In this document: positions 1-64,000 of the stretch, piece after piece
Position numbering within the stretch: position 1 is the first letter of the stretch
How the letters are laid out: each line of letters starts with the position of its first letter
DNA from: Salinilacustrithrix flava
Lineage (GTDB): Bacteria > Actinomycetota > Acidimicrobiia > Acidimicrobiales > Salinilacustritrichaceae
Reading direction: 5' to 3'
NCBI GenBank assembly: GCA_024128875.1
Contig: JAMYFF010000003.1
Coordinates: forward strand, 1-64,000
DNA length: 64,000 nucleotides
Program-made: the position numbers and the translations under genes
Notes under the pieces: generated by a model
What the model was told of the DNA's origin: nothing
Seen by the model: only the letters and a program-made list of their open reading frames with translations
The model's database searches: none

Positions 1-95
1 CGGTCCTGATCGCTGCTGCCCTGCATACCCGCGGTCTACCGAAACCGCCGCGAGATCGCGAGCACCCCGATCACACCGGTTTGCTCAGCAGTCTC

Positions 96-1754
96 CTAGA
101 GCGTCTTCACCCAGCGCTCGCCGGCGACGAGGCGGCGCTGCAGCTGGTCGGCGGTGGCCTCGGTGACCTTGTTGACGCCGGCCAGGCGGTTGAGCTCGCC
201 GTTGACCTCGCGGTGGCTGCGGCCGGTGACCGCGACGAGGTGGGCGACGAGCGCGGCGTTGTCCTTGCGCAACTTGGACTTGGCCTCGGCGAGCGAGGTG
301 TCGCGCCCGACGACCACCCCGGTCAGGCGCCGGGGTCGGGGCGGCAGGGCGATCTCCAGGGACTCGTCGCCGTCATCCTCCACCCACACCAGCTCCTCGG
401 GCGAGGCGGCGTCGTCGGCGTCGGGGTCGTCGGCGTTCTCGACCCCGGTGGCGACGGCGGACATGGCCTGGAACAGGGACAGCTGCTCGTCGTCGCCGAC
501 CTCGTCCAGCCCGGCTCCGTCGATCTGGTCGAGGGAGTCCTCGTCGTCGGCGCGACGACGCTTGAACAACGAGTGGCGGCGCTGCTCGGCGATGCCGTCG
601 GCCAGCTTCCGCAGGCGCGGGTCGTCGGGGATGTACATCCAGGCCCGCTGGGTGCGCAGGCCGCGGGTCCAGCGGACGAGGCGGCCCAGCGCCTGGCGGA
701 AGAACAGCTCGGTGGTGGTGTTGGTGGCGAACACGCCGACGCGCAGGCGGGGGATGTCGACGCCTTCCGACACCATGCGGACGGCCACGATCCAGGGGTC
801 GCTCGACTTGGCGTAGCGGGCGATGCGGGCCGAGGCCATGGGGTCGTCCGAGGTCGCCACCGTGGGGCGGATGCGCCAGCGCCGCTCGATCAGGTCGGCG
901 ATGGCCCGGGCGTGCTCGACGTCCATGCAGATCACCAGGCCGCCGGCATCGGGCTGCTTGCGGCGCACCTCGAGGAGGCGGCGGTGGGCGTCCTCGAGCA
1001 CCGAGGCCATCCACTGCCCCTCAGCAGACAGCGCCGTGCGCAGCCGCTGGTTGGCGCGGGCCCGGTCGAGGTCGTCGTCGAAGTCGTGGGAGTGGAACTG
1101 GCCGTCGGCGCCGACCCACTCCATGTGGCCCTTGATCCGGGGGAAGTGCACCGGCCGGACCACGCCGCCGTCGCCGAGGGCGTCGCCGTAGCCGTACTCG
1201 AAGTCCGGCACCGCCTCCTCCCACTGGTAGGAGACGAACGGGATCGGGTTGGTGTCGGACCGGAACGGCGTCCCCGACAGGCAGAGCCGGCCGCGCGCAC
1301 CGGAGAAGGCGACGCGCAGCCCGTCGCCCCAGGCGCGGTCGTCGCCGGCGTGGTGGACCTCGTCGAGGACCACGAACCCGCCGTGGGCGACCTGGGCCAG
1401 GGCCACCGGGTTGGAGGCCACCTGCTGGTAGGTGGTGACGAGGCCGTCCATGTCAGCCGGGATCGGGTCGCCGGCCCGCCAGGACGGCTCGAGCGCCAGG
1501 TCGAACGCGGCGGCGGCGCTCGCCCACTGGCCCTTGAGGTGCTGGGTCGGGGCGACCACGACGAGCCGGGCGTCGGGATGGTCGTGCAGCCAGTGCAGGG
1601 CCGCGGTGATAGCGAAGGTCGTCTTTCCGGCGCCCGGCGTGGCCACGGCCAGGAAGTCCACGCCGCCCTCGGCGCCGAAGCCCTCCGCCGCCTTGGTCCG
1701 GAACCGCTCGAGGGCCTCCTTCTGCCAGGGGCGGAGTCGGATCGTGCGGGCCAT
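96..1754 (-). CDS. DEAD/DEAH-type superfamily 2 helicase
   Basis: This 552-residue protein is a superfamily 2 nucleic-acid helicase. Residues 39-46 form a Walker A loop (TPGAGKTT), followed by a DEVH box II within LDEVHHAGDD and a C-terminal helicase half with a conserved QALGRLVRW segment. Such stand-alone ResIII-type helicases act on DNA or RNA, but the substrate cannot be read from sequence. I chose the ATG at 1754 because the upstream extension of the frame is Arg-rich shadow sequence and a TAGGAT hexamer lies 10 nt before this ATG. No nuclease or methylase partner is adjacent, so a restriction role is not supported. The acidic region near residues 400-460 is unexplained. Confidence 0.85.
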   Translation of the reverse strand: MARTIRLRPWQKEALERFRTKAAEGFGAEGGVDFLAVATPGAGKTTFAITAALHWLHDHPDARLVVVAPTQHLKGQWASAAAAFDLALEPSWRAGDPIPADMDGLVTTYQQVASNPVALAQVAHGGFVVLDEVHHAGDDRAWGDGLRVAFSGARGRLCLSGTPFRSDTNPIPFVSYQWEEAVPDFEYGYGDALGDGGVVRPVHFPRIKGHMEWVGADGQFHSHDFDDDLDRARANQRLRTALSAEGQWMASVLEDAHRRLLEVRRKQPDAGGLVICMDVEHARAIADLIERRWRIRPTVATSDDPMASARIARYAKSSDPWIVAVRMVSEGVDIPRLRVGVFATNTTTELFFRQALGRLVRWTRGLRTQRAWMYIPDDPRLRKLADGIAEQRRHSLFKRRRADDEDSLDQIDGAGLDEVGDDEQLSLFQAMSAVATGVENADDPDADDAASPEELVWVEDDGDESLEIALPPRPRRLTGVVVGRDTSLAEAKSKLRKDNAALVAHLVAVTGRSHREVNGELNRLAGVNKVTEATADQLQRRLVAGERWVKTL

Positions 1755-1834
1755 GGGGCGTCCGATCCTAGGAGCGACCCCCCGACGACCGGCGCATCTG
1801 GTTGGGAACGGCTGTTGCCAGTATCGTCGGCACC

Positions 1835-2950
1835 GTGATCGAGGTCGAGGAGTTCCGCGCCGGCGCCGAAGCGTGGCTGGCCGACCAGAAGCCCACCGCG
1901 CCACCGGACTGGGGGGCGATCATGCCGCCCGAGCGCCGGGACCAGGGCATGGAGTGGCAGCAGCGCCTGCACGCCGCGGGCTACGCCGGCATCCACTGGC
2001 CGACCGAGTACGGGGGCCAGGGCCTCACCGTCGCCCACAACCAGGCCTGGATGGAGTCCTGCGCCGATGCCGGCGTGCCGCCCTTCCTCAACATGGTCGG
2101 CCTCGTGCTGGCCGGCGGGTCGCTGCAGCTGTTCGGCACCGAGGACCAGAAGACGGCGCACCTGCCCGAGACCGCCGCCGGGGAGCGGGTGTGGTGCCAG
2201 CTGTTCTCCGAGCCCGGCGCAGGTTCCGATCTGGCGTCGCTGCAGACCCGGGCCGAGCTCGACGGCGACGAGTGGGTCGTCAACGGCCAGAAGGTCTGGT
2301 GCTCGGGCGGCCGGGCATCGGACTGGGGGATCCTGCTCGCCCGCACCGAGCGCGACGTCCCCAAGCACCAGGGGATCTCCTTCTTCCTGATCGACATGCG
2401 CAGCGAGGGCGTGGAGACCCGCCCCCTGCGCCAGATGACCGGCGATGCCGAGTTCGACGAGGTCTTCCTCACCGACGCGCGCCTGCCGGCCGACGCCCTC
2501 CTCGGTGAGCGGGGCCAGGGCTGGAACATCGCCATGGCCACCCTCACCAACGAGCGAGGCCACATCGGCGGCATGGGCCGGGCCCTCACCAAGCGGCTCG
2601 AGGCGATCCAGTCGCTCGCCGCGACCAAGGGCCTCGACGGAACGGCCCGGGACCGGCTCGTGCAGCTCTACTCGCGGGGCAAGGCCTACCTGTACATGAC
2701 CCAGCGCCAGGGCCCGATGGCCACGGTCGGGTCGTCGCTCGGCAAGCTCGGGATGACCGGCTTCATGTTCGACCTGGCCGAGCTGCGGGCCGACCTCGCC
2801 GGCGCCGACGCGATGCTCGTCGGGCCCGAGTCCGACGGCCTGCTCGCCGCCCCCGGCGGATGGTTCGGCGGCGGCACCAGCCAGGTCCAGCGCAACATCA
2901 TCGGCGAGCGCATCCTCGGCCTGCCCCGGGAGCCACGACCGGCGGAGTAG
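1835..2950 (+). CDS. acyl-CoA dehydrogenase family protein (FadE-like)
   Basis: This 371-residue flavoprotein belongs to the acyl-CoA dehydrogenases, which oxidise acyl-CoA to enoyl-CoA with FAD. Visible family marks are WCQLFSEPGAGSDLAS (FAD and substrate contacts), the mid-domain NGQKVW, and the C-terminal QVQRNIIGERILGLPRE. That C-terminus resembles the FadE group used for sterol side chains or branched acyl chains in actinobacteria; the substrate is inferred only. I place the start at GTG 1835 because TATCGT ends 7 nt upstream, fitting the leaderless pattern of this genome, and the extension to TTG 1802 adds no conserved residues. It converges with the lipase gene, leaving a 4-nt gap. Confidence 0.88.
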   Translation: MIEVEEFRAGAEAWLADQKPTAPPDWGAIMPPERRDQGMEWQQRLHAAGYAGIHWPTEYGGQGLTVAHNQAWMESCADAGVPPFLNMVGLVLAGGSLQLFGTEDQKTAHLPETAAGERVWCQLFSEPGAGSDLASLQTRAELDGDEWVVNGQKVWCSGGRASDWGILLARTERDVPKHQGISFFLIDMRSEGVETRPLRQMTGDAEFDEVFLTDARLPADALLGERGQGWNIAMATLTNERGHIGGMGRALTKRLEAIQSLAATKGLDGTARDRLVQLYSRGKAYLYMTQRQGPMATVGSSLGKLGMTGFMFDLAELRADLAGADAMLVGPESDGLLAAPGGWFGGGTSQVQRNIIGERILGLPREPRPAE

Positions 2951-2954
2951 CCGC

Positions 2955-4193
2955 TCAGCGCCGCGGGCAGTCGTCCCGCGTGCCGTCACCGGCCAGCAGC
3001 CGCTCGAACCAGCGGTGCACGGCGGGCATCGACGCCCCGACGATCGTGCTGTGGTCGGCGACGGCGTGCGACAGGTACCGCACGGACCGTCCGGCCACGC
3101 ACAGCTGGGCGACGGTGACGTCCACGAACGGGCGGGGCACGATGACGTCCTGCCCACCCTGGGCGATGAGCACCGGCCCCTCGACTCGCGCCGCCTTGAT
3201 CGTGTTGTGGTCGATCCGGGCCGCCCACGCCGGCAGCTCGGCCGGCGGACGGACGCGCAGCGAGTCCAGATCCTCACCGGCGAGGATCGACTCCATCTCG
3301 AACACGCACGCCTCCCGGGCGTCGTCGAGCAGCTCCATGCCGGCTGGGGTGAGCAGGTCCGCGGGGTCCAGCTCCGGATGGGCAGCCGGCCACCCGGCCG
3401 CGACGTAGATGCCGAGGGCCAGGCCCAGGGTCGACTCGAACATCGCCGGGATGATGTTCTCGAGGTCGGTGACCGGCGCGAGTGCGGCCGTGCCGACGAG
3501 CTCGAGCTCCGGCGCCCAGCCGGACGCGTGCTGGGCGGTGGCGAGCGCTGCGTGGCCGCCCTGGGAGTGACCCACGACCACGAACCGTGATCCGGCCACG
3601 TCGGTGCCGAAGAGCTCCCGAGCGGCCCGGACCGAGTCCAGCACGCTGCGCCCCTCGCTCTCGGCCACGAGGTAGGGGTGGATGCCGGGCGTGCCGAGGC
3701 CCTCGTAGTCGGTGGCGGCCACCACGTAGCCGGCCTCGAGGTGCTGCTCGAGGAGCGGGAGCGCCCGGATCCCGAGGCGGGAGGGCGCGCAGTCGTCGCC
3801 CACGCCGGTCGTGCCGTGCGCCCACGCCAGCACCGGGTGGCCACCCGGTGGTGGTGGTGCGTCGGGGACGGCGACGAGCCCGGAGACGGGGACGTCGTCG
3901 CCCGTCGTGCTCTGCGACCGGTACGTGACCCGGTGGACCGTGCCGGGCAGGTCGGCGTCATCGATCTCCTCGGACCACAGGACGGTGCCCGGCGGCTCCG
4001 GAGCCTCGTCGCGGCCGGGGATCGTCACCTGGGGTCGCTCGGGCATCGTCGACGAGGTCGTGGTGGGGGCCGACGTCGTCACCGTCGTCGAGGTGGTCGA
4101 GGCGGTGGTCGTCGGTGCGAGCGCGTCGTCGGCCTCCGTGCAGGACATCGCCGTGAGCGCGACGATGCCGAGGGCGGCCCACCTGCGGATCAC
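2955..4193 (-). CDS. secreted lipase-family alpha/beta hydrolase
   Basis: The 412-residue product starts with a short hydrophobic leader (IRRWAALGIVALTAMSC) and a Thr/Ser-rich linker to about residue 50, so it is exported and possibly lipid-anchored, although the lipobox is poor. The remainder fits the secretory lipase family (LIP, PF03583): an oxyanion-region HG (AWAHGTTG), the nucleophile elbow GHSQGG with Ser210, and a late ADHS histidine. Such enzymes hydrolyse triglycerides or other esters outside the cell. The GTG start overlaps the stop of the upstream SnoaL-like gene by 4 nt (GTGA), so the two are translationally coupled. Confidence 0.82.
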   Translation of the reverse strand: MIRRWAALGIVALTAMSCTEADDALAPTTTASTTSTTVTTSAPTTTSSTMPERPQVTIPGRDEAPEPPGTVLWSEEIDDADLPGTVHRVTYRSQSTTGDDVPVSGLVAVPDAPPPPGGHPVLAWAHGTTGVGDDCAPSRLGIRALPLLEQHLEAGYVVAATDYEGLGTPGIHPYLVAESEGRSVLDSVRAARELFGTDVAGSRFVVVGHSQGGHAALATAQHASGWAPELELVGTAALAPVTDLENIIPAMFESTLGLALGIYVAAGWPAAHPELDPADLLTPAGMELLDDAREACVFEMESILAGEDLDSLRVRPPAELPAWAARIDHNTIKAARVEGPVLIAQGGQDVIVPRPFVDVTVAQLCVAGRSVRYLSHAVADHSTIVGASMPAVHRWFERLLAGDGTRDDCPRR

Positions 4194-4603
4194 GAGTTGC
4201 GGGCCCGGGCCTGCTGGACCACGGGTGAGCCGTGGTGGTGGACGAGGTGCCAGCGGCCCTCGTCGGCGACGAACACGTTGGTGGCGGCCACGGCCTGCGT
4301 GCCGCCGCCGTCGATCAGGTTCTCGTTGCAGGTGACCCATGCGGTGGTGCCCTCGACGTGGACGTGCTCGTCGGTGACGATGAACTGCAGCCGCTGGGGG
4401 CCGTCGAAGAGCGCGAACCAGGAGGCGGCCACGGACGCCCAGCCGGAGAGGATCGGCCACCCCGGGTGGACGCAGGTGACCCGGTCGGTGTGCTCCCAGA
4501 CATCGGACATGGCGTCGAGGTCCCGCGCCTCGAACGCCGCGTAGAAGGCGGTGTTCGCCGCGCGCACCGCGCTGGTGTCGGGGTCCTCGTCGGTGGCGTC
4601 CAT
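4190..4603 (-). CDS. SnoaL/NTF2-like domain protein
   Basis: A 137-residue protein of the cone-shaped NTF2/SnoaL fold (SnoaL_3 type). It begins with a helix rich in FYAAFEARDLDAM, followed by VWEHTDRVTCVHPGW, the usual pocket-lining segment, and ends in beta strands. Members are small-molecule isomerases or hydrolases or bind ligands without catalysis; the substrate is unknown. I chose ATG 4603, since TACGGT lies 10 nt upstream, over the longer ATG at 4642. It is the first gene of a two-gene unit with the secreted lipase, overlapping by GTGA. Confidence 0.75.
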   Translation of the reverse strand: MDATDEDPDTSAVRAANTAFYAAFEARDLDAMSDVWEHTDRVTCVHPGWPILSGWASVAASWFALFDGPQRLQFIVTDEHVHVEGTTAWVTCNENLIDGGGTQAVAATNVFVADEGRWHLVHHHGSPVVQQARARNS

Positions 4604-4674
4604 CCGGGCGACGACCGTATCGGTGCACCCGCCCATGTCCACCGTGCCCGCAGGCGATGCCAGGATGACCGGCG

Positions 4675-5502
4675 ATGATCACCGTCGACTCCACCGACGG
4701 GGTGCGCCTCGCCGTCCACGAGCTGGGCCGCCCCGACCCCGACGCCCGTCCCCTGCTGCTGTGCCACGCCACCGGCTTCCACGGTCGGGTCTGGCGCGCC
4801 CTGGCCGAGGAGCTCCCCCACCGCCGGTGCCTGGCCCTCGACTTCCGCGGCTACGGGGACTCCACGGAGCAGGACGGCGAGCTGACCTGGCACGGATTCG
4901 GCCAGGACGTGCTGGCCGTGGTCGACGCGCTGGACCTCGGCCCGGTCCAGGCGGTCGGGCACTCGAAGGGCGGGGCGGCCATCCTCCTCGCCGAGCAGGC
5001 CCGGCCCGGCACCATCGAGCGGGCCGTGTGCTTCGAGCCCATCGTGCTCCCGCCGATGGAAGGCGAACCGGGCCCGAACCACCTCGCCGAGATCACCAAG
5101 AAGCGTCGCGAGGTCTTCGACTCCTTCGAGGACGCCATCGCCAACTTCTCGGCCAAGCCCCCGCTCGGCTCCCTGCGCCCCGACGTGCTCGAGGACTACG
5201 TCCGCCACGGGTTCACCCAGCAGGCCGACGGCAGCGTCCGCCTCAAGGCCAGCCGCGACCACGAGTCCAAGACCTACGAGACCGGGTCGGGCCACGACGG
5301 CTTCGCCCACCTCGGCGAGGTCGCCTGCCCGGTGCTGGTCGCCCACGGCGGCGACGCCGACGGCCCGGCCCAGATCGCCCCACTGGTCGCCGCCGCCCTC
5401 CCCCACGGCGAGCTGCGGGCCTTCCCCGAGGTCGGCCACTTCGGCCCCCTCGAGGATCCGACCTGGTTCGCCGGCCTGGTCCGGGAGTTCCTGGACGGGT
5501 AG
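4675..5502 (+). CDS. alpha/beta hydrolase
   Basis: This 275-residue cytoplasmic alpha/beta hydrolase carries the nucleophile elbow GHSKGG (Ser97), an oxyanion segment CHATGFHGRVW, an Asp-bearing strand VLVAHGGDADG and the catalytic-His segment EVGHFGPLEDP. The size and spacing fit the epoxide hydrolase/lactonase/haloperoxidase-like group, but no substrate can be assigned. A CAGGAT hexamer sits 8 nt before the ATG, suggesting its own near-leaderless promoter divergent from the SnoaL-lipase unit. Confidence 0.85.
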   Translation: MITVDSTDGVRLAVHELGRPDPDARPLLLCHATGFHGRVWRALAEELPHRRCLALDFRGYGDSTEQDGELTWHGFGQDVLAVVDALDLGPVQAVGHSKGGAAILLAEQARPGTIERAVCFEPIVLPPMEGEPGPNHLAEITKKRREVFDSFEDAIANFSAKPPLGSLRPDVLEDYVRHGFTQQADGSVRLKASRDHESKTYETGSGHDGFAHLGEVACPVLVAHGGDADGPAQIAPLVAAALPHGELRAFPEVGHFGPLEDPTWFAGLVREFLDG

Positions 5503-5518
5503 CTCGAGCACCCCGGCG

Positions 5519-5541
5519 CTGTCGGACCCCCGGCGTACGCT
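5519..5541 (+). promoter_or_regulatory. RecA-NDp/PafBC-like DNA-damage promoter
   Basis: The sequence reads CTGTCGGAC, exactly 8 nt, then TACGCT, which ends 6 nt before the ATG of the RecB-family nuclease gene. It matches the mycobacterial LexA-independent damage promoter (consensus TTGTCRGTG-N8-TANNNT) in element order, 8-nt spacing and TGTCRG core, with AC replacing TG. The same form occurs at 16638. Assignment to PafBC is inference from this match. Confidence 0.6.
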
Positions 5542-5547
5542 GCCCCC

Positions 5548-6387
5548 ATGGCCCTGGCGCTCCCCAGCTCGCTGTCGCCGTCGCGGCTGTCGAGCTTCAC
5601 GTCGTGCGGCCTGCAGTTCCGGTTCTCGGCCATCGACCGCCTGCCGGAGCCGCCCACCGTGGCCGCCACCCGCGGCACGCTGGTGCACGCCGCCCTGGAG
5701 GAGCTGTTCACCCTGCCGGCGCCGGAGCGCGTGCCGGCGGCCGCACCGGCCTGCCTCGACGCCGCGGTCGAGCGGCTGCGCACCGACCCGGACTGGACCG
5801 GGCTCGGGCTGGACACCGCCGGCGAGGAGCGCCTCCGCCACGAAGCCGCCGTCCTCGTCGAGAAGTACTTCCGGCTGGAGGACCCGAGCACCGTGCACCC
5901 GGTCGGGCTGGAGCTGAAGCTCGAGGTCGAGGTCGGCGGCGTGCGCCTGCGGGGCATCATCGACCGGCTCGACCTGGTCGACGGCGAGCTCGTCGTCACC
6001 GACTACAAGACCGGCCGGGCCCCGGGCGATGCCTGGGCCCGCCAGCGGATGACCGGCGTGCACGTCTACTCGCTCATGTGCGAGCGGTGGTTCGGCCGAC
6101 GCCCGGTCCGGGTGCAGCTGCTCCACCTGGCCGAGCCGGTCAAGATCGTGGCCGAGCCGTCCGAGCAGTCCACCCAGGGCCTGGCCCGCCGGCTCGAGGC
6201 CGTGTGGCAGGCGGTCGAGACCGCCTGCGAGCGGGAGGACTTCCGACCCCGGCCCTCCTCGCGCTGCGACTGGTGCGCCTTCCAGCAGTGGTGCCCGGCC
6301 TTCGGCGGCGACCCGGCCCAGGCCGTCGTCGACCTCGAGCGCCGCGCCGTCGAGGATGCCGGCCAGGGCACCCTCCTCGAGGTCTGA
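5548..6387 (+). CDS. RecB-family PD-(D/E)XK nuclease with Cys cluster
   Basis: The 279-residue protein matches the PDDEXK_1 (RecB C-terminal/Cas4-like) nuclease family. An N-terminal SPSRLSSFTSC segment supplies the first cysteine. RGTLVHAALEEL carries the conserved His, GIIDRLDLVDGELVVTDYKTG gives the catalytic D-(x)n-DxK core, and the C-terminal CDWCAFQQWC supplies three more cysteines. Four cysteines in this layout typically hold a 4Fe-4S cluster, as in AddB and Cas4. It should cleave DNA ends or flaps. Its promoter is of the DNA-damage type described at 5519. The PAP2 gene follows after 3 nt, so the two are probably cotranscribed. Confidence 0.87.
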   Translation: MALALPSSLSPSRLSSFTSCGLQFRFSAIDRLPEPPTVAATRGTLVHAALEELFTLPAPERVPAAAPACLDAAVERLRTDPDWTGLGLDTAGEERLRHEAAVLVEKYFRLEDPSTVHPVGLELKLEVEVGGVRLRGIIDRLDLVDGELVVTDYKTGRAPGDAWARQRMTGVHVYSLMCERWFGRRPVRVQLLHLAEPVKIVAEPSEQSTQGLARRLEAVWQAVETACEREDFRPRPSSRCDWCAFQQWCPAFGGDPAQAVVDLERRAVEDAGQGTLLEV

Positions 6388-6390
6388 TCG

Positions 6391-6978
6391 GTGGAGAACC
6401 CCGACGTCCCCACGCCGCGGCAGCTCGCCGCGCCGATCCGCCGCTTCGACACCGCCATCGAGCGCGTGTTCGACACCATCCGCGGTCGGCCCCTGGTCGA
6501 CCGCGTCTTCTACACCGCCTCCGAGCTCGGCAACCACAGCCTCATCTGGCACCTGCTCGCCACCGCCCAGGGGGTGCGGCGCGGGGGCGACCTGGCCGGC
6601 ACGGTCCGACTGGTGACGATCATGGGCCTGGAGTCCGCCATCGTGAACGGGCCGGTCAAGTCGCTGTTCCGCCGCCAGCGCCCGGTGCACGACGGGCCCC
6701 GACCGTTCCAACTCCGCCAACCCCGCACCTCGTCGTTCCCGTCCGGGCACGCATCGGCCGCTGCCGTGTTCGCCGTCGTCGCCGGCGAGGACGATGCGCT
6801 CGCCCCGGCCTACGCCGTGCTGGCCACGCTGGTCGGGGCGTCCCGCGTGCACGTGCGCATCCACCACCCCTCCGACGTGGTCGGCGGTGCGGCTGTCGGC
6901 ATCGCGCTCGGCGCGGCCCTGCGCGCCTGGTGGCCGGCCGGGCAGGTGCTGCCGCGCGGGCTCCGCCGCCGGCGCTGA
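6391..6978 (+). CDS. PAP2-family membrane phosphatase
   Basis: This 195-residue PAP2 (type 2 phosphatidic acid phosphatase) protein shows the three-part active site: KSLFRRQRP, then SFPSGHASAAA, then SRVHVRIHHPSDVVGG, which carries the nucleophilic His. Hydrophobic stretches between these motifs are the membrane helices. Family members dephosphorylate lipid phosphates such as phosphatidate or undecaprenyl pyrophosphate at the membrane surface. The GTG start follows the RecB-like stop by 3 nt, and transcription from the damage-type promoter upstream is likely shared, though a functional link is not evident. Confidence 0.85.
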   Translation: MENPDVPTPRQLAAPIRRFDTAIERVFDTIRGRPLVDRVFYTASELGNHSLIWHLLATAQGVRRGGDLAGTVRLVTIMGLESAIVNGPVKSLFRRQRPVHDGPRPFQLRQPRTSSFPSGHASAAAVFAVVAGEDDALAPAYAVLATLVGASRVHVRIHHPSDVVGGAAVGIALGAALRAWWPAGQVLPRGLRRRR

Positions 6979-6994
6979 TCCCTACCCTGGGCCG

Positions 6995-8401
6995 GTGCAG
7001 TACGAGATCGTCCGCCGTCTGGCGCGTGGGGGCATGGGGGTCGTCGACCTCGCCCGGCGCGACGACGGGACCCTCGTCGCCCTGAAGCGCCTCGCGCTGC
7101 AGGGCACGCCGGCGGAGATGCGCCAGGCCACGGTCCGCTTCCAGCGCGAGCTGGACGTGCTCGCCCGCCTCGACCACGAGGCGGTCGTGCCCATGCTCGA
7201 CGTGATCGAGGAGGCCGGCGACGTCGTCCTCGTCATGCCCTACCTGCCGGGCGGGAACCTGGCCGAGCGGGTGCGCGACCACGGGCCCCTGCCCCCCGAG
7301 GAGGTGCGGGCCGTCGCCGACCGGCTGCTGCCCGCCCTCGCCGCCGCCCACCGGCTCGGCATCATCCACCGGGACATCAAGCCGGCCAACGTGCTCTTCG
7401 ACGCCGACGGTCGTGCCCACCTCGCCGACTTCGGGGTCGCCCGGACACGGGAGATCACCGGCGGCCTCACCCGGCCCGGGGTGGTGCTGGGGACCCCCGG
7501 CTACCTCGCCCCCGAGCAGGCCCGCGGCGAGGAGCTCACCGCGGCCGCCGACATCGCCAGCCTCGGCGCCACCCTGCACTTCGCGGCCACGGGCCAGAGC
7601 CCGTACAGCGGCGGGGAGGACCACGCCGTCCTGCTCCGGACCGCACGGGCCCGCCCGAAGCTCGACAAGGACATCGAGCCGGCGCTGCGCCGGATGATCT
7701 CGGCCATGCTGCGCCCGGACCCGAGCAGCCGGCCCACCGCGGCCTCGCTCGCCGGCGGCGCCGACGGGACGCGCGTGCTCCCCCTGCTCCGCCCCCGACG
7801 CCGCGTCGCCGTCGTCGTCGCCCTGGCCGCGGTGCTCGCGCTGGCGGCCACGGGGATCACCGCGCTCCTCGTCGACGGCGACGGTGACGTGGAGGCGACG
7901 GCGACGACCACCACCGAGCCCCCCTGCGAGCCGCTGCCCTACCAGCCCTGCGATGGCGAACCGGCGCCCAACACCGACGGCAGGGTGTGCATCGATGATC
8001 ACGCCGACTACGACGGGGACCCGGCCAACGGCTGCGAGGCGGCGCCGGACCAGGCCGACGGCACCGAGCTCGTCGACCGCATCGCGGCGAACATCGTCCC
8101 GGCGGACGACATCGACCTCTACCCGCTGACCATCGAGGACGCTGGCGACATCTTGTGCAACAACACGTTCCGGCTGCGGCTCGTGGCCCCGCCCGGCGTC
8201 TCGCTGCGGGTCGAGCTGACCGACGACGAGGGCAGGTCCTTCGGGGAGGCCACGTCGTCGGACGGCACCCCCGGCGAGCTCGCCGTCGAGGACCCGCGCT
8301 GCTTCCAGGACGACGGCGGCAGCTTCATCGCCGAGGTCACGCCGATCGGCACCGACCGCAGCGCGGAGTCCTACATCCTCACCCGCACCGGCAGCTTCTG
8401 A
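6995..8401 (+). CDS. membrane Ser/Thr protein kinase with PPC-like ectodomain
   Basis: This 468-residue receptor-type kinase has a cytoplasmic kinase domain (about 5-260): glycine loop LARGGMGVV, Lys31 in VALKR, catalytic HRDIKPAN (Asp127), DFG at 145 and a LAPEQ segment. A transmembrane helix spans about 270-290. The exterior begins with a Cys-, Asp- and Gly-rich stretch (DDHADYDGDPANGCE) and ends in a beta-sandwich resembling PPC, with DIDLYPLTIEDAG typical of that fold. No PASTA repeats are present. Start GTG 6995 is chosen because TACCCT ends 6 nt upstream and the protein then begins immediately before the kinase fold. It may sense an extracellular ligand or calcium; this is inference. 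Confidence 0.88.
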   Translation: MQYEIVRRLARGGMGVVDLARRDDGTLVALKRLALQGTPAEMRQATVRFQRELDVLARLDHEAVVPMLDVIEEAGDVVLVMPYLPGGNLAERVRDHGPLPPEEVRAVADRLLPALAAAHRLGIIHRDIKPANVLFDADGRAHLADFGVARTREITGGLTRPGVVLGTPGYLAPEQARGEELTAAADIASLGATLHFAATGQSPYSGGEDHAVLLRTARARPKLDKDIEPALRRMISAMLRPDPSSRPTAASLAGGADGTRVLPLLRPRRRVAVVVALAAVLALAATGITALLVDGDGDVEATATTTTEPPCEPLPYQPCDGEPAPNTDGRVCIDDHADYDGDPANGCEAAPDQADGTELVDRIAANIVPADDIDLYPLTIEDAGDILCNNTFRLRLVAPPGVSLRVELTDDEGRSFGEATSSDGTPGELAVEDPRCFQDDGGSFIAEVTPIGTDRSAESYILTRTGSF

Positions 8402-8411
8402 CCGCTGTCCC

Positions 8412-8431
8412 GGGCGCTGCCGTCAGCGCCC
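8412..8431. terminator. hairpin between convergent genes
   Basis: A perfect 8-bp stem (GGGCGCTG/CAGCGCCC) with a 4-nt loop lies between the kinase stop and the mycoredoxin gene, overlapping the latter's last codons. No T-run is present. It probably serves both converging transcripts. Confidence 0.5.
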
Positions 8432-8746
8432 TAGGAACCGGCGGAGCGACCCACCGGCGGCGGCGGGGGCGTCCTCGGGCTCGAGGTGCGGTGCTTCCTG
8501 GCGGATGGCGGCGAGCACGTGGTCCGCGCTCGGGTTGACCATGCGGGCCTCACCGATCACGACGGTCGGGACCGTCTCGCTGCCGTTGGCGATGCTCCGG
8601 ACGGTCGACGCGGCCTCGGGGTCCTCCCAGATGTTGCGCTTGTCCAGGGGCACGCCGAGGCGGACGAGGCGTCGCTCGAGGCTCATGCAGAAGCCGCAGC
8701 CGGGCCGCCAGTAGAAGGTGATCGCATCGGGGGTCGTGTCGGTCAC
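8423..8746 (-). CDS. mycoredoxin/glutaredoxin-like protein
   Basis: The 107-residue product has a thioredoxin fold of the glutaredoxin type, with redox motif CGFC at residues 17-20 after strand AITFYWRP, cis-Pro in TVPTVVIG, and a C-terminal helix. In actinobacteria such proteins (Mrx1 type) reduce mycothiol-mixed disulfides, which agrees with the mycothiol amidase gene at 20618. A C-terminal tail of about 25 residues is not part of the fold. I use GTG 8746, since the fold begins a few residues later; the upstream ATG at 8785 would add an Arg-rich unconserved stretch. Confidence 0.8.
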   Translation of the reverse strand: MTDTTPDAITFYWRPGCGFCMSLERRLVRLGVPLDKRNIWEDPEAASTVRSIANGSETVPTVVIGEARMVNPSADHVLAAIRQEAPHLEPEDAPAAAGGSLRRFLGR

Positions 8747-8823
8747 GGTCCGTACAACCCTGGGAGCGGAACGGGCATTCCGCAACCCGGCCGGGGGTGG
8801 GGCCGCGGCTACGGTCCGCCGCC

Positions 8824-9834
8824 ATGACGAGCCCCATCGAGCACGCCGGCTTCACCTTCGCCAGCATCATGGCCCTCGGTCCCCAGCTCGCGGTCGAGAC
8901 CGCGCGCCGCGCGGAGCAGCTGGGCTACGAGTCGTTCTGGACCGCCGAGACCACCGGACCCGAGGCGTTCACCACCCTCACGGCCGCCGGCGCCGCCGCG
9001 CCGTCGCTCGGGCTCGGCACCGGGGTCATCCCGATCCAGCTGCGCACGCCGATGACCGTCGCCATGGCGGCGGCGACCCTGCAGGCGCTGAACCCGGACC
9101 GGGACGTGCTGGTCGGCATCGGCATCTCGTCGCCCGTGGTGACCGAGCGCTGGCACGGGGTCGACTACGGCGACCGCCCCCTCGCCCGCTGCCGGGAGTA
9201 CATCACGCTGCTCAAGGAGATCTGGGCGGGTGACGCCGTCACGTTCGACGGCGACTTCTGGTCGCTGAAGCGCAGCCGCCTCGGCGTGCGCCTCGGCGAG
9301 CGCAAGCCCAAGGTCGTGCTCGGCGCGCTCAACCCGAAGATGCTGGCGCTCGGCGGCGAGCTGGCCGACGGCGTGCTGCTCAACTACCTGCCCGCGTCCC
9401 ACGTGCCCTGGTCGGTCGAGCGCATCCGTGAGGGCGCATCGCTCCGGGGCGACGGGACCGCTCCCAAGGTCTACGCCTACGTGCACGCCGGGGTCACCGA
9501 GCGCGAGCACGGCATCGACAACGCCCGCAAGGACCTGTTCTCCTACGCCGTCGTCGACGCCTACGCCAAGAGCTTCGAGCGGGCCGGCTTCGGCGACGAC
9601 GTGGCCGAGCTGCGCGAGCGCCATGCCGCCAAGGACCGGGAGGGCGCCGTCGGCGCCGTCAGCGACGCGTTCGTCGACGCCATCGACTTCATGGGCACCC
9701 ACGACCAGGTCCGGGACTTCGCCCGGGAGTACGCACAGGCGGGCGTCGACGTGCCGATCCTCATGCCGCTGCCGTGGGGCCCGGACCGCCGCCAGGTCAT
9801 CGAGGACACCATGGGAGCCTTCGTCTCCGCCTGA
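8824..9834 (+). CDS. LLM-class F420-dependent oxidoreductase
   Basis: This 336-residue protein belongs to the luciferase-like monooxygenase superfamily, of the type that uses deazaflavin F420 in actinobacteria. It shows the TIM-barrel features YESFWTAET near the N-terminus, LGLGTGVIPIQLRTP, and the LVGIGISSPVVTERWHG turn typical of F420-binding members, plus GDFWSLKR. A TACGGT hexamer ends 8 nt before the ATG. The substrate is unknown. A second, related enzyme is encoded at 13355 on the other strand, and the F420 pathway gene cofC is at 60298. Confidence 0.86.
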   Translation: MTSPIEHAGFTFASIMALGPQLAVETARRAEQLGYESFWTAETTGPEAFTTLTAAGAAAPSLGLGTGVIPIQLRTPMTVAMAAATLQALNPDRDVLVGIGISSPVVTERWHGVDYGDRPLARCREYITLLKEIWAGDAVTFDGDFWSLKRSRLGVRLGERKPKVVLGALNPKMLALGGELADGVLLNYLPASHVPWSVERIREGASLRGDGTAPKVYAYVHAGVTEREHGIDNARKDLFSYAVVDAYAKSFERAGFGDDVAELRERHAAKDREGAVGAVSDAFVDAIDFMGTHDQVRDFAREYAQAGVDVPILMPLPWGPDRRQVIEDTMGAFVSA

Positions 9835-9884
9835 GCGGACCTTCGACCCTGGGCAGGAGCAGCGGGGCGGGCCACGCTGCCCGC

Positions 9885-10931
9885 ATGACCGCGGTCGCAG
9901 GTCGCACCCAGCCCGGCACCGGCCACCTGGGACCCAAGCTCGCCGGCGCAGCAGCGATCTGGTTCGCGCTGTACCTGCTGAACGAGTGGATCTGGGATGC
10001 GGCGTTCACGGACCTGCTCGGGCTGGACCTCGACGATCGCGCCACGGGCGCGGCCCACTTCTTCCTCTACGACACGGCAAAGCTCATGCTCCTGCTGGTC
10101 GGGTTGATCTTCGCGGTCGGGATGCTCAACACGGCGATCTCACCGGAGCGGATCCGGGCGTTCCTGAGCGGACGGCGCCTGCTCACCGGCCTCGTCCTCG
10201 CCGTCGTGCTGGGCGCCGTGACGCCCTTCTGCTCCTGCAGCTCGGTGCCGCTGTTCATCGGCCTGGTCGCAGCGGGCGTGCCCCTCGCGATCACCCTGAC
10301 CTTCCTCATCTCGTCGCCCCTCGTCAGCGAGACCGGCATCGTGATGATGGGAGGGACGTTCGGTTGGGACATCGCCGCCCTGTGGGTCCTCGCCGGCTCC
10401 GGTCTCGCCCTGCTCGCCGGCCTGCTGCTCTCCCGCTTCGACCTGGACCGCTGGGTGGAGCCGTTCGTGTTCGAGACCAGGACCGTCCAGCTCGCACGGG
10501 CCGAGCAGAAGCCCACCCTCGAGGACCGGGTCGAGGCCTCCCGGGCCGAGACCGGCGACATCCTCCGCAAGATCTGGGGCTACGTCGTCGTCGGCATCGC
10601 GCTCGGCGCCGTCATCCACGGCTGGGTGCCCGAGGGGTTCTTCGAGGATCACGCCGGCGGCGACGCCCCGCTCGCCGTGGTGGTCGCCACCCTCGCCGGA
10701 GTCCCCCTCTACGCGAACCCGGCGGGCGTCGTGCCGCTCGCCGAGGCGTTCCACGCCAAGGGCGCGGCGCTCGGGACGGTGATGGCGTTCATGATGAGCG
10801 TGGTCGCCCTGTCGCCGCCGTCGCTCGTCCTGCTGCGGCGGGTCCTGCGCCCGCCCCTGCTCGTGATCTTCACCGCTGTCGTCACGGCCGGGATCCTGAT
10901 CATCGGGATCCTGTTCAACCTCGTGACCTGA
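9885..10931 (+). CDS. ArsP-like permease (DUF318/PF03773)
   Basis: This 348-residue integral membrane protein has about eight hydrophobic helices and a central acidic loop. The signature TPFCSCSSVPLFIG (Cys116, Cys118) and a repeated half with GVPLYANPAGVVPL identify the PF03773 permease family, which includes the methylarsenite exporter ArsP. The next gene encodes a CxxC thioredoxin-like protein. This pairing recurs in bacteria and suggests thiol-dependent handling of a metal(loid) or other cargo; the cargo is inferred. CACGCT lies 6 nt before the ATG. Confidence 0.82.
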   Translation: MTAVAGRTQPGTGHLGPKLAGAAAIWFALYLLNEWIWDAAFTDLLGLDLDDRATGAAHFFLYDTAKLMLLLVGLIFAVGMLNTAISPERIRAFLSGRRLLTGLVLAVVLGAVTPFCSCSSVPLFIGLVAAGVPLAITLTFLISSPLVSETGIVMMGGTFGWDIAALWVLAGSGLALLAGLLLSRFDLDRWVEPFVFETRTVQLARAEQKPTLEDRVEASRAETGDILRKIWGYVVVGIALGAVIHGWVPEGFFEDHAGGDAPLAVVVATLAGVPLYANPAGVVPLAEAFHAKGAALGTVMAFMMSVVALSPPSLVLLRRVLRPPLLVIFTAVVTAGILIIGILFNLVT

Positions 10932-10963
10932 TCTCGACCCGACACCGACGAGGGAGCACCGAC

Positions 10964-11200
10964 ATGGACATCAAGATCCTCGGCCCGGGGTGCAAGCGCT
11001 GCGCCCAGCTCGAGGAGCGCACCACCGAGGCGCTCGGCGAGCTGGGACTCGAGGCGTCGATCACCAAGGTGACCGACGTGGCCGAGATCGCCGGCTACGG
11101 CGTCATGGCCACGCCGGCGTTGGTGCTCGACGGCACCGTCGTGGTGTCCGGGCGCGTCCCGTCGACCAGCCACCTGCGGGAGCTGCTGGCCGCCACATAG
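10964..11200 (+). CDS. small thioredoxin-family protein (CKRC)
   Basis: A 78-residue single-domain thioredoxin of the Thioredoxin_3 (redox-active disulfide protein 2) type. It starts MDIKILGPGCKRC, with cysteines 10 and 13, and carries cis-Pro in MATPALVLDG. These mini-thioredoxins usually sit beside PF03773 permeases, as here (32-nt gap). A clear purine-rich ribosome binding site (GAGGGAG) precedes the ATG, in contrast to the leaderless genes around it, which supports cotranscription with the permease. Its TAG stop forms the first three bases of the -10 hexamer of the next gene. Confidence 0.85.
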   Translation: MDIKILGPGCKRCAQLEERTTEALGELGLEASITKVTDVAEIAGYGVMATPALVLDGTVVVSGRVPSTSHLRELLAAT

Positions 11201-11210
11201 GTTTCACGCC

Positions 11211-12008
11211 GTGCAGCTGCAGGACCAGAACATCGTCGTCACCGGCGCCGGCGGTGGCATCGGCGCCGCCCTCGTGCGCCGCTTCGCCCAGGACGGCCCC
11301 CGCACCATCGTGCTCGCCGACGTCGACGGCGCCGCGGCCCAGGCGGTGGTCGACGAGCTCGAGCCCGGCTTCGACACCGTCGTGGTCGAGGCCGACCTGG
11401 GCACCGAAGCCGGCAACGTCGAGGTGGTCCGCGCGGCCGAGGAGTTCGGGCCGGTCGACCTGCTGTGCCTGAACGCCGGCATCGCCGTCGGCGGTGGCGT
11501 GGAAGCACCGGACGAGGACTGGTACCGGATCTTCGACATCAACGTCATGGCCCACGTCTGGGCCGTCCGGGCCGCCCTGCCCGGCATGCTGGCCCAGGGC
11601 TCGGGCTACATCCTCACCACCGCCTCCGCCGCTGGCCTGCTCACCAACCTCGGTGCCGCCCCCTATGCCGTGACCAAGCACGCCGCCGTCGCCCTGGCGG
11701 AGTGGCTGGCGATCACCCACGGCGACGCCGGCATCAAGGTCTCGTGCCTGTGCCCGCAGGGGGTCCGCACGAAGATGCTGTTCCCCGATGACGAGGACCT
11801 CGCCAAGTCCACCGGCGCCGAATCCGTGCGGATGCAGGGGGTCATCGAGCCCGACGAGCTCGCCGAGGTGGTGGCCGCAGGCCTGGCGGACGAGCGCTTC
11901 CTGATCCTCCCGCACCCCGAGGTCCTCGACTACTGGCGTCGCAAGACCGACGACTACGACCGCTGGATCGGCGGGATGCGCAAGCTGCAGGCCCGCACCC
12001 AGGGCTGA
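11211..12008 (+). CDS. short-chain dehydrogenase/reductase
   Basis: The 265-residue protein is a classical SDR. It has the dinucleotide loop TGAGGGIG near the N-terminus, D-L after the third strand, NAG in CLNAGIAVG, catalytic Ser in TTASAAG and YAVTKHA for Tyr and Lys. A C-terminal YWRRKTDDYDRWIGGMRKLQ tail resembles SDRs of lipid or sterol metabolism in actinobacteria; the substrate is not assignable. GTG 11211 is preceded at 7 nt by TAGGTT, which includes the stop codon of the upstream thioredoxin gene. Confidence 0.88.
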   Translation: MQLQDQNIVVTGAGGGIGAALVRRFAQDGPRTIVLADVDGAAAQAVVDELEPGFDTVVVEADLGTEAGNVEVVRAAEEFGPVDLLCLNAGIAVGGGVEAPDEDWYRIFDINVMAHVWAVRAALPGMLAQGSGYILTTASAAGLLTNLGAAPYAVTKHAAVALAEWLAITHGDAGIKVSCLCPQGVRTKMLFPDDEDLAKSTGAESVRMQGVIEPDELAEVVAAGLADERFLILPHPEVLDYWRRKTDDYDRWIGGMRKLQARTQG

Positions 12009-12018
12009 CCGCCGCACG

Positions 12019-12291
12019 GTGGCCGACACCTGGCTGCTGTCCCTCGGCCTGCGCCCGGGTGCGGAGATCCGGTTCCGGCGCGAGCCGGGCGAGCGGTGGC
12101 TCCCGGGGAAGGTGATGGGCCGGGAGACCGACGGCTCGGTCGACCTGCGCGACGCCCGAGGCCGGTCGCGGGCGATCCCGGTCGAGCAGATCGAGGTCGC
12201 CGAGCGCGGCCCCCGTGGCGGACGGATCTGGACACCGCTCACCCAGATCGTGGCCCGCACCGAGCAGCTCGACCTGTTCGGCGACGCCTGA
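12019..12291 (+). CDS. hypothetical protein, 90 aa
   Basis: I do not recognise this 90-residue protein. It is predicted to be mainly beta (EIRFRREPGERWLPGKVMGRETDGSVDLRDARGRSRAIPVEQIEV), like a small SH3- or Tudor-like barrel that begins with a gateway Trp-Leu-Pro-Gly turn, followed by a short helix and a LDLFGD tail. Tails of the LDLF type are often clamp- or partner-binding peptides; here that is speculation. It lies 5 nt upstream of the methyltransferase-glycosylase fusion gene and is likely coexpressed with it, so a DNA-related role is possible. Confidence 0.65.
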   Translation: MADTWLLSLGLRPGAEIRFRREPGERWLPGKVMGRETDGSVDLRDARGRSRAIPVEQIEVAERGPRGGRIWTPLTQIVARTEQLDLFGDA

Positions 12292-12295
12292 ACCC

Positions 12296-13339
12296 GTGGA
12301 GCGGGACACCATCGACATCTACGACGCCGAGGCGGCCACGTACCGCGCCAACCGGTCGTCCCGCTTCGCCGACCGTGCCGCGGCGCTGTCGGCAGGTGCG
12401 CTCGGCCCGGTCCTGGATGCGGGCTGCGGGCCCGGCACCTACCTGCCCGCCCTGGGCGCGGCGGCCGTCGGGCTCGATGCGTCGGCGCCGATGCTCGACC
12501 TGGCGACCGGCCACGGTCGTCCACTGGTCCGGGCCGACCTCACGAGGCTGCCGCTGCGCCCCGGCGCGCTCGGCGGCGCGTGGGCCCGCAACTCCTACCT
12601 GCACGTCCCCCACGCCGGGCTGCCCCTCGCCCTGGCCGAGCTCCACCGCGCCACGGCCGTCGGTGCCCCGGTGACGTGCTCGCTCATCACCGGACCCGAC
12701 GACGAGGTGGTGTCCGACGACGACCTGCCGGGCCGGAGGTTCTGGCGGTGGAGCGACGATGCGCTCGTCGACGTGTTCGTCGGCGCCGGCTTCAGCGAGG
12801 TGGTGCTGTCCGGCGAGCAGCCCCGCTTCGTCGACGCCGTGCGCGCCCGCACGCTCCCGGACTTCGTCGGACCGGACATGGGGGTCCTGGTCGTGGGGCT
12901 CAACCCGTCCCTGCACGCCGCGGACGCCGGCGTCGGCTACGTCACGCCGAGCAACCGCTACTGGAAGGCGGCGATCGAAGCCGGCCTCGTCACGGTCGAC
13001 CGCGACCCGTGGCACGCCCTGCGCGAGCACGGCGTCGGCATGACCGACCTGGCCAAGCGGGCCACCCGCCGCGCGGATGAGCTCTCCGCCGACGAGTACC
13101 GGACCGGGCTCGAGCGGGTCGACCGCCTCTGCGCGCGCCTGCAGCCGGGTGTGGTGTGCGTGGTCGGACTCGCCGGGTGGCGGGCCGCGGTGGACCGCAA
13201 GGCCGTCGTCGGCCTGCAGCAGCGGGACCTCGGCGGCCGACCGGTCTACGTCATGCCGTCGACGTCGGGCTTGAACGCCAGCAGCCAGATGCCCGACCTC
13301 GTCGCCCACCTGCGCGCCGCGCTCGACCTGGCCCCCTGA
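12296..13339 (+). CDS. SAM methyltransferase fused to Mug-type DNA glycosylase
   Basis: This 347-residue protein joins two enzymes. Residues about 1-185 form a class I SAM-dependent methyltransferase: DAGCGPG at 41-47, GLDAS after strand 2, and a compact C-terminal subdomain. Residues about 190-345 match mismatch-specific uracil/thymine-DNA glycosylase (Mug/TDG): GLNPSLH at 201-207 carries the catalytic Asn, PSNRYWKA follows, VGMTDLAKR is the core, and MPSTSGLNAS at 320-329 is the DNA-intercalating loop region. Mug removes U or T mispaired with G. The methyltransferase substrate is unknown. Frame and codon use are continuous across the join, so it is a genuine single ORF. Start GTG 12296 follows the 90-aa gene. 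Confidence 0.85.
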   Translation: MERDTIDIYDAEAATYRANRSSRFADRAAALSAGALGPVLDAGCGPGTYLPALGAAAVGLDASAPMLDLATGHGRPLVRADLTRLPLRPGALGGAWARNSYLHVPHAGLPLALAELHRATAVGAPVTCSLITGPDDEVVSDDDLPGRRFWRWSDDALVDVFVGAGFSEVVLSGEQPRFVDAVRARTLPDFVGPDMGVLVVGLNPSLHAADAGVGYVTPSNRYWKAAIEAGLVTVDRDPWHALREHGVGMTDLAKRATRRADELSADEYRTGLERVDRLCARLQPGVVCVVGLAGWRAAVDRKAVVGLQQRDLGGRPVYVMPSTSGLNASSQMPDLVAHLRAALDLAP

Positions 13340-13358
13340 TCGCTCCGCTGGCGATCAG
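13336..13358. terminator. bidirectional terminator hairpin
   Basis: A perfect 8-bp stem (CTGATCGC/GCGATCAG) with a 7-nt loop is flanked by C- and G-tracts that can extend the pairing. It overlaps the ends of the convergent glycosylase-fusion and LLM genes and should serve both strands. Confidence 0.6.
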
Positions 13359-14317
13359 GCGGGGGCGAGGTCCCGAACGGCCTGGCGCATGTCGTAGCCG
13401 AAGGGCAGCGGCGCCAGCGCCGGCGTGGTGACGCCGTTGGCGATGTAGCGCTGGATCTGCTCCCGGCACTTCTCCGGCGGGCCGTGCACGATGAGCTCGT
13501 CCACCACCGAGTTCGGGATGGCGTCGAGCGCGGCCTTGCGGTCGCCGCTGTCCCAGGCGTCCCACATCGGCTGCAGCTCGTCCCGGCCGAGCCACTCGTG
13601 GAAGGCCCGGTAGACGGGCACGTTCAGGTAGGCGGCGATGGCGAACTTGGCCGAGCCGTAGACCGTGTCCGGGTCGTCGATCGGGGCGCAGAAGATGCGG
13701 GCCACGACCTCCTTGGACGACCCGTCGGTGGAGGCGTCCTGCACGATCGGTGCCACCGTGGCGACGTCCTCGGCCGACAGCCAGTTGATGATGGCCCCGT
13801 CGCCCTCACGACCGGCGAGCTTGAGCATCCCCGAGCGCAGGGCGGCGACCAGGATCGGCACCGGCTCGGGCGGCAGGGCCTTCAGCTGGAAGCCGTTGAT
13901 GGAGAACGTGTCGAAGTCCTCCTTGATCTTCTCGCCTTCGAGGGCCTTGCGCAGGAACCGGACCATGTCCCGGACCTTCTTGTACGGCTCGTCGAACTCG
14001 ATGCCGTTCCAGCGCTCGACGATGACGTTCGACGACGAGCCGATGCCGATGGCGAAGCGGCCGGGGGCGGCCTGGGCCAGCGAACCGACGGACTGGGCGA
14101 AGCAGGCCGGACCGCGGGTGTAGGCGGGGATGATGGCGGTGCCGAGCCGGAGGGACGGCGTCCACACCGAGGCCAGCGCCAGGGGCGTGAACCCGTCGTG
14201 CCCGTCGGCCTCGGCCGACCAGACGTCGGTGTAGCCGAGGTCCACCAGCTCCTCGAACTGCTCCTTCTGGGAGTGGAGGGGACCGCTCAGCGGGATGGTC
14301 ATGCCGTAGCGCTGCAT
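13355..14317 (-). CDS. LLM-class F420-dependent oxidoreductase
   Basis: A 320-residue luciferase-like monooxygenase family enzyme: YTDVWSAEADGHDGFTPL near the N-terminus, LGTAIIPAYTRGP, and the FAIGIGSSSNVIVERWNG turn typical of F420-using members. It resembles the TIGR03617/03854-type actinobacterial LLM proteins that occur beside lipid catabolism genes. Upstream on the same strand, 20 nt away, is a thioesterase-like gene, and the two may form an operon, although CAGGGT lies 6 nt before this ATG and could drive it separately. The substrate is unknown. Confidence 0.86.
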   Translation of the reverse strand: MQRYGMTIPLSGPLHSQKEQFEELVDLGYTDVWSAEADGHDGFTPLALASVWTPSLRLGTAIIPAYTRGPACFAQSVGSLAQAAPGRFAIGIGSSSNVIVERWNGIEFDEPYKKVRDMVRFLRKALEGEKIKEDFDTFSINGFQLKALPPEPVPILVAALRSGMLKLAGREGDGAIINWLSAEDVATVAPIVQDASTDGSSKEVVARIFCAPIDDPDTVYGSAKFAIAAYLNVPVYRAFHEWLGRDELQPMWDAWDSGDRKAALDAIPNSVVDELIVHGPPEKCREQIQRYIANGVTTPALAPLPFGYDMRQAVRDLAPA

Positions 14318-14337
14318 GATCGCACCCTGCCACAGCC

Positions 14338-15192
14338 TCAGGTGGCCTGCTGCTCCTGCATGCGCTTGCGGCGGGCCTCGAACTCCTCGTGGAAGCGCAG
14401 GATCGTGGACTGGCTGGCCGTGGCCAGCAGCGTCCCGTCCTCGGCCCACAGGTGCACGAGACCGTGCCCGAACCCGTTGGCGATGGCGTGGACGCGGATG
14501 TCGAGCAGGACCCAGTCGGTCTCGACGATGTCGACCATGCGCAGCGTGTTGTCGAGGCTGTTGCCGCCGGCGTGGCGGCCGAGGGCCTGGCCCAGGCCCA
14601 TGGGCACGTAGTCGCCGAGGATGGCGAGGGCGGCCCCGGACATCTCGAGGATGTCCGGCATGCGCGCCCACATCGAGCAGTTGCCCTCCGGCATGGGGTT
14701 GCCGTCGAGCTCGTCGAAGGTGCGGGCGTTGGCCAGGCGGAAGTCCAGCCGGGCCATCATCCCGTCGGTGATGCCCTCCTCGTCCGGCGTCACGCCGAAG
14801 CGGATGTGGCACTGATCCGGCGGGGGGACGTCGGGCATCTGCTCCCACATGCCCGCGGCCGGCTTGTCCCGGTGGCCGAGGGCGGCGTTGACCGTGAGGA
14901 TCTCCCGGTCCCCCACGTGGCCGACGGCGCGGGCCTGGGTGACGCTCCTGCCCTCGTTGGCGACGATGACGTCGATGTCCATGATCGAGCCGGTCTCGGC
15001 GTAGGAGAGGTACTGCGCCGTCGCCCAGACCACGGGCCGGCCGGTCGTGCGCTCCATCGCCTCGATGCCGGCGCCGAGGCCGCACCCGCCCCAGAGGAAG
15101 TTCCCCCGGGTCGACACGCCGGGCGTCACCGGGATGAACCACCGGTTCGGGTTGTGGGTCGGCTGCAGGCCGAGGAAGGTCTTGGCGTCCAC
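14338..15192 (-). CDS. acyl-CoA thioesterase-like double-hotdog protein
   Basis: The 284-residue protein has the layout of TesB-like double-hotdog thioesterases (4HBT_3/Acyl-CoA thioesterase 2 type). It has an N-terminal FLWGGCGLGAGIEAME helix, VVWATAQYLSYAETGS, and a second hotdog with NSLDNTLRMV followed by DWVLLDIRVHAIANGFGHG, the usual active-site Asp/Gln region. Such enzymes hydrolyse acyl-CoA. TAGGCT ends 8 nt before the GTG start, giving a leaderless promoter back-to-back with that of the amidase gene. Confidence 0.8.
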   Translation of the reverse strand: MDAKTFLGLQPTHNPNRWFIPVTPGVSTRGNFLWGGCGLGAGIEAMERTTGRPVVWATAQYLSYAETGSIMDIDVIVANEGRSVTQARAVGHVGDREILTVNAALGHRDKPAAGMWEQMPDVPPPDQCHIRFGVTPDEEGITDGMMARLDFRLANARTFDELDGNPMPEGNCSMWARMPDILEMSGAALAILGDYVPMGLGQALGRHAGGNSLDNTLRMVDIVETDWVLLDIRVHAIANGFGHGLVHLWAEDGTLLATASQSTILRFHEEFEARRKRMQEQQAT

Positions 15193-15242
15193 GGGCCGGG
15201 AGCCTACGGAGCGCCCCGCGCCGTTCCCTAGTGTCCCTGGCC

Positions 15243-16631
15243 ATGACCGACGCCCCCTGGCTGCAGGACGCCTGCTCGCTCGTCGACGCCTACCGGGACG
15301 GATCCCGCAACCCCGTCGAGGACACCCGGGCGTGCCTCGACGCCATCGAGGCCTCCGACCTGAACGCCTTCTCCCACGTCGACGCCGACGCCGCCCTGGC
15401 TGGGGCGAAGGCCGCCGACGTCTCGCTCCCCTTCGGTGGCGTGCCCATGGGGATCAAGGAGCTCGAGAAGGTCGAGGGCTGGCCGGACACCGAGGCGTCG
15501 CTGGTGTTCCGGGACCGCATCGGCGACCACGACAGCACCATGGTCGCCCGCCTCCGCGACGCCGGCGCGGTCATCGTCGGCCTCTGCGCCGCCTCCGAGT
15601 TCGGGGGCCTCAACGTGTCCACCACCCGCCTGAACGGGACCACGCACAACCCGTGGGAGCACGGCCGCACGGCCGGCGGCTCCTCGGGTGGGTCCGCGTC
15701 AGCCGTCGCCGGCGGGCTGGTGCCGATCGCCAGCGGCGGGGACGGCGGCGGCTCCATCCGCATCCCGGCCGGCTTCAACGGCAACGTCGGGATGAAGGGC
15801 ACGGCGGGGCGGATCCCCCGGGGCCCGAAGACCGAGATCGCGCCGCTCACCGTGGTGAAGGGCTGCCAGGCCCGCAGCGTGCGCGACGTGGCTCGCTGGT
15901 ACGACGTGTGCGCCGGCTACGACTTCCGCGACCCGTACTCGCTGCCCAGCCCCGGCGGCTGGGAGGCCGGCCTCGGCACCCACGACCTCACCGGGTTGCG
16001 GGTCGCCGTCGTGCCCGACCTCGGCCGCGCCGTGCTGCGCCCCGAGGTGGAGGCCAACGTGCGGGACGCGGCCGCCGCGCTCATCGCCGACGCCGGCCTG
16101 GTCCAGGTCGACGTCGACGTGGCCCTGCCGGGCCTCGGGTTCGAGTGGGCGATGTCGAACCTGGCCCAGCTGGCCAAGGACCTGGACGGGCTCTGGCCGG
16201 CGTGCAAGGACGACCTCACCCGGGAGATGGCGATGGGCTTCGAGATGGCCCACTCCAGCTACGACCTGACCATGGCCGCGCAGGTGGAGCGGCGCCGCAC
16301 CGAGCTGAACGAGGCGCTGGCCGACGTCTTCGACCAGGTCGACCTGGTGATCTCGGCCACGAACCCCGACGTGGCCTACCCGGCCGAGATCACCGCCAAC
16401 ACCCGGGTCGGCGACCAGAAGGTCGGCCTGGAGAACAACGGCCTGCTCACGATCCCGGCGAACATCGTCGGCAACCCCGCCGTCTCGGTCCCCGTGGCGC
16501 CCGCCTTCGGGCTCCCCGTCGGCATGCAGATCATGGCCCGCCACCACCAGGACGCCCTGCTCCTGGACCTGGCCCTGCAGGTCGAGCGGACCCTCCCCTG
16601 GCCCCTCGTCGCCCCCGGCGCGCCCGTCTGA
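15243..16631 (+). CDS. amidase signature family protein
   Basis: This 462-residue enzyme has the amidase-signature triad: Lys in MGIKELE, cis-Ser in the Gly/Ser loop TAGGSSGGSAS, and nucleophilic Ser in GGDGGGSIRIPA. It hydrolyses carboxylic amides, and GatA-like proteins share the fold. No gatB or gatC lies nearby, so it is a free-standing amidase of unknown substrate rather than a tRNA amidotransferase subunit. The ATG at 15243 is preceded at 8 nt by TAGTGT, with the divergent thioesterase promoter on the other strand of the same 50-bp gap. Confidence 0.88.
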   Translation: MTDAPWLQDACSLVDAYRDGSRNPVEDTRACLDAIEASDLNAFSHVDADAALAGAKAADVSLPFGGVPMGIKELEKVEGWPDTEASLVFRDRIGDHDSTMVARLRDAGAVIVGLCAASEFGGLNVSTTRLNGTTHNPWEHGRTAGGSSGGSASAVAGGLVPIASGGDGGGSIRIPAGFNGNVGMKGTAGRIPRGPKTEIAPLTVVKGCQARSVRDVARWYDVCAGYDFRDPYSLPSPGGWEAGLGTHDLTGLRVAVVPDLGRAVLRPEVEANVRDAAAALIADAGLVQVDVDVALPGLGFEWAMSNLAQLAKDLDGLWPACKDDLTREMAMGFEMAHSSYDLTMAAQVERRRTELNEALADVFDQVDLVISATNPDVAYPAEITANTRVGDQKVGLENNGLLTIPANIVGNPAVSVPVAPAFGLPVGMQIMARHHQDALLLDLALQVERTLPWPLVAPGAPV

Positions 16632-16637
16632 TCGTTC

Positions 16638-16660
16638 TTGTCAGACCCCCTGCGGATGAT
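16638..16660 (+). promoter_or_regulatory. RecA-NDp/PafBC-like DNA-damage promoter
   Basis: TTGTCAGAC, exactly 8 nt, then GATGAT, which ends 6 nt before the ATG of the 61-aa gene. The upstream element matches the mycobacterial RecA-NDp consensus TTGTCRGTG at seven of nine positions, and the 8-nt spacing is exact. The -10 has G in place of the first T. The same variant (RGAC) occurs upstream of the RecB-like nuclease. Confidence 0.6.
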
Positions 16661-16666
16661 GGGGGC

Positions 16667-16852
16667 ATGGCAACGCAGACCAGCCTCCGCATCCCCGGCC
16701 CCCGCCAGGAGGCCTTCCACCTCGACCCCCGCAGCCGGGAAGCCGGCCGCAAGGGCCTCCTCAAGGCCCGGGCCGCCCTGGCCGACACCATCGCCCGCAC
16801 CCAGGCCGAGCGCCGGGCCGAAGCCGGCGAGCAGCACGCCCACGCGGCCTGA
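16667..16852 (+). CDS. small hypothetical protein, 61 aa
   Basis: I do not recognise this 61-residue protein. It starts MATQTSLRIPGPRQEAFHLD, then becomes a basic helical segment (SREAGRKGLLKARAALADTIARTQAERRAEAGE) and ends in His/Ala residues. There is no signal peptide or membrane segment. Codon use is normal for the window and the frame fills the gap between amidase and GlsB-like genes. Its main interest is its promoter, which has the geometry of LexA-independent DNA-damage promoters (16638), so it may be a damage-induced small protein. Confidence 0.6.
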   Translation: MATQTSLRIPGPRQEAFHLDPRSREAGRKGLLKARAALADTIARTQAERRAEAGEQHAHAA

Positions 16853-16879
16853 CGGTGGCCCTGGGTACCCTCGGCGCCC

Positions 16880-17149
16880 ATGGGCATCCTCGGCTGGATC
16901 ATCGTCGGGCTCGTCGCCGGCGGGCTGGCGGGCCGGGTCACCGGCTACCGGGGCGGCGGCTGCATCTCGACCATGATCGTGGGCATCGTCGGGGGCCTGC
17001 TGGGCGGCGCGCTGTTCTCCGCTGCCGGCGACGAGGGCATCGGCGACTTCGGTCTCCGCTCGATGTTCGTCGCCTTCATCGGTGCCACGGTCCTGTTGCT
17101 GGTCTTCGGTGCCCTGACGGGCCGAGGTCGCCGTCGCCGCCGGTGGTGA
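16880..17149 (+). CDS. GlsB/YeaQ/YmgE-family membrane protein
   Basis: An 89-residue membrane protein of the transglycosylase-associated (GlsB/YeaQ/YmgE) family. It has three hydrophobic helices (MGILGWIIVGLVAGGLAG, then MIVGIVGGLLGGALF, then MFVAFIGATVLLLVFGAL) and an Arg-rich C-terminus. The family is linked to envelope stress, but its molecular role is not known. TACCCT ends 8 nt before the ATG, giving it its own leaderless promoter. Confidence 0.85.
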   Translation: MGILGWIIVGLVAGGLAGRVTGYRGGGCISTMIVGIVGGLLGGALFSAAGDEGIGDFGLRSMFVAFIGATVLLLVFGALTGRGRRRRRW

Positions 17150-17167
17150 GCGGCCGCCGCCTCGCCC

Positions 17168-17183
17168 TTGACCGCACGGTCAA
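17168..17183. promoter_or_regulatory. 16-bp palindrome upstream of thiolase
   Basis: TTGACCG-CA-CGGTCAA is a perfect 7+7 bp inverted repeat. It includes a TTGACC that could be the -35 element; TACACT at 17193 is the -10 and lies 6 nt before the thiolase ATG. The position suggests repressor control. TetR-type regulators of fatty-acid genes bind sites of this size; which protein binds here is unknown. Confidence 0.55.
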
Positions 17184-17204
17184 GACCGGCCGTACACTGC
17201 CGCC

Positions 17205-18383
17205 ATGACCGACGTTGTGATCATCGATGCCGTCCGGACGCCCGTGGGCCGCCGTGGCGGTGGCCTGTCCACCATGCACCCGGGCGAGCTGCTCGGCATC
17301 GCCCAGCAGGCGCTCATCGAGCGCACGGGCATCGATCCGGCCGAGGTCGGCCAGGTCGTGGCCGGCTGCGTCTCCCAGGTCGGCGAGCAGGCCTTCAACA
17401 TCGGTCGCACCGCCTGGCTGGCCGCCGGGCTGCCCCAGTCGGTCGCCGCCACCACGGTCGACACGCAGTGCGGCTCCTCCCAGCAGGCCACCAACCTGGC
17501 CACCGCCCTGGTCGCCGGCGGCGCGGTCGACGTGGCCGTCGCCTGCGGCGTCGAGGTCATGAGCCGCATCCCGATCGGCTCCAGCGGCCGCAAGGACTTC
17601 GGCCTCGGCATCCCGATCCCCAAGACCTACTTCGGCCGCTACGAGATGACCTCCCAGTTCGAGGGCGCCGAGCGCATCGCCGACAAGTGGGGCATCTCGC
17701 GCGAGGACACCGACGCCTTCGGCCTCCGCTCCCAGCAGCTCGCCGCCCAGGCCTGGGCCGAGGACCGCTTCGCCACCCAGATCGTGCCGGTCACCGCGCC
17801 CGACGCCGACGAGGAGGGCAACCTGCTCGACAGCACCCACACCGTCACCCGCGACGAGGGCCTGCGCGAGACCAGCCTCGAGAAGCTGGGCACCCTCAAG
17901 CCCGTCGCCCGCCCCGACGGCGTGCACACCGCCGGTTCGTCCTCCCAGATCTCCGACGGCGCAGCCGCGGTGCTGCTGATGACCGCCGACAAGGCCAAGG
18001 CGCTCGGCCTCACCCCCAAGGCCCGCATCGTCGACACCTGCAACGTCGGCGTGGACCCCGTCCTCATGCTCACCGGCCCCATCGATGCCACGTCGCACCT
18101 GCTCAAGCGGACCGGCATGAAGATGTCCGACATCGACGTCACCGAGATCAACGAGGCCTTCGCGTCGGTCGTGCTGTCCTGGGCCAAGGAGCACAACCCC
18201 GACATGGACACGGTCAACCCCAACGGCGGCGCCATCGCCCTCGGCCACCCGCTCGGCGGCACCGGCGCGGTCCTGCTCACCAAGGCCCTCCACGAGCTCG
18301 AGCGAACCGACAAGTCCACCGGCCTCGTCACCATGTGCTGCGGTGGCGGTCTCGGCACCGGCACCATCATCGAGCGCATCTAA
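17205..18383 (+). CDS. acetyl-CoA C-acyltransferase (thiolase)
   Basis: The 392-residue thiolase cleaves 3-ketoacyl-CoA with CoA, or condenses acetyl-CoA, in fatty-acid or sterol-chain metabolism. The nucleophile Cys89 is in DTQCGSSQQA, the catalytic His in GGAIALGHPLGGTGA, and the second Cys in MCCGGGLGTGTIIER. The length is normal. It has a leaderless promoter (TACACT, 6 nt from ATG) preceded by a perfect 16-bp palindrome, so it is probably repressed until its inducer is present. No hydratase or dehydrogenase partner is adjacent. Confidence 0.92.
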   Translation: MTDVVIIDAVRTPVGRRGGGLSTMHPGELLGIAQQALIERTGIDPAEVGQVVAGCVSQVGEQAFNIGRTAWLAAGLPQSVAATTVDTQCGSSQQATNLATALVAGGAVDVAVACGVEVMSRIPIGSSGRKDFGLGIPIPKTYFGRYEMTSQFEGAERIADKWGISREDTDAFGLRSQQLAAQAWAEDRFATQIVPVTAPDADEEGNLLDSTHTVTRDEGLRETSLEKLGTLKPVARPDGVHTAGSSSQISDGAAAVLLMTADKAKALGLTPKARIVDTCNVGVDPVLMLTGPIDATSHLLKRTGMKMSDIDVTEINEAFASVVLSWAKEHNPDMDTVNPNGGAIALGHPLGGTGAVLLTKALHELERTDKSTGLVTMCCGGGLGTGTIIERI

Positions 18384-18407
18384 CTCTTCCTCCACTTCCC
18401 CCTTCCC

Positions 18408-18429
18408 GGGCGCTGCGGCGCCGGCGCCC
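18408..18429 (+). terminator. weak hairpin after thiolase
   Basis: GGGCGC and GCGCCC pair across a 10-nt loop in the 61-nt gap between the thiolase and nuclease genes. There is no T-run. It could terminate the thiolase transcript or structure the leader of the nuclease gene. Confidence 0.3.
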
Positions 18430-18444
18430 TCTCGGAGGACGGCA

Positions 18445-18984
18445 GTGAGGACCCAGACCAGAATCGTCGTGCTCGCGGCCGCCAGCGTGCTGGCGGCCGC
18501 CTGCGCGTCTCCCACCCCGGGCGGCGGGCCACCGGCGGACGGCGACGGGGTGGTCACCCACGTCGTCGACGGCGACACCCTCGACGTCCGGATCGGCGGC
18601 ACCGAGGAGCGGATCCGGCTCATCGGCGTGGACACGCCCGAGTCCGTCGCGCCGAACCGACCGGTGCAGTGCTACGGCGCCGAGGCATCGGCCTACCTGG
18701 CCAGCCTCGTCCCCGAGGGGACCGCCGTCCGGCTCGAGCGCGACGCCGTCGCCCGGGACCAGTTCGGCCGGCTGCTCGCCTACGTGTACCGCGCCGAGGA
18801 CGACCTGATGGTCAACCTCGCCCTGGTCGAGCAGGGCTATGCCGATGCGGTCACCTACGGAGACAACGAGGCCCTCTACCCCGACCTGGTCGCCGCCGAA
18901 GCCGAGGCCCGCGACGGCGGTCGGGGCCTGTGGGGTGTGTGCGGCGGTCCCGACGTCGACATCGGGCCGCCTCCTGATCGCTAG
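18445..18984 (+). CDS. secreted thermonuclease (SNase) domain lipoprotein
   Basis: This 179-residue protein starts with an export signal ending in a Cys (VLAAASVLAAACAS, an imperfect lipobox) and then has one staphylococcal nuclease domain: VTHVVDGDTLDVRIGG, IRLIGVDTPES, YGAEASAYLASLV, RLLAYVY, and the closing GRGLWGVC. Catalytic Arg and Glu equivalents are in the IGVDTPE and DQFGRLLAYV regions. It should hydrolyse extracellular or periplasm-like-space nucleic acids. The GTG start has a clear GGAGGA ribosome site. Its TAG stop opens the -10 of the next gene. Confidence 0.85.
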   Translation: MRTQTRIVVLAAASVLAAACASPTPGGGPPADGDGVVTHVVDGDTLDVRIGGTEERIRLIGVDTPESVAPNRPVQCYGAEASAYLASLVPEGTAVRLERDAVARDQFGRLLAYVYRAEDDLMVNLALVEQGYADAVTYGDNEALYPDLVAAEAEARDGGRGLWGVCGGPDVDIGPPPDR

Positions 18985-18993
18985 CGTCGGGCC

Positions 18994-19824
18994 GTGCCGA
19001 CCCTCGCCGAGCGCCTCGGGCATCCGCCCGACGCCCGATTGCTCATCGTCAACTGCGACGACCTCGGCTTCTGCCACGCAGCCAGCCACGGCGTCTACCG
19101 GGCGCTGCGGGACGGGGTGGGGACGAGCGCATCGATCATGATCCCGTGCCCGTGGGCGCGGGAGGCGGCCAGCCACTACCGGGGCGAGGACGTGGGCGTG
19201 CACCTCACGCTCACCGCCGAGCACGACCTCTACCGCTGGGGACCCATCACCCACGCCCCGTCCCTGCTCGACGGCGACGGCGGCTTCCCCCGCACCAACG
19301 TCGACGTCTGGGAGCACGCCGACCTCGACGAGGTCCGCCGGGAGTGCCGGGCGCAGGTCGAGCGGGCGATCCTGTGGGGCTTCGACGTCAGCCACCTCGA
19401 CAGCCACATGGGCGTGATGCAGCTCCGCCCGGAGTTCTTCGACGTCTACCTCGACCTCGCCGTCGACTACGGCCTGCCCATCCGCCTCTCGGGCGCCTCC
19501 ACCCAGCGGGCCATCGGCTTCCCCTTCCGCGACCTGGCCTCCGAGGAGGGCGTCCTGTTCCCCGACCGGTTCCTGTACGCGCCGGGCATCGGATCCCGGA
19601 AGGCGATCGAGCGGACCATCTACGACCTGCAGCCCGGCGTCACCGAGGTCTACGTGCACCCTGCGGTCGACACGCCCGAGCTGCGGGCCATCGGCGACAC
19701 CTGGTCGGGGCGGGTCGACGACCTCGACCTCGTGCTCAGCTCCGAGACCCGATCCCTCCTGGAGCGGGCCGGCGTCACCCTCATCGGCTACCGGGAGCTG
19801 CGCGACGCGCAGCGGGCCGGTTGA
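18994..19824 (+). CDS. ChbG/HpnK (YdjC) family carbohydrate deacetylase
   Basis: This 276-residue protein belongs to the YdjC-like deacetylases, metal-dependent enzymes that remove acetyl groups from chito-oligosaccharides or similar sugars. NCDDLGF supplies the metal-binding Asp pair, GVHLTL follows, HLDSHMG gives further His ligands, and EVYVHP closes the site. TAGCGT ends 6 nt before the GTG start, sharing bases with the stop codon of the nuclease gene. A lipoprotein gene follows after 2 nt and is probably cotranscribed. Confidence 0.85.
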   Translation: MPTLAERLGHPPDARLLIVNCDDLGFCHAASHGVYRALRDGVGTSASIMIPCPWAREAASHYRGEDVGVHLTLTAEHDLYRWGPITHAPSLLDGDGGFPRTNVDVWEHADLDEVRRECRAQVERAILWGFDVSHLDSHMGVMQLRPEFFDVYLDLAVDYGLPIRLSGASTQRAIGFPFRDLASEEGVLFPDRFLYAPGIGSRKAIERTIYDLQPGVTEVYVHPAVDTPELRAIGDTWSGRVDDLDLVLSSETRSLLERAGVTLIGYRELRDAQRAG

Positions 19825-19826
19825 CG

Positions 19827-20213
19827 GTGCGTCCCCCGCTCCGGCGAGCAGCCGCCGTCGCCATCGCCGCCGCGGCCCTGCTCGGCACCGCGTGCGACAG
19901 CGAGCGCCGCGCCATCTCGCGCGACGACCTCCCCGAGGTGCCCGCCGAGCCCGACCACGTGGTGGAGCTCGGCGACGACGGCTTCGACGCCGACGAGCTC
20001 GAGGTGCTGGACAGCGACCTGGTCGAGTTCCGCATCGTCGGCGAGGACGACCACGGCATCCGGGCCGACACCCGCATCGACACCGGCCTGCTCTTCCCCG
20101 GCGAGTCCACCTTCGTGATCTTCGACCAGCCGGGCACCTACGAGGTCGTCGACATCACCGACGAGGACCAGGTGCTCCAGGTCGAATCGGTCCCGGACCC
20201 CGACGAGGAGTAG
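19827..20213 (+). CDS. cupredoxin-like lipoprotein
   Basis: The 128-residue product has a lipoprotein-type leader ending at Cys23 (ALLGTAC). The mature part reads like a cupredoxin beta-sandwich: GFDADELEVLDSDLVEFRIVGEDDHGIRAD, then FPGESTFVIFDQPGTYEVVDI. One His is present, but the downstream Cys-His-Met copper ligands of plastocyanin-type proteins are missing, so it probably does not hold a blue-copper site. The GTG start lies 2 nt after the deacetylase stop, so it is coupled to that gene. The function is unknown. Confidence 0.72.
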   Translation: MRPPLRRAAAVAIAAAALLGTACDSERRAISRDDLPEVPAEPDHVVELGDDGFDADELEVLDSDLVEFRIVGEDDHGIRADTRIDTGLLFPGESTFVIFDQPGTYEVVDITDEDQVLQVESVPDPDEE

Positions 20214-20219
20214 CCGGGT

Positions 20220-20618
20220 TCAGAACGAGGTCCGGGCCAGGAGGTCGTCGGCCGCGGCCCGCCACTCGGGCGACGTCGTCACCGGCAGCACCGACAGCAT
20301 GCGACCGATGTTGCCGGTGACCTTCACCCGGCCCTGCATGAAGCCCACGTTCTGGTCGAGCTCGCCCCGGATGATGGCGACGTAGTCGTCGTAGGGCACC
20401 AGCACCGTGAAGTCCGGCTCCGGTTCGGCCGGGCCGAGCGCGCTCTCGGCGATGCGCCCGTCCTCGAGCACGGTGTGGAACACGACCTCGCCGTCGGGGC
20501 CGCCAGAGACCCGGTACTCCATGCGGGCGCTGGCGCCTGGTCGCACCGGCAGGTCGCGGGTGGCCTCCCGCTGCGCGTCGAGCCAGTCCTGGGTGAGCAG
20601 CTCGACCGATGCGCCCAT
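20220..20618 (-). CDS. SCP2 sterol-binding domain protein
   Basis: A 132-residue protein resembling the SCP2 lipid-binding fold: an N-terminal helix with ELLTQDW, strands RMEYRVSGGPDGEVVFHTVLEDGRI, and a C-terminal DYVAIIRGELDQNVGFMQGRVKVTGNIGRMLSVLP, the usual G-x-x-K-V-x-G motif. It should bind acyl chains or sterol-like lipids. Its ATG overlaps the stop of mca by one base (TGATG), so it is translationally coupled to the mycothiol conjugate amidase. Confidence 0.8.
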   Translation of the reverse strand: MGASVELLTQDWLDAQREATRDLPVRPGASARMEYRVSGGPDGEVVFHTVLEDGRIAESALGPAEPEPDFTVLVPYDDYVAIIRGELDQNVGFMQGRVKVTGNIGRMLSVLPVTTSPEWRAAADDLLARTSF

Positions 20619-21499
20619 CAGCGAGATGCGGCGTCGCGGACCGGGATGCCGTCGAACAGGTCGCCGGTGGACTCGTCGCTGTCCACGTGGCTCACCGCGA
20701 GGATGTACTCGTCCCACGGGTGCACGGTCGCTGCGACCTCTCGGGGCAGGCCGAACCAGAACGGCGACGTCGGGTCGATCTGGGTCGCGTGGGCGAGGAG
20801 GGCGTCCCAGCGCACGTCGGACCACTCGCCGGTGTGCACGCGGGTGGTGATGCGGTCGTCCTGGTCGGGGCGGTCGAACCACTTCTCGTCGAAGGGCGAC
20901 TCGAGGCCCATCTCGAGGAACTTCTCGTGCATGGCGACCATGCGCCCCCGGGACCAGGAGGTCCAGTACACCTTGTCGACGCGGTGGGGTTCGCCGGCGT
21001 CCGGGTACCACTCGGGATCCGCCGCCCGCTCCACCGCCGGCATCGAGATGTCGTGCACCTGCAGGTGGTCGGGGTGCGGGTAGCCGCGCTGGTCGTCGCC
21101 GTAGGTGACCACGACCTGCGGGCGCTCCCGCCGCAGGATGGCAACGAGCTTGCCGACGGCCTCATCGTGGTCGGCGTTCGCGAAGGCCTCGGGGTGGGCG
21201 TTGGCGTCGGTGTCGGGCATGCCGGAGTCCCGGTAGCCGAGGTCGATGACCTCGTCGTAGCCGATGATCCGTGCAGCCTGGGCCAGCTCGTCGCGCCGCA
21301 CGGCCGGCAGGTTCAGCTTCACGTCCTCCCGGTCCATGGCCGGGTTCAGGATGTCGCCGGCGGCGCCGTCGGTGCAGCACACCAGCACCGTGCGGATGCC
21401 CTCGGCCTTGCACTGCGCGATGGTCGCAGCGCCCTTCGACGACTCGTCGTCGGGGTGGGCGTGGACGGTCAGGATGCAGCGGTCGACGGAGGGGCTCAC
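20618..21499 (-). CDS. mca: mycothiol S-conjugate amidase
   Basis: This 293-residue zinc amidase of the PIG-L/LmbE family carries the metal motif HAHPDDESSKGAAT and the second His segment YPHPDHLQVHD, with the long C-terminal region (FWFGLPREVAATVHPWDEYILAV) that marks Mca rather than MshB. Mca cleaves mycothiol conjugates of drugs and electrophiles, releasing the mercapturate for export. The GTG start is preceded at 7 nt by TAGCGT, which includes the stop of the upstream 101-aa gene. The one-base overlap with the SCP2 gene is unusual company for mca. Confidence 0.88.
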   Translation of the reverse strand: MSPSVDRCILTVHAHPDDESSKGAATIAQCKAEGIRTVLVCCTDGAAGDILNPAMDREDVKLNLPAVRRDELAQAARIIGYDEVIDLGYRDSGMPDTDANAHPEAFANADHDEAVGKLVAILRRERPQVVVTYGDDQRGYPHPDHLQVHDISMPAVERAADPEWYPDAGEPHRVDKVYWTSWSRGRMVAMHEKFLEMGLESPFDEKWFDRPDQDDRITTRVHTGEWSDVRWDALLAHATQIDPTSPFWFGLPREVAATVHPWDEYILAVSHVDSDESTGDLFDGIPVRDAASR

Positions 21500-21509
21500 C
21501 CGCCCAACG

Positions 21510-21815
21510 CTAACGGTTGCTGTAGCGGTCGCTCCCGTCGCTGACCGTCCAGGCGCCGCCGCGGCGCAACCACAGCGTCGACGCGACGCCCGAGGCCAAC
21601 CCGACGAGGAGGCCGACGGGCAGCGCGACGCGGAACAGGCCGGTGCGCACGATCGGGCGGTCGATGCCGTTCGGCTCGAAGGAGGCGAGCGTGTAGAAGG
21701 GGATGGCGATCAGGAAGAAGCAGATCGCAGCGGCGCCGACGCCGATGCCGATGCCGAGCGCGACGGAGCGGCCGAGGGACCTGGGCGTGGGTTCGGTCGT
21801 GGCCGGCGGTGCCAT
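21510..21815 (-). CDS. small membrane protein, 101 aa
   Basis: I do not recognise this 101-residue protein. It has two hydrophobic helices, ALGIGIGVGAAAICFFLIAIPFY and FRVALPVGLLVGLASGVASTLW, separated by a short loop, and a polar C-terminal tail. TACCGT ends 7 nt before the ATG, so it has a leaderless promoter divergent from that of the lipoprotein gene at 21852. Its stop codon is the start of the -10 element of mca. Confidence 0.7.
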   Translation of the reverse strand: MAPPATTEPTPRSLGRSVALGIGIGVGAAAICFFLIAIPFYTLASFEPNGIDRPIVRTGLFRVALPVGLLVGLASGVASTLWLRRGGAWTVSDGSDRYSNR

Positions 21816-21851
21816 TCCGCCAACGGTACTGCTGGTCCGTACCATCCGGCC

Positions 21852-22583
21852 GTGCCCAGCCGCCGATCGATCGCTCGCCGCCTGACGACGCCGGCCGTGC
21901 TCGCGCTCGTCCTCGGCGGCGTGCTCACGTCCTGCGGTGACGACACCGACGAGGCCACCGCCACCGGCGACGTTCGGTCCGAGCAGGTCGAGGCCGCGGC
22001 GTTGGATGCCGGCCTCGAGGGCGACGTCGCCGAGTTCCTCGGCCTGCTGGCGCGCGGCGAGACCGCCACGTACCGGATCCGCTTCCCCGCCCCGGCCGAG
22101 GGCACCGAGCTGGTGATCGACAACCGGCCACCCGATCGCCGCGTGGAGGTCATCGCCGACGGCACCACCACCGAGGTGCGCCTCGTCACCGACGGCCAGG
22201 CCCTCACGTGCAGACCGGACCCGGAGGGCGACGACCTCACCTGCGAGCGCACCGATGCCATCGTCGAACCGCCCGGCGTGTTCCGGGCATCGGCGCTCGA
22301 CGAGCTGAGCGAATCCCTCGCGGCCCGAGCCGATGACTACTCCTTCGAGATCGAGACGCTCACCGTCGCCGGCGTCGACGCCCGGTGCCTGGTCACGCGG
22401 CTCCGGAGCGGGCGGGAGTCGAGCGAGCTCGGGAGCAGCGGCACGATCTGCGCGTCGCCCGAGGGCGCTGTGCTCCTCGTCGACCAGGGCAGCGACCGGC
22501 TGGAGGCGACCGAGTACGGGACCGACGTGGCCGACGACGCCTTCGCACGACCCGACGGCACCGAGGACGACGCCGGTTCCTGA
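21852..22583 (+). CDS. hypothetical lipoprotein, 243 aa
   Basis: A predicted lipoprotein: the leader LTTPAVLALVLGGVLTSC gives a good lipobox (LTSC). The mature domain of about 215 residues is beta-rich (TYRIRFPAPAEGTELVIDNRPPDRRVEVIADGTTTEVRLVTDG) with four Cys that may form two disulfides. The pattern of alternating strands and TCRPDPEGDDLTCERTD resembles LolA/LppX-like lipid-carrier folds, but this is only a guess. TACCAT ends 6 nt before the GTG start. Confidence 0.72.
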   Translation: MPSRRSIARRLTTPAVLALVLGGVLTSCGDDTDEATATGDVRSEQVEAAALDAGLEGDVAEFLGLLARGETATYRIRFPAPAEGTELVIDNRPPDRRVEVIADGTTTEVRLVTDGQALTCRPDPEGDDLTCERTDAIVEPPGVFRASALDELSESLAARADDYSFEIETLTVAGVDARCLVTRLRSGRESSELGSSGTICASPEGAVLLVDQGSDRLEATEYGTDVADDAFARPDGTEDDAGS

Positions 22584-22635
22584 CCGGGGACGAACCGGGG
22601 CACATCGACCGCGCCCGATCGGTACCATCGCCTCC

Positions 22636-23127
22636 GTGGACGACCCCGACTTCTGGCGGTGGGTCTGGCTGGCGGCCGCCGTGACCTTCGGTCTCGGCGA
22701 GATGGCCTCAGCGGGCACCTTCTTCCTCGTGCCCTTCGCCCTCGGCGCCACCGGCGCCGCGGTGGCTGCGTTCCTCGGCGCCCCGATCGCCATCGGCTGG
22801 CTGATCTTCGTGGTCCTGTCCGCCGTCAGCTTCGCCGCCTTCCGACCGCTCGCAGCCCGGCTCGACGCCACGACCAAGAACCCGCTCGGCGTCGGCGCCA
22901 AGCGCCTCGTCGGCGAGCACGGCGTGGTCCTCACCGAGGTCCCGCAAGGGCCCGATGAGCTCGGTTCCGTCCGCATCGGCCGCGAGGAGTGGCGGGCCGA
23001 AGCGCTCGATGGCGGGCCGCTCGCCCCCGGCACGCACGTGACCGTGCTCGAGGTCCGCGGCACCCGGGTCATCGTCTACCCCACCGGCCTCCCTACCTCC
23101 ACCCGACCACCGGAAAGGCCTCACTAG
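22636..23127 (+). CDS. NfeD-like membrane protein
   Basis: The 163-residue protein has two or three hydrophobic helices at its N-terminus (WLAAAVTFGLGEMASAGTFFLVPFALGATGAAVAAFLG) and a C-terminal OB-fold NfeD domain (GVVLTEVPQGPDELGSVRIGREEWRAEALDGGPLAPGTHVTVLEVRGTRVIV in outline). NfeD proteins pair with SPFH/stomatin-type membrane proteins, and the next gene encodes one, overlapping by one base (TAGTG). TACCAT ends 7 nt before the GTG start. Confidence 0.88.
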   Translation: MDDPDFWRWVWLAAAVTFGLGEMASAGTFFLVPFALGATGAAVAAFLGAPIAIGWLIFVVLSAVSFAAFRPLAARLDATTKNPLGVGAKRLVGEHGVVLTEVPQGPDELGSVRIGREEWRAEALDGGPLAPGTHVTVLEVRGTRVIVYPTGLPTSTRPPERPH

Positions 23128-24092
23128 TGGCCCTCATCATCGTCCTGGCCGTCCTCGGCTTCTTCCTCTTCGTGTACGTCGCCGCCGGCGTCCGGATCGT
23201 GAAGCCCTACCAGCGCGGCGTCGTCGAACGCCTCGGCAAGTACAAGGAGACCGTCGACCCGGGCCTCCGCCTCATCATCCCCCTCGTCGACCACATGCGC
23301 ATCGTCGACATGCGTGAGCAGGTGGTCGACGTCCCGCCCCAGGAGGTCATCACCGAGGACAACGTGGGCGTGTCCGTCGATGCCGTCATCTACTACGAGC
23401 CCACCGACCCCCAGCGGTTGATCTACAACGTCGCCAACTTCATCCTGGCCGTCACCAAGCTGGCCCAGACCAACCTTCGAAACGTCATCGGCGACCTGCC
23501 GCTCGACGAGTCGCTGACCTCGCGCGACAAGATCAACATCGCGCTGCGCGAGATCCTGGACGACGCCACCGACAAGTGGGGCGTGCGCGTGGTCCGGGTC
23601 GAGATCCAGCGCATCGATCCGCCGCCGGACGTCATGTCCGCCATGCACGAGCAGATGAAGGCCGAGCGCACCCGCCGAGCCGTGGTCACCGAGGCCCAGG
23701 GCCGGCGCGAGGCGTCGATCACCACCGCCGAGGGCGCCAAGGCCGCCGCCATCCTCGAGGCCGAGGGCTCCAAGGCCAAGTCGGTGCTCGAGGCCGAAGG
23801 CCGGGCCGAGGCGGTGCGCAAGTTCGCCGAGGCCGAGCAGTACCGCCAGAGCGCGGTCGCCGAAGGTGAGGCTGCCGCCATCCGGTCCGTCTACCAGGCC
23901 ATCCACGACGGCAACCCGTCCAACGACCTGCTCGCCATCAAGTACCTCGAGACCCTGCAGAAGCTGGGTGACGGGCAGGCCACCAAGATCATCGTGCCCA
24001 CCGAGCTCGGCGGTCTGGCCGGCGCGCTGGCCGGGGTCAGCGAGCTGCTGGAGCGCAGCGGCGCCAACGGCCGCACCGACGCCAAGACCTGA
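23127..24092 (+). CDS. SPFH/band 7 (stomatin-like) protein
   Basis: A 321-residue membrane scaffold protein: one N-terminal helix (LIIVLAVLGFFLFVYVAAGV), the band 7 domain starting VKPYQRGVVERLGKY with DMREQVVDVPPQEVITEDNV, and a long Ala/Glu coiled coil (about 190-270). Stomatin-like proteins form large oligomers in lipid microdomains and associate with NfeD partners and membrane proteases. The GTG start overlaps the NfeD stop by one base, with a GGAAAGG ribosome site upstream, so the pair is an operon. Confidence 0.92.
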   Translation: MALIIVLAVLGFFLFVYVAAGVRIVKPYQRGVVERLGKYKETVDPGLRLIIPLVDHMRIVDMREQVVDVPPQEVITEDNVGVSVDAVIYYEPTDPQRLIYNVANFILAVTKLAQTNLRNVIGDLPLDESLTSRDKINIALREILDDATDKWGVRVVRVEIQRIDPPPDVMSAMHEQMKAERTRRAVVTEAQGRREASITTAEGAKAAAILEAEGSKAKSVLEAEGRAEAVRKFAEAEQYRQSAVAEGEAAAIRSVYQAIHDGNPSNDLLAIKYLETLQKLGDGQATKIIVPTELGGLAGALAGVSELLERSGANGRTDAKT

Positions 24093-24109
24093 GCCGTCCG
24101 ATCGCACCG

Positions 24110-24709
24110 ATGCTGCTCCGACGTCCGCGCGCGCTCGGCCTGCTCGTCGCGGCGTGCATCGGGCTCGCCGGCTGCAACGACGACGGCCGCACCCTCGAGC
24201 CGACCTCGGCCACGATGCCGGCCACCGAGGTCCCGGCCACCGCACCGGCCGACGACGGGCTCGGCCTGCGCGTCACCAGCCCCGACGTCGTCGAAGCCGG
24301 GACACTCGACCCGGCCTTCACCTGCGACGGCGTCGGCCGCGCCCCGCTCCTCGTGTTCAGCGGGATCCCGCCAGCGGCGGCGGAGCTCGCGGTCGCCATC
24401 GTCGACCTGGATGCGAGCGACTTCGTGCACCTCGTCGTCGCCGGCCTGCCCAGCACCACGGCGCAGCTGGATCCGATGCAGCTCCCGGACACCGCGGTCG
24501 TTGGCCGCACCGATTCCGACGAGCTCGGGTGGGACCCACCCTGCCCGCCGCCGGGGGACGCAGCGCACCGCTACGAGATCCGGCTCTACGCGATGGCCGA
24601 GCCGATCGGCCTCGCTCCCGGTCTGCCCGGGAACGAGGCCATCGCGCTGATCGAGGCGGCGGCCATCGACGTGGGCCGCCTCGGGTTCACCTACGCCGCT
24701 GCGGGGTGA
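24110..24709 (+). CDS. YbhB/YbcL-family PEBP lipoprotein
   Basis: The 199-residue product has a lipoprotein leader (LVAACIGLAGC, good lipobox) followed by a Thr/Ala linker and a phosphatidylethanolamine-binding-protein fold: FTCDGVGRAPLLVFSGIPP, LAVAIVDLDASDFVHLVV, and GWDPPCPPPGDAAHRYEIRLYAM, the conserved PPxGxxHRY anion-site segment. The family binds phospholipid headgroups or small ligands; the bacterial role is unclear. It lies 17 nt downstream of the SPFH gene and may be part of that transcript. Confidence 0.85.
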   Translation: MLLRRPRALGLLVAACIGLAGCNDDGRTLEPTSATMPATEVPATAPADDGLGLRVTSPDVVEAGTLDPAFTCDGVGRAPLLVFSGIPPAAAELAVAIVDLDASDFVHLVVAGLPSTTAQLDPMQLPDTAVVGRTDSDELGWDPPCPPPGDAAHRYEIRLYAMAEPIGLAPGLPGNEAIALIEAAAIDVGRLGFTYAAAG

Positions 24710-24724
24710 GCGGCGGCCGGCCGA

Positions 24725-25198
24725 TCAGCCGTAGGTGAGGCGGGTGATCCAGTCGGCGATGACCGCCGGCTTGTCGGAGCCCTCGACCTCGATGGTGTAG
24801 GTGCGGGTCGCGTTGACCGAGCTGCCCTTGATCTCGGCGGCCTTGAGCACGGCCTTGGCCCGGATGCGGGAGCCGCTCGGGACCGGGGCGATGAAGCGGA
24901 TCTTGTCGAAGCCGTAGTTCACGCCCATGATCACGCCCTTGAGCGTCTCCGGGTCCTGCTTGATCGAGCTCGAGAGCGGGACGAGCAGGGAGAGGGTGAG
25001 GAAGCCGTGGGCGATGGTGCCGCCGAAGGGGGTGTTCTTCGCCGCCTCGGGATCGACGTGGATGAACTGGTGGTCCATCGTGACGTCGGCGAACTGGTTG
25101 ATCATCTCCTGGGTGACCTGGATCCACTCGCCCGGCTCGCTCTCCTGGCCGATCAGGGTCTGGAACTTGGCGTGGGCGGCCTCTGCGGCTTCGGACAT
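24725..25198 (-). CDS. MaoC-family enoyl-CoA hydratase
   Basis: This 157-residue single-hotdog hydratase has the MaoC signature: FADVTMDHQFIHVDPEAAKNTPFGGTIAHGFLTLSLL, with catalytic Asp and His in DHQFIHVD, then YGFDKIRFIAPVPSGSRIRAK. It hydrates trans-2-enoyl-CoA during beta-oxidation-type pathways. An SD-like GAGGAG lies upstream of the ATG, unlike the leaderless neighbours. It may cooperate with the acyl-CoA dehydrogenase, thiolase and synthetase genes scattered in the window. Confidence 0.9.
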   Translation of the reverse strand: MSEAAEAAHAKFQTLIGQESEPGEWIQVTQEMINQFADVTMDHQFIHVDPEAAKNTPFGGTIAHGFLTLSLLVPLSSSIKQDPETLKGVIMGVNYGFDKIRFIAPVPSGSRIRAKAVLKAAEIKGSSVNATRTYTIEVEGSDKPAVIADWITRLTYG

Positions 25199-25239
25199 CT
25201 TCAGGTCTCCTCGTACGTGGTCTCGATGGCGGGGCGACC

Positions 25240-26058
25240 CTAGCGGCGGTCGTCGTCGGCGACGGGCTCTGCGAGCTCGCCCTCGGTCGCCTCGATCCCG
25301 GTGTCCGTCTCGGTCTCCGGCTCGTTCGACTCGTCCTCGGTGACCTCGGTGGCCTCCACGTCGATGACCTCGCCATCGCCCGCCGCTGCCTTCTTCGCCC
25401 GGATCTCCGCGAGCCGCTCCTTGGACTCGGCGCGGCGGGACTGGAAGCCGCCGACGGCCAGGGCGATCATCGAGGGCAGGGTGATGATCCCGTAGGGGCC
25501 GGCGAACAGGAAGATGTACGCAGCCAGGGCGATCATGGCCATGGTCCACGCCGTGGATCGCTGCGGCTTCTTCGTGAACCACACGGCGGCGCCGGTGATG
25601 AGGATCGGCGTGAGCATCACGCCGGCGGCCACGGCCGGACCTTCCTCGTCGAGCAGCTTGGCGTCGTCGACGTAGGTGACCGTTCCGGCGTCCTCGTCGA
25701 CCTCCTGGTCGTCCTCGTCGATCTCCTCGAGCACGGGATCGTCGATGGGGACCTCGCGCTGGACCTGGACCGGGGCGATCAGCAGGGTGGCAGCGGAGAC
25801 GATCGTGAACAGGAAGGCCATCACGACGGCGCGCTGGCCGGGGATGCTGTAGCGGCTCTTGCGGTCCGCCCGGGCCTGCGCCTTGGACCCCTTGCCCTTC
25901 GCCGAGGTGCGGGTGTTGGCCGTGGGCTCGGCCTTCTCCCGCTCGCCACGAGCGATGGCGGTCGCCTCGCCGGCGTGCACCGACCGGGCCTGGCGGGCCT
26001 CCCGACGCTGGCGGTTCTGCCGCTGACGCTGCTGCTTGTTCGGTCGCTTCGAAGCCAT
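25240..26058 (-). CDS. membrane protein with basic N-terminus, 272 aa
   Basis: I do not recognise this 272-residue protein. Residues 1-75 are strongly basic and Gln/Arg-rich (KRPNKQQRQRQNRQRREARQ), resembling a nucleic-acid or ribosome-binding tail. Then come a helix (AVVMAFLFTIVSAATLLIAPV), an acidic exterior loop, a second helix (VAAGVMLTPILITGAAVWF) and a pair of helices (TAWTMAMIALAAYIFLFAGPYGIITLPSMIALAVGGF). The C-terminus is very acidic. TACCGT ends 9 nt before the ATG. The opposite charge of the two tails is notable. Confidence 0.75.
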   Translation of the reverse strand: MASKRPNKQQRQRQNRQRREARQARSVHAGEATAIARGEREKAEPTANTRTSAKGKGSKAQARADRKSRYSIPGQRAVVMAFLFTIVSAATLLIAPVQVQREVPIDDPVLEEIDEDDQEVDEDAGTVTYVDDAKLLDEEGPAVAAGVMLTPILITGAAVWFTKKPQRSTAWTMAMIALAAYIFLFAGPYGIITLPSMIALAVGGFQSRRAESKERLAEIRAKKAAAGDGEVIDVEATEVTEDESNEPETETDTGIEATEGELAEPVADDDRR

Positions 26059-26153
26059 CGCCAGATGACGGTAGAGGCCCCGGTCGGGATGACCCCATTC
26101 ACGCCCGGCGCACCGCTGCCGCCAAGTGGGGCGAAAGGGACCGAGAGACCTTT

Positions 26154-26173
26154 TCAGGTCATGTTGCACCTGA
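26154..26173. promoter_or_regulatory. palindrome in lipoprotein promoter
   Basis: TCAGGT-N8-ACCTGA is a perfect 6+6 inverted repeat. It lies between a possible -35 (TTTTCA, 26151-26156) and the -10 TACATT (26175-26180), which ends 6 nt before the ATG at 26187. This is the position of a repressor operator; the binding protein is unknown. Confidence 0.45.
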
Positions 26174-26186
26174 CTACATTTCTCGC

Positions 26187-26837
26187 ATGCGGCGGCTCCT
26201 CCACGGCCTTCTCGGCGCCACCCTCCTCCTCGGCGCCTGCGGGGGCGACGATGACGACAGCGATCGGGCGGCGGTCACGTCCATCCCGGAGGAGACGACC
26301 TCTTCGACGTCATCGACCACCACCGAACCCCGCACCGTCGCTCCCGACGTGATCCCTCAGGACGAGAGCCAGATCACCGAGGAGTACGTCGAGCAGGTCC
26401 TCAACGAGCTGTTCCGGGTCTCGCGGGATGCGTTGGTTCATACGAGAGAGGCAACTCTCGTCGATGAGGCCACAATCGAACTCTTGGAGAGCATCTACAC
26501 GAAGGATCAAGCGCAGGAGGCGATCAACGGACTGATCGAGATCGCCTTTGAAGACTTCGCCAATTTCCAGGCAGACCCGCAACCCGCGACGGCGGACGTC
26601 TTGGAACTGATCGATCGCCACCGGGAATGCGTTTTCGCAGAGGTTCGCTTTGACAGTTCCGGGTTGGTCACCGACTTCCAAGCCCTCCCTGACCATGTCA
26701 GAGGTTTCGTGCGTCTGTTGCCAGCCACGGAGGCGAACCGGGCGCCGGGACACAATCCCACGGCTTGGGTTATCGCTGCGCTCCCGGCGACGGAGGACGG
26801 AACAGTTCCAGCCGAAACATGCTCGGACCCGTCATGA
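26187..26837 (+). CDS. hypothetical lipoprotein, 216 aa
   Basis: A predicted lipoprotein with leader LLHGLLGATLLLGAC (good lipobox), an acidic and Ser/Thr-rich linker to about residue 55, and a helical domain (ITEEYVEQVLNELFRVSRDALVHTREATLVDEATIELLESIY) of unknown fold with two Cys. From about base 26430 the DNA drops to about 53-55% GC (counted over 26461-26580) against 80% in 27421-27480, so the domain-coding part looks imported or recombined. It overlaps the next gene by ATGA, and the two probably act together at the envelope. Confidence 0.72.
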   Translation: MRRLLHGLLGATLLLGACGGDDDDSDRAAVTSIPEETTSSTSSTTTEPRTVAPDVIPQDESQITEEYVEQVLNELFRVSRDALVHTREATLVDEATIELLESIYTKDQAQEAINGLIEIAFEDFANFQADPQPATADVLELIDRHRECVFAEVRFDSSGLVTDFQALPDHVRGFVRLLPATEANRAPGHNPTAWVIAALPATEDGTVPAETCSDPS

Positions 26838-27664
26838 GAAACCTCGTGCGCTGCGTCTTGGCGTTGACGTCACTACTGATCGTTGCGGTTCCGGCGGCCG
26901 CGGAGCACAAGAAGTCTTGCGGCATCGATGGCAACTCTCCTGGCGAGTACATCTGCCAAGGCACGAGTGCAGGGCATGACGTGCGAGACGATGTTGTCCC
27001 CGTCCAGTCTGGACCGCCGACGACCGCCTACCCATTCCGCGAGCTCTGGCGTCCGGTCCTGAGTCAGGACCCTGATGGCAATCCCTGCCTCACGACAGAG
27101 ACCGCTCGTCTCGGCCGCGATCCGACGATGGCAGAGGACATCGAGTCCGAGAGGCAGTTCCTGCGTCTCCTCCGCACGTACTCACTCTGCCCCGACGTAC
27201 CTGCGCTGCCGACGACGACGCCGGCCATGGAGGCCGCCGAGTTCCTCCGGCAGATCGACCTGCCCGTGCCGACCCCCTACGTCCAGCCCGACGCCCTGCC
27301 GGTCGGGTTCGAGGCGTTCCTCGAGACGGGGGCGCCCACGAACCGGACCTACGGTCCCGTCGACACGCCGTTCGGGCCGCTGACCCTCACCGCCACGGCC
27401 CAGGTCTACGTCGACTGGGACGACCCCCACGACGACGTCGCCGGCGAGCACGGCCCCTACACCGGCCAGCCCGGGCCCCACCCCAGCGGCGAGATCACGC
27501 ACGTGTACCAGCACCACGGCATGTACGACATCGCCGTCCGCTACGTGTGGACGGCCAGCTGGGCGATCGGCGACGTCAGCGGGACCATCGAAGGGGTCGA
27601 GACGTCCGGCAGCTACCCGGCCCCGGGGTTCGAGGCCTACAGCCGCGAGGCCGTGGGACGCTGA
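26834..27664 (+). CDS. hypothetical secreted protein, 276 aa
   Basis: A 276-residue protein with a cleavable signal peptide (CVLALTSLLIVAVPAAAEH). The mature part has no family I recognise. It contains four Cys in the first half, and the second half is aromatic and His-rich with strand-forming segments such as TATAQVYVDWDDPHDDV and HVYQHHGMYDIAVRYVWTASW, which resemble a PKD/Ig-like beta-sandwich. GC content is low up to about base 27190 and high after it, so the gene is compositionally mosaic. It is translationally coupled (ATGA) to the upstream lipoprotein and converges on alkB with a 28-nt overlap. Confidence 0.7.
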   Translation: MRNLVRCVLALTSLLIVAVPAAAEHKKSCGIDGNSPGEYICQGTSAGHDVRDDVVPVQSGPPTTAYPFRELWRPVLSQDPDGNPCLTTETARLGRDPTMAEDIESERQFLRLLRTYSLCPDVPALPTTTPAMEAAEFLRQIDLPVPTPYVQPDALPVGFEAFLETGAPTNRTYGPVDTPFGPLTLTATAQVYVDWDDPHDDVAGEHGPYTGQPGPHPSGEITHVYQHHGMYDIAVRYVWTASWAIGDVSGTIEGVETSGSYPAPGFEAYSREAVGR

Positions 27665-28281
27665 GGTGCTGCGGCCTCCCAGCGGGGCCGGAACATGATG
27701 GACATGCGGGGACCCACGGCGCGGTTCGTCTTCGGCACACCGTGGCGCCACGTGCGCTGGATCGTGCCGCCCATCACGAGCAGGTCGCCGTGGCCGAGGT
27801 CGAACGAGACCGAACCGCCGCCGGCGACCGGTGCGAGCAGGAACCGGCGGGGCGCACCGCACGACACGGTGGCCATGACCGAGCTGTGCATCTCCCGTGC
27901 GACCGTGTCGCCGTGGGGGGCCACCGAGTCCCGACCGTCCCGGTAGAGGGCGAGACCGATCCGGTCCATCCGCTCGCCGAATCGCTCCCGGAGCGCCCGG
28001 GTGATCTCGCGCAGCACCGGGTGACCCGGTCCACTCTTCGGGATCGACGCGGTGAGGCGTGGCACGTCGACGATGCGGTCGTACATGGGGCGCCGACCGG
28101 CGTGCCACGACGTCGTCTCGGTCAGCTCCTCCATCAGCGTCTGGTCGCCGCCGACCCAACCCGGCACCCGGACGATCCACGCGCCGTGGGCCAGGTGCTC
28201 GCGATCCTCGGGCAGCGGGCCGGTGAGATGGGGCTCGGCGGCACCGAAGAGCGACCCTTGGAGGGGGGCGTGGACGCTCAT
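27637..28281 (-). CDS. alkB: AlkB-family 2-oxoglutarate/Fe(II) DNA dioxygenase
   Basis: The 214-residue enzyme directly reverses alkylation damage such as 1-methyladenine and 3-methylcytosine by oxidative demethylation. Iron ligands are His123 and Asp125 in APHGDTV and a distal His in TWRHGVPK. The 2-oxoglutarate-binding Arg is in PRMSIMFRPR. The substrate-side DRIVDVPRLTASIP is typical of AlkB. Its ATG overlaps the dnaE2 stop (ATGA), so it is expressed from the SOS-controlled dnaE2 promoter, joining translesion synthesis with alkylation reversal. The last nine codons overlap the convergent secreted-protein gene. Confidence 0.9.
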   Translation of the reverse strand: MSVHAPLQGSLFGAAEPHLTGPLPEDREHLAHGAWIVRVPGWVGGDQTLMEELTETTSWHAGRRPMYDRIVDVPRLTASIPKSGPGHPVLREITRALRERFGERMDRIGLALYRDGRDSVAPHGDTVAREMHSSVMATVSCGAPRRFLLAPVAGGGSVSFDLGHGDLLVMGGTIQRTWRHGVPKTNRAVGPRMSIMFRPRWEAAAPQRPTASRL

Positions 28282-31200
28282 CGGAAGTCTCGGCTCTTGG
28301 GCGTGCCGCCGACGGGGAGCGGCGACAGGCGCTCGGCCACGACGTTGATGACGCCCTCGGCCCGCTCGCAGCGACCGCGGATGAGCATGGCCGGGGCGCT
28401 GAGGGCGACCTTGCGGTGGGCGTTCCAGCAGCCGCGGGACACCACCACGTTGATGAGTCCGGTCTCGTCCTCGAGGTTGAGGAACATGGTGCCGCCGGCG
28501 GTGGCGGGGCGTTGGCGGTGGGTGACGACCCCGCCGATGAGGACCTTGGAGCCGGGCTCCACGTCCCACAGGCCCGCGGAGGTCACCACGCCGAGGCGGT
28601 CGAGGTCCTCCCGGATGAAGCGGGTGGGGTGGCCGTCGGGGCTCATGCCGGTGGACCACAGATCGGCCCGGGCCTCCTCGAAGTCGTCCATGCCGGGCAG
28701 CGTGGGGGCGTCGGCGCCGGTGACGATGCCGGGGAGCCGGTCGACCCCGCCCTGGGCCACCGACCCGGCCTGCCACAGCGCCTCGCGCCGGGAGAGCGGT
28801 TCGCCGGTGCGGGGCGAGCGGAAGCAGCCGAACGCACCGGCGGTGGCCAGCGCCTCGAGCTGGGGCAGGGTGAGCGGCACCCGACGGGCGAGGTCCTCCA
28901 TCGAGGCGAACGGCCCGCCGGCGTCGCGGGCGGCCTCGATCTGGCGGGCCACGTCGTCGCCGATGTTGCGGACCTCGCGCAGGCCGAGCTGCACCACCGG
29001 ACCACCCTTGCCCCACACCTCCGCCGGCAGCCCTCGGGTGGCGACCTCCGGCGGTTCCGGCGCGCTACAGGAGAACTGCCAGTTCTCATCGGGGTGGTCC
29101 CACATCAGCATCGCCTTGGCGGCGGAGACCGACACGTCGGGGGTGCGGACCTCGACGCCGTGGCGGCGGGCGTCCTGGATGAGCGAGTGCGGGGACCAGA
29201 ACCCCATGGGCTGGGCGTTGAGCAGGCCGGCGCAGAACGCGGCGGGGTGGAACCGCTTCAGCCACGACGAGGCGTAGACCAGGTAGGCGAAGGACACCGA
29301 GTGACTCTCGGGGAAGCCGTAGTTGGCGAAGGCGGCCAGCTTCAGCCAGATCTGCTCGATGACGTCGTCGGGCACGTCGCGCTCGCGGGCGCCGGCGGTG
29401 AAGCGGTCGTGCAGGCGCTCCATCCGCTCGGGCGAGCGCTTGGAGCCCATGGCCTGGCGGAGCTGGTCGGCCTCGGCCGGGGTGAAGCCGCCGACGTCGA
29501 TGGCCATCTGCATGAGCTGCTCCTGGAACAGCGGCACCCCCAAGGTCTTCTCCAGCGAGGGCTGCAGCAGCGGGTGGAGGTAGGTGACCTCCTCCTGGCC
29601 GTTGCGCCGGCGGATGTAGGGGTGGACCGAGCCGCCCTGGATGGGGCCGGGCCGGATGAGGGCGACCTCGACCACCAGGTCGTAGAAGGTGCGGGGTCGC
29701 AGCCGGGGCAGCGTGGCCATCTGGGCCCGGGACTCGACCTGGAACACGCCCACCGAGTCGGCCGCGACGAGCATGTCGTAGACCTCGTCGTCCTGGGGGA
29801 TCTCGGCCAGGTCGAGCTCGATGCCGTGTGCGGCCTGCACCAGGTCGATGGTCTCGTGCAGGGCCGTGAGCATGCCGAGGCCGAGCAGGTCGAACTTCAC
29901 GAGGCCGGCCGCGGCGCAGTCGTCCTTGTCCCACTGCAGCACCGATCGGATGGGGAGATCGGATCGGACGGTGGCGCCCTCCCGGCCCTGGAAGCGACCC
30001 CACTCGACCGGGCAGACCTCGACCACCGGCCGGTCGCACAGCACCATGCCGCCGGAGTGGATGCCGAGGTGGCGGGGGAAGTGCTCGACCTCGGCAGCCA
30101 GCTCGACCACGTCGGCGGGAAGCTCCTCGGCCGCGCCGGGCTGGGACATGGTGGAGGCGATGTTGCCCCAGGCATCCGCAGCCTTGGCGAAGGCGTCCTG
30201 CTGGCCGGTGGCGTAGCCGAGGGCCTTGGCCATGTCCCGGATCGAGGACCGGGCCCGGTAGGTGATGACGTTGGCGACCTGGGCGGCGTGGCGGCGGCCG
30301 TGGCGCTCGTAGACGTACTGGATGACCTCCTCGCGCCGGTTGGACTCGATGTCGATGTCGATGTCCGGCGGACCGTCGCGCTCGGGTGACAGGAAGCGCT
30401 CGAACAGCAGCTTCAGCTTCACGGCATCGGCCTTGGTGATGCCGAGGGCGAAGCACACCGCCGAGTTGGCCGCGCTCCCCCGGCCCTGGCAGTAGATGCC
30501 CGACCGGCGGCAGAAGTCGACCAGGTCCCACACGATGAGGAAGTAGCCGGGGAAGCCGAGGGTCTCGATGAGGGCGAGCTCGTGGTCGATCTGGGCCCAC
30601 GCCCCCGGCTCGCGCTCGGCGTGCCGGGGCCCGTACCGGCGGGTGGCGCCCTCCTCGGTGAGGCGGCGCAGGTACGCCATCTCGGACAGGCCGTCGGGGC
30701 ACGGGAACGGCGGCAGGTTCGGGGCCACCAGGTGCAGGTCGAACGCGCACGCCCGGCCCAGCTCGGCGGCCCGCTCCACCGCGCCCGGGTAGCGGGCGAA
30801 GCGGCGGGCCTGCTCCTCACCCGAGCGCAGGTGGGCGGTGGCCGCCGGGGGCAGCCAGCCGTCGGCGTCGTCGAGGCTGCGCCGGGCCCGGACCGCGGCC
30901 AGCGCGGTGGCCAGCCGGCGGTCGCCCGGGGTGGCGTAGTGCACGTTGTTGGTGGCCACGACCTCGACCCCGACCCGGTCGGCGATGGCGGCCAGCGCGT
31001 CGTTGCGCGCCGAGTCGAGCGGGTCGTGGTGGTCCCACAGCTCGACCACCACGTTGCCGGCGCCGAAGGTGTCGACGAGGCGGCGCACCTCCCGTTCGGC
31101 CGCGGCCGGACCGTGGGCGTGCAGCGCCTGGTTGACCGCCCCCTTCCGGCAGCCGGTGAGGACGAGCCACTCCCCGCCGTGGGCGCGGGACCAGTCGATG

Positions 31201-31799
31201 CCGTCGTACACCGGCTTGCCCTTCTGGGCTGCGCTGATGGCGGTCTGCTCCGCAGCACCGCGTGCCGGCTGCTCGCTGGCGCTCCCGACGCCGGCGTACC
31301 CCGAGCCGAGTTGCGCGCGGGAGATGGTGTCGGCCAAGCGGGCGTAGCCGGCCGGTCCCCGGGCCAGCACCAGCAGGTGGGAGCCCTCGGGGTCGGCGAT
31401 GCCGTTCTGGGGCTGGGTCAGCCCGAGGGACAGCTCGGCCCCGAACACGGTGGGCAGCCCCGCCACGCGGGCCGCCTCGGCGAAGCGGACGACGCCGTAG
31501 AAGCCGTCGTGGTCGGTGAGGGCGAGAGCCTCGAGGCCGAGGCGGGTGGCCTCCTCGGCGAGGGTCTCGGGGTGGGAGGCACCGTCGAGGAAGCTGAAGT
31601 TCGAGTGGCAGTGCAGCTCGGCGTAGGGGACGGTGGCGGTGCGCCGCTGCAGGTCGGCCGGCGGCACGTAGGACGGACGGTGGTAGGACCAGGCCGGGCT
31701 GTCGCCGCCGTCACCCTGGGCGCGGGTGGGCTTGCGGTGCCGGTCCGAGAGGGTCCGCTCCAGCTCGGACCAGGAGACGCCGGGGTTGTTGAAGCCCAC
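28278..31799 (-). CDS. dnaE2: error-prone DNA polymerase DnaE2
   Basis: This 1173-residue C-family polymerase is the error-prone DnaE2 of actinobacterial mutasomes. It has an N-terminal PHP domain (ELHCHSNFSFLDGASHPE), catalytic Asp residues in PDIDIDIES, a QGRGSAANSAVCF segment, and a C-terminal OB fold with VSRGCWNAHR. It works with ImuA' and ImuB (42-44 kb) in damage-induced mutagenesis. GTG 31799 is chosen because TACCGT ends 7 nt upstream, and a LexA box overlaps the promoter at 31814. The annotated N-terminus extends about 40 residues before the PHP domain. Confidence 0.93.
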   Translation of the reverse strand: MGFNNPGVSWSELERTLSDRHRKPTRAQGDGGDSPAWSYHRPSYVPPADLQRRTATVPYAELHCHSNFSFLDGASHPETLAEEATRLGLEALALTDHDGFYGVVRFAEAARVAGLPTVFGAELSLGLTQPQNGIADPEGSHLLVLARGPAGYARLADTISRAQLGSGYAGVGSASEQPARGAAEQTAISAAQKGKPVYDGIDWSRAHGGEWLVLTGCRKGAVNQALHAHGPAAAEREVRRLVDTFGAGNVVVELWDHHDPLDSARNDALAAIADRVGVEVVATNNVHYATPGDRRLATALAAVRARRSLDDADGWLPPAATAHLRSGEEQARRFARYPGAVERAAELGRACAFDLHLVAPNLPPFPCPDGLSEMAYLRRLTEEGATRRYGPRHAEREPGAWAQIDHELALIETLGFPGYFLIVWDLVDFCRRSGIYCQGRGSAANSAVCFALGITKADAVKLKLLFERFLSPERDGPPDIDIDIESNRREEVIQYVYERHGRRHAAQVANVITYRARSSIRDMAKALGYATGQQDAFAKAADAWGNIASTMSQPGAAEELPADVVELAAEVEHFPRHLGIHSGGMVLCDRPVVEVCPVEWGRFQGREGATVRSDLPIRSVLQWDKDDCAAAGLVKFDLLGLGMLTALHETIDLVQAAHGIELDLAEIPQDDEVYDMLVAADSVGVFQVESRAQMATLPRLRPRTFYDLVVEVALIRPGPIQGGSVHPYIRRRNGQEEVTYLHPLLQPSLEKTLGVPLFQEQLMQMAIDVGGFTPAEADQLRQAMGSKRSPERMERLHDRFTAGARERDVPDDVIEQIWLKLAAFANYGFPESHSVSFAYLVYASSWLKRFHPAAFCAGLLNAQPMGFWSPHSLIQDARRHGVEVRTPDVSVSAAKAMLMWDHPDENWQFSCSAPEPPEVATRGLPAEVWGKGGPVVQLGLREVRNIGDDVARQIEAARDAGGPFASMEDLARRVPLTLPQLEALATAGAFGCFRSPRTGEPLSRREALWQAGSVAQGGVDRLPGIVTGADAPTLPGMDDFEEARADLWSTGMSPDGHPTRFIREDLDRLGVVTSAGLWDVEPGSKVLIGGVVTHRQRPATAGGTMFLNLEDETGLINVVVSRGCWNAHRKVALSAPAMLIRGRCERAEGVINVVAERLSPLPVGGTPKSRDFR

Positions 31800-31813
31800 G
31801 TCAGGAACGGTAG

Positions 31814-31829
31814 ACGAACAGGTGTTCGG
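31814..31829. promoter_or_regulatory. LexA SOS box upstream of dnaE2
   Basis: ACGAAC-AGGT-GTTCGG keeps the inner CGAAC-N4-GTTCG of the actinobacterial LexA box TCGAAC-N4-GTTCGA. It ends one base before the -10 hexamer TACCGT (31807-31812 on the minus strand), so bound LexA would block dnaE2-alkB transcription. Confidence 0.75.
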
Positions 31830-31860
31830 CCACCAGAAGCCTGGGTTATGGACCTCATAG

Positions 31861-34185
<2,325 letters not shown>

Positions 34186-34201
34186 GACCCGCAGATGTGA
34201 T

Positions 34202-34233
34202 CGGTGGCCGGCTCACTCGTGGGTCGGCCACCG
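34202..34233. terminator. bidirectional terminator hairpin
   Basis: A perfect 9-bp stem (CGGTGGCCG/CGGCCACCG) with a 14-nt loop sits between the convergent katG and glutamate dehydrogenase genes. No T-run is seen. Confidence 0.6.
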
Positions 34234-34240
34234 CTCGCGC

Positions 34241-35488
34241 TCAGGGGAAGATGCCCCGGGCCTCCAGCGCCGCACCGACCCGATCGATGGCCAGGGCGTA
34301 GGCGGCCCGGCGCAGGCTCACGTCCCACCGCTGGGACGCGGCCCACACCTCGTCGAACGCCTCAGCCATGACCTCGTGGTGGCGATCCGCGGTGAGGGCG
34401 ATGTCCCACGGGTAGCCCTGGCGGGCCTGGGCCCACTCGAAGTACGACGCCGTCACCCCGCCGGCGTTGGCCAGCACATCGGGGACCACCGCGATCCCCC
34501 GCCGATCGAGCACAGCGTCGGCCTCGGTCAGGGTCGGGCCGTTGGCGGCTTCAACGATCACCTTCGCCTGGATCCGCTCGGCGACCTCCGCGTCGATCAC
34601 CCCGCCGAGCGCGGCCGGGATGAGCAGCTCGCAGGGCAGCGCCAGCAGGTCGTCGGGATCGATCGGGTCGCCGAGGGGGAAGCCGGCGACGCCGCCGGTG
34701 GCCTTCACGTGGTCGGACAGCTCGGACACGTCGAGGCCGCCCTCGTTGATCACGGCCCCGGTGACGTCGCTGACGCCCACGACGCGCATGCCGGCCGACT
34801 TGAGCAGGAAGGCCAGGGGCCCGCCCACCTTGCCGAAGCCCTGGATGACGGCGCGCCGTCCGGGCAGGTCCATGCCGAGCGCTTCGAAGACGGCCCGGGC
34901 GCAGACCACGACCCCGGCCGACGTGCCGCCGGCGTGGGCGCGGGTGCCGCCCACCGACAGCGGCTTGCCGGTGACCGCACCCGGGAGGTGGATGCCGCCG
35001 CCGGTCATCTGCAACGTGTCGAGCAGCCACGCCATCACCCGCCCGTCGGTGTTGATGTCGGGCGCGGGCACGTCACGGTCCGGTCCGAGCAGCGGGGCGA
35101 TGCCCGACGTGTACCGACGCGTCAGCCGTTCGAGCTCACCCGCGCTCATCTGCCGCGGATCGCAGCGCACGCCGCCCTTGGCCCCACCGAACGGGATGCC
35201 GCACACCGCCGTCTTCAAGGTCATCTGCGCCGCCAGGGCGGTGACCTCCTCGACGTCGACGTCGGGGTGGAAGCGGATGCCGCCCTTGCCCGGGCCTCGC
35301 ACGGTGTTGTGGTGCACCCGCCAGCCGGTGAAGACCTCGAGGGTCCCGTCGTCCATGCGGACCGGGATGGAGACCTCGAGCACCCGCTCGGGGTGTCGCA
35401 ACCTCGCGTGCACCCCGGCCTCGACGTCGGCCACGGCGGCGGCATCGTCGATGCGATCGAGGACGGCTTCCCAAGCTGAGGACCCCAC
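34241..35488 (-). CDS. Glu/Leu/Phe/Val dehydrogenase (glutamate dehydrogenase-like)
   Basis: The 415-residue enzyme interconverts an amino acid, most likely glutamate, with its oxo acid and ammonia. The N-terminal substrate domain has GWRVHHNTVRGPGKGGIRFHP and the catalytic Lys in GGAKGGVRCDP, with the Asp in DVPAPDINT. The NAD(P) domain has GFGKVGGPLA and ends FEWAQARQGYPW. The length and motif pattern fit the NAD-type hexameric GDH/leucine dehydrogenase family. CACACT ends 6 nt before the GTG start. Confidence 0.92.
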   Translation of the reverse strand: MGSSAWEAVLDRIDDAAAVADVEAGVHARLRHPERVLEVSIPVRMDDGTLEVFTGWRVHHNTVRGPGKGGIRFHPDVDVEEVTALAAQMTLKTAVCGIPFGGAKGGVRCDPRQMSAGELERLTRRYTSGIAPLLGPDRDVPAPDINTDGRVMAWLLDTLQMTGGGIHLPGAVTGKPLSVGGTRAHAGGTSAGVVVCARAVFEALGMDLPGRRAVIQGFGKVGGPLAFLLKSAGMRVVGVSDVTGAVINEGGLDVSELSDHVKATGGVAGFPLGDPIDPDDLLALPCELLIPAALGGVIDAEVAERIQAKVIVEAANGPTLTEADAVLDRRGIAVVPDVLANAGGVTASYFEWAQARQGYPWDIALTADRHHEVMAEAFDEVWAASQRWDVSLRRAAYALAIDRVGAALEARGIFP

Positions 35489-35534
35489 GGCCCGAGTGTG
35501 GCATTCGCCGCACGCAACGCGCGGCGACCACCCC

Positions 35535-35804
35535 TCAGGCGGCCGTGGCGCCGACGGCCGGGCGCTCGCCGGCGATCGTGGCGGTGGTCGAGCTCAGCGC
35601 CACGATCAACCGGCCGAGAGCGCGCTCGCGCACGGCGCGGGGAGCGGTTGCGTCGACGACGATGCCGGCGAGCACGGGCCGGATCCCCCGGGCCCGGGCT
35701 GCGGCGACGAGGTCGGTGACGGCGGGGCGGTGGGCGTCGAAGCCGTCGGCGACGACGGATTCGGCGAGGACGATGAGCGCTTCGGTGGCGGGCAGGCGGG
35801 TCAT
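35535..35804 (-). CDS. small hypothetical protein, 89 aa
   Basis: I do not recognise this 89-residue protein. It is Ala-rich, with helical segments (TEALIVLAESVVADGFDAHRP, DLVAAARARGIRPVLAGIVVDATAPRAVRERALGRLIVALS) and no membrane or export signal. It is divergent from the LysR gene across 76 bp. TACGGT ends 6 nt before its ATG, supporting it as a real gene, and its position suggests control by that LysR protein. Confidence 0.68.
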   Translation of the reverse strand: MTRLPATEALIVLAESVVADGFDAHRPAVTDLVAAARARGIRPVLAGIVVDATAPRAVRERALGRLIVALSSTTATIAGERPAVGATAA

Positions 35805-35855
35805 GGGTCGACCGTACGACCGACCGGTCATCAGCACCAGCGATGATCTCTGCTC

Positions 35856-35879
35856 GTGATCATCAGGTACGCTGATCAC
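35856..35879. promoter_or_regulatory. LysR operator-like palindrome over the lysR promoter
   Basis: GTGATCA-N10-TGATCAC is a perfect 7+7 inverted repeat ending one base before the LysR ATG, with a second nested repeat ATCAG-N5-CTGAT inside it. The -10 hexamer TACGCT (35868-35873) lies within it, 7 nt before the ATG. The arrangement fits autorepression. Confidence 0.6.
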
Positions 35880-35880
35880 C

Positions 35881-36810
35881 ATGCCGGCCTTCCCCGACCT
35901 GGAGATCCGCCACCTCGCCGCCCTCGTGGCCGTGGCCGAGGAGGGCTCCTTCGCCCGGGCCGCCGGAGCTCTCGGGTTCACGCAGTCCGCGGTGAGCCAG
36001 CAGATCGCCTCGCTGGAGCGGGCGGTCGGCCTGCCCGTCCTCGACCGGCCCAAGGGCCCGCGGCCGGCCGAGCTCACGCCCGCCGGACGACTGCTGCTCG
36101 ACCACGCCCGCGACGTCCTCGACCGGATCGAGGCCGTCAGCACCGAGCTGGACCAGATGCGACGTGGGGTCACCGGCCGCCTCGTCATCGGCACGTTCCA
36201 GTCGGTGTCGGCCGAGATCCTCCCGCCCGTCGTCGGGCGGATGCGCGCCGAGGTGCCCCAGGTGGACATCGGCCTGTTCGAGACCGACGACCAGACCGCC
36301 CTGGTCGAGCGGGTCCTGTCCGACGAGCTCGACCTGGCCTTCACCGTCGACGCCGCAGACGAGCGGCTGTCGTGCCAGGTTCTGGGACATGACCCCTTCG
36401 TGGTGCTCGTCGCCGCCGACGACCCCATCGGCGCCGTCGCCACCCCTGCTGACATCAGCGACCACCCGCTCATCGGGCAGCCGTCGTCCAACGTGTGCCA
36501 GCGCCTGATCGACCAGCGGCTCGACTCGGCCGGCATCCGGGCCGACTACGTGTTCCGGTCCCTCGACAACGGCGCGGTGCAGGGCATGGTCCGCTCCGGG
36601 ATGGGGCGGGCGATCATGCCGATGCTGGCCATCGACCCCGATGACCCCGGCATCCGGGTGCTCCCCCTCGACCCGCCCCTGGCCTCGCGCACGATCCAGC
36701 TCACCCGGCGAGCGGGCCGGAGCCTGCCCCCGGCGGCCGATCGCTTCGTGGCGATCGCCGAGCAGGTCAGCGCCGACCGCCTCCGCCCCGAGCCGGCCGT
36801 GGCGATCTGA
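35881..36810 (+). CDS. LysR-family transcriptional regulator
   Basis: The 309-residue protein has the LysR N-terminal winged helix (IRHLAALVAVAEEGSFARAAGALGFTQSAVSQQIASLERAVGLPVLDR) and a periplasmic-binding-protein-like effector domain from about residue 95. It resembles regulators of aromatic or amino-acid metabolism, but the effector is unknown. It is divergent from an 89-aa gene. The start codon abuts a 24-bp operator-like palindrome covering its leaderless promoter, so autorepression and control of the divergent gene are likely. Confidence 0.92.
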   Translation: MPAFPDLEIRHLAALVAVAEEGSFARAAGALGFTQSAVSQQIASLERAVGLPVLDRPKGPRPAELTPAGRLLLDHARDVLDRIEAVSTELDQMRRGVTGRLVIGTFQSVSAEILPPVVGRMRAEVPQVDIGLFETDDQTALVERVLSDELDLAFTVDAADERLSCQVLGHDPFVVLVAADDPIGAVATPADISDHPLIGQPSSNVCQRLIDQRLDSAGIRADYVFRSLDNGAVQGMVRSGMGRAIMPMLAIDPDDPGIRVLPLDPPLASRTIQLTRRAGRSLPPAADRFVAIAEQVSADRLRPEPAVAI

Positions 36811-36853
36811 GCCGAGCCGGCAGGCGAGGCGACCCATGAGCACGGTGCCCTTC

Positions 36854-36868
36854 GGCGGCGAAGCCGCC
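36854..36868. terminator. short GC hairpin between lysR and trkA
   Basis: GGCGGC-GAA-GCCGCC forms a 6-bp stem with a 3-nt loop in the 104-bp gap between the convergent LysR and TrkA genes. It is a weak terminator candidate without a T-run. Nothing else is seen in this gap. Confidence 0.35.
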
Positions 36869-36914
36869 AACCGAGCCGCAGGAGGGCGTGGCCCGTCCGC
36901 GCAGATCCTGAGCC

Positions 36915-37616
36915 TCAAGACATGCGGGCGAAGGCCTCGCACTCCTTGCCGGGCCCGGCGACCACGAGCACGTCGCCCTCCTCCAGGACGGTGTCGGCCG
37001 TCGCGTACGTGAACCCGGCGTCGTTGGGCTTCACGCACACGACGGTGACGCCGTAGCGAGCCCGCAGCTCGAGCTCGGCCAGGGTCTGCCCGAGGGTCTC
37101 CGCCGGGGCGTGGGTCTCGACCATCGCGAAGTTCGCGTCGAGCTGGAACCAGTCGAGGATGCTCCCACCGACCATGTGGGCCACGCGCCGGCCCATCTCG
37201 TGCTCGGGGTAGACGACGGTGTCCGCGCCCACCCGTTCCAGGATCCGACCGTGCGGGGTGGTCACTGCCTTCCCGATGATGTTCGGCACGCCGAGGTCGG
37301 CCAGGGCCGCAACGGTGAGGATGCTGGCCTCGATGTCGGAGCCGATGCCCACGACCGCGTTCTCGAAGTCGCGCGCACCGATCTGGGACAGCACCTCCGG
37401 GTCGGTGGTGTCGGCCTCGAGGACGTGGGTGAGCTCGTCGGAAAGCTTCTGGACGCGCCGGGCATCGGTGTCGACGCCGAGGACCTCGAACCCGAGCTGG
37501 GTCAGCTCGAGGGCGACCGCGCTGCCGAATCGGCCGAGGCCGACGACGAGGACCTGGGAGCTCTTCGAGCGCTGCAGGCCCGGGCGGCTGCGGTGGGGGC
37601 GGGGGTGGTCAGCCAA
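36915..37616 (-). CDS. TrkA-family potassium uptake regulator
   Basis: This protein of about 233 residues is the cytosolic RCK subunit of a Trk/Ktr potassium system: VLVVGLGRFGSAVALEL nucleotide-binding Rossmann domain, D at the end of strand 2 (GVDTD), and a C-terminal RCK_C domain (ELELRARYGVTVVCVKPND). It gates the TrkH channel according to nucleotide state. I place the start at TTG 37616, which overlaps the trkH stop by 8 nt; an ATG at 37661 would overlap trkH by 53 nt. The choice is uncertain, and residues before about 20 are unconserved. Confidence 0.85.
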   Translation of the reverse strand: MADHPRPHRSRPGLQRSKSSQVLVVGLGRFGSAVALELTQLGFEVLGVDTDARRVQKLSDELTHVLEADTTDPEVLSQIGARDFENAVVGIGSDIEASILTVAALADLGVPNIIGKAVTTPHGRILERVGADTVVYPEHEMGRRVAHMVGGSILDWFQLDANFAMVETHAPAETLGQTLAELELRARYGVTVVCVKPNDAGFTYATADTVLEEGDVLVVAGPGKECEAFARMS

Positions 37617-38958
37617 TGATCGGACGCTCCTCGGGATGGCGGTAGAGCCGGTCGTGCTCACGGAGCACGAGCGCGGCGAACAAGGTGATGGGACCGACGC
37701 GGCCGATGATCATCAGCACGATGATCACGAGCTGGGAGGTGACGGAGAGCAGCGGGGTGATGTTGGCCGAGAGACCGACGGTGGCCAGGGCCGAGATCAC
37801 CTCGAACATGAGGTCGGCGCGGGGCAGGGCGGAGGTCGCCAGCAGGAGCATGGTCGCACTGATGACCACGCCGATGGCCAGCAGGGCCACGGTGAGCGCC
37901 TGGCGCTGGGCCGTCTGGGGGATGCGCCGCTCGAACACGACGACGTCGGGATCGCCTCGGGCCTCGGCCCACATCACCCAGCCGAGGACGGCGAACGTCG
38001 TGACCTTGATGCCGCCGGCCGTGGAGGCGCTGCCCCCGCCGATGAACATCAGCACCTCGGTGAGCAGTCGTGACGGCTCCCGCAGCGAGGCGATGTCGAC
38101 GCTGTTGAACCCGGCGGTCCGGGGGGTGACGCTGTGGAAGAAGGCGTTGATCGTGGAGTCCCACGCCGACAGCTGGCCGAGCGTGTCGGGGTTCGTCCAC
38201 TCGAACCAGGCGAAGAGCGCCCAGCCCCCGAGGATGAGGGCGACGACGGTGGTCACCGTGAGCTTCGCGTGCAGGGACCACCGGTGGGTGCGGAGCCGGT
38301 GGGTGCCGATCTGGGACCACACCGGCAACCCGAGGCCGCCGACGATGATCGCGGCAGCGATGACCACGAGGATGTAGCTGTCCCGCTGGTACCCGATGAG
38401 GCTGTCGGAGAACAGGGCGAAGCCGGCGTTGTTGAACGCCGAGACCGAGTGGAAGACCCCGAGGTAGGCCGCCCGGTGCGCGGGCTCGCCGTGGGTGATG
38501 GCGAACCGACCGGCGAGCAGGATCGCAGCGAGGACCTCCACCACGAAGGTCAGCTTGGCGACGTTGACCAGCAGGCGGCGGACGTCGGACATGTCGAGGG
38601 CGCCGGTCTCGGCCACCGCGATCAGGCGTTGGCGCAGGCCGAGGCGCCGGGCCAGCACCGCCACCAGCAGCGACGACAGGGCGATGATGCCGAACCCGCC
38701 GATCTGGATGAGCCCGAGGATGACGACCTCGCCGAAGGTGGACCAGTGCCCGGCCGTGTCCACCACGACGAGCCCGGTGACGCACACCGCGGACGTGGCG
38801 GTGAACAGGGCGGTGACGAACGACGTGGTCTCACCGGGCTCGGTGGCGAAGGGGAGCCGGAGCAGGAGCGCACCGATGAGGCTCGCGCCGGCGAACGCGA
38901 CCGCCACGTACTGCGCCGGGTGGCGCAGCGTTCGCCAGGACGCTCGGCGGGTGGGCAC
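37609..38958 (-). CDS. TrkH-family potassium transporter
   Basis: The 449-residue membrane protein is the potassium-translocating subunit. It has four M-P-M repeats with selectivity loops near TATSAVCVTGLVV, VSAFNNAGFALFSDS, SVTPRTAGFNSVD and LATVGLSANITP, and many hydrophobic helices. It pairs with the downstream TrkA-family subunit to import potassium using ion gradients. TAGCGT ends 8 nt before the GTG start, giving one promoter for the pair. Confidence 0.92.
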   Translation of the reverse strand: MPTRRASWRTLRHPAQYVAVAFAGASLIGALLLRLPFATEPGETTSFVTALFTATSAVCVTGLVVVDTAGHWSTFGEVVILGLIQIGGFGIIALSSLLVAVLARRLGLRQRLIAVAETGALDMSDVRRLLVNVAKLTFVVEVLAAILLAGRFAITHGEPAHRAAYLGVFHSVSAFNNAGFALFSDSLIGYQRDSYILVVIAAAIIVGGLGLPVWSQIGTHRLRTHRWSLHAKLTVTTVVALILGGWALFAWFEWTNPDTLGQLSAWDSTINAFFHSVTPRTAGFNSVDIASLREPSRLLTEVLMFIGGGSASTAGGIKVTTFAVLGWVMWAEARGDPDVVVFERRIPQTAQRQALTVALLAIGVVISATMLLLATSALPRADLMFEVISALATVGLSANITPLLSVTSQLVIIVLMIIGRVGPITLFAALVLREHDRLYRHPEERPIIG

Positions 38959-39015
38959 GGCGCTGCACGCTACGGCGCGGCGCGGCGTAGATCGCGCCCG
39001 AGGCGGCGGGAGGTC

Positions 39016-40653
39016 CTACGCCGGAGCGGCCGGCTGGGTGGCGAGCACCTGCTCTCGGGCCCACCCGTAGTCGGCCTTGCCGTTGGGCGCACGGTGCAGG
39101 TGATCGACCACCGCGATCTGGCGGGGGATCTTGTAGCTGGCGAGGACCTCGCGCAGGTGGGTGCGCAGGTCGTCCTCGACGGGAGGCTCGGCGCCTGCCG
39201 TGCAACCGACCACGGCCACCACTCGCTGGCCGAAGCGGTCGTCGGGGACGCCGACCACGTAGCAGTCGTCGACCGCTGGGTGGGTCTTGAGCGCCTCCTC
39301 GACCTCCTCGGGGAAGATCTTCTCCCCACCCGAGTTGATGCAGTTCGACCCCCGGCCGTGCAGCGTGATGGTGCCGTCCTCGTGGAGGGTCGCCCAGTCG
39401 CCGGTGATGACGTAGCCGTTGCCGTCGATCTGCTTGAACGTCCGGGCCGTCTTCTCCGGGTCCTTGTAGTAGCCGTGGGCGCCGGTGCGCGTGGCGAGCA
39501 GGCCCGGCTCGGGCGACCCGGGCGTGACGGGCAGGTCGTCGGTGCCGAGCACGAGGGTGTCGGGCGTGGGAGTGAAGCGGGCCGTCGTGCCCTTCGCGGT
39601 GCGGTCGGCGGTCACCGTCCCGTAGCCGCCGCCCTCGGTGGAGCCGAGGCCGTCGGAGAGCACGGCGGACGTGTACCGGGTGAGGCCGTCCTTGATCTCG
39701 GCGCTCCACATCGCGCCGGATGAGCTGATGGTCTTCAGCGACGACAGGTCGGGCAGCTCGCCCCGGGCCTCGGCGGCCTCCAGCGCCCGCAGGATCGGGC
39801 GGGCGAACGCGTCGCCCACGATCGCGCACCGGGTCACCCCCTCGGACTCGATGACGTCGAGCAGCTCGTCGGCGTCGAAGCTGCGCGACTGCAGCAGCAC
39901 CACGGTGCCCCCGACGTTCAGCGCCGGCATGGCGCCGACCCACATGCCGGTGCCGTGCATGAGCGGGCAGCACGGGACCGAGACCACCGGGCCGAGCTCG
40001 CGGACCCCACGCACCAGGTCGCCGACGTCGTCGAGCGAGGCCGGGGCCGGGAGCCCGTTGAGCAGGGCGGCGCCGGCGAGCAGGGCGTTGCAGAAGACGC
40101 CGTTGTCGTACATGACGCCCTTGGGCAAGCCCGTCGTGCCCCCGGTGTAGAGCATGTAGAGGTCCTGGGGCGAGCGGTCCCAGCGGGGCTGGGGCTCGTG
40201 GGCGGCGACGAGGTCGTGGAACCCGGAGGCGAAGTCGTGCTCGCTGCCGGTGCCGTCGTCGTCGACCACCACGAACAGCCGGACCCGGTCGAGGCGGTGA
40301 CGCACCCGTTCCACCCGGTCGCCGAGCGAGGCGTGGAAGACCAGCACCTCGCTGTCGCTGTTGTCGACGAGGTACACGAGCTCGTCGTCGAGGTAGCGGT
40401 AGTTGACGTTGACCGGTCCGCAGCCGTGCTTGAACGCGGCGTGCTGGGCGATCAGGTACTCCGGGCAGTTGTGCAGGTACAGCGACACCTGCGATCCGCG
40501 AGCCACGCCGGCGGCCTCCATCGCCGAGGCGAACCGGGCCGCGGCGTCGTCGAAGGCCGCGTAGGTCCAGCGCTGGTCGCCCATGACGACCGCCTCGGCG
40601 GCGGGCACCGTGTCAGCGACGCGCTCCCATGCGGACGCGAAGTGGAAGTCCAT
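39016..40653 (-). CDS. acyl-CoA synthetase (AMP-forming)
   Basis: The 545-residue ANL-family ligase activates a carboxylic acid with ATP and CoA. The phosphate loop is LYTGGTTGLPKGV, the adenine motif SDGLGSTEGGGYG, the Asp/Arg region VITGDWATLHEDG and GRGSNCINSGGEKIFPEEVE, and the C-terminal Lys is in GKADYGWA. It resembles the FadD-like ligases of actinobacteria that act on fatty acids or sterol fragments. The ATG is preceded by a G-rich ribosome site and a TACTGT hexamer about 40 nt upstream, so this mRNA has a leader. Confidence 0.9.
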   Translation of the reverse strand: MDFHFASAWERVADTVPAAEAVVMGDQRWTYAAFDDAAARFASAMEAAGVARGSQVSLYLHNCPEYLIAQHAAFKHGCGPVNVNYRYLDDELVYLVDNSDSEVLVFHASLGDRVERVRHRLDRVRLFVVVDDDGTGSEHDFASGFHDLVAAHEPQPRWDRSPQDLYMLYTGGTTGLPKGVMYDNGVFCNALLAGAALLNGLPAPASLDDVGDLVRGVRELGPVVSVPCCPLMHGTGMWVGAMPALNVGGTVVLLQSRSFDADELLDVIESEGVTRCAIVGDAFARPILRALEAAEARGELPDLSSLKTISSSGAMWSAEIKDGLTRYTSAVLSDGLGSTEGGGYGTVTADRTAKGTTARFTPTPDTLVLGTDDLPVTPGSPEPGLLATRTGAHGYYKDPEKTARTFKQIDGNGYVITGDWATLHEDGTITLHGRGSNCINSGGEKIFPEEVEEALKTHPAVDDCYVVGVPDDRFGQRVVAVVGCTAGAEPPVEDDLRTHLREVLASYKIPRQIAVVDHLHRAPNGKADYGWAREQVLATQPAAPA

Positions 40654-40721
40654 GTCTGTGTCCCCCCGGACAGCTCGAGTTCGCACGGACAGTACCGAGA
40701 GGCGCGGCCCGTCGCCCGGAG

Positions 40722-42014
40722 TCAGGTCGAGGGCTCGGTCCCGGCCACGACCAGGCCGACCTCCTCGGCCGGCACCCGCCGGGCGACGGTGACGGCGGCG
40801 ACGGTGAGGACGCTCGCCAGCACGAAGCCGATCGACAGCGGCAGGATCGTGCCGTCGAAGAAGCGGTCGAGCACACCGCCGAGCACGGCACCGAGGGTCA
40901 GCTGCGCGGCGCCGATGACGGAGGAGGCGGTGCCGGCGACCGACGCCATCGGCGCCATGGCGAGGGTGTTGAGGTTGGGCAGCAGCTGGGCGTGGCTGGC
41001 CAGCAGCAGGGCCATCACCGGCATGAAGACCCAGAGCGCGGGCTGCCCGGACGTGAGGACGGCGACGGTCAGGAGCACGGCCGTCATCACCACGTACACC
41101 GACAGCGCGCCGCGCACCATGGACCGGGTACCGAAGCGCGAGACGATGCGGCCGTTCAGCACGGCGGCCACGCCCATGGAGCCGGCGAGCGCACCGAAGA
41201 TGATCGGGAACTGCTCCTCGCTGTCGAGGGCCTGGCCGATGATCGCCTCGGAGGAGCCGAGGTAGGAGGCGAACACCCCGTAGAGGGCCACGGTGGCCGC
41301 CGCGTAGGCGACCGCCGTGCGGCTGGACAGCACCAGCCGGGTCGCCGTCTTCACCCGGTGGAAGCGCAGGTCGGGGATGCGGTGCTCGGCGGCCAGCGTC
41401 TCGGGGAGCCGTCGGGTCCACAGCGCCACGAGCAGCGCGCCGGCGGCGCAGAGCACGAACAGCCAGCGCCACGGCGCGACCTCGAGCAGCAGCGCACCAA
41501 GGGACGGGGCCAGCACGGGGACGAGGAGGAAGACGGCCATCAGCGACGACATCGTCCGGGACATGGCGTCGCCCTCGAAGCGGTCGCGCACGATGGCCAG
41601 CGCCACGACCCGGGGGCCGGCGGCGCCCATGCCCCACAGGAAGCGGGCGAGCATGACCATCGGCAGGGTCGGCGCCACCGCGGCGAGCAGTGCCCCGGTG
41701 ACGTAGATGCCGAGGCCGAGCCGCATGGTCCAGCGCCGGCCCTTGTGGTCGGCGAGCGGGCCGTAGAACACGGTGCCGAGGCCGAGGCCGACGAAGTAGG
41801 CGGTGACCAGGCCGGTGACCGCGGTGGAGCCGGCGCCGAGGTCGAAGTCGGCCCGGATCTCGTCGAAGGCCGGGAGCATCAGGTCGATGCCGAGCGCGGT
41901 GAGCGCGGTGGCCATGGCGAGCAGCCCGATGAGCTCGCGCCCCTCGGCGGTGGACGTGCGACGGCGGCTGCTCACCGGAGGAGTCTGCCGGGCGACGGGT
42001 GCGGCGACACCCAT
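40722..42014 (-). CDS. Bcr/CflA-type MFS drug-efflux transporter
   Basis: A 430-residue, 12-helix MFS protein of the DHA1 drug:proton antiporter group. Motif A-like GPLADHKGRRWTM follows TM2, LDLMLP-like IDLMLPAFDEI is in TM1, and WRWLFVLCAA marks Bcr/CflA-type members. It should export small hydrophobic compounds by proton antiport. Its ATG overlaps the imuB stop by one base (TGATG), so it is the third gene of the SOS-controlled imuA'-imuB operon. That placement is odd and suggests damage-induced efflux, possibly of the damaging agent. Confidence 0.88.
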   Translation of the reverse strand: MGVAAPVARQTPPVSSRRRTSTAEGRELIGLLAMATALTALGIDLMLPAFDEIRADFDLGAGSTAVTGLVTAYFVGLGLGTVFYGPLADHKGRRWTMRLGLGIYVTGALLAAVAPTLPMVMLARFLWGMGAAGPRVVALAIVRDRFEGDAMSRTMSSLMAVFLLVPVLAPSLGALLLEVAPWRWLFVLCAAGALLVALWTRRLPETLAAEHRIPDLRFHRVKTATRLVLSSRTAVAYAAATVALYGVFASYLGSSEAIIGQALDSEEQFPIIFGALAGSMGVAAVLNGRIVSRFGTRSMVRGALSVYVVMTAVLLTVAVLTSGQPALWVFMPVMALLLASHAQLLPNLNTLAMAPMASVAGTASSVIGAAQLTLGAVLGGVLDRFFDGTILPLSIGFVLASVLTVAAVTVARRVPAEEVGLVVAGTEPST

Positions 42015-43648
42015 CAGTCGTAGGTGGCGGCGATCGTCCACCGGCCGCCCTCGAGGACGACGAGGTGGGCGGCACCGTCGTCGGTGACGACCTGGTAGCG
42101 GACCCGGCGGGAGCGGCGCTCCGGGTCCCACCAGCGCTCGTCGACCGGCCACGGGCCGGCCCACGACTCGATGCGCCGGCGCCGGCGGCCGGCTCGTAGC
42201 GCCGCCGGTTCGGCCGTGGGCCGGCAGCGCCCGTCGACCACCACCTGGCGACCCCGGGCGTCGAGCACGTCGACCGGCACGGCATCGGGGTGCAGGGTGG
42301 CCGGCGACGGGTTGGGCAACCGGCCCGGCCACGGGGCACCGACCCAGTCGGGGCGGGCGGCGGGACGGTCGGCGCCGAGGTCGACGGCGGCGGCCGGCAC
42401 GAGACGGAGCTGCTCGCCGGGGTCTCGGCCGCCGGCGTACTCGGGCACGAGGACGGCATCGGCGCCGAGCAGGCCCTGGACCCGGGCGATGGCACGCACC
42501 GCCCGGTCGGCCGCGCCCGTGTCGGCCCCCCAGAAGCCGAGCTGGCGGCCGTCGGCGGCGACGACCTCGTCGGGGTGCAGCCAGAGGTGGACGATGCCGG
42601 CGGAGGGGCGCTGGCGGACGTTGGCGTGGAGCCAGCCGTCCATCTGCCAGCGGACCCGGTCGGCGATGGCGCCGGCGCTGAGCGCACCCTCGTGGCGCCA
42701 CACCCGCTCGGAGCGCTCGCCGTGCTCGGTCTCGGCGCTGATGACGATGCGGGTGCACACCGAACCCCGGGCATCGAGGCGGGCGTGGAGCTCGTCGGCC
42801 ATGCCCCGGGCGACGAAGGCGATGGGGGCGACCTGCTCGGCCGGGGGGTCGAGCTCGGCGGACACGACCAGGTCGGGCGGCGGCGGCTCGGTGGCCGGCG
42901 GGCGGGGGTCGAGGCCGCAGGCCAGGCGGTGGGCCTCGAGCCCCTCGGACCCGAAGCGGCCGAGCACGTCGGCGGCGGGCAGGGCGGCGAGGTCGCCGAG
43001 GGAGTGCAGGCCGAGGCGGGCGAGCACGTCGGCCAGCTCGGGCCGGTCGAGCGCGCCGAGGGAGAGCGGCGCCAGGTACTCGGCGGCCCGGCCCGGGGCC
43101 ACGACCCACACCGGCGGCTCGCCCCCGCCGGACCGGTTCGCCCGCACCAGCGCGGTGCGGGCGGCGTGGGCGGCGGCGAAGGGGCCGTCGGCCACGCCGA
43201 CGGCGACCGGGGCGGCGAGCACCTCGGCCACGACGTCGAGCGCACGGGAGGCCAGGGCGTCGTCGCCACCGAAGTAGCGGGACGGCCCCCGGGTGGGGAA
43301 CGCGCACCGACCCGGGCGGGTGACCTCGATGCGCGGGGTGAGCGCCTCGACGGCGTGCACCACGGCCTCGAAGGCCCGGGCATCGCGGTCGGGGTCGTGG
43401 TCCAGCACCTCCAGCGACGGGGCACGGGACTGGGCCTCGCGCCGGCGCATGTGGCGGCGGACCCCGGCGGCTCGCGCCGCCGCGGTGCACGCCACCACCC
43501 GGTTGGCCACGAACACCGCGGCCGGCGTGGCCGAGTCCACCCCGGCCGCCACCAGCGGCCAGTCGGGCACCCACACCGACATGGTGCGCACCGGCTCGTC
43601 GACCGGCGGCCCGATGGGTTGCACCTTGCGGGCCCGGAGCCTGGTCAT
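42014..43648 (-). CDS. imuB: ImuB, catalytically inactive Y-family polymerase homologue
   Basis: This 544-residue Y-family polymerase-like protein is the clamp-binding hub of the DnaE2 mutasome. The N-terminus reads MSVWVPDWPLVAAG, lacking the Asp-x-Asp of active Y polymerases, and other acidic residues of the active site are not seen. The motif QLGFWG (369-374) matches the QLPLWG-type beta-clamp motif of mycobacterial ImuB. It recruits DnaE2 and ImuA'. The ATG overlaps the imuA' stop (ATGA), and the MFS gene follows with a one-base overlap. Confidence 0.9.
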   Translation of the reverse strand: MTRLRARKVQPIGPPVDEPVRTMSVWVPDWPLVAAGVDSATPAAVFVANRVVACTAAARAAGVRRHMRRREAQSRAPSLEVLDHDPDRDARAFEAVVHAVEALTPRIEVTRPGRCAFPTRGPSRYFGGDDALASRALDVVAEVLAAPVAVGVADGPFAAAHAARTALVRANRSGGGEPPVWVVAPGRAAEYLAPLSLGALDRPELADVLARLGLHSLGDLAALPAADVLGRFGSEGLEAHRLACGLDPRPPATEPPPPDLVVSAELDPPAEQVAPIAFVARGMADELHARLDARGSVCTRIVISAETEHGERSERVWRHEGALSAGAIADRVRWQMDGWLHANVRQRPSAGIVHLWLHPDEVVAADGRQLGFWGADTGAADRAVRAIARVQGLLGADAVLVPEYAGGRDPGEQLRLVPAAAVDLGADRPAARPDWVGAPWPGRLPNPSPATLHPDAVPVDVLDARGRQVVVDGRCRPTAEPAALRAGRRRRRIESWAGPWPVDERWWDPERRSRRVRYQVVTDDGAAHLVVLEGGRWTIAATYD

Positions 43649-44415
43649 GCGATCTCGCTCCCCCGGGACGCCCGCAGGGGCACCGGCTCGGGCAGGACCT
43701 CCTCCACCGTGCCGTCGACCGAGGGCAGCCACAGCTCGGCTCGCCGGGGGCGAGCCGCCTCGCGCCGGCCACCGGCCTCGACCGTGACCCGCCGGGCCCG
43801 GAGGTGGCCGTGACCCTCCCCCAGCCCCTCCCAGGCGGCGTCGACCACCGTGAGGGCGACATCCGCGCCTTCGGGCCAGCGAGCGCCGGTGGGAGCGCTG
43901 CCGCCGACCTGCACCAGCACGGCACCGCGCTCGCGGGTGCGAGCGACCAACCGGCGGCCGTCAGCGGCCCGCACCGGGTGGCTGGCGTGCACCAGCACGA
44001 CCTCGAAGGCGTCGACGAGCGCGGCCACCACCGACGGCCATGCCGCGGCATCGGCCCGCTCCCCGGGCAGGAGCGGCTCGGGCTCGGCGACGAGCACCAG
44101 CCGCTCGAGGGCGATGCCCAGCTCGGCGGCGGCGAGCAGGCCGAGGGACGGGAAGCCGACCGCCGCCACCCACGCGCCGTCCCGGGACGGACCCGCCGCC
44201 GCGGCCAGGGCCAAGGAGGTGGCGGCGGAACCGTCCACCGACAGGGTCGAGCCCCGCCGCAGCCCGCCGCCGGGGACCAGGGACTCGAGGGCCGGCAGCA
44301 CCGGCAGGCGCTGCGCCCGGGCCAGGACCGTGGGCGTGGTGCGGGCCGCGACGGAGGCCACGTCCTCGGCGCCGCCGGTCATGGCGGCACGCAACGCTGC
44401 GACGTCTCGGCCCAC
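43645..44415 (-). CDS. imuA': ImuA', RecA-like mutasome accessory protein
   Basis: The 256-residue protein is the accessory subunit of the ImuA'/ImuB/DnaE2 mutasome. It has a RecA-like core (GGGLRRGSTLSVDGSAATSLALAAAAG, then VVLVHASHPV) but no canonical Walker A Gly-Lys-Thr, which fits its role as a RecA-interacting non-ATPase-like partner. GATACT ends 7 nt before the GTG start and is overlapped by a perfect LexA box at 44427, so the operon is SOS-controlled. The stop overlaps imuB by ATGA. Confidence 0.85.
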   Translation of the reverse strand: MGRDVAALRAAMTGGAEDVASVAARTTPTVLARAQRLPVLPALESLVPGGGLRRGSTLSVDGSAATSLALAAAAGPSRDGAWVAAVGFPSLGLLAAAELGIALERLVLVAEPEPLLPGERADAAAWPSVVAALVDAFEVVLVHASHPVRAADGRRLVARTRERGAVLVQVGGSAPTGARWPEGADVALTVVDAAWEGLGEGHGHLRARRVTVEAGGRREAARPRRAELWLPSVDGTVEEVLPEPVPLRASRGSEIA

Positions 44416-44426
44416 GGAGGCCAGTA

Positions 44427-44442
44427 TCGAACACCCGTTCGA
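44427..44442. promoter_or_regulatory. perfect LexA SOS box upstream of imuA'
   Basis: TCGAAC-ACCC-GTTCGA matches the actinobacterial LexA consensus at all 12 specified bases. It overlaps the last two bases of the -10 hexamer (44423-44428, GATACT on the minus strand) in the 33-bp gap upstream of imuA'. Confidence 0.85.
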
Positions 44443-44448
44443 GCAGCG

Positions 44449-44985
44449 TCAACCGCCCTGGAAGCCGAGCCGTTCCTCCAGCAGCTCCACGGCACCGCGG
44501 GCGTCAGCCGCCCACCCGTCGCCGCCGAGAGCCGCCGACGTCGCTGCGTCCGGCACCGCGGCGCCGCCGACGAGCACGGGGACGCCGGACCGCTCGCGCA
44601 CGTCGGCGCCGAGGTCCTGCACCTCGTAGCCCGAGAGCCGGACGACGTCGGCCACCATCCGGAGCGGGAGCGAGTGGCGCTCCCCCTCCACCGCCCCGGC
44701 CAGCACCAGGCCCCGCCGGCCGCTGCGCCGGCTGAAGCGGCTGTCCAGCACGGCGAGCACCTGCCCGACGATGACCGCGGCCCGGTGCTCCTCGGCGACC
44801 CCGATCGCGCCGGCGGCCCACCCGTCGCCGATGCGCCGCATCGCCGGCGCGACCACGTCCACGTAGACGCCGACCGGGTCGGTGCCGGAGGTGAGGGACG
44901 CCTCGATGACGCTCTTGGCCCCGAAGCGGTCGCCGGCGAGCAGCCGCCGATGGAACCGCAGGGACCAATCGGCGGCGTCGACCAT
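44449..44985 (-). CDS. cobalamin-binding-domain protein, apparently shortened
   Basis: The 178-residue protein has an N-terminal helical B12-binding-2 cap (about 1-85) and a C-terminal B12-binding Rossmann domain with EGERHSLPLRMVADVVRLSGYEV, whose His105-type residue would ligate cobalt as in light- or MerR-type B12 proteins. After LGADV (residue 129) the sequence jumps to RERSGVPVLVGGAAVP, skipping about 35-40 residues that family members normally carry, so an in-frame deletion is likely. Its start lies 2 nt after the Nfu_N gene stop, making them one unit. Function unknown; B12 binding may be lost. Confidence 0.75.
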   Translation of the reverse strand: MVDAADWSLRFHRRLLAGDRFGAKSVIEASLTSGTDPVGVYVDVVAPAMRRIGDGWAAGAIGVAEEHRAAVIVGQVLAVLDSRFSRRSGRRGLVLAGAVEGERHSLPLRMVADVVRLSGYEVQDLGADVRERSGVPVLVGGAAVPDAATSAALGGDGWAADARGAVELLEERLGFQGG

Positions 44986-44987
44986 GA

Positions 44988-45482
44988 TCAGTCGGCCGGG
45001 GTGCCCTCGTCGTCGGGCCGGTCGGGATCGGGCGCCTCGGCCGGGGCTTCGGCCGGTGCGTCGAACTCGCTGGCGCCGGTGGCGGCGGAGGCCTCAGGTG
45101 CCTCGCGCAGGTCCGTCTCGTCACCCGTGAGCGGCGTCTGGGCCACCGGGGGCTCCTCGGCGGGCACGTCGGTGCCGGCTTCGGGCGCCTCGGGCACGTC
45201 GGGGTAGAAGCGGAACAGGTCCTCGATGATCTGCTGCAGGCCGTCACCGACGTAGCCGCCGCTGAGGTCGACGGTGATCACCGAGGAGTTCACGTGCACG
45301 CCGTCGACGCCGCCGTGCTCGAGCAGCCGGCGGGCCAGGCGATCCACGGGACGGTCGAGGACGATGTCGTCCAGCGAGCGGTAGCGCTCGTGGCCCATCC
45401 CGGTGAGGCTGCGATTGATCTCGAACCGCAGGATCTCGGGGTTCGACGAGTGCTTCGCGACGACGTTCACGCTCTGTCCCAT
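44988..45482 (-). CDS. Nfu N-terminal (Nfu_N) domain protein
   Basis: The 164-residue product begins with an Nfu_N-type domain: NPEILRFEINRSLTG, then DIVLDRPVDRLARRLLEHGGVDGVHVNSSVITVDLSGG, the usual N-terminal half of Nfu iron-sulfur scaffold proteins. The cysteine-bearing NifU C-terminal domain is absent; instead there is an acidic Pro/Ala/Glu-rich tail (about 95-164). Such stand-alone Nfu_N proteins have no assigned role. A TACCAT hexamer lies 10 nt before the ATG. The B12-domain gene follows after 2 nt. Confidence 0.72.
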   Translation of the reverse strand: MGQSVNVVAKHSSNPEILRFEINRSLTGMGHERYRSLDDIVLDRPVDRLARRLLEHGGVDGVHVNSSVITVDLSGGYVGDGLQQIIEDLFRFYPDVPEAPEAGTDVPAEEPPVAQTPLTGDETDLREAPEASAATGASEFDAPAEAPAEAPDPDRPDDEGTPAD

Positions 45483-45561
45483 GCGGGGCGGGATGGTACC
45501 GCTCGCCCTCCGCCGGCGGGAAAGGCGAGCGCCGAGGGCGGCGGAGCGAGAAGATGGGCCG

Positions 45562-46782
45562 ATGGCAACCGAGACCATCGAGGTGCACGGCCACATCGTC
45601 GACTCGCTCATCCTCGCCAAGATCCTCGACGCGATCATCGAGGCCGGCGCGGACTACGAGCTGGCCGACGTCGAGATCGGCAAGACCAACACCGACAGCT
45701 CCCGGGCCTCCATCGTGGTCCGGGCCGACGACCGAGCGCTGCTCGACGCGCTCCTCGACGACCTCCTGGTCCACGGGGCGAACCGCACCACGCAGTCCGA
45801 GGCGGTGGTCGAGATCGCCGAGCAGGACGGCGTGCTGCCCGTCGGCTTCCACTCCACCACCAACCTGGACACCGAGGTGCTGCTCGACGGCACCTGGCAC
45901 ACGGTCGAGAACCCGGAGATGGACTGCGGCCTCGTCGTCGACGAGGCGGACGGCCGGATCCGGGTCCGGACCGTCCCCATGCACCGGGTGGAGGCCGGCG
46001 ACCGCGTCGTGGTCGGCCGCGACGGCGTGCGGGTGCAGGCGCCGGAGCGCAGGAACGTGGCCGGCAGCTTCGAGTTCATGGGCTCCGAGGTCTCCTCGGA
46101 GAAGCCGAAGGGGCTGATGATCCGCCACGTCGCCGAGCGCATCCGCGCCGCCCGGGAGGAGGGCGGCCGGGTGCTGCTCGTGGCCGGCCCCGCCGCCATC
46201 CACACCGGCGCCGGCCCCGACCTGGCCACGCTGGTCGAGCAGGGGTGGATCAGCTGCCTGTTCACGGGGAACGGCTTCGCCACCCACGACCTCGAGTCGA
46301 ACGTGCTCGGCACGTCGCTCGGCGTCGGGGTCGCCGACGGCGTCCCGGTCGAGGGCGGCCACGCCAACCACGTCCGGGTCATCAACGAGATCCGCCGCCA
46401 CGGCTCCATCGCCGCCGCGGTCGAGGCCGGCTACGTCAGCGGCGGCGTCATGCACGCGTGCGTGCGCGCCGGCGTGCCCTTCGTCCTGGCCGGATCCGTG
46501 CGCGACGACGGCCCCCTGCCCGACACCATGACCGACGTGGCCGCCGCCGCCGACGCGATGCGGGACCAGGTGCCCGGCATGCAGGTCGCCCTCATGCTCG
46601 CCACCACGCTGCACGCCATCGCCACCGGCAACATCCTCCCTGCATCGGTCGAGACGTTCTGCGTCGACATCAACCAGGCGGTCGTCACCAAGCTCGCCGA
46701 CCGGGGCTCGCACCAGGCGGTCGGCATCGTCACCGACATCGGCGTGTTCGTCCGCCAGCTCACCGGCGAGCTCTGCTCGTGA
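45562..46782 (+). CDS. TIGR00300/LOR-SDH-type ornithine cyclodeaminase
   Basis: This 406-residue protein matches the TIGR00300 (LOR/SDH bifunctional) family, whose archaeal and cyanobacterial members are ornithine cyclodeaminases making proline from ornithine. Seen are the N-terminal VDSLILAKILDAIIEAGADYELADVEIGKTNTDSSRA, ERRNVAGSFEFMGSEVSSEKP, the Rossmann-like VLLVAGPAAIHTGAG and LFTGNGFATHDLE. In cyanobacteria this domain is fused behind arginine dihydrolase in ArgZ/AgrE. Here the dihydrolase is the next gene, overlapping by GTGA, so the two halves remain paired. Confidence 0.82.
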   Translation: MATETIEVHGHIVDSLILAKILDAIIEAGADYELADVEIGKTNTDSSRASIVVRADDRALLDALLDDLLVHGANRTTQSEAVVEIAEQDGVLPVGFHSTTNLDTEVLLDGTWHTVENPEMDCGLVVDEADGRIRVRTVPMHRVEAGDRVVVGRDGVRVQAPERRNVAGSFEFMGSEVSSEKPKGLMIRHVAERIRAAREEGGRVLLVAGPAAIHTGAGPDLATLVEQGWISCLFTGNGFATHDLESNVLGTSLGVGVADGVPVEGGHANHVRVINEIRRHGSIAAAVEAGYVSGGVMHACVRAGVPFVLAGSVRDDGPLPDTMTDVAAAADAMRDQVPGMQVALMLATTLHAIATGNILPASVETFCVDINQAVVTKLADRGSHQAVGIVTDIGVFVRQLTGELCS

Positions 46783-47615
46783 CCCAGCTCGGGTGGGGGC
46801 GTCGCTACCTGCTGTGCCAGCCCCGCCACTTCGGGGTGCTCTACGAGATCAACCCGTGGATGGAGCACGGCGTCGCCGTCGACGTCGACGCCGCGCTCGA
46901 GCAGTGGCAGGGCCTGCACGACGCCCTCGTCGAGGCCGGTGCCGAGGTCGAGACCATCGACCAGCCCGAGGGCGTCCCCGACCTGGTCTTCACCGCCAAC
47001 GCCGGTCTCGTCGACGCCACGTCGAAGCGGTTCGTCCCCTCGCACTTCCGTCATCCCGAGCGGGTCCCGGAGACCGAGGTGTTCGCCCGCTGGTTCGACG
47101 ACGCCGGCTGGGACGTCGCCCGCCTGCCCGACGCGGTGACCCACGAGGGCGCGGGGGACGCCCTGCCCTTCGGCGGCGTGCTCGTGTCCGGCTACCGACC
47201 CCGCTCCGACCTGGCCGCGGCGTCGCACCTCACCGACCTGCTCGACGTGCCGGTGCGCACGCTCGAGCTCGTCGACGAGCGGCTGTACCACCTCGACCTC
47301 ACGTTCTGTCCCCTGGACGACCGCCGCGCCATGTGCGCGCCGCTCGGCTGGGACTCCTACGGCCGCAGGCTCATCGAGTCGCTCGTCCCCGAGCCGCTGT
47401 GGCTCACCGACGACGAGGCGCTCGCCTTCTGCGCCAACTCCGTCGTGGTCGGCGACGTCGTCCACATGCCGGCCTGCCCACCACGCATCGGCCGCCAGCT
47501 GGAGGCCTGGGGGTTCCACGTCGTGGTGTGCCCGGTGGACGAGTTCCTGAAGGCCGGCGGCGGGTGCCGCTGCCTGACCTTCGCCCTCGACGTGGGGCTC
47601 TCCTCGCTGCGCTGA
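46779..47615 (+). CDS. arginine dihydrolase (ArgZ-type guanidine hydrolase)
   Basis: The 278-residue member of the amidinotransferase/dihydrolase superfamily should convert arginine directly to ornithine, CO2 and two ammonia. Active-site positions match cyanobacterial ArgZ: Asn25 in YEINPWM, the residue separating dihydrolases from deiminases; Asn74 in FTANAG; His171 in YHLDLTFCPL; and nucleophilic Cys265 in GGGCRCLT. GTG 46779 overlaps the ornithine cyclodeaminase stop by 4 nt. Together the two genes would run arginine to proline with nitrogen release. The MgtC gene converges 1 nt downstream. Confidence 0.85.
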   Translation: MTQLGWGRRYLLCQPRHFGVLYEINPWMEHGVAVDVDAALEQWQGLHDALVEAGAEVETIDQPEGVPDLVFTANAGLVDATSKRFVPSHFRHPERVPETEVFARWFDDAGWDVARLPDAVTHEGAGDALPFGGVLVSGYRPRSDLAAASHLTDLLDVPVRTLELVDERLYHLDLTFCPLDDRRAMCAPLGWDSYGRRLIESLVPEPLWLTDDEALAFCANSVVVGDVVHMPACPPRIGRQLEAWGFHVVVCPVDEFLKAGGGCRCLTFALDVGLSSLR

Positions 47616-47616
47616 G

Positions 47617-48393
47617 TCAGGTCTCCTCCCGGACCTGGGAGTCCAGGAACGAGTCGCTGTTCAACGAGACGACGTCGTCGCGGGCCACGATCGGCGCCAG
47701 GCGCTGCTCCGGCTGGAACGTCGGAGCAGCCTCCATGGTGAGGTCGAGCACGGTGTCGCCCTCGTGCTTGCCCCATGCGACGGTGGAGACCCGGACGTGG
47801 TCCAGGCTCCGCAGCGCCTCGAGGACCGCATCCGGCGAGCCGGTGGCGGCGACCCTGATCGAGACGTGCGCGGTCGACCGGGTCAGCCGGTTGCGGATCA
47901 GGTCCCGCGGGATGCGCAGCAGCAGCAGCAGCGCGAAGAGCAGCACGGCCGCGGCGATGATCGCGATGCCGATGTCACCGACCCCGGCAGCGAGCCCGAT
48001 CGCTGCGGTGACCCAGAGGCTGGCCGCCGTGGTCAGGTTGCGGATCCTGGACCCTGCGCGGAAGATGATCCCGGCGCCGAGGAAGCCGATGCCGACCACG
48101 ACCTGCGAGGCCACCCGGGTCACGTCGAACTGGACGTTGACGTCGCGCTGATCGGTGACGAACTCGGAGAACCCGAGGGTGGAGATGACGCCGAAGACGG
48201 CGGCGCCGAGGGCGACGGTCAGGTGCGTGCGGAGGCCGGCAGGCTGGTCGTCCACCTCGCGCTCGAAGCCGATGACTGCGCCGAGGGCGGTGGCGGCGAG
48301 CACGCGCCACACCGCCTCGGTGCTGGGGTAGACGTCGTTGACCTCACCGAAGGCCTCGCCGAGCGCGGCCAGCAGCAGCACGGGTTCTGTCAT
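47617..48393 (-). CDS. MgtC/SapB-family membrane protein
   Basis: The 258-residue protein has the MgtC N-terminal membrane domain with about five helices (VWRVLAATALGAVIGFEREVDDQPAGLRTHLTVALGAAVFGVIST, VVVGIGFLGAGIIFR, LTTAASLWVTAAIGLAAGVG) and a C-terminal ACT-like cytosolic domain. The FERE and AGLRTH motifs are family hallmarks. MgtC proteins affect magnesium homeostasis, the F1Fo ATPase and phosphate uptake. No magnesium riboswitch is seen in the 137-bp gap upstream. Confidence 0.92.
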   Translation of the reverse strand: MTEPVLLLAALGEAFGEVNDVYPSTEAVWRVLAATALGAVIGFEREVDDQPAGLRTHLTVALGAAVFGVISTLGFSEFVTDQRDVNVQFDVTRVASQVVVGIGFLGAGIIFRAGSRIRNLTTAASLWVTAAIGLAAGVGDIGIAIIAAAVLLFALLLLLRIPRDLIRNRLTRSTAHVSIRVAATGSPDAVLEALRSLDHVRVSTVAWGKHEGDTVLDLTMEAAPTFQPEQRLAPIVARDDVVSLNSDSFLDSQVREET

Positions 48394-48530
48394 CGTCGGC
48401 ACCACTACCCGTTTCCACCGAGTCGAGAACCGTGGCATGCGCCACCGAGGGCAGGACGTGGCTCGGCGCCCGTCGAACCCTCCGTCCGGAACGGCGCTCC
48501 GCCGTGCCCGGGAACACACGGAGGAACCAC

Positions 48531-50705
48531 GTGCACCGCACCCCACGACGCCGGCTCGCCGTCGCCGCCGGCCTCGCCGCAGGCCTGGCGCTCGCCGCCT
48601 TGCCCACCGCCCAGGCCGGGCTGCTCGGCGACCTCACCGGCACGGTCGAGGAGGCCTTCGCCCCCCAGCTCGTCACCGTGACCGCCGACCTGGCCGAGCG
48701 GAACCTGCTGGCCGGCAGCGGCCTCGACGTCACCGAGCACGCCGGCCACGACTACGTCGAGGTCGTCCTGCACACCCCGGCCGACCTCGTGCTGCTCGAG
48801 ACCTTCGACCTGCCCTACGAGGTCCGCATCCCCGACCTGGTCCGGCGCGAGGCCGAGATCCAGGCGGCCAACCAGGCCTACGCCGCCTCGGTCGATGCAT
48901 CTCCCCTGCCCTCGGGGCGCGACACCTACCGGACCCTGGAGGACTACAACGCCGAGATGCAGGCGCTCGCCTCCGACCACCCCGACATCGTCAAGCTGCT
49001 CGAGCTGCCCCACCGGAGCATCGAGGGCAAGACGATCTACGGCGTGGAGATCGCCACCGGCGTGAACGACTCCGAGGCCGCCGACGACGAGCGCCCGAGC
49101 TTCGTGCTGATGGGCCTGCACCACGCCCGCGAGTGGCCCTCCGGCGAGCACACCATGGAGTTCGCGCACGACCTCGTGCAGGGCTACGAGGCCGGCGACG
49201 CCCGCATCGCGCCGCTCGTCGAGCAGGCCCGCACGGTGCTCGTCCCCGTGGTGAACCCCGACGGCTTCGAGAAGTCGGTGAACGACGGCATGCTCGTCGA
49301 CCTGAACGTGCTCAACGAGTACGACCCGCTCGGCGGCCAGACGGCGATCCTCGCCACGCCCGGCAACGCCTACAAGCGCAAGAACTGCCGGCCCTTCGAC
49401 GGCGTCGACGGCATCCCGGTGTTCTGCGACCTGGCCAAGAGCCCGGGCGGCTTCGGCGTCGGCGTGGACCTCAACCGCAACTACGGCGCCTTCCACGGCG
49501 GGCCCGGGGCGGCGGCCGAGCCGATCGACCCGACCTACCACGGCCCGGACGGCTTCTCGGAGCCCGAGACCCAGAACGTGCGCGAGCTGGTCAGCAGCCG
49601 CCACGTGACGATGCTCATCAGCAACCACACGTTCTCGAACCTGATCCTGCGCCCGAACGGCGTGAACCCCCAGACGATCGGCCCCGACGGCAACCCCGTC
49701 GGGGACGCGCCGGACGAGGACGCCATGAAGCACCTCGGCGCGCACATGGCCGAGCAGAACGGCTACGCCAACATCCACGGGTGGGAGCTCTACGACACCA
49801 CCGGCACCACCGAGGACTGGTCCTACAACGCCACCGGCGGCTACGGGTACACCTTCGAGATCGGTCCGGACGAGTTCCACCCGCCGTTCCCGCACGTGGT
49901 CGACGAGTACCTCGGTGCCGGCGAGCACGCCGGCAAGGGCAACCGCGAGGCCTACCTCATCGCCCTCGAGGCCGCCCTCGACCCGGCGACCCACTCGATC
50001 GTGACCGGCCAGGCGGTGGAGGGCGCAACGCTGCTGCTCACCCGCACGGGCGCCACGCCGACCTGGGAGGGATCCTTCACCGACACCGTGGAGACGGTCC
50101 TGACCGTGCCACCGGGCGGCGACTTCCGCTGGCACACGAACCCCTCGACCCGTCCGCTCGCCATGGGCAAGCGCTTCGACGTGCTGGCCGAGGACCCGAA
50201 GCACACCTTCACCACGACCGGCACCGTGCCCATGGTGGGCGAGTCCGTCGACGTGGCGTGGTCGCCGAGCCAGTCGGCCGACGTCGTCACGGTGGACCTG
50301 GGCTGGGACCTGCCCGACGACCTCGACCTCGAGGTGTACCGGATCGAGGGCGACCAGGAGACCCAGGTCACCACCTCGGGCAACGCCCCGGGCGAGAAGG
50401 AGTCGGTCACCCTCGTCGACGTCGAGGCCGGCGCGGAGTACGTCTTCCGGGTGATCAACTACGCCGCCGTGCCGGAGCAGGAGTTCCGCCTCGACCTCGC
50501 GTACTTCGACGCCGGGACGGCGGGCACCACCGGCCTGATCGAGGCCTGGACCCTGACCTGCGAGATCGACGGCCAGGTCGTCGAGCAGGTGCCCGTCGTC
50601 GTGGACCGCGGCCAGACGGCCCTCGTCGACCTCGACGTGTGCGGCCCGGCCGGCCCGGCGAAGAAGCCGCTCCCGCCCCAGGCCCATGGCAAGGGCCGGA
50701 GCTGA
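48531..50705 (+). CDS. secreted M14-family zinc carboxypeptidase
   Basis: The 724-residue protein has a twin-Arg-like/Sec leader (RTPRRRLAVAAGLAAGLALAALPTAQAG), a short pro-region, and an M14 carboxypeptidase domain. Zinc ligands are His and Glu in HHAREWPSGE and a third His in ISNHTFSNL; substrate Arg/Asn in DLNRNYG; catalytic Glu in YTFEIGPDEF. From about residue 540 a beta-rich C-terminal domain resembles a PPC-type sandwich. It should trim C-terminal residues from peptides outside the cell. The GTG start has a good GGAGGA site 7 nt upstream. Confidence 0.93.
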   Translation: MHRTPRRRLAVAAGLAAGLALAALPTAQAGLLGDLTGTVEEAFAPQLVTVTADLAERNLLAGSGLDVTEHAGHDYVEVVLHTPADLVLLETFDLPYEVRIPDLVRREAEIQAANQAYAASVDASPLPSGRDTYRTLEDYNAEMQALASDHPDIVKLLELPHRSIEGKTIYGVEIATGVNDSEAADDERPSFVLMGLHHAREWPSGEHTMEFAHDLVQGYEAGDARIAPLVEQARTVLVPVVNPDGFEKSVNDGMLVDLNVLNEYDPLGGQTAILATPGNAYKRKNCRPFDGVDGIPVFCDLAKSPGGFGVGVDLNRNYGAFHGGPGAAAEPIDPTYHGPDGFSEPETQNVRELVSSRHVTMLISNHTFSNLILRPNGVNPQTIGPDGNPVGDAPDEDAMKHLGAHMAEQNGYANIHGWELYDTTGTTEDWSYNATGGYGYTFEIGPDEFHPPFPHVVDEYLGAGEHAGKGNREAYLIALEAALDPATHSIVTGQAVEGATLLLTRTGATPTWEGSFTDTVETVLTVPPGGDFRWHTNPSTRPLAMGKRFDVLAEDPKHTFTTTGTVPMVGESVDVAWSPSQSADVVTVDLGWDLPDDLDLEVYRIEGDQETQVTTSGNAPGEKESVTLVDVEAGAEYVFRVINYAAVPEQEFRLDLAYFDAGTAGTTGLIEAWTLTCEIDGQVVEQVPVVVDRGQTALVDLDVCGPAGPAKKPLPPQAHGKGRS

Positions 50706-50722
50706 TCAGCGCTCGACGCCGA

Positions 50723-51151
50723 TCAGCGTGACGAGCTGAGCGGACGGGGGCTGGATCCACGATCCAGCCCCCGTCGCACGTCCTGGACCGCCCACACGGC
50801 CAGCACGGTGGAGACGACGGCGAGCGCGGTGTGCACCGCCACGAAGGCGGCGTCGTGCCCGGCCGTCGCGATCTGCACGGCGCGCACCGCCCAGACCCCG
50901 ATCGTCCATGCCGCGAACATGCGGACCACCGGGCTCACGATGGGGTCGACCGAGCCACGCCGGCGCCCCTGCCACCACAGCCAGAGCACGGCGACGGCGA
51001 ACGCTGTGAACGACACCGACAGCGCGGTTCGACCGATCTGGCCGGTGGTCGTGAGCGACTCGTCGGTCCAGATGTTGCGGATCCGGGTCGTCCAGACGAA
51101 CAGCGTGAAGGCCGACAGGGCGAGCGCAGGCCGCAACCGGGCGGGGGTCAT
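50723..51151 (-). CDS. membrane protein, 142 aa
   Basis: I do not recognise this 142-residue protein. Four hydrophobic helices are visible: PALALSAFTLFVWTTRIRNIW, TALSVSFTAFAVAVLWLWW, VVRMFAAWTIGVWAVRAVQIA and AAFVAVHTALAVVSTVLAVWAV, with a basic Ser-rich tail. TAGCGT ends 7 nt before the ATG. The last codons lie inside a strong 15-bp hairpin (50743-50775) that probably terminates the convergent carboxypeptidase transcript. Confidence 0.75.
   Translation of the reverse strand: MTPARLRPALALSAFTLFVWTTRIRNIWTDESLTTTGQIGRTALSVSFTAFAVAVLWLWWQGRRRGSVDPIVSPVVRMFAAWTIGVWAVRAVQIATAGHDAAFVAVHTALAVVSTVLAVWAVQDVRRGLDRGSSPRPLSSSR
50743..50775. terminator. strong 15-bp hairpin
   Basis: GACGGGGGCTGGATC pairs perfectly with GATCCAGCCCCCGTC across a 3-nt CAC loop. 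It lies 38 nt after the carboxypeptidase stop and within the last codons of the convergent membrane-protein gene. It has no T-run but is the strongest hairpin in the window. Confidence 0.75.
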
Positions 51152-51236
51152 GCCAGCGACGCTACCGACGGGCGCTGTGCCCGACGCCATCGCCCCCGCC
51201 GTCCGGTTCGCGCCCGTTCCGGGCAGAATGGGGGCC

Positions 51237-51944
51237 ATGGAATCCTTCGCCCCGACCCAGCCGGTCGCCACGCTCGACGCCGAGGAGCGTGGCGCCTTCG
51301 TGATCCGGGTGTACCAGCACCTGCTGCTCGCCATCGGCGCGTTCGTCGCCTTCGAGACCGTCCTGTTCCAGACGGGCATCGCCGAGGCCATGTTCGACTT
51401 CCTCACCGGTGCCAGCAGCGCCTGGCTGCTCATCCTGGGTGCCTTCATGGTCATCCAGTGGATGGCCACGTCCGCGGCCCACAACCTCGAGAACGAGGGC
51501 CTCCAGTACGCCGGCCTGTTCGGGATGGCCGCCGGCCAGGCGCTGATCTTCGCCCCGTTCCTGTACTACGTCTTCAACGACCCGAAGAACGGCTCGGGCT
51601 CCGTCGCCGCCGCTGCGGTCATCACCGTCGCCGGCTTCGCCGGCCTCACCGTCGTCGCCTTCGTCACCCGCAAGGACCTGTCGTTCCTTCGGCCGATGCT
51701 CATGTGGGGCGGCATCGCCGCCCTGGCGCTCATCGTGGTCGCGGTGCTCTTCGGCTTCCAGCTCGGCATCTGGTTCTCGGTGGCGATGATCGCCCTCGCC
51801 GGCGGCGCCATCCTCTACCAGACCCAGCAGATCATGGCCCGGTACCCGTCGCACGCCCACGTGGGCGCGGCGGTGCAGCTGTTCGCCTCGGTGATGATGC
51901 TCTTCTGGTACGTCCTGCGCCTGGTGAGCCAGCTCCGCCGCTGA
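51237..51944 (+). CDS. Bax inhibitor-1/YccA family membrane protein
   Basis: The 235-residue protein has about seven hydrophobic helices and the BI-1 pattern, including AGLFGMAAGQALIFAPFLYY, GFAGLTVVAFVTRKDLSFL and the C-terminal FASVMMLFWYVLRLV. BI-1/YccA proteins are calcium-leak or protease-modulating membrane proteins; the role here is not known. ATG 51237 is preferred over the in-frame ATG 51228 because CAGAAT ends 7 nt before it. Confidence 0.88.
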   Translation: MESFAPTQPVATLDAEERGAFVIRVYQHLLLAIGAFVAFETVLFQTGIAEAMFDFLTGASSAWLLILGAFMVIQWMATSAAHNLENEGLQYAGLFGMAAGQALIFAPFLYYVFNDPKNGSGSVAAAAVITVAGFAGLTVVAFVTRKDLSFLRPMLMWGGIAALALIVVAVLFGFQLGIWFSVAMIALAGGAILYQTQQIMARYPSHAHVGAAVQLFASVMMLFWYVLRLVSQLRR

Positions 51945-52008
51945 CCAGGTGGGGATCCGCGGCATACCTCCCTACGGTGGGACGTCCGCGATCGCAGAGG
52001 AGAGCTCC

Positions 52009-52314
52009 ATGCTCCAGTGCACCCCCGCCGCCGCCGCCACCCTCGAGGCGGTCCGCCAGCAGAACGACATCCCGGACGGCCACGGCGTCCGCCTGTTCCC
52101 CGCCCCGGCCCCGGAGGGCGAGGTCGGTCTCGGCATCGACTTCGCCGCCGAGCCCCAGGCCGACGACGTCGTCACCGAGCAGCACGGCACGACCCTGATG
52201 GTCGACGGCCAGATCAACGAGCAGCTCGACGGCCTCACCCTCGACGTCGTGCCCGACCCCTCCCAGGACGGCAACGGCGCTCCGCAGCTGGTGCTGCGCT
52301 CCCCCGAGGGTTGA
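52009..52314 (+). CDS. HesB/IscA-like fold protein without cysteines of the cluster site
   Basis: The 101-residue protein resembles actinobacterial HesB-like proteins (MLQCTPAAAATLEAVRQQNDIPDGHGVRLFP, then GLGIDFAAEPQADDVVTEQHGTTLMVDGQINEQLDGLTLDVV). It keeps the A-type carrier fold but lacks the three C-terminal cysteines that bind iron-sulfur clusters, as is usual for this subgroup, so it is unlikely to be a cluster carrier. The ATG has a strong GAGGAGA ribosome site, and TACGGT about 30 nt upstream can serve as -10, giving a leadered mRNA. Confidence 0.75.
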   Translation: MLQCTPAAAATLEAVRQQNDIPDGHGVRLFPAPAPEGEVGLGIDFAAEPQADDVVTEQHGTTLMVDGQINEQLDGLTLDVVPDPSQDGNGAPQLVLRSPEG

Positions 52315-52326
52315 GCCCGGGGCGGG

Positions 52327-52809
52327 CTACCGCCCTGCGTCGTGGGCGCGCCCGATGGCGTTGACCCGCAGCGCGACCTGATCGGGGATCGGCACCGGCT
52401 CCACGGCGTCCTCGTCGTCGGCCTCGCCACGTGGCCGGTGGGCGACCCGTGAGCCGGCGAAGGCGATCCCGAACACGAAGACCCCGAGGGCGACGATGCC
52501 CCACAGGATCGGCCCGCCGCCCAGCAGCGCACCGACCCCGACGAGAAGGCCGCCGCAGACCAGGCCGACGATCGGGAGCACCGACGTCTGCTTGGTCGGC
52601 GCCACGCCCGCGCTCCCCCGCGGGCCGCTGAAGCGGCCCCGGACCCGCGCCTCGAACACCGCCTGGGAGAGGTCGTCGATCCGGCTGCGGTCGCCCACCT
52701 CGATGGCGGCGAGGTGGCCGTCCACCACGTCCCAGTCCTGTGGCTGCAGGCGCAGCGAGCGGACCTCGCTCAGCAGCCGCGCCAGCTCGGCGTCGCGTGG
52801 GTCGGTCAT
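52327..52809 (-). CDS. membrane protein, 160 aa
   Basis: I do not recognise this 160-residue protein. Residues 1-65 are polar and helical (DAELARLLSEVRSLRLQPQDWDVVDGHLAAIEVGD). Two adjacent hydrophobic helices follow at about 80-125 (VLPIVGLVCGGLLVGVGALLGGGPILWGIVALGVFVFGIAFAG). The C-terminus is acidic. The ATG overlaps the rnhB stop (ATGA), so it is cotranscribed with ribonuclease HII. The function is unknown. Confidence 0.72.
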   Translation of the reverse strand: MTDPRDAELARLLSEVRSLRLQPQDWDVVDGHLAAIEVGDRSRIDDLSQAVFEARVRGRFSGPRGSAGVAPTKQTSVLPIVGLVCGGLLVGVGALLGGGPILWGIVALGVFVFGIAFAGSRVAHRPRGEADDEDAVEPVPIPDQVALRVNAIGRAHDAGR

Positions 52810-53525
52810 GCGAACAGGGTCCCCTGCGAGTCGTCCGGCCGCTGGTGGAGGGGAACCGAGCGCACGGCTCCCGCCCAGGGCAGGTGCTCCATGAACACCC
52901 AGCTGCGCCGGTGGATGGCCGAGGGGCCGACGCCGGCGAGGGCGGTCTTGTGCCGGGGGCACGGGTAGCCCTTGTTGGTCTCGAAGCTGAACCACGGGTG
53001 GGCGTCGGCGCACTCGCGCATGAGCCGGTCCCGCGTCACCTTGGCCACGATCGATGCCGCGGCGATCGACAGGCACGTGGCATCGCCCTTGACGATCTTG
53101 GTCACGTTGCCGCTGCCGACGAAGTCCCAGTTGCCGTCGAGCAGCACCTGGTCCGGCACCACGCCGAGGCCCGCGATGGCCCGGCGGGCGGCGAGGCGCT
53201 GGGCCCCGGACATGCCGAGCTCGTCGCACTCCTCGGGCCAGGCGTGACCGACCGACCAGGCGTCGGCCCACCCGACGATCCGCTCGTACATGACCTCGCG
53301 CTCGCGCTCGGTCAGCATCTTGGAGTCGCGCACCTTCGTGAGCCGCTTGTCCTTGGGGATGACGACGGCCCCGAGGGTGAGCGGGCCGGCCCACGCGCCG
53401 CGCCCGACCTCGTCGATCCCGACCACCACCTGGTGGCCCAGCTCCCACAGCTCGCGCTCGCGCCGGGTGCCGGGAGCCTTGCGCTTCAGGCTGGGTCGCA
53501 GGGTCGTCGCCGTGCCCGGAGCCAT
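52806..53525 (-). CDS. rnhB: ribonuclease HII
   Basis: The 239-residue enzyme removes ribonucleotides and RNA from RNA-DNA hybrids. The catalytic DE pair is in GIDEVGRGAWAGPL, with further acidic residues in VRDSKMLTERERE and LLDGNWDFVG, and the basic YPCPRHKTAL segment near the C-terminus. About 25 basic residues precede the domain. TACCGT ends 7 nt before the ATG. The downstream membrane-protein gene overlaps by ATGA. Confidence 0.95.
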   Translation of the reverse strand: MAPGTATTLRPSLKRKAPGTRRERELWELGHQVVVGIDEVGRGAWAGPLTLGAVVIPKDKRLTKVRDSKMLTEREREVMYERIVGWADAWSVGHAWPEECDELGMSGAQRLAARRAIAGLGVVPDQVLLDGNWDFVGSGNVTKIVKGDATCLSIAAASIVAKVTRDRLMRECADAHPWFSFETNKGYPCPRHKTALAGVGPSAIHRRSWVFMEHLPWAGAVRSVPLHQRPDDSQGTLFA

Positions 53526-53569
53526 GGCCGCGACGGTACTTCCCGGCCCCCGTCCGACCCGCGTCCCCG

Positions 53570-54880
53570 TCAGCGGGCGAGGGTGAACAGCTCGGTCTGC
53601 GCCGGTTCCCCGTCGTCGTCGGCGGCGGGTCCGTCGGGTGGTGGGTGGCGGGGTTCGTCGGGGGGTGGGTGCCATCGTTGGCCGGTCTTGCGGTCGACGA
53701 ACCAGCGGGCGCCGACGGGGCCTTCGACGCGGAGGTCGTGGCGGGTCTTGGTGCCGTGGCAGTGCCAGCAGAACCAGGACAGGTCGTCGAGGCGGGTCTC
53801 GTGGGTGAGGGTCCAGCCCTCGTTGTGGTCGATGTCGAGGAGGTAGCGGCTGCCGCAGACCTCGCAGGCACCGCCGCTGCGGGCCTCGAGGGCGGTGCGC
53901 TGGGTGGCGGTGACCCGCCGGCCGAGGTGGGTGACGTGGCGGATGTCGATGCCGTCCTTGATCACCACGGCGAGGAACGCGTCGGCCAGCAGGGAGCGGA
54001 CCGCGGAGACCGACACCGGTCCGACGCCGGCGATCTCGCAGGTCTCGTCACCCTCGATCGAACCGCGGTTGAGGGCGGCCAGGTCGATGAGGGCGATGAC
54101 CTTCTTGTCGGGCCGCACCGCCTGGCTGCGCCGAGCCGGGCCGCTGTCGCCGTCGCTGTTCGTGGCGCCGGTGAGCAGGTCGCGGACGACGTCGGCGGCG
54201 TAGCGCTCGACCGGTTCGAACCGGCCGGCCTGGCGGGCATCGGCGAAGGCCCGGTCGATGCGGGGCTTCAGGGCGGCGTCGACCTCGGCCATGTCCTCGG
54301 GCGGCAGGCGCAGGCACAGGTTGCCCATGCCGTCGTCGTCGGTCCAGCGGCGCACGCCACGCAGGGCCTGGTGGCGACGGCGACGGGCCTCCCGGTCCCG
54401 GTCGGCCTTGGCCCGGGCATCAGCGGCCCGCTTGCGCAGCTCGGGAAGACGATGGCGCTTGGCCGTGTCCAGCAGGTCGTCTTCGTCTTCGGGGGAGGCA
54501 TCGGCGCCGGAGGACACCTCGTTGGCCTGCTCGGTGGACAGGTCACCGTTGCGGATCGCCTCATCGGTGCGCTGCTGCTTCTTCAGCCGCTTGCTGGTCG
54601 ACAGCTTCTTGCGGGCCGCGCCGGTCGGGGTGCCGGTCTTGCGGGCGATGTCGTCCTCGGCCGACTTGGCCCCGTTGCGCTTCCACTCCCCGGCCTCCTC
54701 GTACCGGCCAGCCATCCGCAGCACCGCACCACCGACCAGCCGCTCCGCCGACGCGAGCGCATCGAACACCTGGGGTGCGGCATGCAGCGGCACGTTGCCC
54801 GGCTCGAGGCGACCGCACACGTCGTGCACCCGCTCCAGGAGATCGATCACCTCCTGCGGGGTCGCCGGGTTCGAAGCCAT
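53570..54880 (-). CDS. DUF222 / HNH endonuclease (13E12-repeat type)
   Basis: The 436-residue protein has an N-terminal DUF222 domain (ALASAERLVGGAVLRMAGRYEEAGEWKRNG, with the long charged helical region DARAKADRDREARRRRHQ) and a C-terminal HNH nuclease with CEVCGS, DIDHNEGW and CWHCHGTKTRHDL zinc and catalytic residues. This is the 13E12-repeat family abundant in actinobacteria, whose role is unsettled. The promoter carries TACAAT 6 nt before the ATG and a LexA box immediately upstream (54894), so it is DNA-damage-induced. The longer ATG at 54919 would lie inside the LexA box. Confidence 0.92.
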   Translation of the reverse strand: MASNPATPQEVIDLLERVHDVCGRLEPGNVPLHAAPQVFDALASAERLVGGAVLRMAGRYEEAGEWKRNGAKSAEDDIARKTGTPTGAARKKLSTSKRLKKQQRTDEAIRNGDLSTEQANEVSSGADASPEDEDDLLDTAKRHRLPELRKRAADARAKADRDREARRRRHQALRGVRRWTDDDGMGNLCLRLPPEDMAEVDAALKPRIDRAFADARQAGRFEPVERYAADVVRDLLTGATNSDGDSGPARRSQAVRPDKKVIALIDLAALNRGSIEGDETCEIAGVGPVSVSAVRSLLADAFLAVVIKDGIDIRHVTHLGRRVTATQRTALEARSGGACEVCGSRYLLDIDHNEGWTLTHETRLDDLSWFCWHCHGTKTRHDLRVEGPVGARWFVDRKTGQRWHPPPDEPRHPPPDGPAADDDGEPAQTELFTLAR

Positions 54881-54893
54881 GTCCGAATTGTAC

Positions 54894-54909
54894 TCGAACT
54901 GGTGTTCGC
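54894..54909. promoter_or_regulatory. LexA SOS box upstream of the DUF222-HNH gene
   Basis: TCGAAC-TGGT-GTTCGC matches the LexA consensus at 11 of 12 bases. It lies one base upstream of the -10 hexamer TACAAT (54887-54892, minus strand), so LexA would occlude the promoter. Confidence 0.8.
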
Positions 54910-54972
54910 TCCGCAACACCCATTTCGAAGAGTTCTCGGGTCACCTCGAGGTGTCCCGGGTAGCGACCAGCC

Positions 54973-55167
54973 ATGGCTGCCACCGGAACCCTGGAACGTC
55001 CGCGCCGAGGAGACGGGCGCGTCATCGCCGGCGTCTGCGCCGCGATCGCCGATCGCTTCGGCGTCAGCCGCACCCTCGTGCGGCTGCTGTTCGTCATCTT
55101 CGGCCTGGTCGGCGCCGGCGAGGTCGCCTACCTCGTCCTGTGGGTCCTCGTGCCGAAGCGGGACTGA
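54973..55167 (+). CDS. PspC-domain membrane protein
   Basis: A 64-residue protein of the PspC family: the soluble RRGDGRVIAGVCAAIADRFGVSRTLVRLLFVI segment followed by one helix (LFVIFGLVGAGEVAYLVLWVLVP). PspC proteins sense envelope stress. The length is that of the minimal domain. No other psp gene is nearby. TAGCGA precedes the ATG by 6 nt as a possible -10. Confidence 0.88.
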   Translation: MAATGTLERPRRGDGRVIAGVCAAIADRFGVSRTLVRLLFVIFGLVGAGEVAYLVLWVLVPKRD

Positions 55168-55186
55168 CCCGATCCATCGAGTACCG

Positions 55187-55228
55187 CCAACCTAGGTTGA
55201 CACCATTTCACCGTCAACGTAGGTTGGC
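55187..55228. promoter_or_regulatory. dual-operator promoter of the HTH/Clp-N operon
   Basis: A textbook promoter, TTGACA (55197-55202), 17 nt, TAGGTT (55220-55225), then 7 nt to the ATG, is overlaid by two copies of one near-palindromic site. Copy 1 is GCCAACCTAGGTTGAC (55186-55201) over the -35; copy 2, inverted, is GTCAACGTAGGTTGGC (55213-55228) over the -10. They differ at one base and their centres are 27 bp apart. The core CAACCTAGGTTG of copy 1 is a perfect palindrome. A dimeric repressor, possibly the encoded HTH protein, is implied. Confidence 0.7.
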
Positions 55229-55232
55229 ACTC

Positions 55233-55475
55233 ATGCAGGGGGCGCCGGACACGATCGAGGTACCCGACCCCTCCGACCCGGAAGCGGCGTTCGCCTCGGT
55301 GGTCGCCCTGCGACGGCTCGCAGACCGACTGGAGCTCGCGGCAGTAAACGTCGCCGTCCGGCAGGGCTGGTCCTGGACCGACGTCGCCGCGGCCCTCGGC
55401 GTGAGCCGGCAGGCCGCCCACAAGAAGTTCGCCCGCCGAGTCGAACGTCCGGTCACCCGACACCGAAGGGACTGA
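55233..55475 (+). CDS. small HTH protein, 80 aa
   Basis: An 80-residue helix-turn-helix protein: an acidic N-terminus (VPDPSDPEAAFASVVALRRLADRLELAAVNVAV) then WTDVAAALGVSRQAAHKKFARRV at about 48-70, a classical HTH, and an Arg-rich tail. It is a likely DNA-binding regulator with no ligand domain. Its leaderless promoter carries two operator copies (55186-55228), suggesting autoregulation. The next gene, 2 nt away, encodes a Clp N-terminal repeat protein. This gene pair recurs in actinobacteria, as far as I recall, with unknown function. Confidence 0.8.
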   Translation: MQGAPDTIEVPDPSDPEAAFASVVALRRLADRLELAAVNVAVRQGWSWTDVAAALGVSRQAAHKKFARRVERPVTRHRRD

Positions 55476-55476
55476 C

Positions 55477-55995
55477 ATGCTCCGCAGGCTTCGAGGGCGC
55501 GCCGTCGCCATGAAGACGATCGCCGCGCTCCTGACCCAGGCGGAGCAGATCGCCCGAGCGCGCGGCACCGAACAGCCGGCGGCCGAGCACCTCGTCCTGG
55601 CCGCGCTGCAGCTGCCCGACGGCACCGCGGCAGGTGCGCTGGAGCGCCTCGGCTCCTCTGCCGCCGACTTCGGGGCGGCCCTCGACGCGCAGGAGGTCGA
55701 GGATCTCGAACGCATCGGGGTCCGCCCCGACGACGACCGCATCAGCGCCGAGCTCCCGCCGCCGGGCGAACCGGTCGGCATCTACCGGAGCGACCCCTCC
55801 GCGCAGGAGCTGTTCCAGGCCGCCGGGGACGACGCCCGACGAGAGGGCGGCGCGCTCGTCGGCGCGCACGTGCTCCGCGCCGCGGCCGACCTCGAGCACG
55901 GTCCCACCGCCCGAGCGCTCCGTCGCCTCGGCATCGATCGCACCGAGCTCCGGTCGGCCGCGACCGCCGAGATCGAGGCACGAGCCGGCGGCTGA
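55477..55995 (+). CDS. Clp N-terminal repeat protein, no AAA+ domain
   Basis: A 172-residue protein made of two Clp-N (ClpA/ClpC N-terminal) repeats: IAALLTQAEQIARARGTEQPAAEHLVLAALQLPDGTAAGALERLG, then the second with DPSAQELFQAAGDDARREGGALVGAHVLRAAADLEHGPTARALRRLG. These normally recruit adaptors and substrates to the Clp unfoldase; here no ATPase follows, so it may act as an adaptor or anti-adaptor. It starts 2 nt after the HTH gene stop. A later ATG at 55510 is possible, since the repeat begins there. Confidence 0.8.
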   Translation: MLRRLRGRAVAMKTIAALLTQAEQIARARGTEQPAAEHLVLAALQLPDGTAAGALERLGSSAADFGAALDAQEVEDLERIGVRPDDDRISAELPPPGEPVGIYRSDPSAQELFQAAGDDARREGGALVGAHVLRAAADLEHGPTARALRRLGIDRTELRSAATAEIEARAGG

Positions 55996-56016
55996 CGCCC
56001 GGCGACCCGGCGCGCA

Positions 56017-56038
56017 CGCCGGGGTCTCAGCCCCGGCG
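56017..56038 (+). terminator. hairpin after the HTH/Clp-N operon
   Basis: A perfect 8-bp stem (CGCCGGGG/CCCCGGCG) with a 6-nt loop sits 22 nt after the Clp-N stop and before the ppk2 ATG. It probably ends the operon transcript. Confidence 0.55.
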
Positions 56039-56056
56039 GTGGGGTAGGAACGCCGC

Positions 56057-56863
56057 ATGCAGGAGCTGTTGCGCGTCGCACCCGGGACCGGCCTCGACCT
56101 GTCCGCCATCGACCCCCGGTCAACCCCCGGCTTCGACGGTGGCAAGTCGGAGGGGAAGTCGCTGCTCCACGAGCGGCGCACGCACCTGGCCGACCTCCAG
56201 GACCTGCTGTACGCCGACGGCACCCAGCGCCTGCTGATCGTGCTGCAGGCCATGGACACCGGTGGCAAGGACGGCACCATCCGCCACGTCTTCCGCAAGG
56301 TCGACCCCATCGGCGTGCACATGTGGGGCTTCAAGAAGCCGTCGACGGCCGAGCTGGCGCGTGACTACCTGTGGCGGGTCCACGCCAGGGTGCCGGCCGA
56401 CGGCGAGGTCGTCGTGTTCAACCGCAGCCACTACGAGGACGTCCTCGTGGTGCGGGTGCACGGCCTGATCGACGACGAGCAGGCCGAGCGCCGCCTCGCG
56501 CACATCAGCGACTTCGAGCGGATGCTGGCCGAGGAGGGCACGACCATCGTCAAGCTGTTCCTCCACATCAGCAAGGAGGAGCAGGCCGAGCGGCTCCGGT
56601 CGCGGTTGGAACGCCCCGACAAGCACTGGAAGTTCTCCTCAGCCGACGTCGCCGAGCGCGCCCACTGGGACCGCTACCAGGGGGTCTACCGGGACGCCAT
56701 CGCGTCGACGTCGACCGAGGATGCTCCCTGGTACGTCGTCCCGGCCGACCGCAAGTGGTATCGGAACCTGGCCATCAGCACGATCCTGGTCGAGACCCTC
56801 GAGGGCCTCGGCATGTCCTATCCCGAGCCCGAGGAGGGCTTGGAGGACATCGTCATCGACTAA
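56057..56863 (+). CDS. ppk2: polyphosphate kinase 2 family protein
   Basis: The 268-residue PPK2 enzyme transfers phosphate between polyphosphate and nucleotides. The Walker A is MDTGGKDGT (66-74), the Walker B/lid region is VVVFNRSHYEDVLVVRVHG, and RPDKHWKFSSADVAERAHWDRY is the family lid and substrate motif. The single-domain length fits the class that phosphorylates AMP, ADP or GDP from polyphosphate. The TAA stop overlaps the stop of the convergent glycosidase gene, so there is no room for a terminator between them. Confidence 0.92.
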   Translation: MQELLRVAPGTGLDLSAIDPRSTPGFDGGKSEGKSLLHERRTHLADLQDLLYADGTQRLLIVLQAMDTGGKDGTIRHVFRKVDPIGVHMWGFKKPSTAELARDYLWRVHARVPADGEVVVFNRSHYEDVLVVRVHGLIDDEQAERRLAHISDFERMLAEEGTTIVKLFLHISKEEQAERLRSRLERPDKHWKFSSADVAERAHWDRYQGVYRDAIASTSTEDAPWYVVPADRKWYRNLAISTILVETLEGLGMSYPEPEEGLEDIVID

Positions 56864-59226
56864 TCGAAGCTGTCGCCCTGGTCGGGGCCGGGCACGGCCG
56901 CAGGCGCCGGGGCATCGGGCGGCGCATCGAGCAGGGCCTCACCGCGCGCCTCGGTCGAGCGCCAGGCCGGGTCGAGCCCGGGGCAGGTGAGCACGACGGC
57001 CACGTCCGGGTCGTGCGGCTCGAGCTCCCACAGGATCGCCGGGCGCTCGCCGTGCCACCGGATGGCGAACGACAGGAGGCCGAAGCGGGTCGGCGCGTCG
57101 TGCACCTCCACGCCCTGGCCGTACCAGCTGGTCGGGATCATCGACGCCAGGGCGAGCCCGTCGCTGGTCTCGTGGACGAGCATGGTGCGCACGAAGCTGA
57201 GGAGCTCGGCCGCCGCCCAGCCGTGGTGGCCGTCGCCCATGCACCCGCCGGCGACGCGGGGGTGGATGGCCTCGGGCCAGGTCCACGTCGGCGTGGCGGC
57301 GGACAGGAACCAGTCGAGGCGGTCGAGCGCCCGCCGGTCGCCGGCGAGCAGCTCCACGAAGGCCACCTGCAGCGTCAGGTAGGTGCCGAGGCCGGTGTGG
57401 CTGATGCCCTGGTAGAAGGCCTCGTCGATGCAGAACCGGTCGCGGACGACGTCGAGGGTCGCCTGCATCGCCTCGTCGTCGGCGCCGAGCAGCTGCAGCG
57501 GCCACACCGCGGCCAGCGACCCGATGACGCCGGGGTCGATCCGGCGCCGAGGGCCGGCGGGCACCGCCTTGGTCCCGAGCCGGTCCGCGGTGAGAGCCAT
57601 GGACGCGCGGACGTCGGTGGTCATCGACTCGAGGAACGACGCCGCCCGGTCGGCCGCCTCGTCCTCCCCGGCGGCACGCAGCATGCGGGCGCCATCGCGC
57701 AGGCCGGCGAGGGCCCAGAAGTCGTCCCAGTAGAAGTAGTCGTGGGGCCCGAGGTGCTCGGCCGAGATGCCCGCGGGCAGCAGGCCGCGCAGCGCCGGAT
57801 CGTCCCGGCGCTTGCCGCGGCGCTTCCGGTCGATCCACTGGACGCCACCGGCGACCGACGTGACGACCTCGTCCAGCAGCTCACGGTCGCGCGTGAGGTC
57901 CCAGTGGTGGGCGAGCGCCCAGAGGGCGGCGCCGTTGGCGTCCCACTCGAGGCGCTGGGAGAAGAAGAAGCCGTCGGCGTGCTGTCGGTCCGGGAAGCTG
58001 GCCAGCACCTCGCGCGCTTCGGTGTGGAAGCCGTAGCGGTCGAGGGCAGCGAGCAGGTAGGCGGCGTCGCGGAACCAGAAGCGGTTGTAGGTGCGCGGGC
58101 CCGGCGTCACATCGGCGCCGTCGTGGAACAGGAGGAGGTAGCGCCGGTTGGCATCGACCGCCGACTGCAGGCGCTCGTCGGGCAGCACCAGGCGCATGCC
58201 CTGGTCGGTGTGGGTCTTCCAGCCGTTGGCCACCTGCTCCGCGCTCGGCAGGGCCTGCGGGAACCGTGGCGCGTCGCGCACCCGCTTGCGCGCCCGGCCG
58301 ACCAGGCGGGTGCGGGGGTCCGGTGCGAGCGGGAGCGCCACCCGCAGCGTCTGGCGGTGCGGCAGCGGGTAGACGAACGCGGCCTGGGCCATGCCGGCCT
58401 CGTCCCGCAGGTCGTCGGGGAACGAGGTCTGCGTCTCGCCGGCGAACACCTGGGTGGCGCAGTCGCCGTCGTGGAAGGTGGACGCAGCCACCGCATTCGG
58501 CGGCTTCGGGAGCAGCATCGCGACCCGCCCGTCGACGGTGACCGTCGTGTCGTGCAGGCCGATGCGCTCGATGACGGCGAGGCCCTCGGCGTTGTACGGA
58601 CGGATGCCGAGGGCGAGGGCGACGGGGACCGCGGAGTCGTTCTCGATCTCGACGACGACCAGCTCCTCACCGCCATCAGCAGCCGTGGCCTGGATGACGT
58701 AGGCCCGGTGGATGATGTCGCCGCCCGGCACGCGCATCCGCGTCTCCACGACCGGCGAGTCGCCGAGCAGGGACTGGCGCACGTTGGCCTCGTCGGCCGG
58801 GACGTGCCAGCGGTCCTCGGCGCCGATCCACCAGTCGAGGGACCAGGCGTCGTGCCACGGCGACACCAGGCCGCGCGGGTCGACCACGGCTTCTCGGGCC
58901 GAGCCTCGGTTGCCGATCATCGTCCAGTTCCGACTGGTGACGTTCGAGAGGAACGGAAGGTGGCCGCGCGGCACGAACGCCGGTGAGGACGGGTCGATCT
59001 GGCGGCGCAACCAGTACGGCCAAACCCAGTCGGTACCGGTCTGGCTGGCGGCCCGCGTGCGCAGGGCGCGGAACACGGTGCGAGCGCCGATGGGCAGCAT
59101 CTCCCCCGGTGCCTGGATCTCGAGGTGCTCGCCCAGGCGCTGGAAGGTCGAGAGGTGGCGGATCGTGTCGTCGTCGATGCGGAGGCGTCCGAGCAGGCGC
59201 CGCACCAACCAGGTGCGGGCGCTCAC
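56860..59226 (-). CDS. MGH1-like (alpha/alpha)6 glycoside hydrolase
   Basis: The 788-residue cytoplasmic protein is a glycosidase of the (alpha/alpha)6-barrel type. An N-terminal beta-sandwich domain (about 1-320) is followed by helical repeats with YNRFWFRDAAYLLAALDRYGF, DGFFFSQRLEWDANGAALWALAHHW, DYFYWDDFWALAGL and HPRVAGGCMGDGHHGWAAAELLSF. This resembles mannosylglycerate/glucosylglycerate hydrolases and amylo-glucosidase-like enzymes (MGH1-like/GH63-like); the sugar is not assignable. GTG 59226 overlaps the gpsA stop by 4 nt, so they form an operon. Confidence 0.78.
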   Translation of the reverse strand: MSARTWLVRRLLGRLRIDDDTIRHLSTFQRLGEHLEIQAPGEMLPIGARTVFRALRTRAASQTGTDWVWPYWLRRQIDPSSPAFVPRGHLPFLSNVTSRNWTMIGNRGSAREAVVDPRGLVSPWHDAWSLDWWIGAEDRWHVPADEANVRQSLLGDSPVVETRMRVPGGDIIHRAYVIQATAADGGEELVVVEIENDSAVPVALALGIRPYNAEGLAVIERIGLHDTTVTVDGRVAMLLPKPPNAVAASTFHDGDCATQVFAGETQTSFPDDLRDEAGMAQAAFVYPLPHRQTLRVALPLAPDPRTRLVGRARKRVRDAPRFPQALPSAEQVANGWKTHTDQGMRLVLPDERLQSAVDANRRYLLLFHDGADVTPGPRTYNRFWFRDAAYLLAALDRYGFHTEAREVLASFPDRQHADGFFFSQRLEWDANGAALWALAHHWDLTRDRELLDEVVTSVAGGVQWIDRKRRGKRRDDPALRGLLPAGISAEHLGPHDYFYWDDFWALAGLRDGARMLRAAGEDEAADRAASFLESMTTDVRASMALTADRLGTKAVPAGPRRRIDPGVIGSLAAVWPLQLLGADDEAMQATLDVVRDRFCIDEAFYQGISHTGLGTYLTLQVAFVELLAGDRRALDRLDWFLSAATPTWTWPEAIHPRVAGGCMGDGHHGWAAAELLSFVRTMLVHETSDGLALASMIPTSWYGQGVEVHDAPTRFGLLSFAIRWHGERPAILWELEPHDPDVAVVLTCPGLDPAWRSTEARGEALLDAPPDAPAPAAVPGPDQGDSFD

Positions 59227-60236
59227 CGGTCTGCGATGCCGTGGAGCTCGGGGCGGCTGGCCCGGTGCAGGAGGCGCTGGTACACCTCTTGGGCGCTGGC
59301 CCCCTCGTGGCACACGGCCACGACCTGGTCGGTGATCGGTGACTCGACGCCGGCCTCGCGGGCCATGGCCTGCACCGCACGGCAGCTCTTCACGCCCTCG
59401 GCGACCTGGTTCATCTCGGTGATGATGGCGTCGATCGCCATGCCCTCCCCGAGCTTCTGCCCCACCGTGCGGTTGCGGGACTGCGGGGAGATGCAGGTGG
59501 CGATGAGGTCGCCCATGCCGGCGAGGCCGGCGAACGTCATCGGGGAACCGCCGTACGCGACGCCGATCCGGGTGATCTCGGCCAGGCCGCGGGTGATGAG
59601 GGCAGCCCGGGTGTTGTCGCCGGTGCCCATGCCGTCGGCCATGCCCGAGGCGATGGCGACGACGTTCTTGAAGACGCCCCCGAGCTCGCACCCGATGAGG
59701 TCGTCGTTGGTGTAGACGCGGAACGCCTCGCCGCCGAACAGCTCCTGCAGCGCCTGGGCGACGGAGTCGTCCTGCATCGAGAGCACGGACGCCGTGGCGG
59801 CGCCGTCCATGATCTCCTTCGCCAGGTTGGGGCCGGTGAGCACGCCGACGGGGTGCCCCGGCAGCTCCTCGTGCACGACCTCGGTCATGCGCAGGCCGGT
59901 GTCGAGCTCGAGGCCCTTGGTGAGGCTGACCAACGGCACCCACGGGCGGATGTGGGGCACGGCCTCGCGCAGGGTCTCGCGGAACGCGTGCGAGGGGATT
60001 CCCATCACCACCAGGTCGGCGGTGCCCAGCGCCTCGGCGAGGTCGGTGGTGGCTCGGAGCGACGGGTGCAGGTCGTGGTCGGGCAGGTAGCGGAGGTTCC
60101 GGTGCGATCCGTTGATGTCGGCGACGGTCTCCTCGGAGCGGGCCCAGAGGGTGGTGGGCGCCTTGTGGGCGCAGAGGTGGGCGACCGTGGTCCCCCACGA
60201 GCCGCCGCCGAGGACGGCGACGTTGATCGACGACAT
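59223..60236 (-). CDS. gpsA: NAD(P)-dependent glycerol-3-phosphate dehydrogenase
   Basis: The 337-residue enzyme reduces dihydroxyacetone phosphate to sn-glycerol-3-phosphate for phospholipid synthesis. The Rossmann motif is GGGSWGTTVAH, the catalytic Lys is in CELGGVFKNVVAIASG, and GPNLAKEI and AGLAGMGDLIATC are family marks. TAGGGT ends 7 nt before the ATG. Its stop overlaps the glycosidase start (GTGA), which may link it to glycosylglycerate metabolism. It is divergent from cofC. Confidence 0.94.
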   Translation of the reverse strand: MSSINVAVLGGGSWGTTVAHLCAHKAPTTLWARSEETVADINGSHRNLRYLPDHDLHPSLRATTDLAEALGTADLVVMGIPSHAFRETLREAVPHIRPWVPLVSLTKGLELDTGLRMTEVVHEELPGHPVGVLTGPNLAKEIMDGAATASVLSMQDDSVAQALQELFGGEAFRVYTNDDLIGCELGGVFKNVVAIASGMADGMGTGDNTRAALITRGLAEITRIGVAYGGSPMTFAGLAGMGDLIATCISPQSRNRTVGQKLGEGMAIDAIITEMNQVAEGVKSCRAVQAMAREAGVESPITDQVVAVCHEGASAQEVYQRLLHRASRPELHGIADR

Positions 60237-60297
60237 GGCTTGCACCCTAGTGACGGGGGTCCCGAGCGAGGGTGGGCGTCCCTACACTGCGCCCTGC

Positions 60298-60867
60298 ATG
60301 GCCGCACCCCCCATCGCCGTCGTCGTCCCGGTCAAGGACTTCACCCGGGCCAAGGTGCGCCTCGCCGAGCACCTGGACGCCGCCGCCCGGGCCGAGCTCG
60401 CCCGGGACATGGCCGGCATCGTGCTGGCGGCTGCCGCTCCCCTCCCGGTCTCGGTGGTCTGCGACGACGTCGACGTGCGGACGTGGGCCGAGGCCGCCGG
60501 CGCCGACGTGATCTGGACCCCGGGCCTCGGCCTGAACGGGGCCGTCCAGGCCGGCGTCGCCGAGCTGGCCGACCGCGGCGTGGACACGGTCGTGGTGGCG
60601 CACTCGGACCTGCCGCTGGCCACCTCGCTCGCCTGGGTCGCGGCCACACCGGGGGTCACCCTCGTGCCCGACCGTCGCCTCGACGGCACCAACGTCCTCG
60701 CCGTCCCTGCCGCCGCCGGCTTCCGCTTCTCCTACGGCGCCGGCTCGTTCGACCGCCACCGGGCCGAGGGTCTGCGGCTCGACCTCCCGGTGCGCATCGT
60801 CCGCGACGCCCGGCTCGGTTGGGACGTCGACCACCCCGCCGACCTCGCGCTGCCGGCGCACTACTGA
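60298..60867 (+). CDS. cofC: 2-phospho-L-lactate guanylyltransferase CofC/FbiD
   Basis: The 189-residue nucleotidyltransferase-fold protein makes the activated 2-phospholactate (or phosphoenolpyruvate) intermediate of F420 biosynthesis. It has VVVPVKDFTRAKVRLAEHL near the N-terminus, VVVAHSDLPLA with the metal-binding Asp, and the C-terminal RIVRDARLGWDVDHPADLALP typical of CofC. TACACT lies 9 nt before the ATG. Its presence agrees with the F420-dependent LLM enzymes at 8.8 and 13.4 kb. The PIG-L gene follows after 4 nt. Confidence 0.9.
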   Translation: MAAPPIAVVVPVKDFTRAKVRLAEHLDAAARAELARDMAGIVLAAAAPLPVSVVCDDVDVRTWAEAAGADVIWTPGLGLNGAVQAGVAELADRGVDTVVVAHSDLPLATSLAWVAATPGVTLVPDRRLDGTNVLAVPAAAGFRFSYGAGSFDRHRAEGLRLDLPVRIVRDARLGWDVDHPADLALPAHY

Positions 60868-60871
60868 TCCG

Positions 60872-61657
60872 ATGAGCACCCCCGACCTGCCCACGCCCTC
60901 CCCGCCCGGCGCCTCCACCGGCGTCAGCCGCGACCTGCCCGTGCCCGCGTCCGCGCTGGCCATCGGCGCCCACCCCGACGACGTCGAGTTCGGCGCCGGC
61001 GCCACGCTGGCGAAGTGGGCGGCCGCCGGCTGCGTCGTGCACCACCTGATCTGCACCGATGGGTCCAAGGGCACGTGGGATCCGCACCAGGACCCGGCCG
61101 AGCTGGTCGCCACCCGCCAGGTCGAGCAGCGCGCCGCGGCGAAGGCGCTCGGCGGCACCGGCGAGGTCGCCTTCCTCGGCTGGCCCGACGGCGAGCTGGA
61201 CTCCTCGCTGCGCCAGCGCTGGCAGGTCGCCTACTGGATCCGCCGGTTGCGCCCCGCTGTGGTGCTGGGTCACGACCCGTGGAAGCGCTACCGCCTCCAC
61301 CCCGACCACCGCCACGCCGGCCTCCTCGCCGTCGAGGGCATCGTCGCGGCGCGTGACCCGCTCTTCTTCCCAGAGCAGGAGCTCGAGCACCACCGGCCCG
61401 ACGTCGCCCTGCTGTGGGAGGCCGACGAGCCCGACCACGTGGAGGCCCTCGAGGACCGGGACCTCGACGCGAAGCTGGCGGCCCTGCGAGCACACGAGTC
61501 GCAGTTCCAGACCACGATGGGCGTGGCGCTCGACGACCCCGCCGCCGACGAGCAGTGGGAGGCGTTCGCCGACCGCATCCGCGAGCGCCTGGCCGAGTGG
61601 GGCCGCTTCGGCAGCTGCCCCCTCGGCGAGGGGTTCAAGAAGATCGACCGGCTCTGA
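60872..61657 (+). CDS. PIG-L family deacetylase
   Basis: The 261-residue zinc deacetylase of the PIG-L/LmbE family has metal motif IGAHPDDVEFGAGATLAKW and YRLHPDHRHAGLLAV with the second His cluster. Members remove acetyl groups from N-acetylglucosaminyl compounds; MshB of mycothiol synthesis is one, but this protein is shorter and lacks MshB-specific marks I can be sure of. It is in an apparent operon with cofC. Its 3' end overlaps a 53-aa gene on the other strand. Confidence 0.88.
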   Translation: MSTPDLPTPSPPGASTGVSRDLPVPASALAIGAHPDDVEFGAGATLAKWAAAGCVVHHLICTDGSKGTWDPHQDPAELVATRQVEQRAAAKALGGTGEVAFLGWPDGELDSSLRQRWQVAYWIRRLRPAVVLGHDPWKRYRLHPDHRHAGLLAVEGIVAARDPLFFPEQELEHHRPDVALLWEADEPDHVEALEDRDLDAKLAALRAHESQFQTTMGVALDDPAADEQWEAFADRIRERLAEWGRFGSCPLGEGFKKIDRL

Positions 61658-61796
61658 CCTGCTCACGGTGGGACACACCGGCGACGAGGTCGGCGAGGAT
61701 CCGGTCCTCGGCCTCCCGACGCTGCGAGTCGCGCATCGCGTTGGCCACCGCACGGCGGTTGCCGAAACCGAACCGATCGATCAGGGAATCTGCCAT
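61635..61796 (-). CDS. small hypothetical protein, 53 aa
   Basis: A 53-residue protein (MADSLIDRFGFGNRRAVANA, then a charged helix QRREAEDRILADLVAG). I do not recognise it, but TACGTT ends 6 nt before the ATG, which fits the leaderless promoter rule here and supports it. It overlaps the PIG-L gene end by 23 nt in antisense. The amphipathic, charged sequence suggests a soluble helical peptide. Confidence 0.5.
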   Translation of the reverse strand: MADSLIDRFGFGNRRAVANAMRDSQRREAEDRILADLVAGVSHREQVRAGRSS

Positions 61797-61891
61797 GGAG
61801 GGAACGTACGGAGCCGTCGTGGACGGCCGGTCACGCCTCGGTGACGACGACGTGCAGAGCTGCTGAACGTCTGCTGACCCGCGGTCGGGCG

Positions 61892-62755
61892 TCAGACGAT
61901 CGGCCGGCCCCGGCGGATGCGGCGCCGGGTGTCCCACAGGTAGGCGTTGAAGGGGAACCGCCGGATGGGCCCCGGCAGCCGGCGGTCGGCCGCCGCCCAC
62001 ACCCGCATCATCGCGTCGAACGCCCGCTGGTGGTGGTCGGTCCAGGGCAGGCCCAGCTCGGCCCGGAACCGCTCGGGCAGGAAGCCGACCGCCTGCAGCT
62101 GGGCGAGCGGTCCGAGCAACGTGGACCACGGCCGGCCGAGGAAGTCGGCCTTGGCGATGCCCTGCAGGTAGCTGCGGGTGAGGTCGTCCATCTCGATCTG
62201 CTCGACCTTCTCGTCCCACCACGCAGCGAAGGCGGCTCGATCGGCGGGCCACTGCTCGGGGCGCACCTGCAGGGTGGTGCCGAGTCGGGCGCAGTAGCGG
62301 TAGATGCGCTCGGCCTCCTCCTCGGTGCGCCGCACGCCCGCGACGCGCTCGATGTCCTGGGTGCCCTTGTAGAGGCAGGCGGCGACCCACAGCTGCAGGT
62401 CGGTGTCGAAGGCGTTGTACCGGACCGGATCGCCGGGGCGGGAGCGCACCTGGCGGTGCTGGCCGTCGATCTCCTTTCGCATCGCCTCGCGCTCGTCGTC
62501 GGTGCCGAGGAGCGCCACGGCCAGGTAGGCCAGCGTGGTGCGCGCCCGCTTGATCGGGTGCTCGTCCACCCGGCCGCTGTCCACCCGGCTCGAGGCCACG
62601 CCGTGGCCGACGGGGAGCATCGACAGCTGCATGATGACGTTGGCGCCCGCGGCGGCGAGGCCGATGCCGGACAGGGACTCCTCGAGCAGCGCACGAGCCA
62701 CGGGGTCGTGCTCGCCCATGGGCGTTGTCTGGGGTTCGATCACGGCGTGAGACAC
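61892..62755 (-). CDS. oxygenase MpaB/Lcp family protein (DUF2236)
   Basis: The 287-residue helical protein belongs to the MpaB/rubber-oxygenase (DUF2236, PF09995) family: AYLAVALLGTDDEREAMRKEIDGQHRQV with the conserved His region, YNAFDTDLQLWVAACLYKG, and YRYCARLGTTLQV. Members bind haem and cleave isoprenoid or other hydrophobic chains, though many are uncharacterised. TAGGAT ends 6 nt before the GTG start, giving a leaderless promoter. Confidence 0.85.
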   Translation of the reverse strand: MSHAVIEPQTTPMGEHDPVARALLEESLSGIGLAAAGANVIMQLSMLPVGHGVASSRVDSGRVDEHPIKRARTTLAYLAVALLGTDDEREAMRKEIDGQHRQVRSRPGDPVRYNAFDTDLQLWVAACLYKGTQDIERVAGVRRTEEEAERIYRYCARLGTTLQVRPEQWPADRAAFAAWWDEKVEQIEMDDLTRSYLQGIAKADFLGRPWSTLLGPLAQLQAVGFLPERFRAELGLPWTDHHQRAFDAMMRVWAAADRRLPGPIRRFPFNAYLWDTRRRIRRGRPIV

Positions 62756-62783
62756 AGAAGCATCCTATGTCCCAGCCCGCTAG

Positions 62784-63371
62784 TCAGTTCCAGCGAGGGT
62801 CCCGCGGGAAGTACGCCACCGACCGCAACGAGCCGGGCTGGCGGCGGAGGACGTCGCGCCACAGGCGCTCGGGGGTGTCGGTGAACACGTCGTCGTCCTC
62901 GGCCTCGATGACGTACCAACCGCCGCTCTCGAGCTCGAGCTCGAGCTGGCCCCCCGACCAGCCGGCGTAGCCGGCGAACACCCGTAGCGCCGTGATGCCG
63001 CCGGGGGCGTCGGATGGATCGCCGTGCAGGTCGACCGCGCCGATCGTGGTGGTGATCGGCTTGAACAGCGCGGTCGGCTCGTGCTCGGGGGTGCCTTCGA
63101 ACAGGCTCTCCTGCGGTCCGGCGCTGCGGCACCGTGCCAGGCAGATCGCCCCCTCCGGGCTCACCGGCCCGCCGACGAACACCATGCCGACCCCATCGAC
63201 GTAGGGGGCCCACGACGGCACCGCCTCGTGCACCGGCACCTCGCCGGGCCGGTTGAGCACCAGCCCGAGCGCGCCGCCCTCGGAGTGCTCGATGAGGTAC
63301 ACGACCGTGCGGGCGAAGTTGGGGTCGTCCAACGTCGGTTCGGCGACGAGCAGATGTCCCCGCAGGCTCAT
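62784..63371 (-). CDS. YqgE/AlgH family protein
   Basis: A 195-residue protein of the UPF0301/AlgH family: GHLLVAEPTLDDPNFARTVVYLIEHSEGGALGLVLNRP at the N-terminus, VFVGGPVSPEGAI, and RVFAGYAGWSGGQLE LELESGGWYV. The fold is known but the biochemical role is not. It starts 10 nt after the SDR gene stop and may be cotranscribed with it. Confidence 0.93.
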   Translation of the reverse strand: MSLRGHLLVAEPTLDDPNFARTVVYLIEHSEGGALGLVLNRPGEVPVHEAVPSWAPYVDGVGMVFVGGPVSPEGAICLARCRSAGPQESLFEGTPEHEPTALFKPITTTIGAVDLHGDPSDAPGGITALRVFAGYAGWSGGQLELELESGGWYVIEAEDDDVFTDTPERLWRDVLRRQPGSLRSVAYFPRDPRWN

Positions 63372-63381
63372 GCTCGTGCCG

Positions 63382-64000
63382 TCAGAGCCCCGCGGCCCGC
63401 TGCTCGTCGGTGCGGAAGTCGCCGGCCCGGATGTCGAGGCCGAACGCCCGCTCGAAGCGCTCGAAGTACTCGTCGTCGTTCGCCGCCGCGCCGAGCGCCA
63501 GCCACTCCTCGTCGCTCACGCCCTCCCGGCCGTCGCCCAGCTCGTCCCCGGCGTAGGCGCACACGTAGCGCAGGCGGGCGGAGTCGTCGTCGATCGCCTG
63601 CTGCACGACCTCGGCGACCTCCGACGGGCGGACGTTGGCCTCGATGCCGGCGGCGTAGAACGCGAACATGCGCCGGTAGGCGTCCGCGTAGGGGGACTCG
63701 GGATGGAGCTCCTGGTGCTTCGCCAGCAGCGCGGTGCGGGTGACACCGGGTTCGATCACCTTCACCCGGATGCCGAAGGGCGCCAGCTCCTGGGCCATGT
63801 TCTCGCTGAGGCACTCGAGCGCCCACTTGGACGAGGCGTACACCGCCTGGGCGATGGCGGCGAGGCGGCCGGCGACGGAGGAGACGTTGACGATCGTGCC
63901 GCTGCCCTGCGCTCGCATCCCGGGCAGCACGGCCTGGGTGCAACGGACGACGCCCCAGTAGTTGACGTCGAACACCTGCTTGCCCTCGGCGATGTCGATC
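63382..64000 (-). CDS. short-chain dehydrogenase/reductase, 5' end outside window
   Basis: The frame runs to the window edge, so the N-terminal part with the nucleotide-binding TGxxxGxG motif is missing. The visible 206 residues include VFDVNYWGVVRCTQAVLPGM, catalytic Ser in IVNVSSVAGRLAAIAQ, Tyr and Lys in VYASSKWAL, and PGVTRTALL. It is a classical SDR of unknown substrate. A C-terminal extension of about 40 residues follows the fold. YqgE lies just downstream. Confidence 0.85.
   Translation of the reverse strand, partial: IDIAEGKQVFDVNYWGVVRCTQAVLPGMRAQGSGTIVNVSSVAGRLAAIAQAVYASSKWALECLSENMAQELAPFGIRVKVIEPGVTRTALLAKHQELHPESPYADAYRRMFAFYAAGIEANVRPSEVAEVVQQAIDDDSARLRYVCAYAGDELGDGREGVSDEEWLALGAAANDDEYFERFERAFGLDIRAGDFRTDEQRAAGL

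Follow-up and report, generated by a model that had tools for sequence, protein, structure and literature searches.

What is the function of a two-gene operon in which a small helix-turn-helix (HTH) protein is encoded together with a Clp_N double-repeat protein, and whose promoter carries two copies of one operator-like sequence? The question is raised by a locus in the window analysed here (the whole stretch of 64,000 nucleotides, positions 1 to 64,000 of contig JAMYFF010000003.1 of Salinilacustrithrix flava), the features of which are collected in Table 1. The near-palindrome GCCAACCTAGGTTGAC and its inverted copy, which differs by one mismatch, have their centres 27 bp apart, and the ATG of the HTH gene follows the -10 by 7 nt and the proximal 18-mer by 3 nt. 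Judged from these positions, the boxes would lie on a promoter that gives the HTH gene a leaderless start. The two open reading frames (ORFs) are in different frames, that of the Clp_N protein (P0002) starting 1 nt past the stop of the HTH gene (TGA-C-ATG junction). Coordinates and ORFs bear out what the initial annotation had described here: two near-palindromes over the -35 and the -10, a leaderless start, and an HTH and a Clp_N gene.

Table 1. Features of the HTH/Clp_N operon and its neighbours (positions in the window)
Feature	Coordinates	Strand	Remarks
PspC-domain protein, small	54973..55167	+	Upstream of the operon
Distal operator box	55186..55201	+	18-mer 55185-55202 CGCCAACCTAGGTTGACA, family consensus matched at 12/14 positions; kept at homologues
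-35, TTGACA	55197..55202	+	Right arm of the distal box
Proximal operator box	55213..55228	+	18-mer 55212-55229 CGTCAACGTAGGTTGGCA, family consensus matched at 12/14 positions; kept at homologues
-10, TAGGTT	55220..55225	+	Within the proximal box; 17 bp from the -35
HTH protein P0001, 80 aa	55233..55475	+	ORF; HTH Pfam matches, all under cut-offs
Predicted recognition helix, residues 59-66, RQAAHKKF	55407..55430	+	Role judged from its place in the HTH
Clp_N double-repeat protein P0002, 172 aa, without ATPase	55477..55995	+	Pfam Clp_N 3.5e-11, two stretches
PPK2 polyphosphate kinase	56057..56863	+	Downstream of the operon

The boxes are nearly exclusive to this operon. When the window was searched for the 16-mer, allowing at most 3 mismatches, the 4 strand-wise matches all fell at the two boxes (the mean of the shuffles was 0.21, and 0 of 100 shuffles reached 4). 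Across the genome (4,095,387 bases in 28 contigs), the two window boxes were the sole matches to CAACCTAGGTTG when no more than 1 mismatch was tolerated and the sole exact matches to GYCAACNNNNGTTGRC; when one mismatch was accepted, GYCAACNNNNGTTGRC matched 15 places in the genome, a number close to the 9 of the backward control. The search for the operator elsewhere in the genome, as the initial annotation had proposed, thus returned exact copies at the window operon only.

No described function had been known to that annotation, a statement that has to be corrected: a fused homologue, ClpC2 (Rv2667 and its homologues), has one, as set out by Taylor et al. 2023 (PMC10030653). There, ClpC2 consists of an N-domain and a Clp_N domain without ATPase, and the mycobacterial protein represses its own promoter, judged leaderless, by binding a pseudopalindrome, CGTCAAC-n5-GTTGACG, beside its own ORF; this element, of which many of the compared actinobacteria have a second copy farther upstream, overlaps the putative -35 and -10. 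Cyclomarin A, the target of which is ClpC1, relieves this autorepression, and ClpC2 is described as a sponge that soaks up cyclomarin A (PMC10030653). According to a 2026 paper, three peptide antibiotics bind ClpC2 and the cyclomarin alone induces it (PMC12913811). The window pair resembles ClpC2 in that an HTH-type N-domain is associated with a Clp_N devoid of AAA+ modules, as far as kinship can be read from sequence profiles, and in its doubled pseudopalindrome, which covers the predicted -35 and -10 of a promoter that would be leaderless, with the half-sites GTCAAC/GTTGAC. It differs in three respects: the two domains form one polypeptide in ClpC2, whereas the window has two ORFs; the operator spacer is 5 in ClpC2 and 4 in the window; and the cyclomarin contacts are missing from the window Clp_N. 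No two-gene form of ClpC2 was met among the titles and abstract openings consulted, and we do not claim that it is unpublished.

By its sequence, P0001 is related to the antitoxin RelI and to the N-terminal domain of ClpC2. RelI (9sdc) was its best sequence match in the PDB (E 1e-4) and matched the HTH family profile with E 1.9e-6; the ClpC2 N-domain (8ada) matched the window HTH family profile with E 0.0037. When a profile of 19 split HTHs was compared with one of 9 fused ClpC2 N-termini, the probability was 98.5% over 47 columns, in one single comparison, so that the E-value is optimistic. The model of P0001 (pLDDT 84.6) has helices at residues 16-43, 48-55 and 59-66. Foldseek gave it no confident neighbour (best E 0.93) and VIA returned a DeoR DNA-binding domain (Z 5.2) and Fis (Z of ~5); 8ada and 9sdc were absent among the matches listed by either. 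The kinship of the HTH therefore rests on sequence profiles, and the fold comparison neither supports nor excludes it. A phage HTH protein family was matched in PHROG (E 1.6e-6). That ClpC2 contains an HTH has been published before, RelI having been reported to resemble the HTH region of ClpC2 (PMC13284704). RelI is, like P0001, a small HTH protein of the same family; its partner RelS is a RelE/BrnT-type toxin that cleaves 16S rRNA, whereas the partner in the window is a Clp_N protein, and the authors of that study saw no inverted repeats upstream of RelS-RelI (PMC13284704).

The window HTH was searched over 59 relatives, and HTH alignments were run against 295 genomes from the class and 396 from the phylum; the best 80 matches of a named-genome scan, mostly Streptomyces and Amycolatopsis, and 80 further regions hand-picked among the matches listed from the phylum search were used. 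After each locus had been reduced to a single HTH and identical HTH DNA had been collapsed, 244 loci were retained: 163 split (a separate Clp_N gene downstream), 24 fused and 57 without a Clp_N found; this set was picked by similarity and is redundant, and its proportions are no natural frequencies. One locus among the 57, L193, is in fact a split pair (Pfam Clp_N 5.5e-10), and one counted as split, L214, lost its Clp_N match in re-scoring. Where the Clp_N start could be placed, the two genes of split loci lay -20 to +30 nt apart in 128 of 133 pairs, with a spacing of -1 in 93, a near-overlap that would favour matched amounts of the two proteins.

Operator boxes were scored on the 14 positions of TGTCAAC-N4-GTTGACA, with a threshold of at least 10. 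All 163 split loci carried at least one such N4 box (mean of 8.9 in dinucleotide shuffles) and 155 carried two (0.6 in shuffles), the remaining 8 having one only. The spacing between boxes was 27 bp in 95 loci and 28 bp in 54; among the 84 labelled split loci, a count that leaves out the 79 from the named-genome scan, a pair 26-29 bp apart was present for 48 of the 51 genera and for every one of the 29 families. The T and the A at the centre of the proximal box are present in 87% and 92% of 153 pairs, respectively, vs 29% and 29% for the distal box, as expected if the proximal centre alone must serve as a -10; TTGACA or TTGACG is found as the -35 in 144 of these pairs, and the first start-type triplet (ATG, GTG or TTG) comes 1-4 nt past the proximal box in all 153. 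A whole-genome search of 12 genomes of 5 genera found 22 exact boxes (YGTCAAYNNNNRTTGACR), of which 20 map by coordinates to the split operon, and 0 in the backward control. For the two others (L282, L283), neither an HTH nor a Clp_N gene was noticed when the ORF lists were inspected by eye. A wider regulon was considered and set aside, none being convincing: exact boxes elsewhere numbered 0 in the window genome and 2 of 22 in these 12 genomes. The initial annotation had tied its reading to conservation of the operator at homologous pairs, and for its sequence half this is what the 163 split loci display; its proposal of a self-regulated HTH/Clp_N module is likely. The window operon is a real and widely conserved unit, and it is probably self-regulated. 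A second HTH relative in the window genome (L036, G000:C11:759087-759296, in a 131-aa frame) and similar matches in two genomes of the same genus (L024, L029) were also found; the N4 box was absent upstream of all three.

Fused loci, with windows set by the start codon, carry boxes with the half-sites of the split loci but a spacer of five: two N5 boxes in 22 of 24 and at least one in 23, L236 having a single box and L258 none. When the spacer was left free between 2 and 8, the best value was 5 in 23 of 24 fused loci and 4 in 161 of 163 split loci (154 alone, 7 tied). For 12 genomes holding both forms, the two promoters were fetched: the split one was N4 in 12 of 12, the fused one N5 in 11 of 12. 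This probably represents one inherited difference seen repeatedly rather than many independent events, because the fused forms are close kin: on the HTH-domain tree the fused label changes 2 times (1-2 in bootstrap trees) and the split label 12 times, the 68 columns of this poorly resolved tree being too few to order the split and fused forms. Co-existence of the two forms in single cells makes it a sensible reading that the spacer would insulate the two circuits from each other. Two HTH genes without a Clp_N found, L064 and L066, have N5 boxes upstream that resemble those of fused ClpC2 (TGTCAACCCTGAGTTGACA, GGTCAACTTAGGGTTGACA) and perhaps form another HTH-only branch.

Which part of ClpC2, then, reads DNA? 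By Taylor et al. (PMC10030653), dimerisation is placed in the N-domain and DNA contact at R185/R189 of Clp_N; R185A/R189A weakens ClpC2 binding in EMSA, and clpC2 mRNA of M. smegmatis goes up 2.0-fold with the R185A/R189A equivalent and 4.6-fold with R57A in the N-domain. The sequences surveyed here argue that the HTH is probably the DNA reader, because some HTH genes without detected Clp_N carry boxes. Among the 57 such loci, 21 had at least one N4 box and 16 had two (1.6 and 0.0 in shuffles); with L193 set aside as split and L017 and L080 because they end with the contig, 13 two-box loci remain, the phage locus L039 described below among them. The same conclusion is suggested by (i) the crystal fragments, which omit the recognition helix, and (ii) the pattern of R189 and R185. 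The structure 8ada comprises 72 residues and the profile alignment ends at V72, in the turn ahead of the recognition helix. This helix reads TKQAAQKRF or a close variant in fused loci and SRQAVHKKY or a close variant in split loci; in ClpC2 it falls in the gap left by the two crystallised fragments, 4-72 and 94-252. At the position equivalent to R189, arginine is present in 20 of 24 fused vs 21 of 163 separate Clp_N proteins; at the position equivalent to R185, the ClpC of this genome has arginine. Against the HTH as the reader count the 36 of 57 loci without detected Clp_N at which no box was found and the weakened binding of R185A/R189A. Five HTH-only loci of one family (L222, L225-L227, L230) have at least two N4 boxes and are followed by genes resembling ABC transporters (by Pfam for L225, by look for the others), hinting that the HTH family also controls exporters.

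P0002 matched Clp_N alone above the cut-off, with no AAA match in the Pfam scan. The solved folds nearest to its model (pLDDT 85.9) are ClpC N-domains, adaptor-bound ones included, and the ClpC2 C-domains 8b9o and 8ad9 are also among the matches; P0002 would thus share the fold of the N-terminal domain of ClpC/ClpC1, from which it differs in lacking AAA+ modules and in not being part of a chaperone. At the cyclomarin contacts (ClpC1 numbering), F80 is replaced by S, E89 by Q, and F2 is absent. Elsewhere in the genome, Clp_N is matched in two longer frames, one of 991 aa and of ClpC type, the other of 835 aa and, by its length, probably ClpB. The genome's own ClpC retains F2, F80 and E89, and the classical target is therefore present. 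Among 163 aligned separate Clp_N proteins (162 split partners and L193), 68 kept all three residues, F2 being not scorable in 37 of the 163; 18 of 24 fused ClpC2 had E89 plus F or Y at the other two contacts. Because the cyclomarin contacts are missing from P0002, its ligand is probably not cyclomarin but another one. P0002 belongs to one subfamily with the partners of L193 and L056-L058 (28-38% identity), and the profile of these five members gave matches in 10 of the 296 genomes of the class. In five of these ten genomes (L276-L280), no HTH match was found near the Clp_N gene in the fetched stretch and no convincing operator box was seen, the upstream DNA of L277 being partly N and the box search at L280 having maybe missed the gene start. 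A different ligand, or a different use, of the subfamily is therefore likely. A relative of P0002 (35% identity over 98%, E 1e-18) is encoded at 50953-51444 of plasmid NZ_CP021745.1 of Agarilytica rhodophyticola, which we take not to be an actinobacterium, and two Embleya plasmid records are also matched. A defence reading was dropped: P0002 had zero matches in PADLOC, as in PHROG, and P0001 a weak one in PADLOC (E 0.018).

We consider it rather likely that the operon is a split ClpC2, in which an HTH autorepressor acts on the boxes and a ligand-capturing Clp_N decoy frees the promoter. An HTH dimer on each box would block the -35 and the -10, and the operon would repress itself. The Clp_N protein, a free version of the receptor domain of ClpC that would be produced alongside the HTH, would capture a ligand directed at ClpC, be it antibiotic, toxin or misfolded protein. 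Either the binding of ligand to Clp_N or the depletion of its free form would then cause the HTH to leave the DNA, and more decoy would be produced. Fused ClpC2 demonstrates the principle by experiment; the split form would require a contact in trans between Clp_N and HTH, of which our literature search found no report. Counting against the split-ClpC2 model are the P0002 pocket, which is not the known cyclomarin one, the assignment of DNA binding to Clp_N by Taylor et al., the five of ten genomes in which a window-type Clp_N occurs without an HTH match in the fetched stretch, the eight one-box split loci, the 36 of 57 HTH loci with neither a detected Clp_N nor a box, and the HTH fold comparison without a confident match. 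We advance more tentatively, and with doubt prevailing, a joint reading: that a two-protein form of ClpC2 is widespread, that its HTH alone reads the operator while the separate Clp_N acts in trans, that the N4/N5 spacers insulate the two forms in cells that have both, and that the published placing of DNA reading in Clp_N would need revision, given that neither crystal fragment includes the recognition helix.

Other explanations can be set beside the split-ClpC2 model. The HTH might simply keep the operon low by itself, with Clp_N a constitutive ClpC competitor or chaperone that conveys no signal. The HTH genes of L222, L225-L227 and L230, with two N4 boxes and no Clp_N within ~900 nt downstream, would fit such an arrangement, as would the occurrence of window-type Clp_N without a detected HTH, which makes the parts look separable. 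We nevertheless regard it as unlikely: the fixed gene order, the near-overlap in 128 of 133 pairs and the 24 fusions suggest that the two proteins work jointly, and in the fused form the ligand alters DNA binding (PMC10030653). Closest to the proteolysis idea of the initial annotation is a switch in which the HTH is a substrate of ClpCP and Clp_N acts on ClpC as an adaptor or an antagonist, the output of the operon reporting ClpCP activity. Small HTH repressors are often Clp substrates, and the match of the P0002 model to ClpC N-domains, adaptor-bound structures among them, is consistent with this role. The mechanism described for fused ClpC2 works without proteolysis (PMC10030653), and we judge the switch to be distinctly improbable.

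A toxin-antitoxin pair, with the HTH as a RelI-like antitoxin and the second protein as the toxin, is suggested by the best PDB match of the HTH (RelI, E 1e-4) and by the small two-gene operon with operators on its own promoter. This proposal seems highly improbable to us, as the partner is a ClpC receptor domain and not a RelE/BrnT-type toxin, has no PADLOC match, and in 5 of the 10 genomes occurs with no HTH gene detected.

The split-ClpC2 model would matter beyond this locus. Several antitubercular peptides act on ClpC1, and for one of them ClpC2 serves the cell as sensor and sponge (PMC10030653, PMC12913811). If split pairs act alike, many actinobacteria, including Streptomyces, would hold a second, separately wired sensor. 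The two-gene operon also carries a testable consequence for ClpC2 itself: with DNA reading and ligand reading in separate proteins, the functions of the parts of ClpC2 would become separable by experiment. The role of a one-base spacer change as an insulator between two related repressors could likewise be tested in a split/fused pair.

The HTH family is also found on a phage contig, IMGVR_UViG_3300031902_000417 of IMG/VR (locus L039), where, at ~285-640, an HTH gene lies directly behind the boxes TGTCAACAGATGTTGACG and CGTCAACTAATGTTGACG and is followed by a probable portal gene (Pfam portal match below cut-off). This phage HTH, to which 41 Arthrobacter phage records contain partial matches, might compete with, or mimic, a host repressor.
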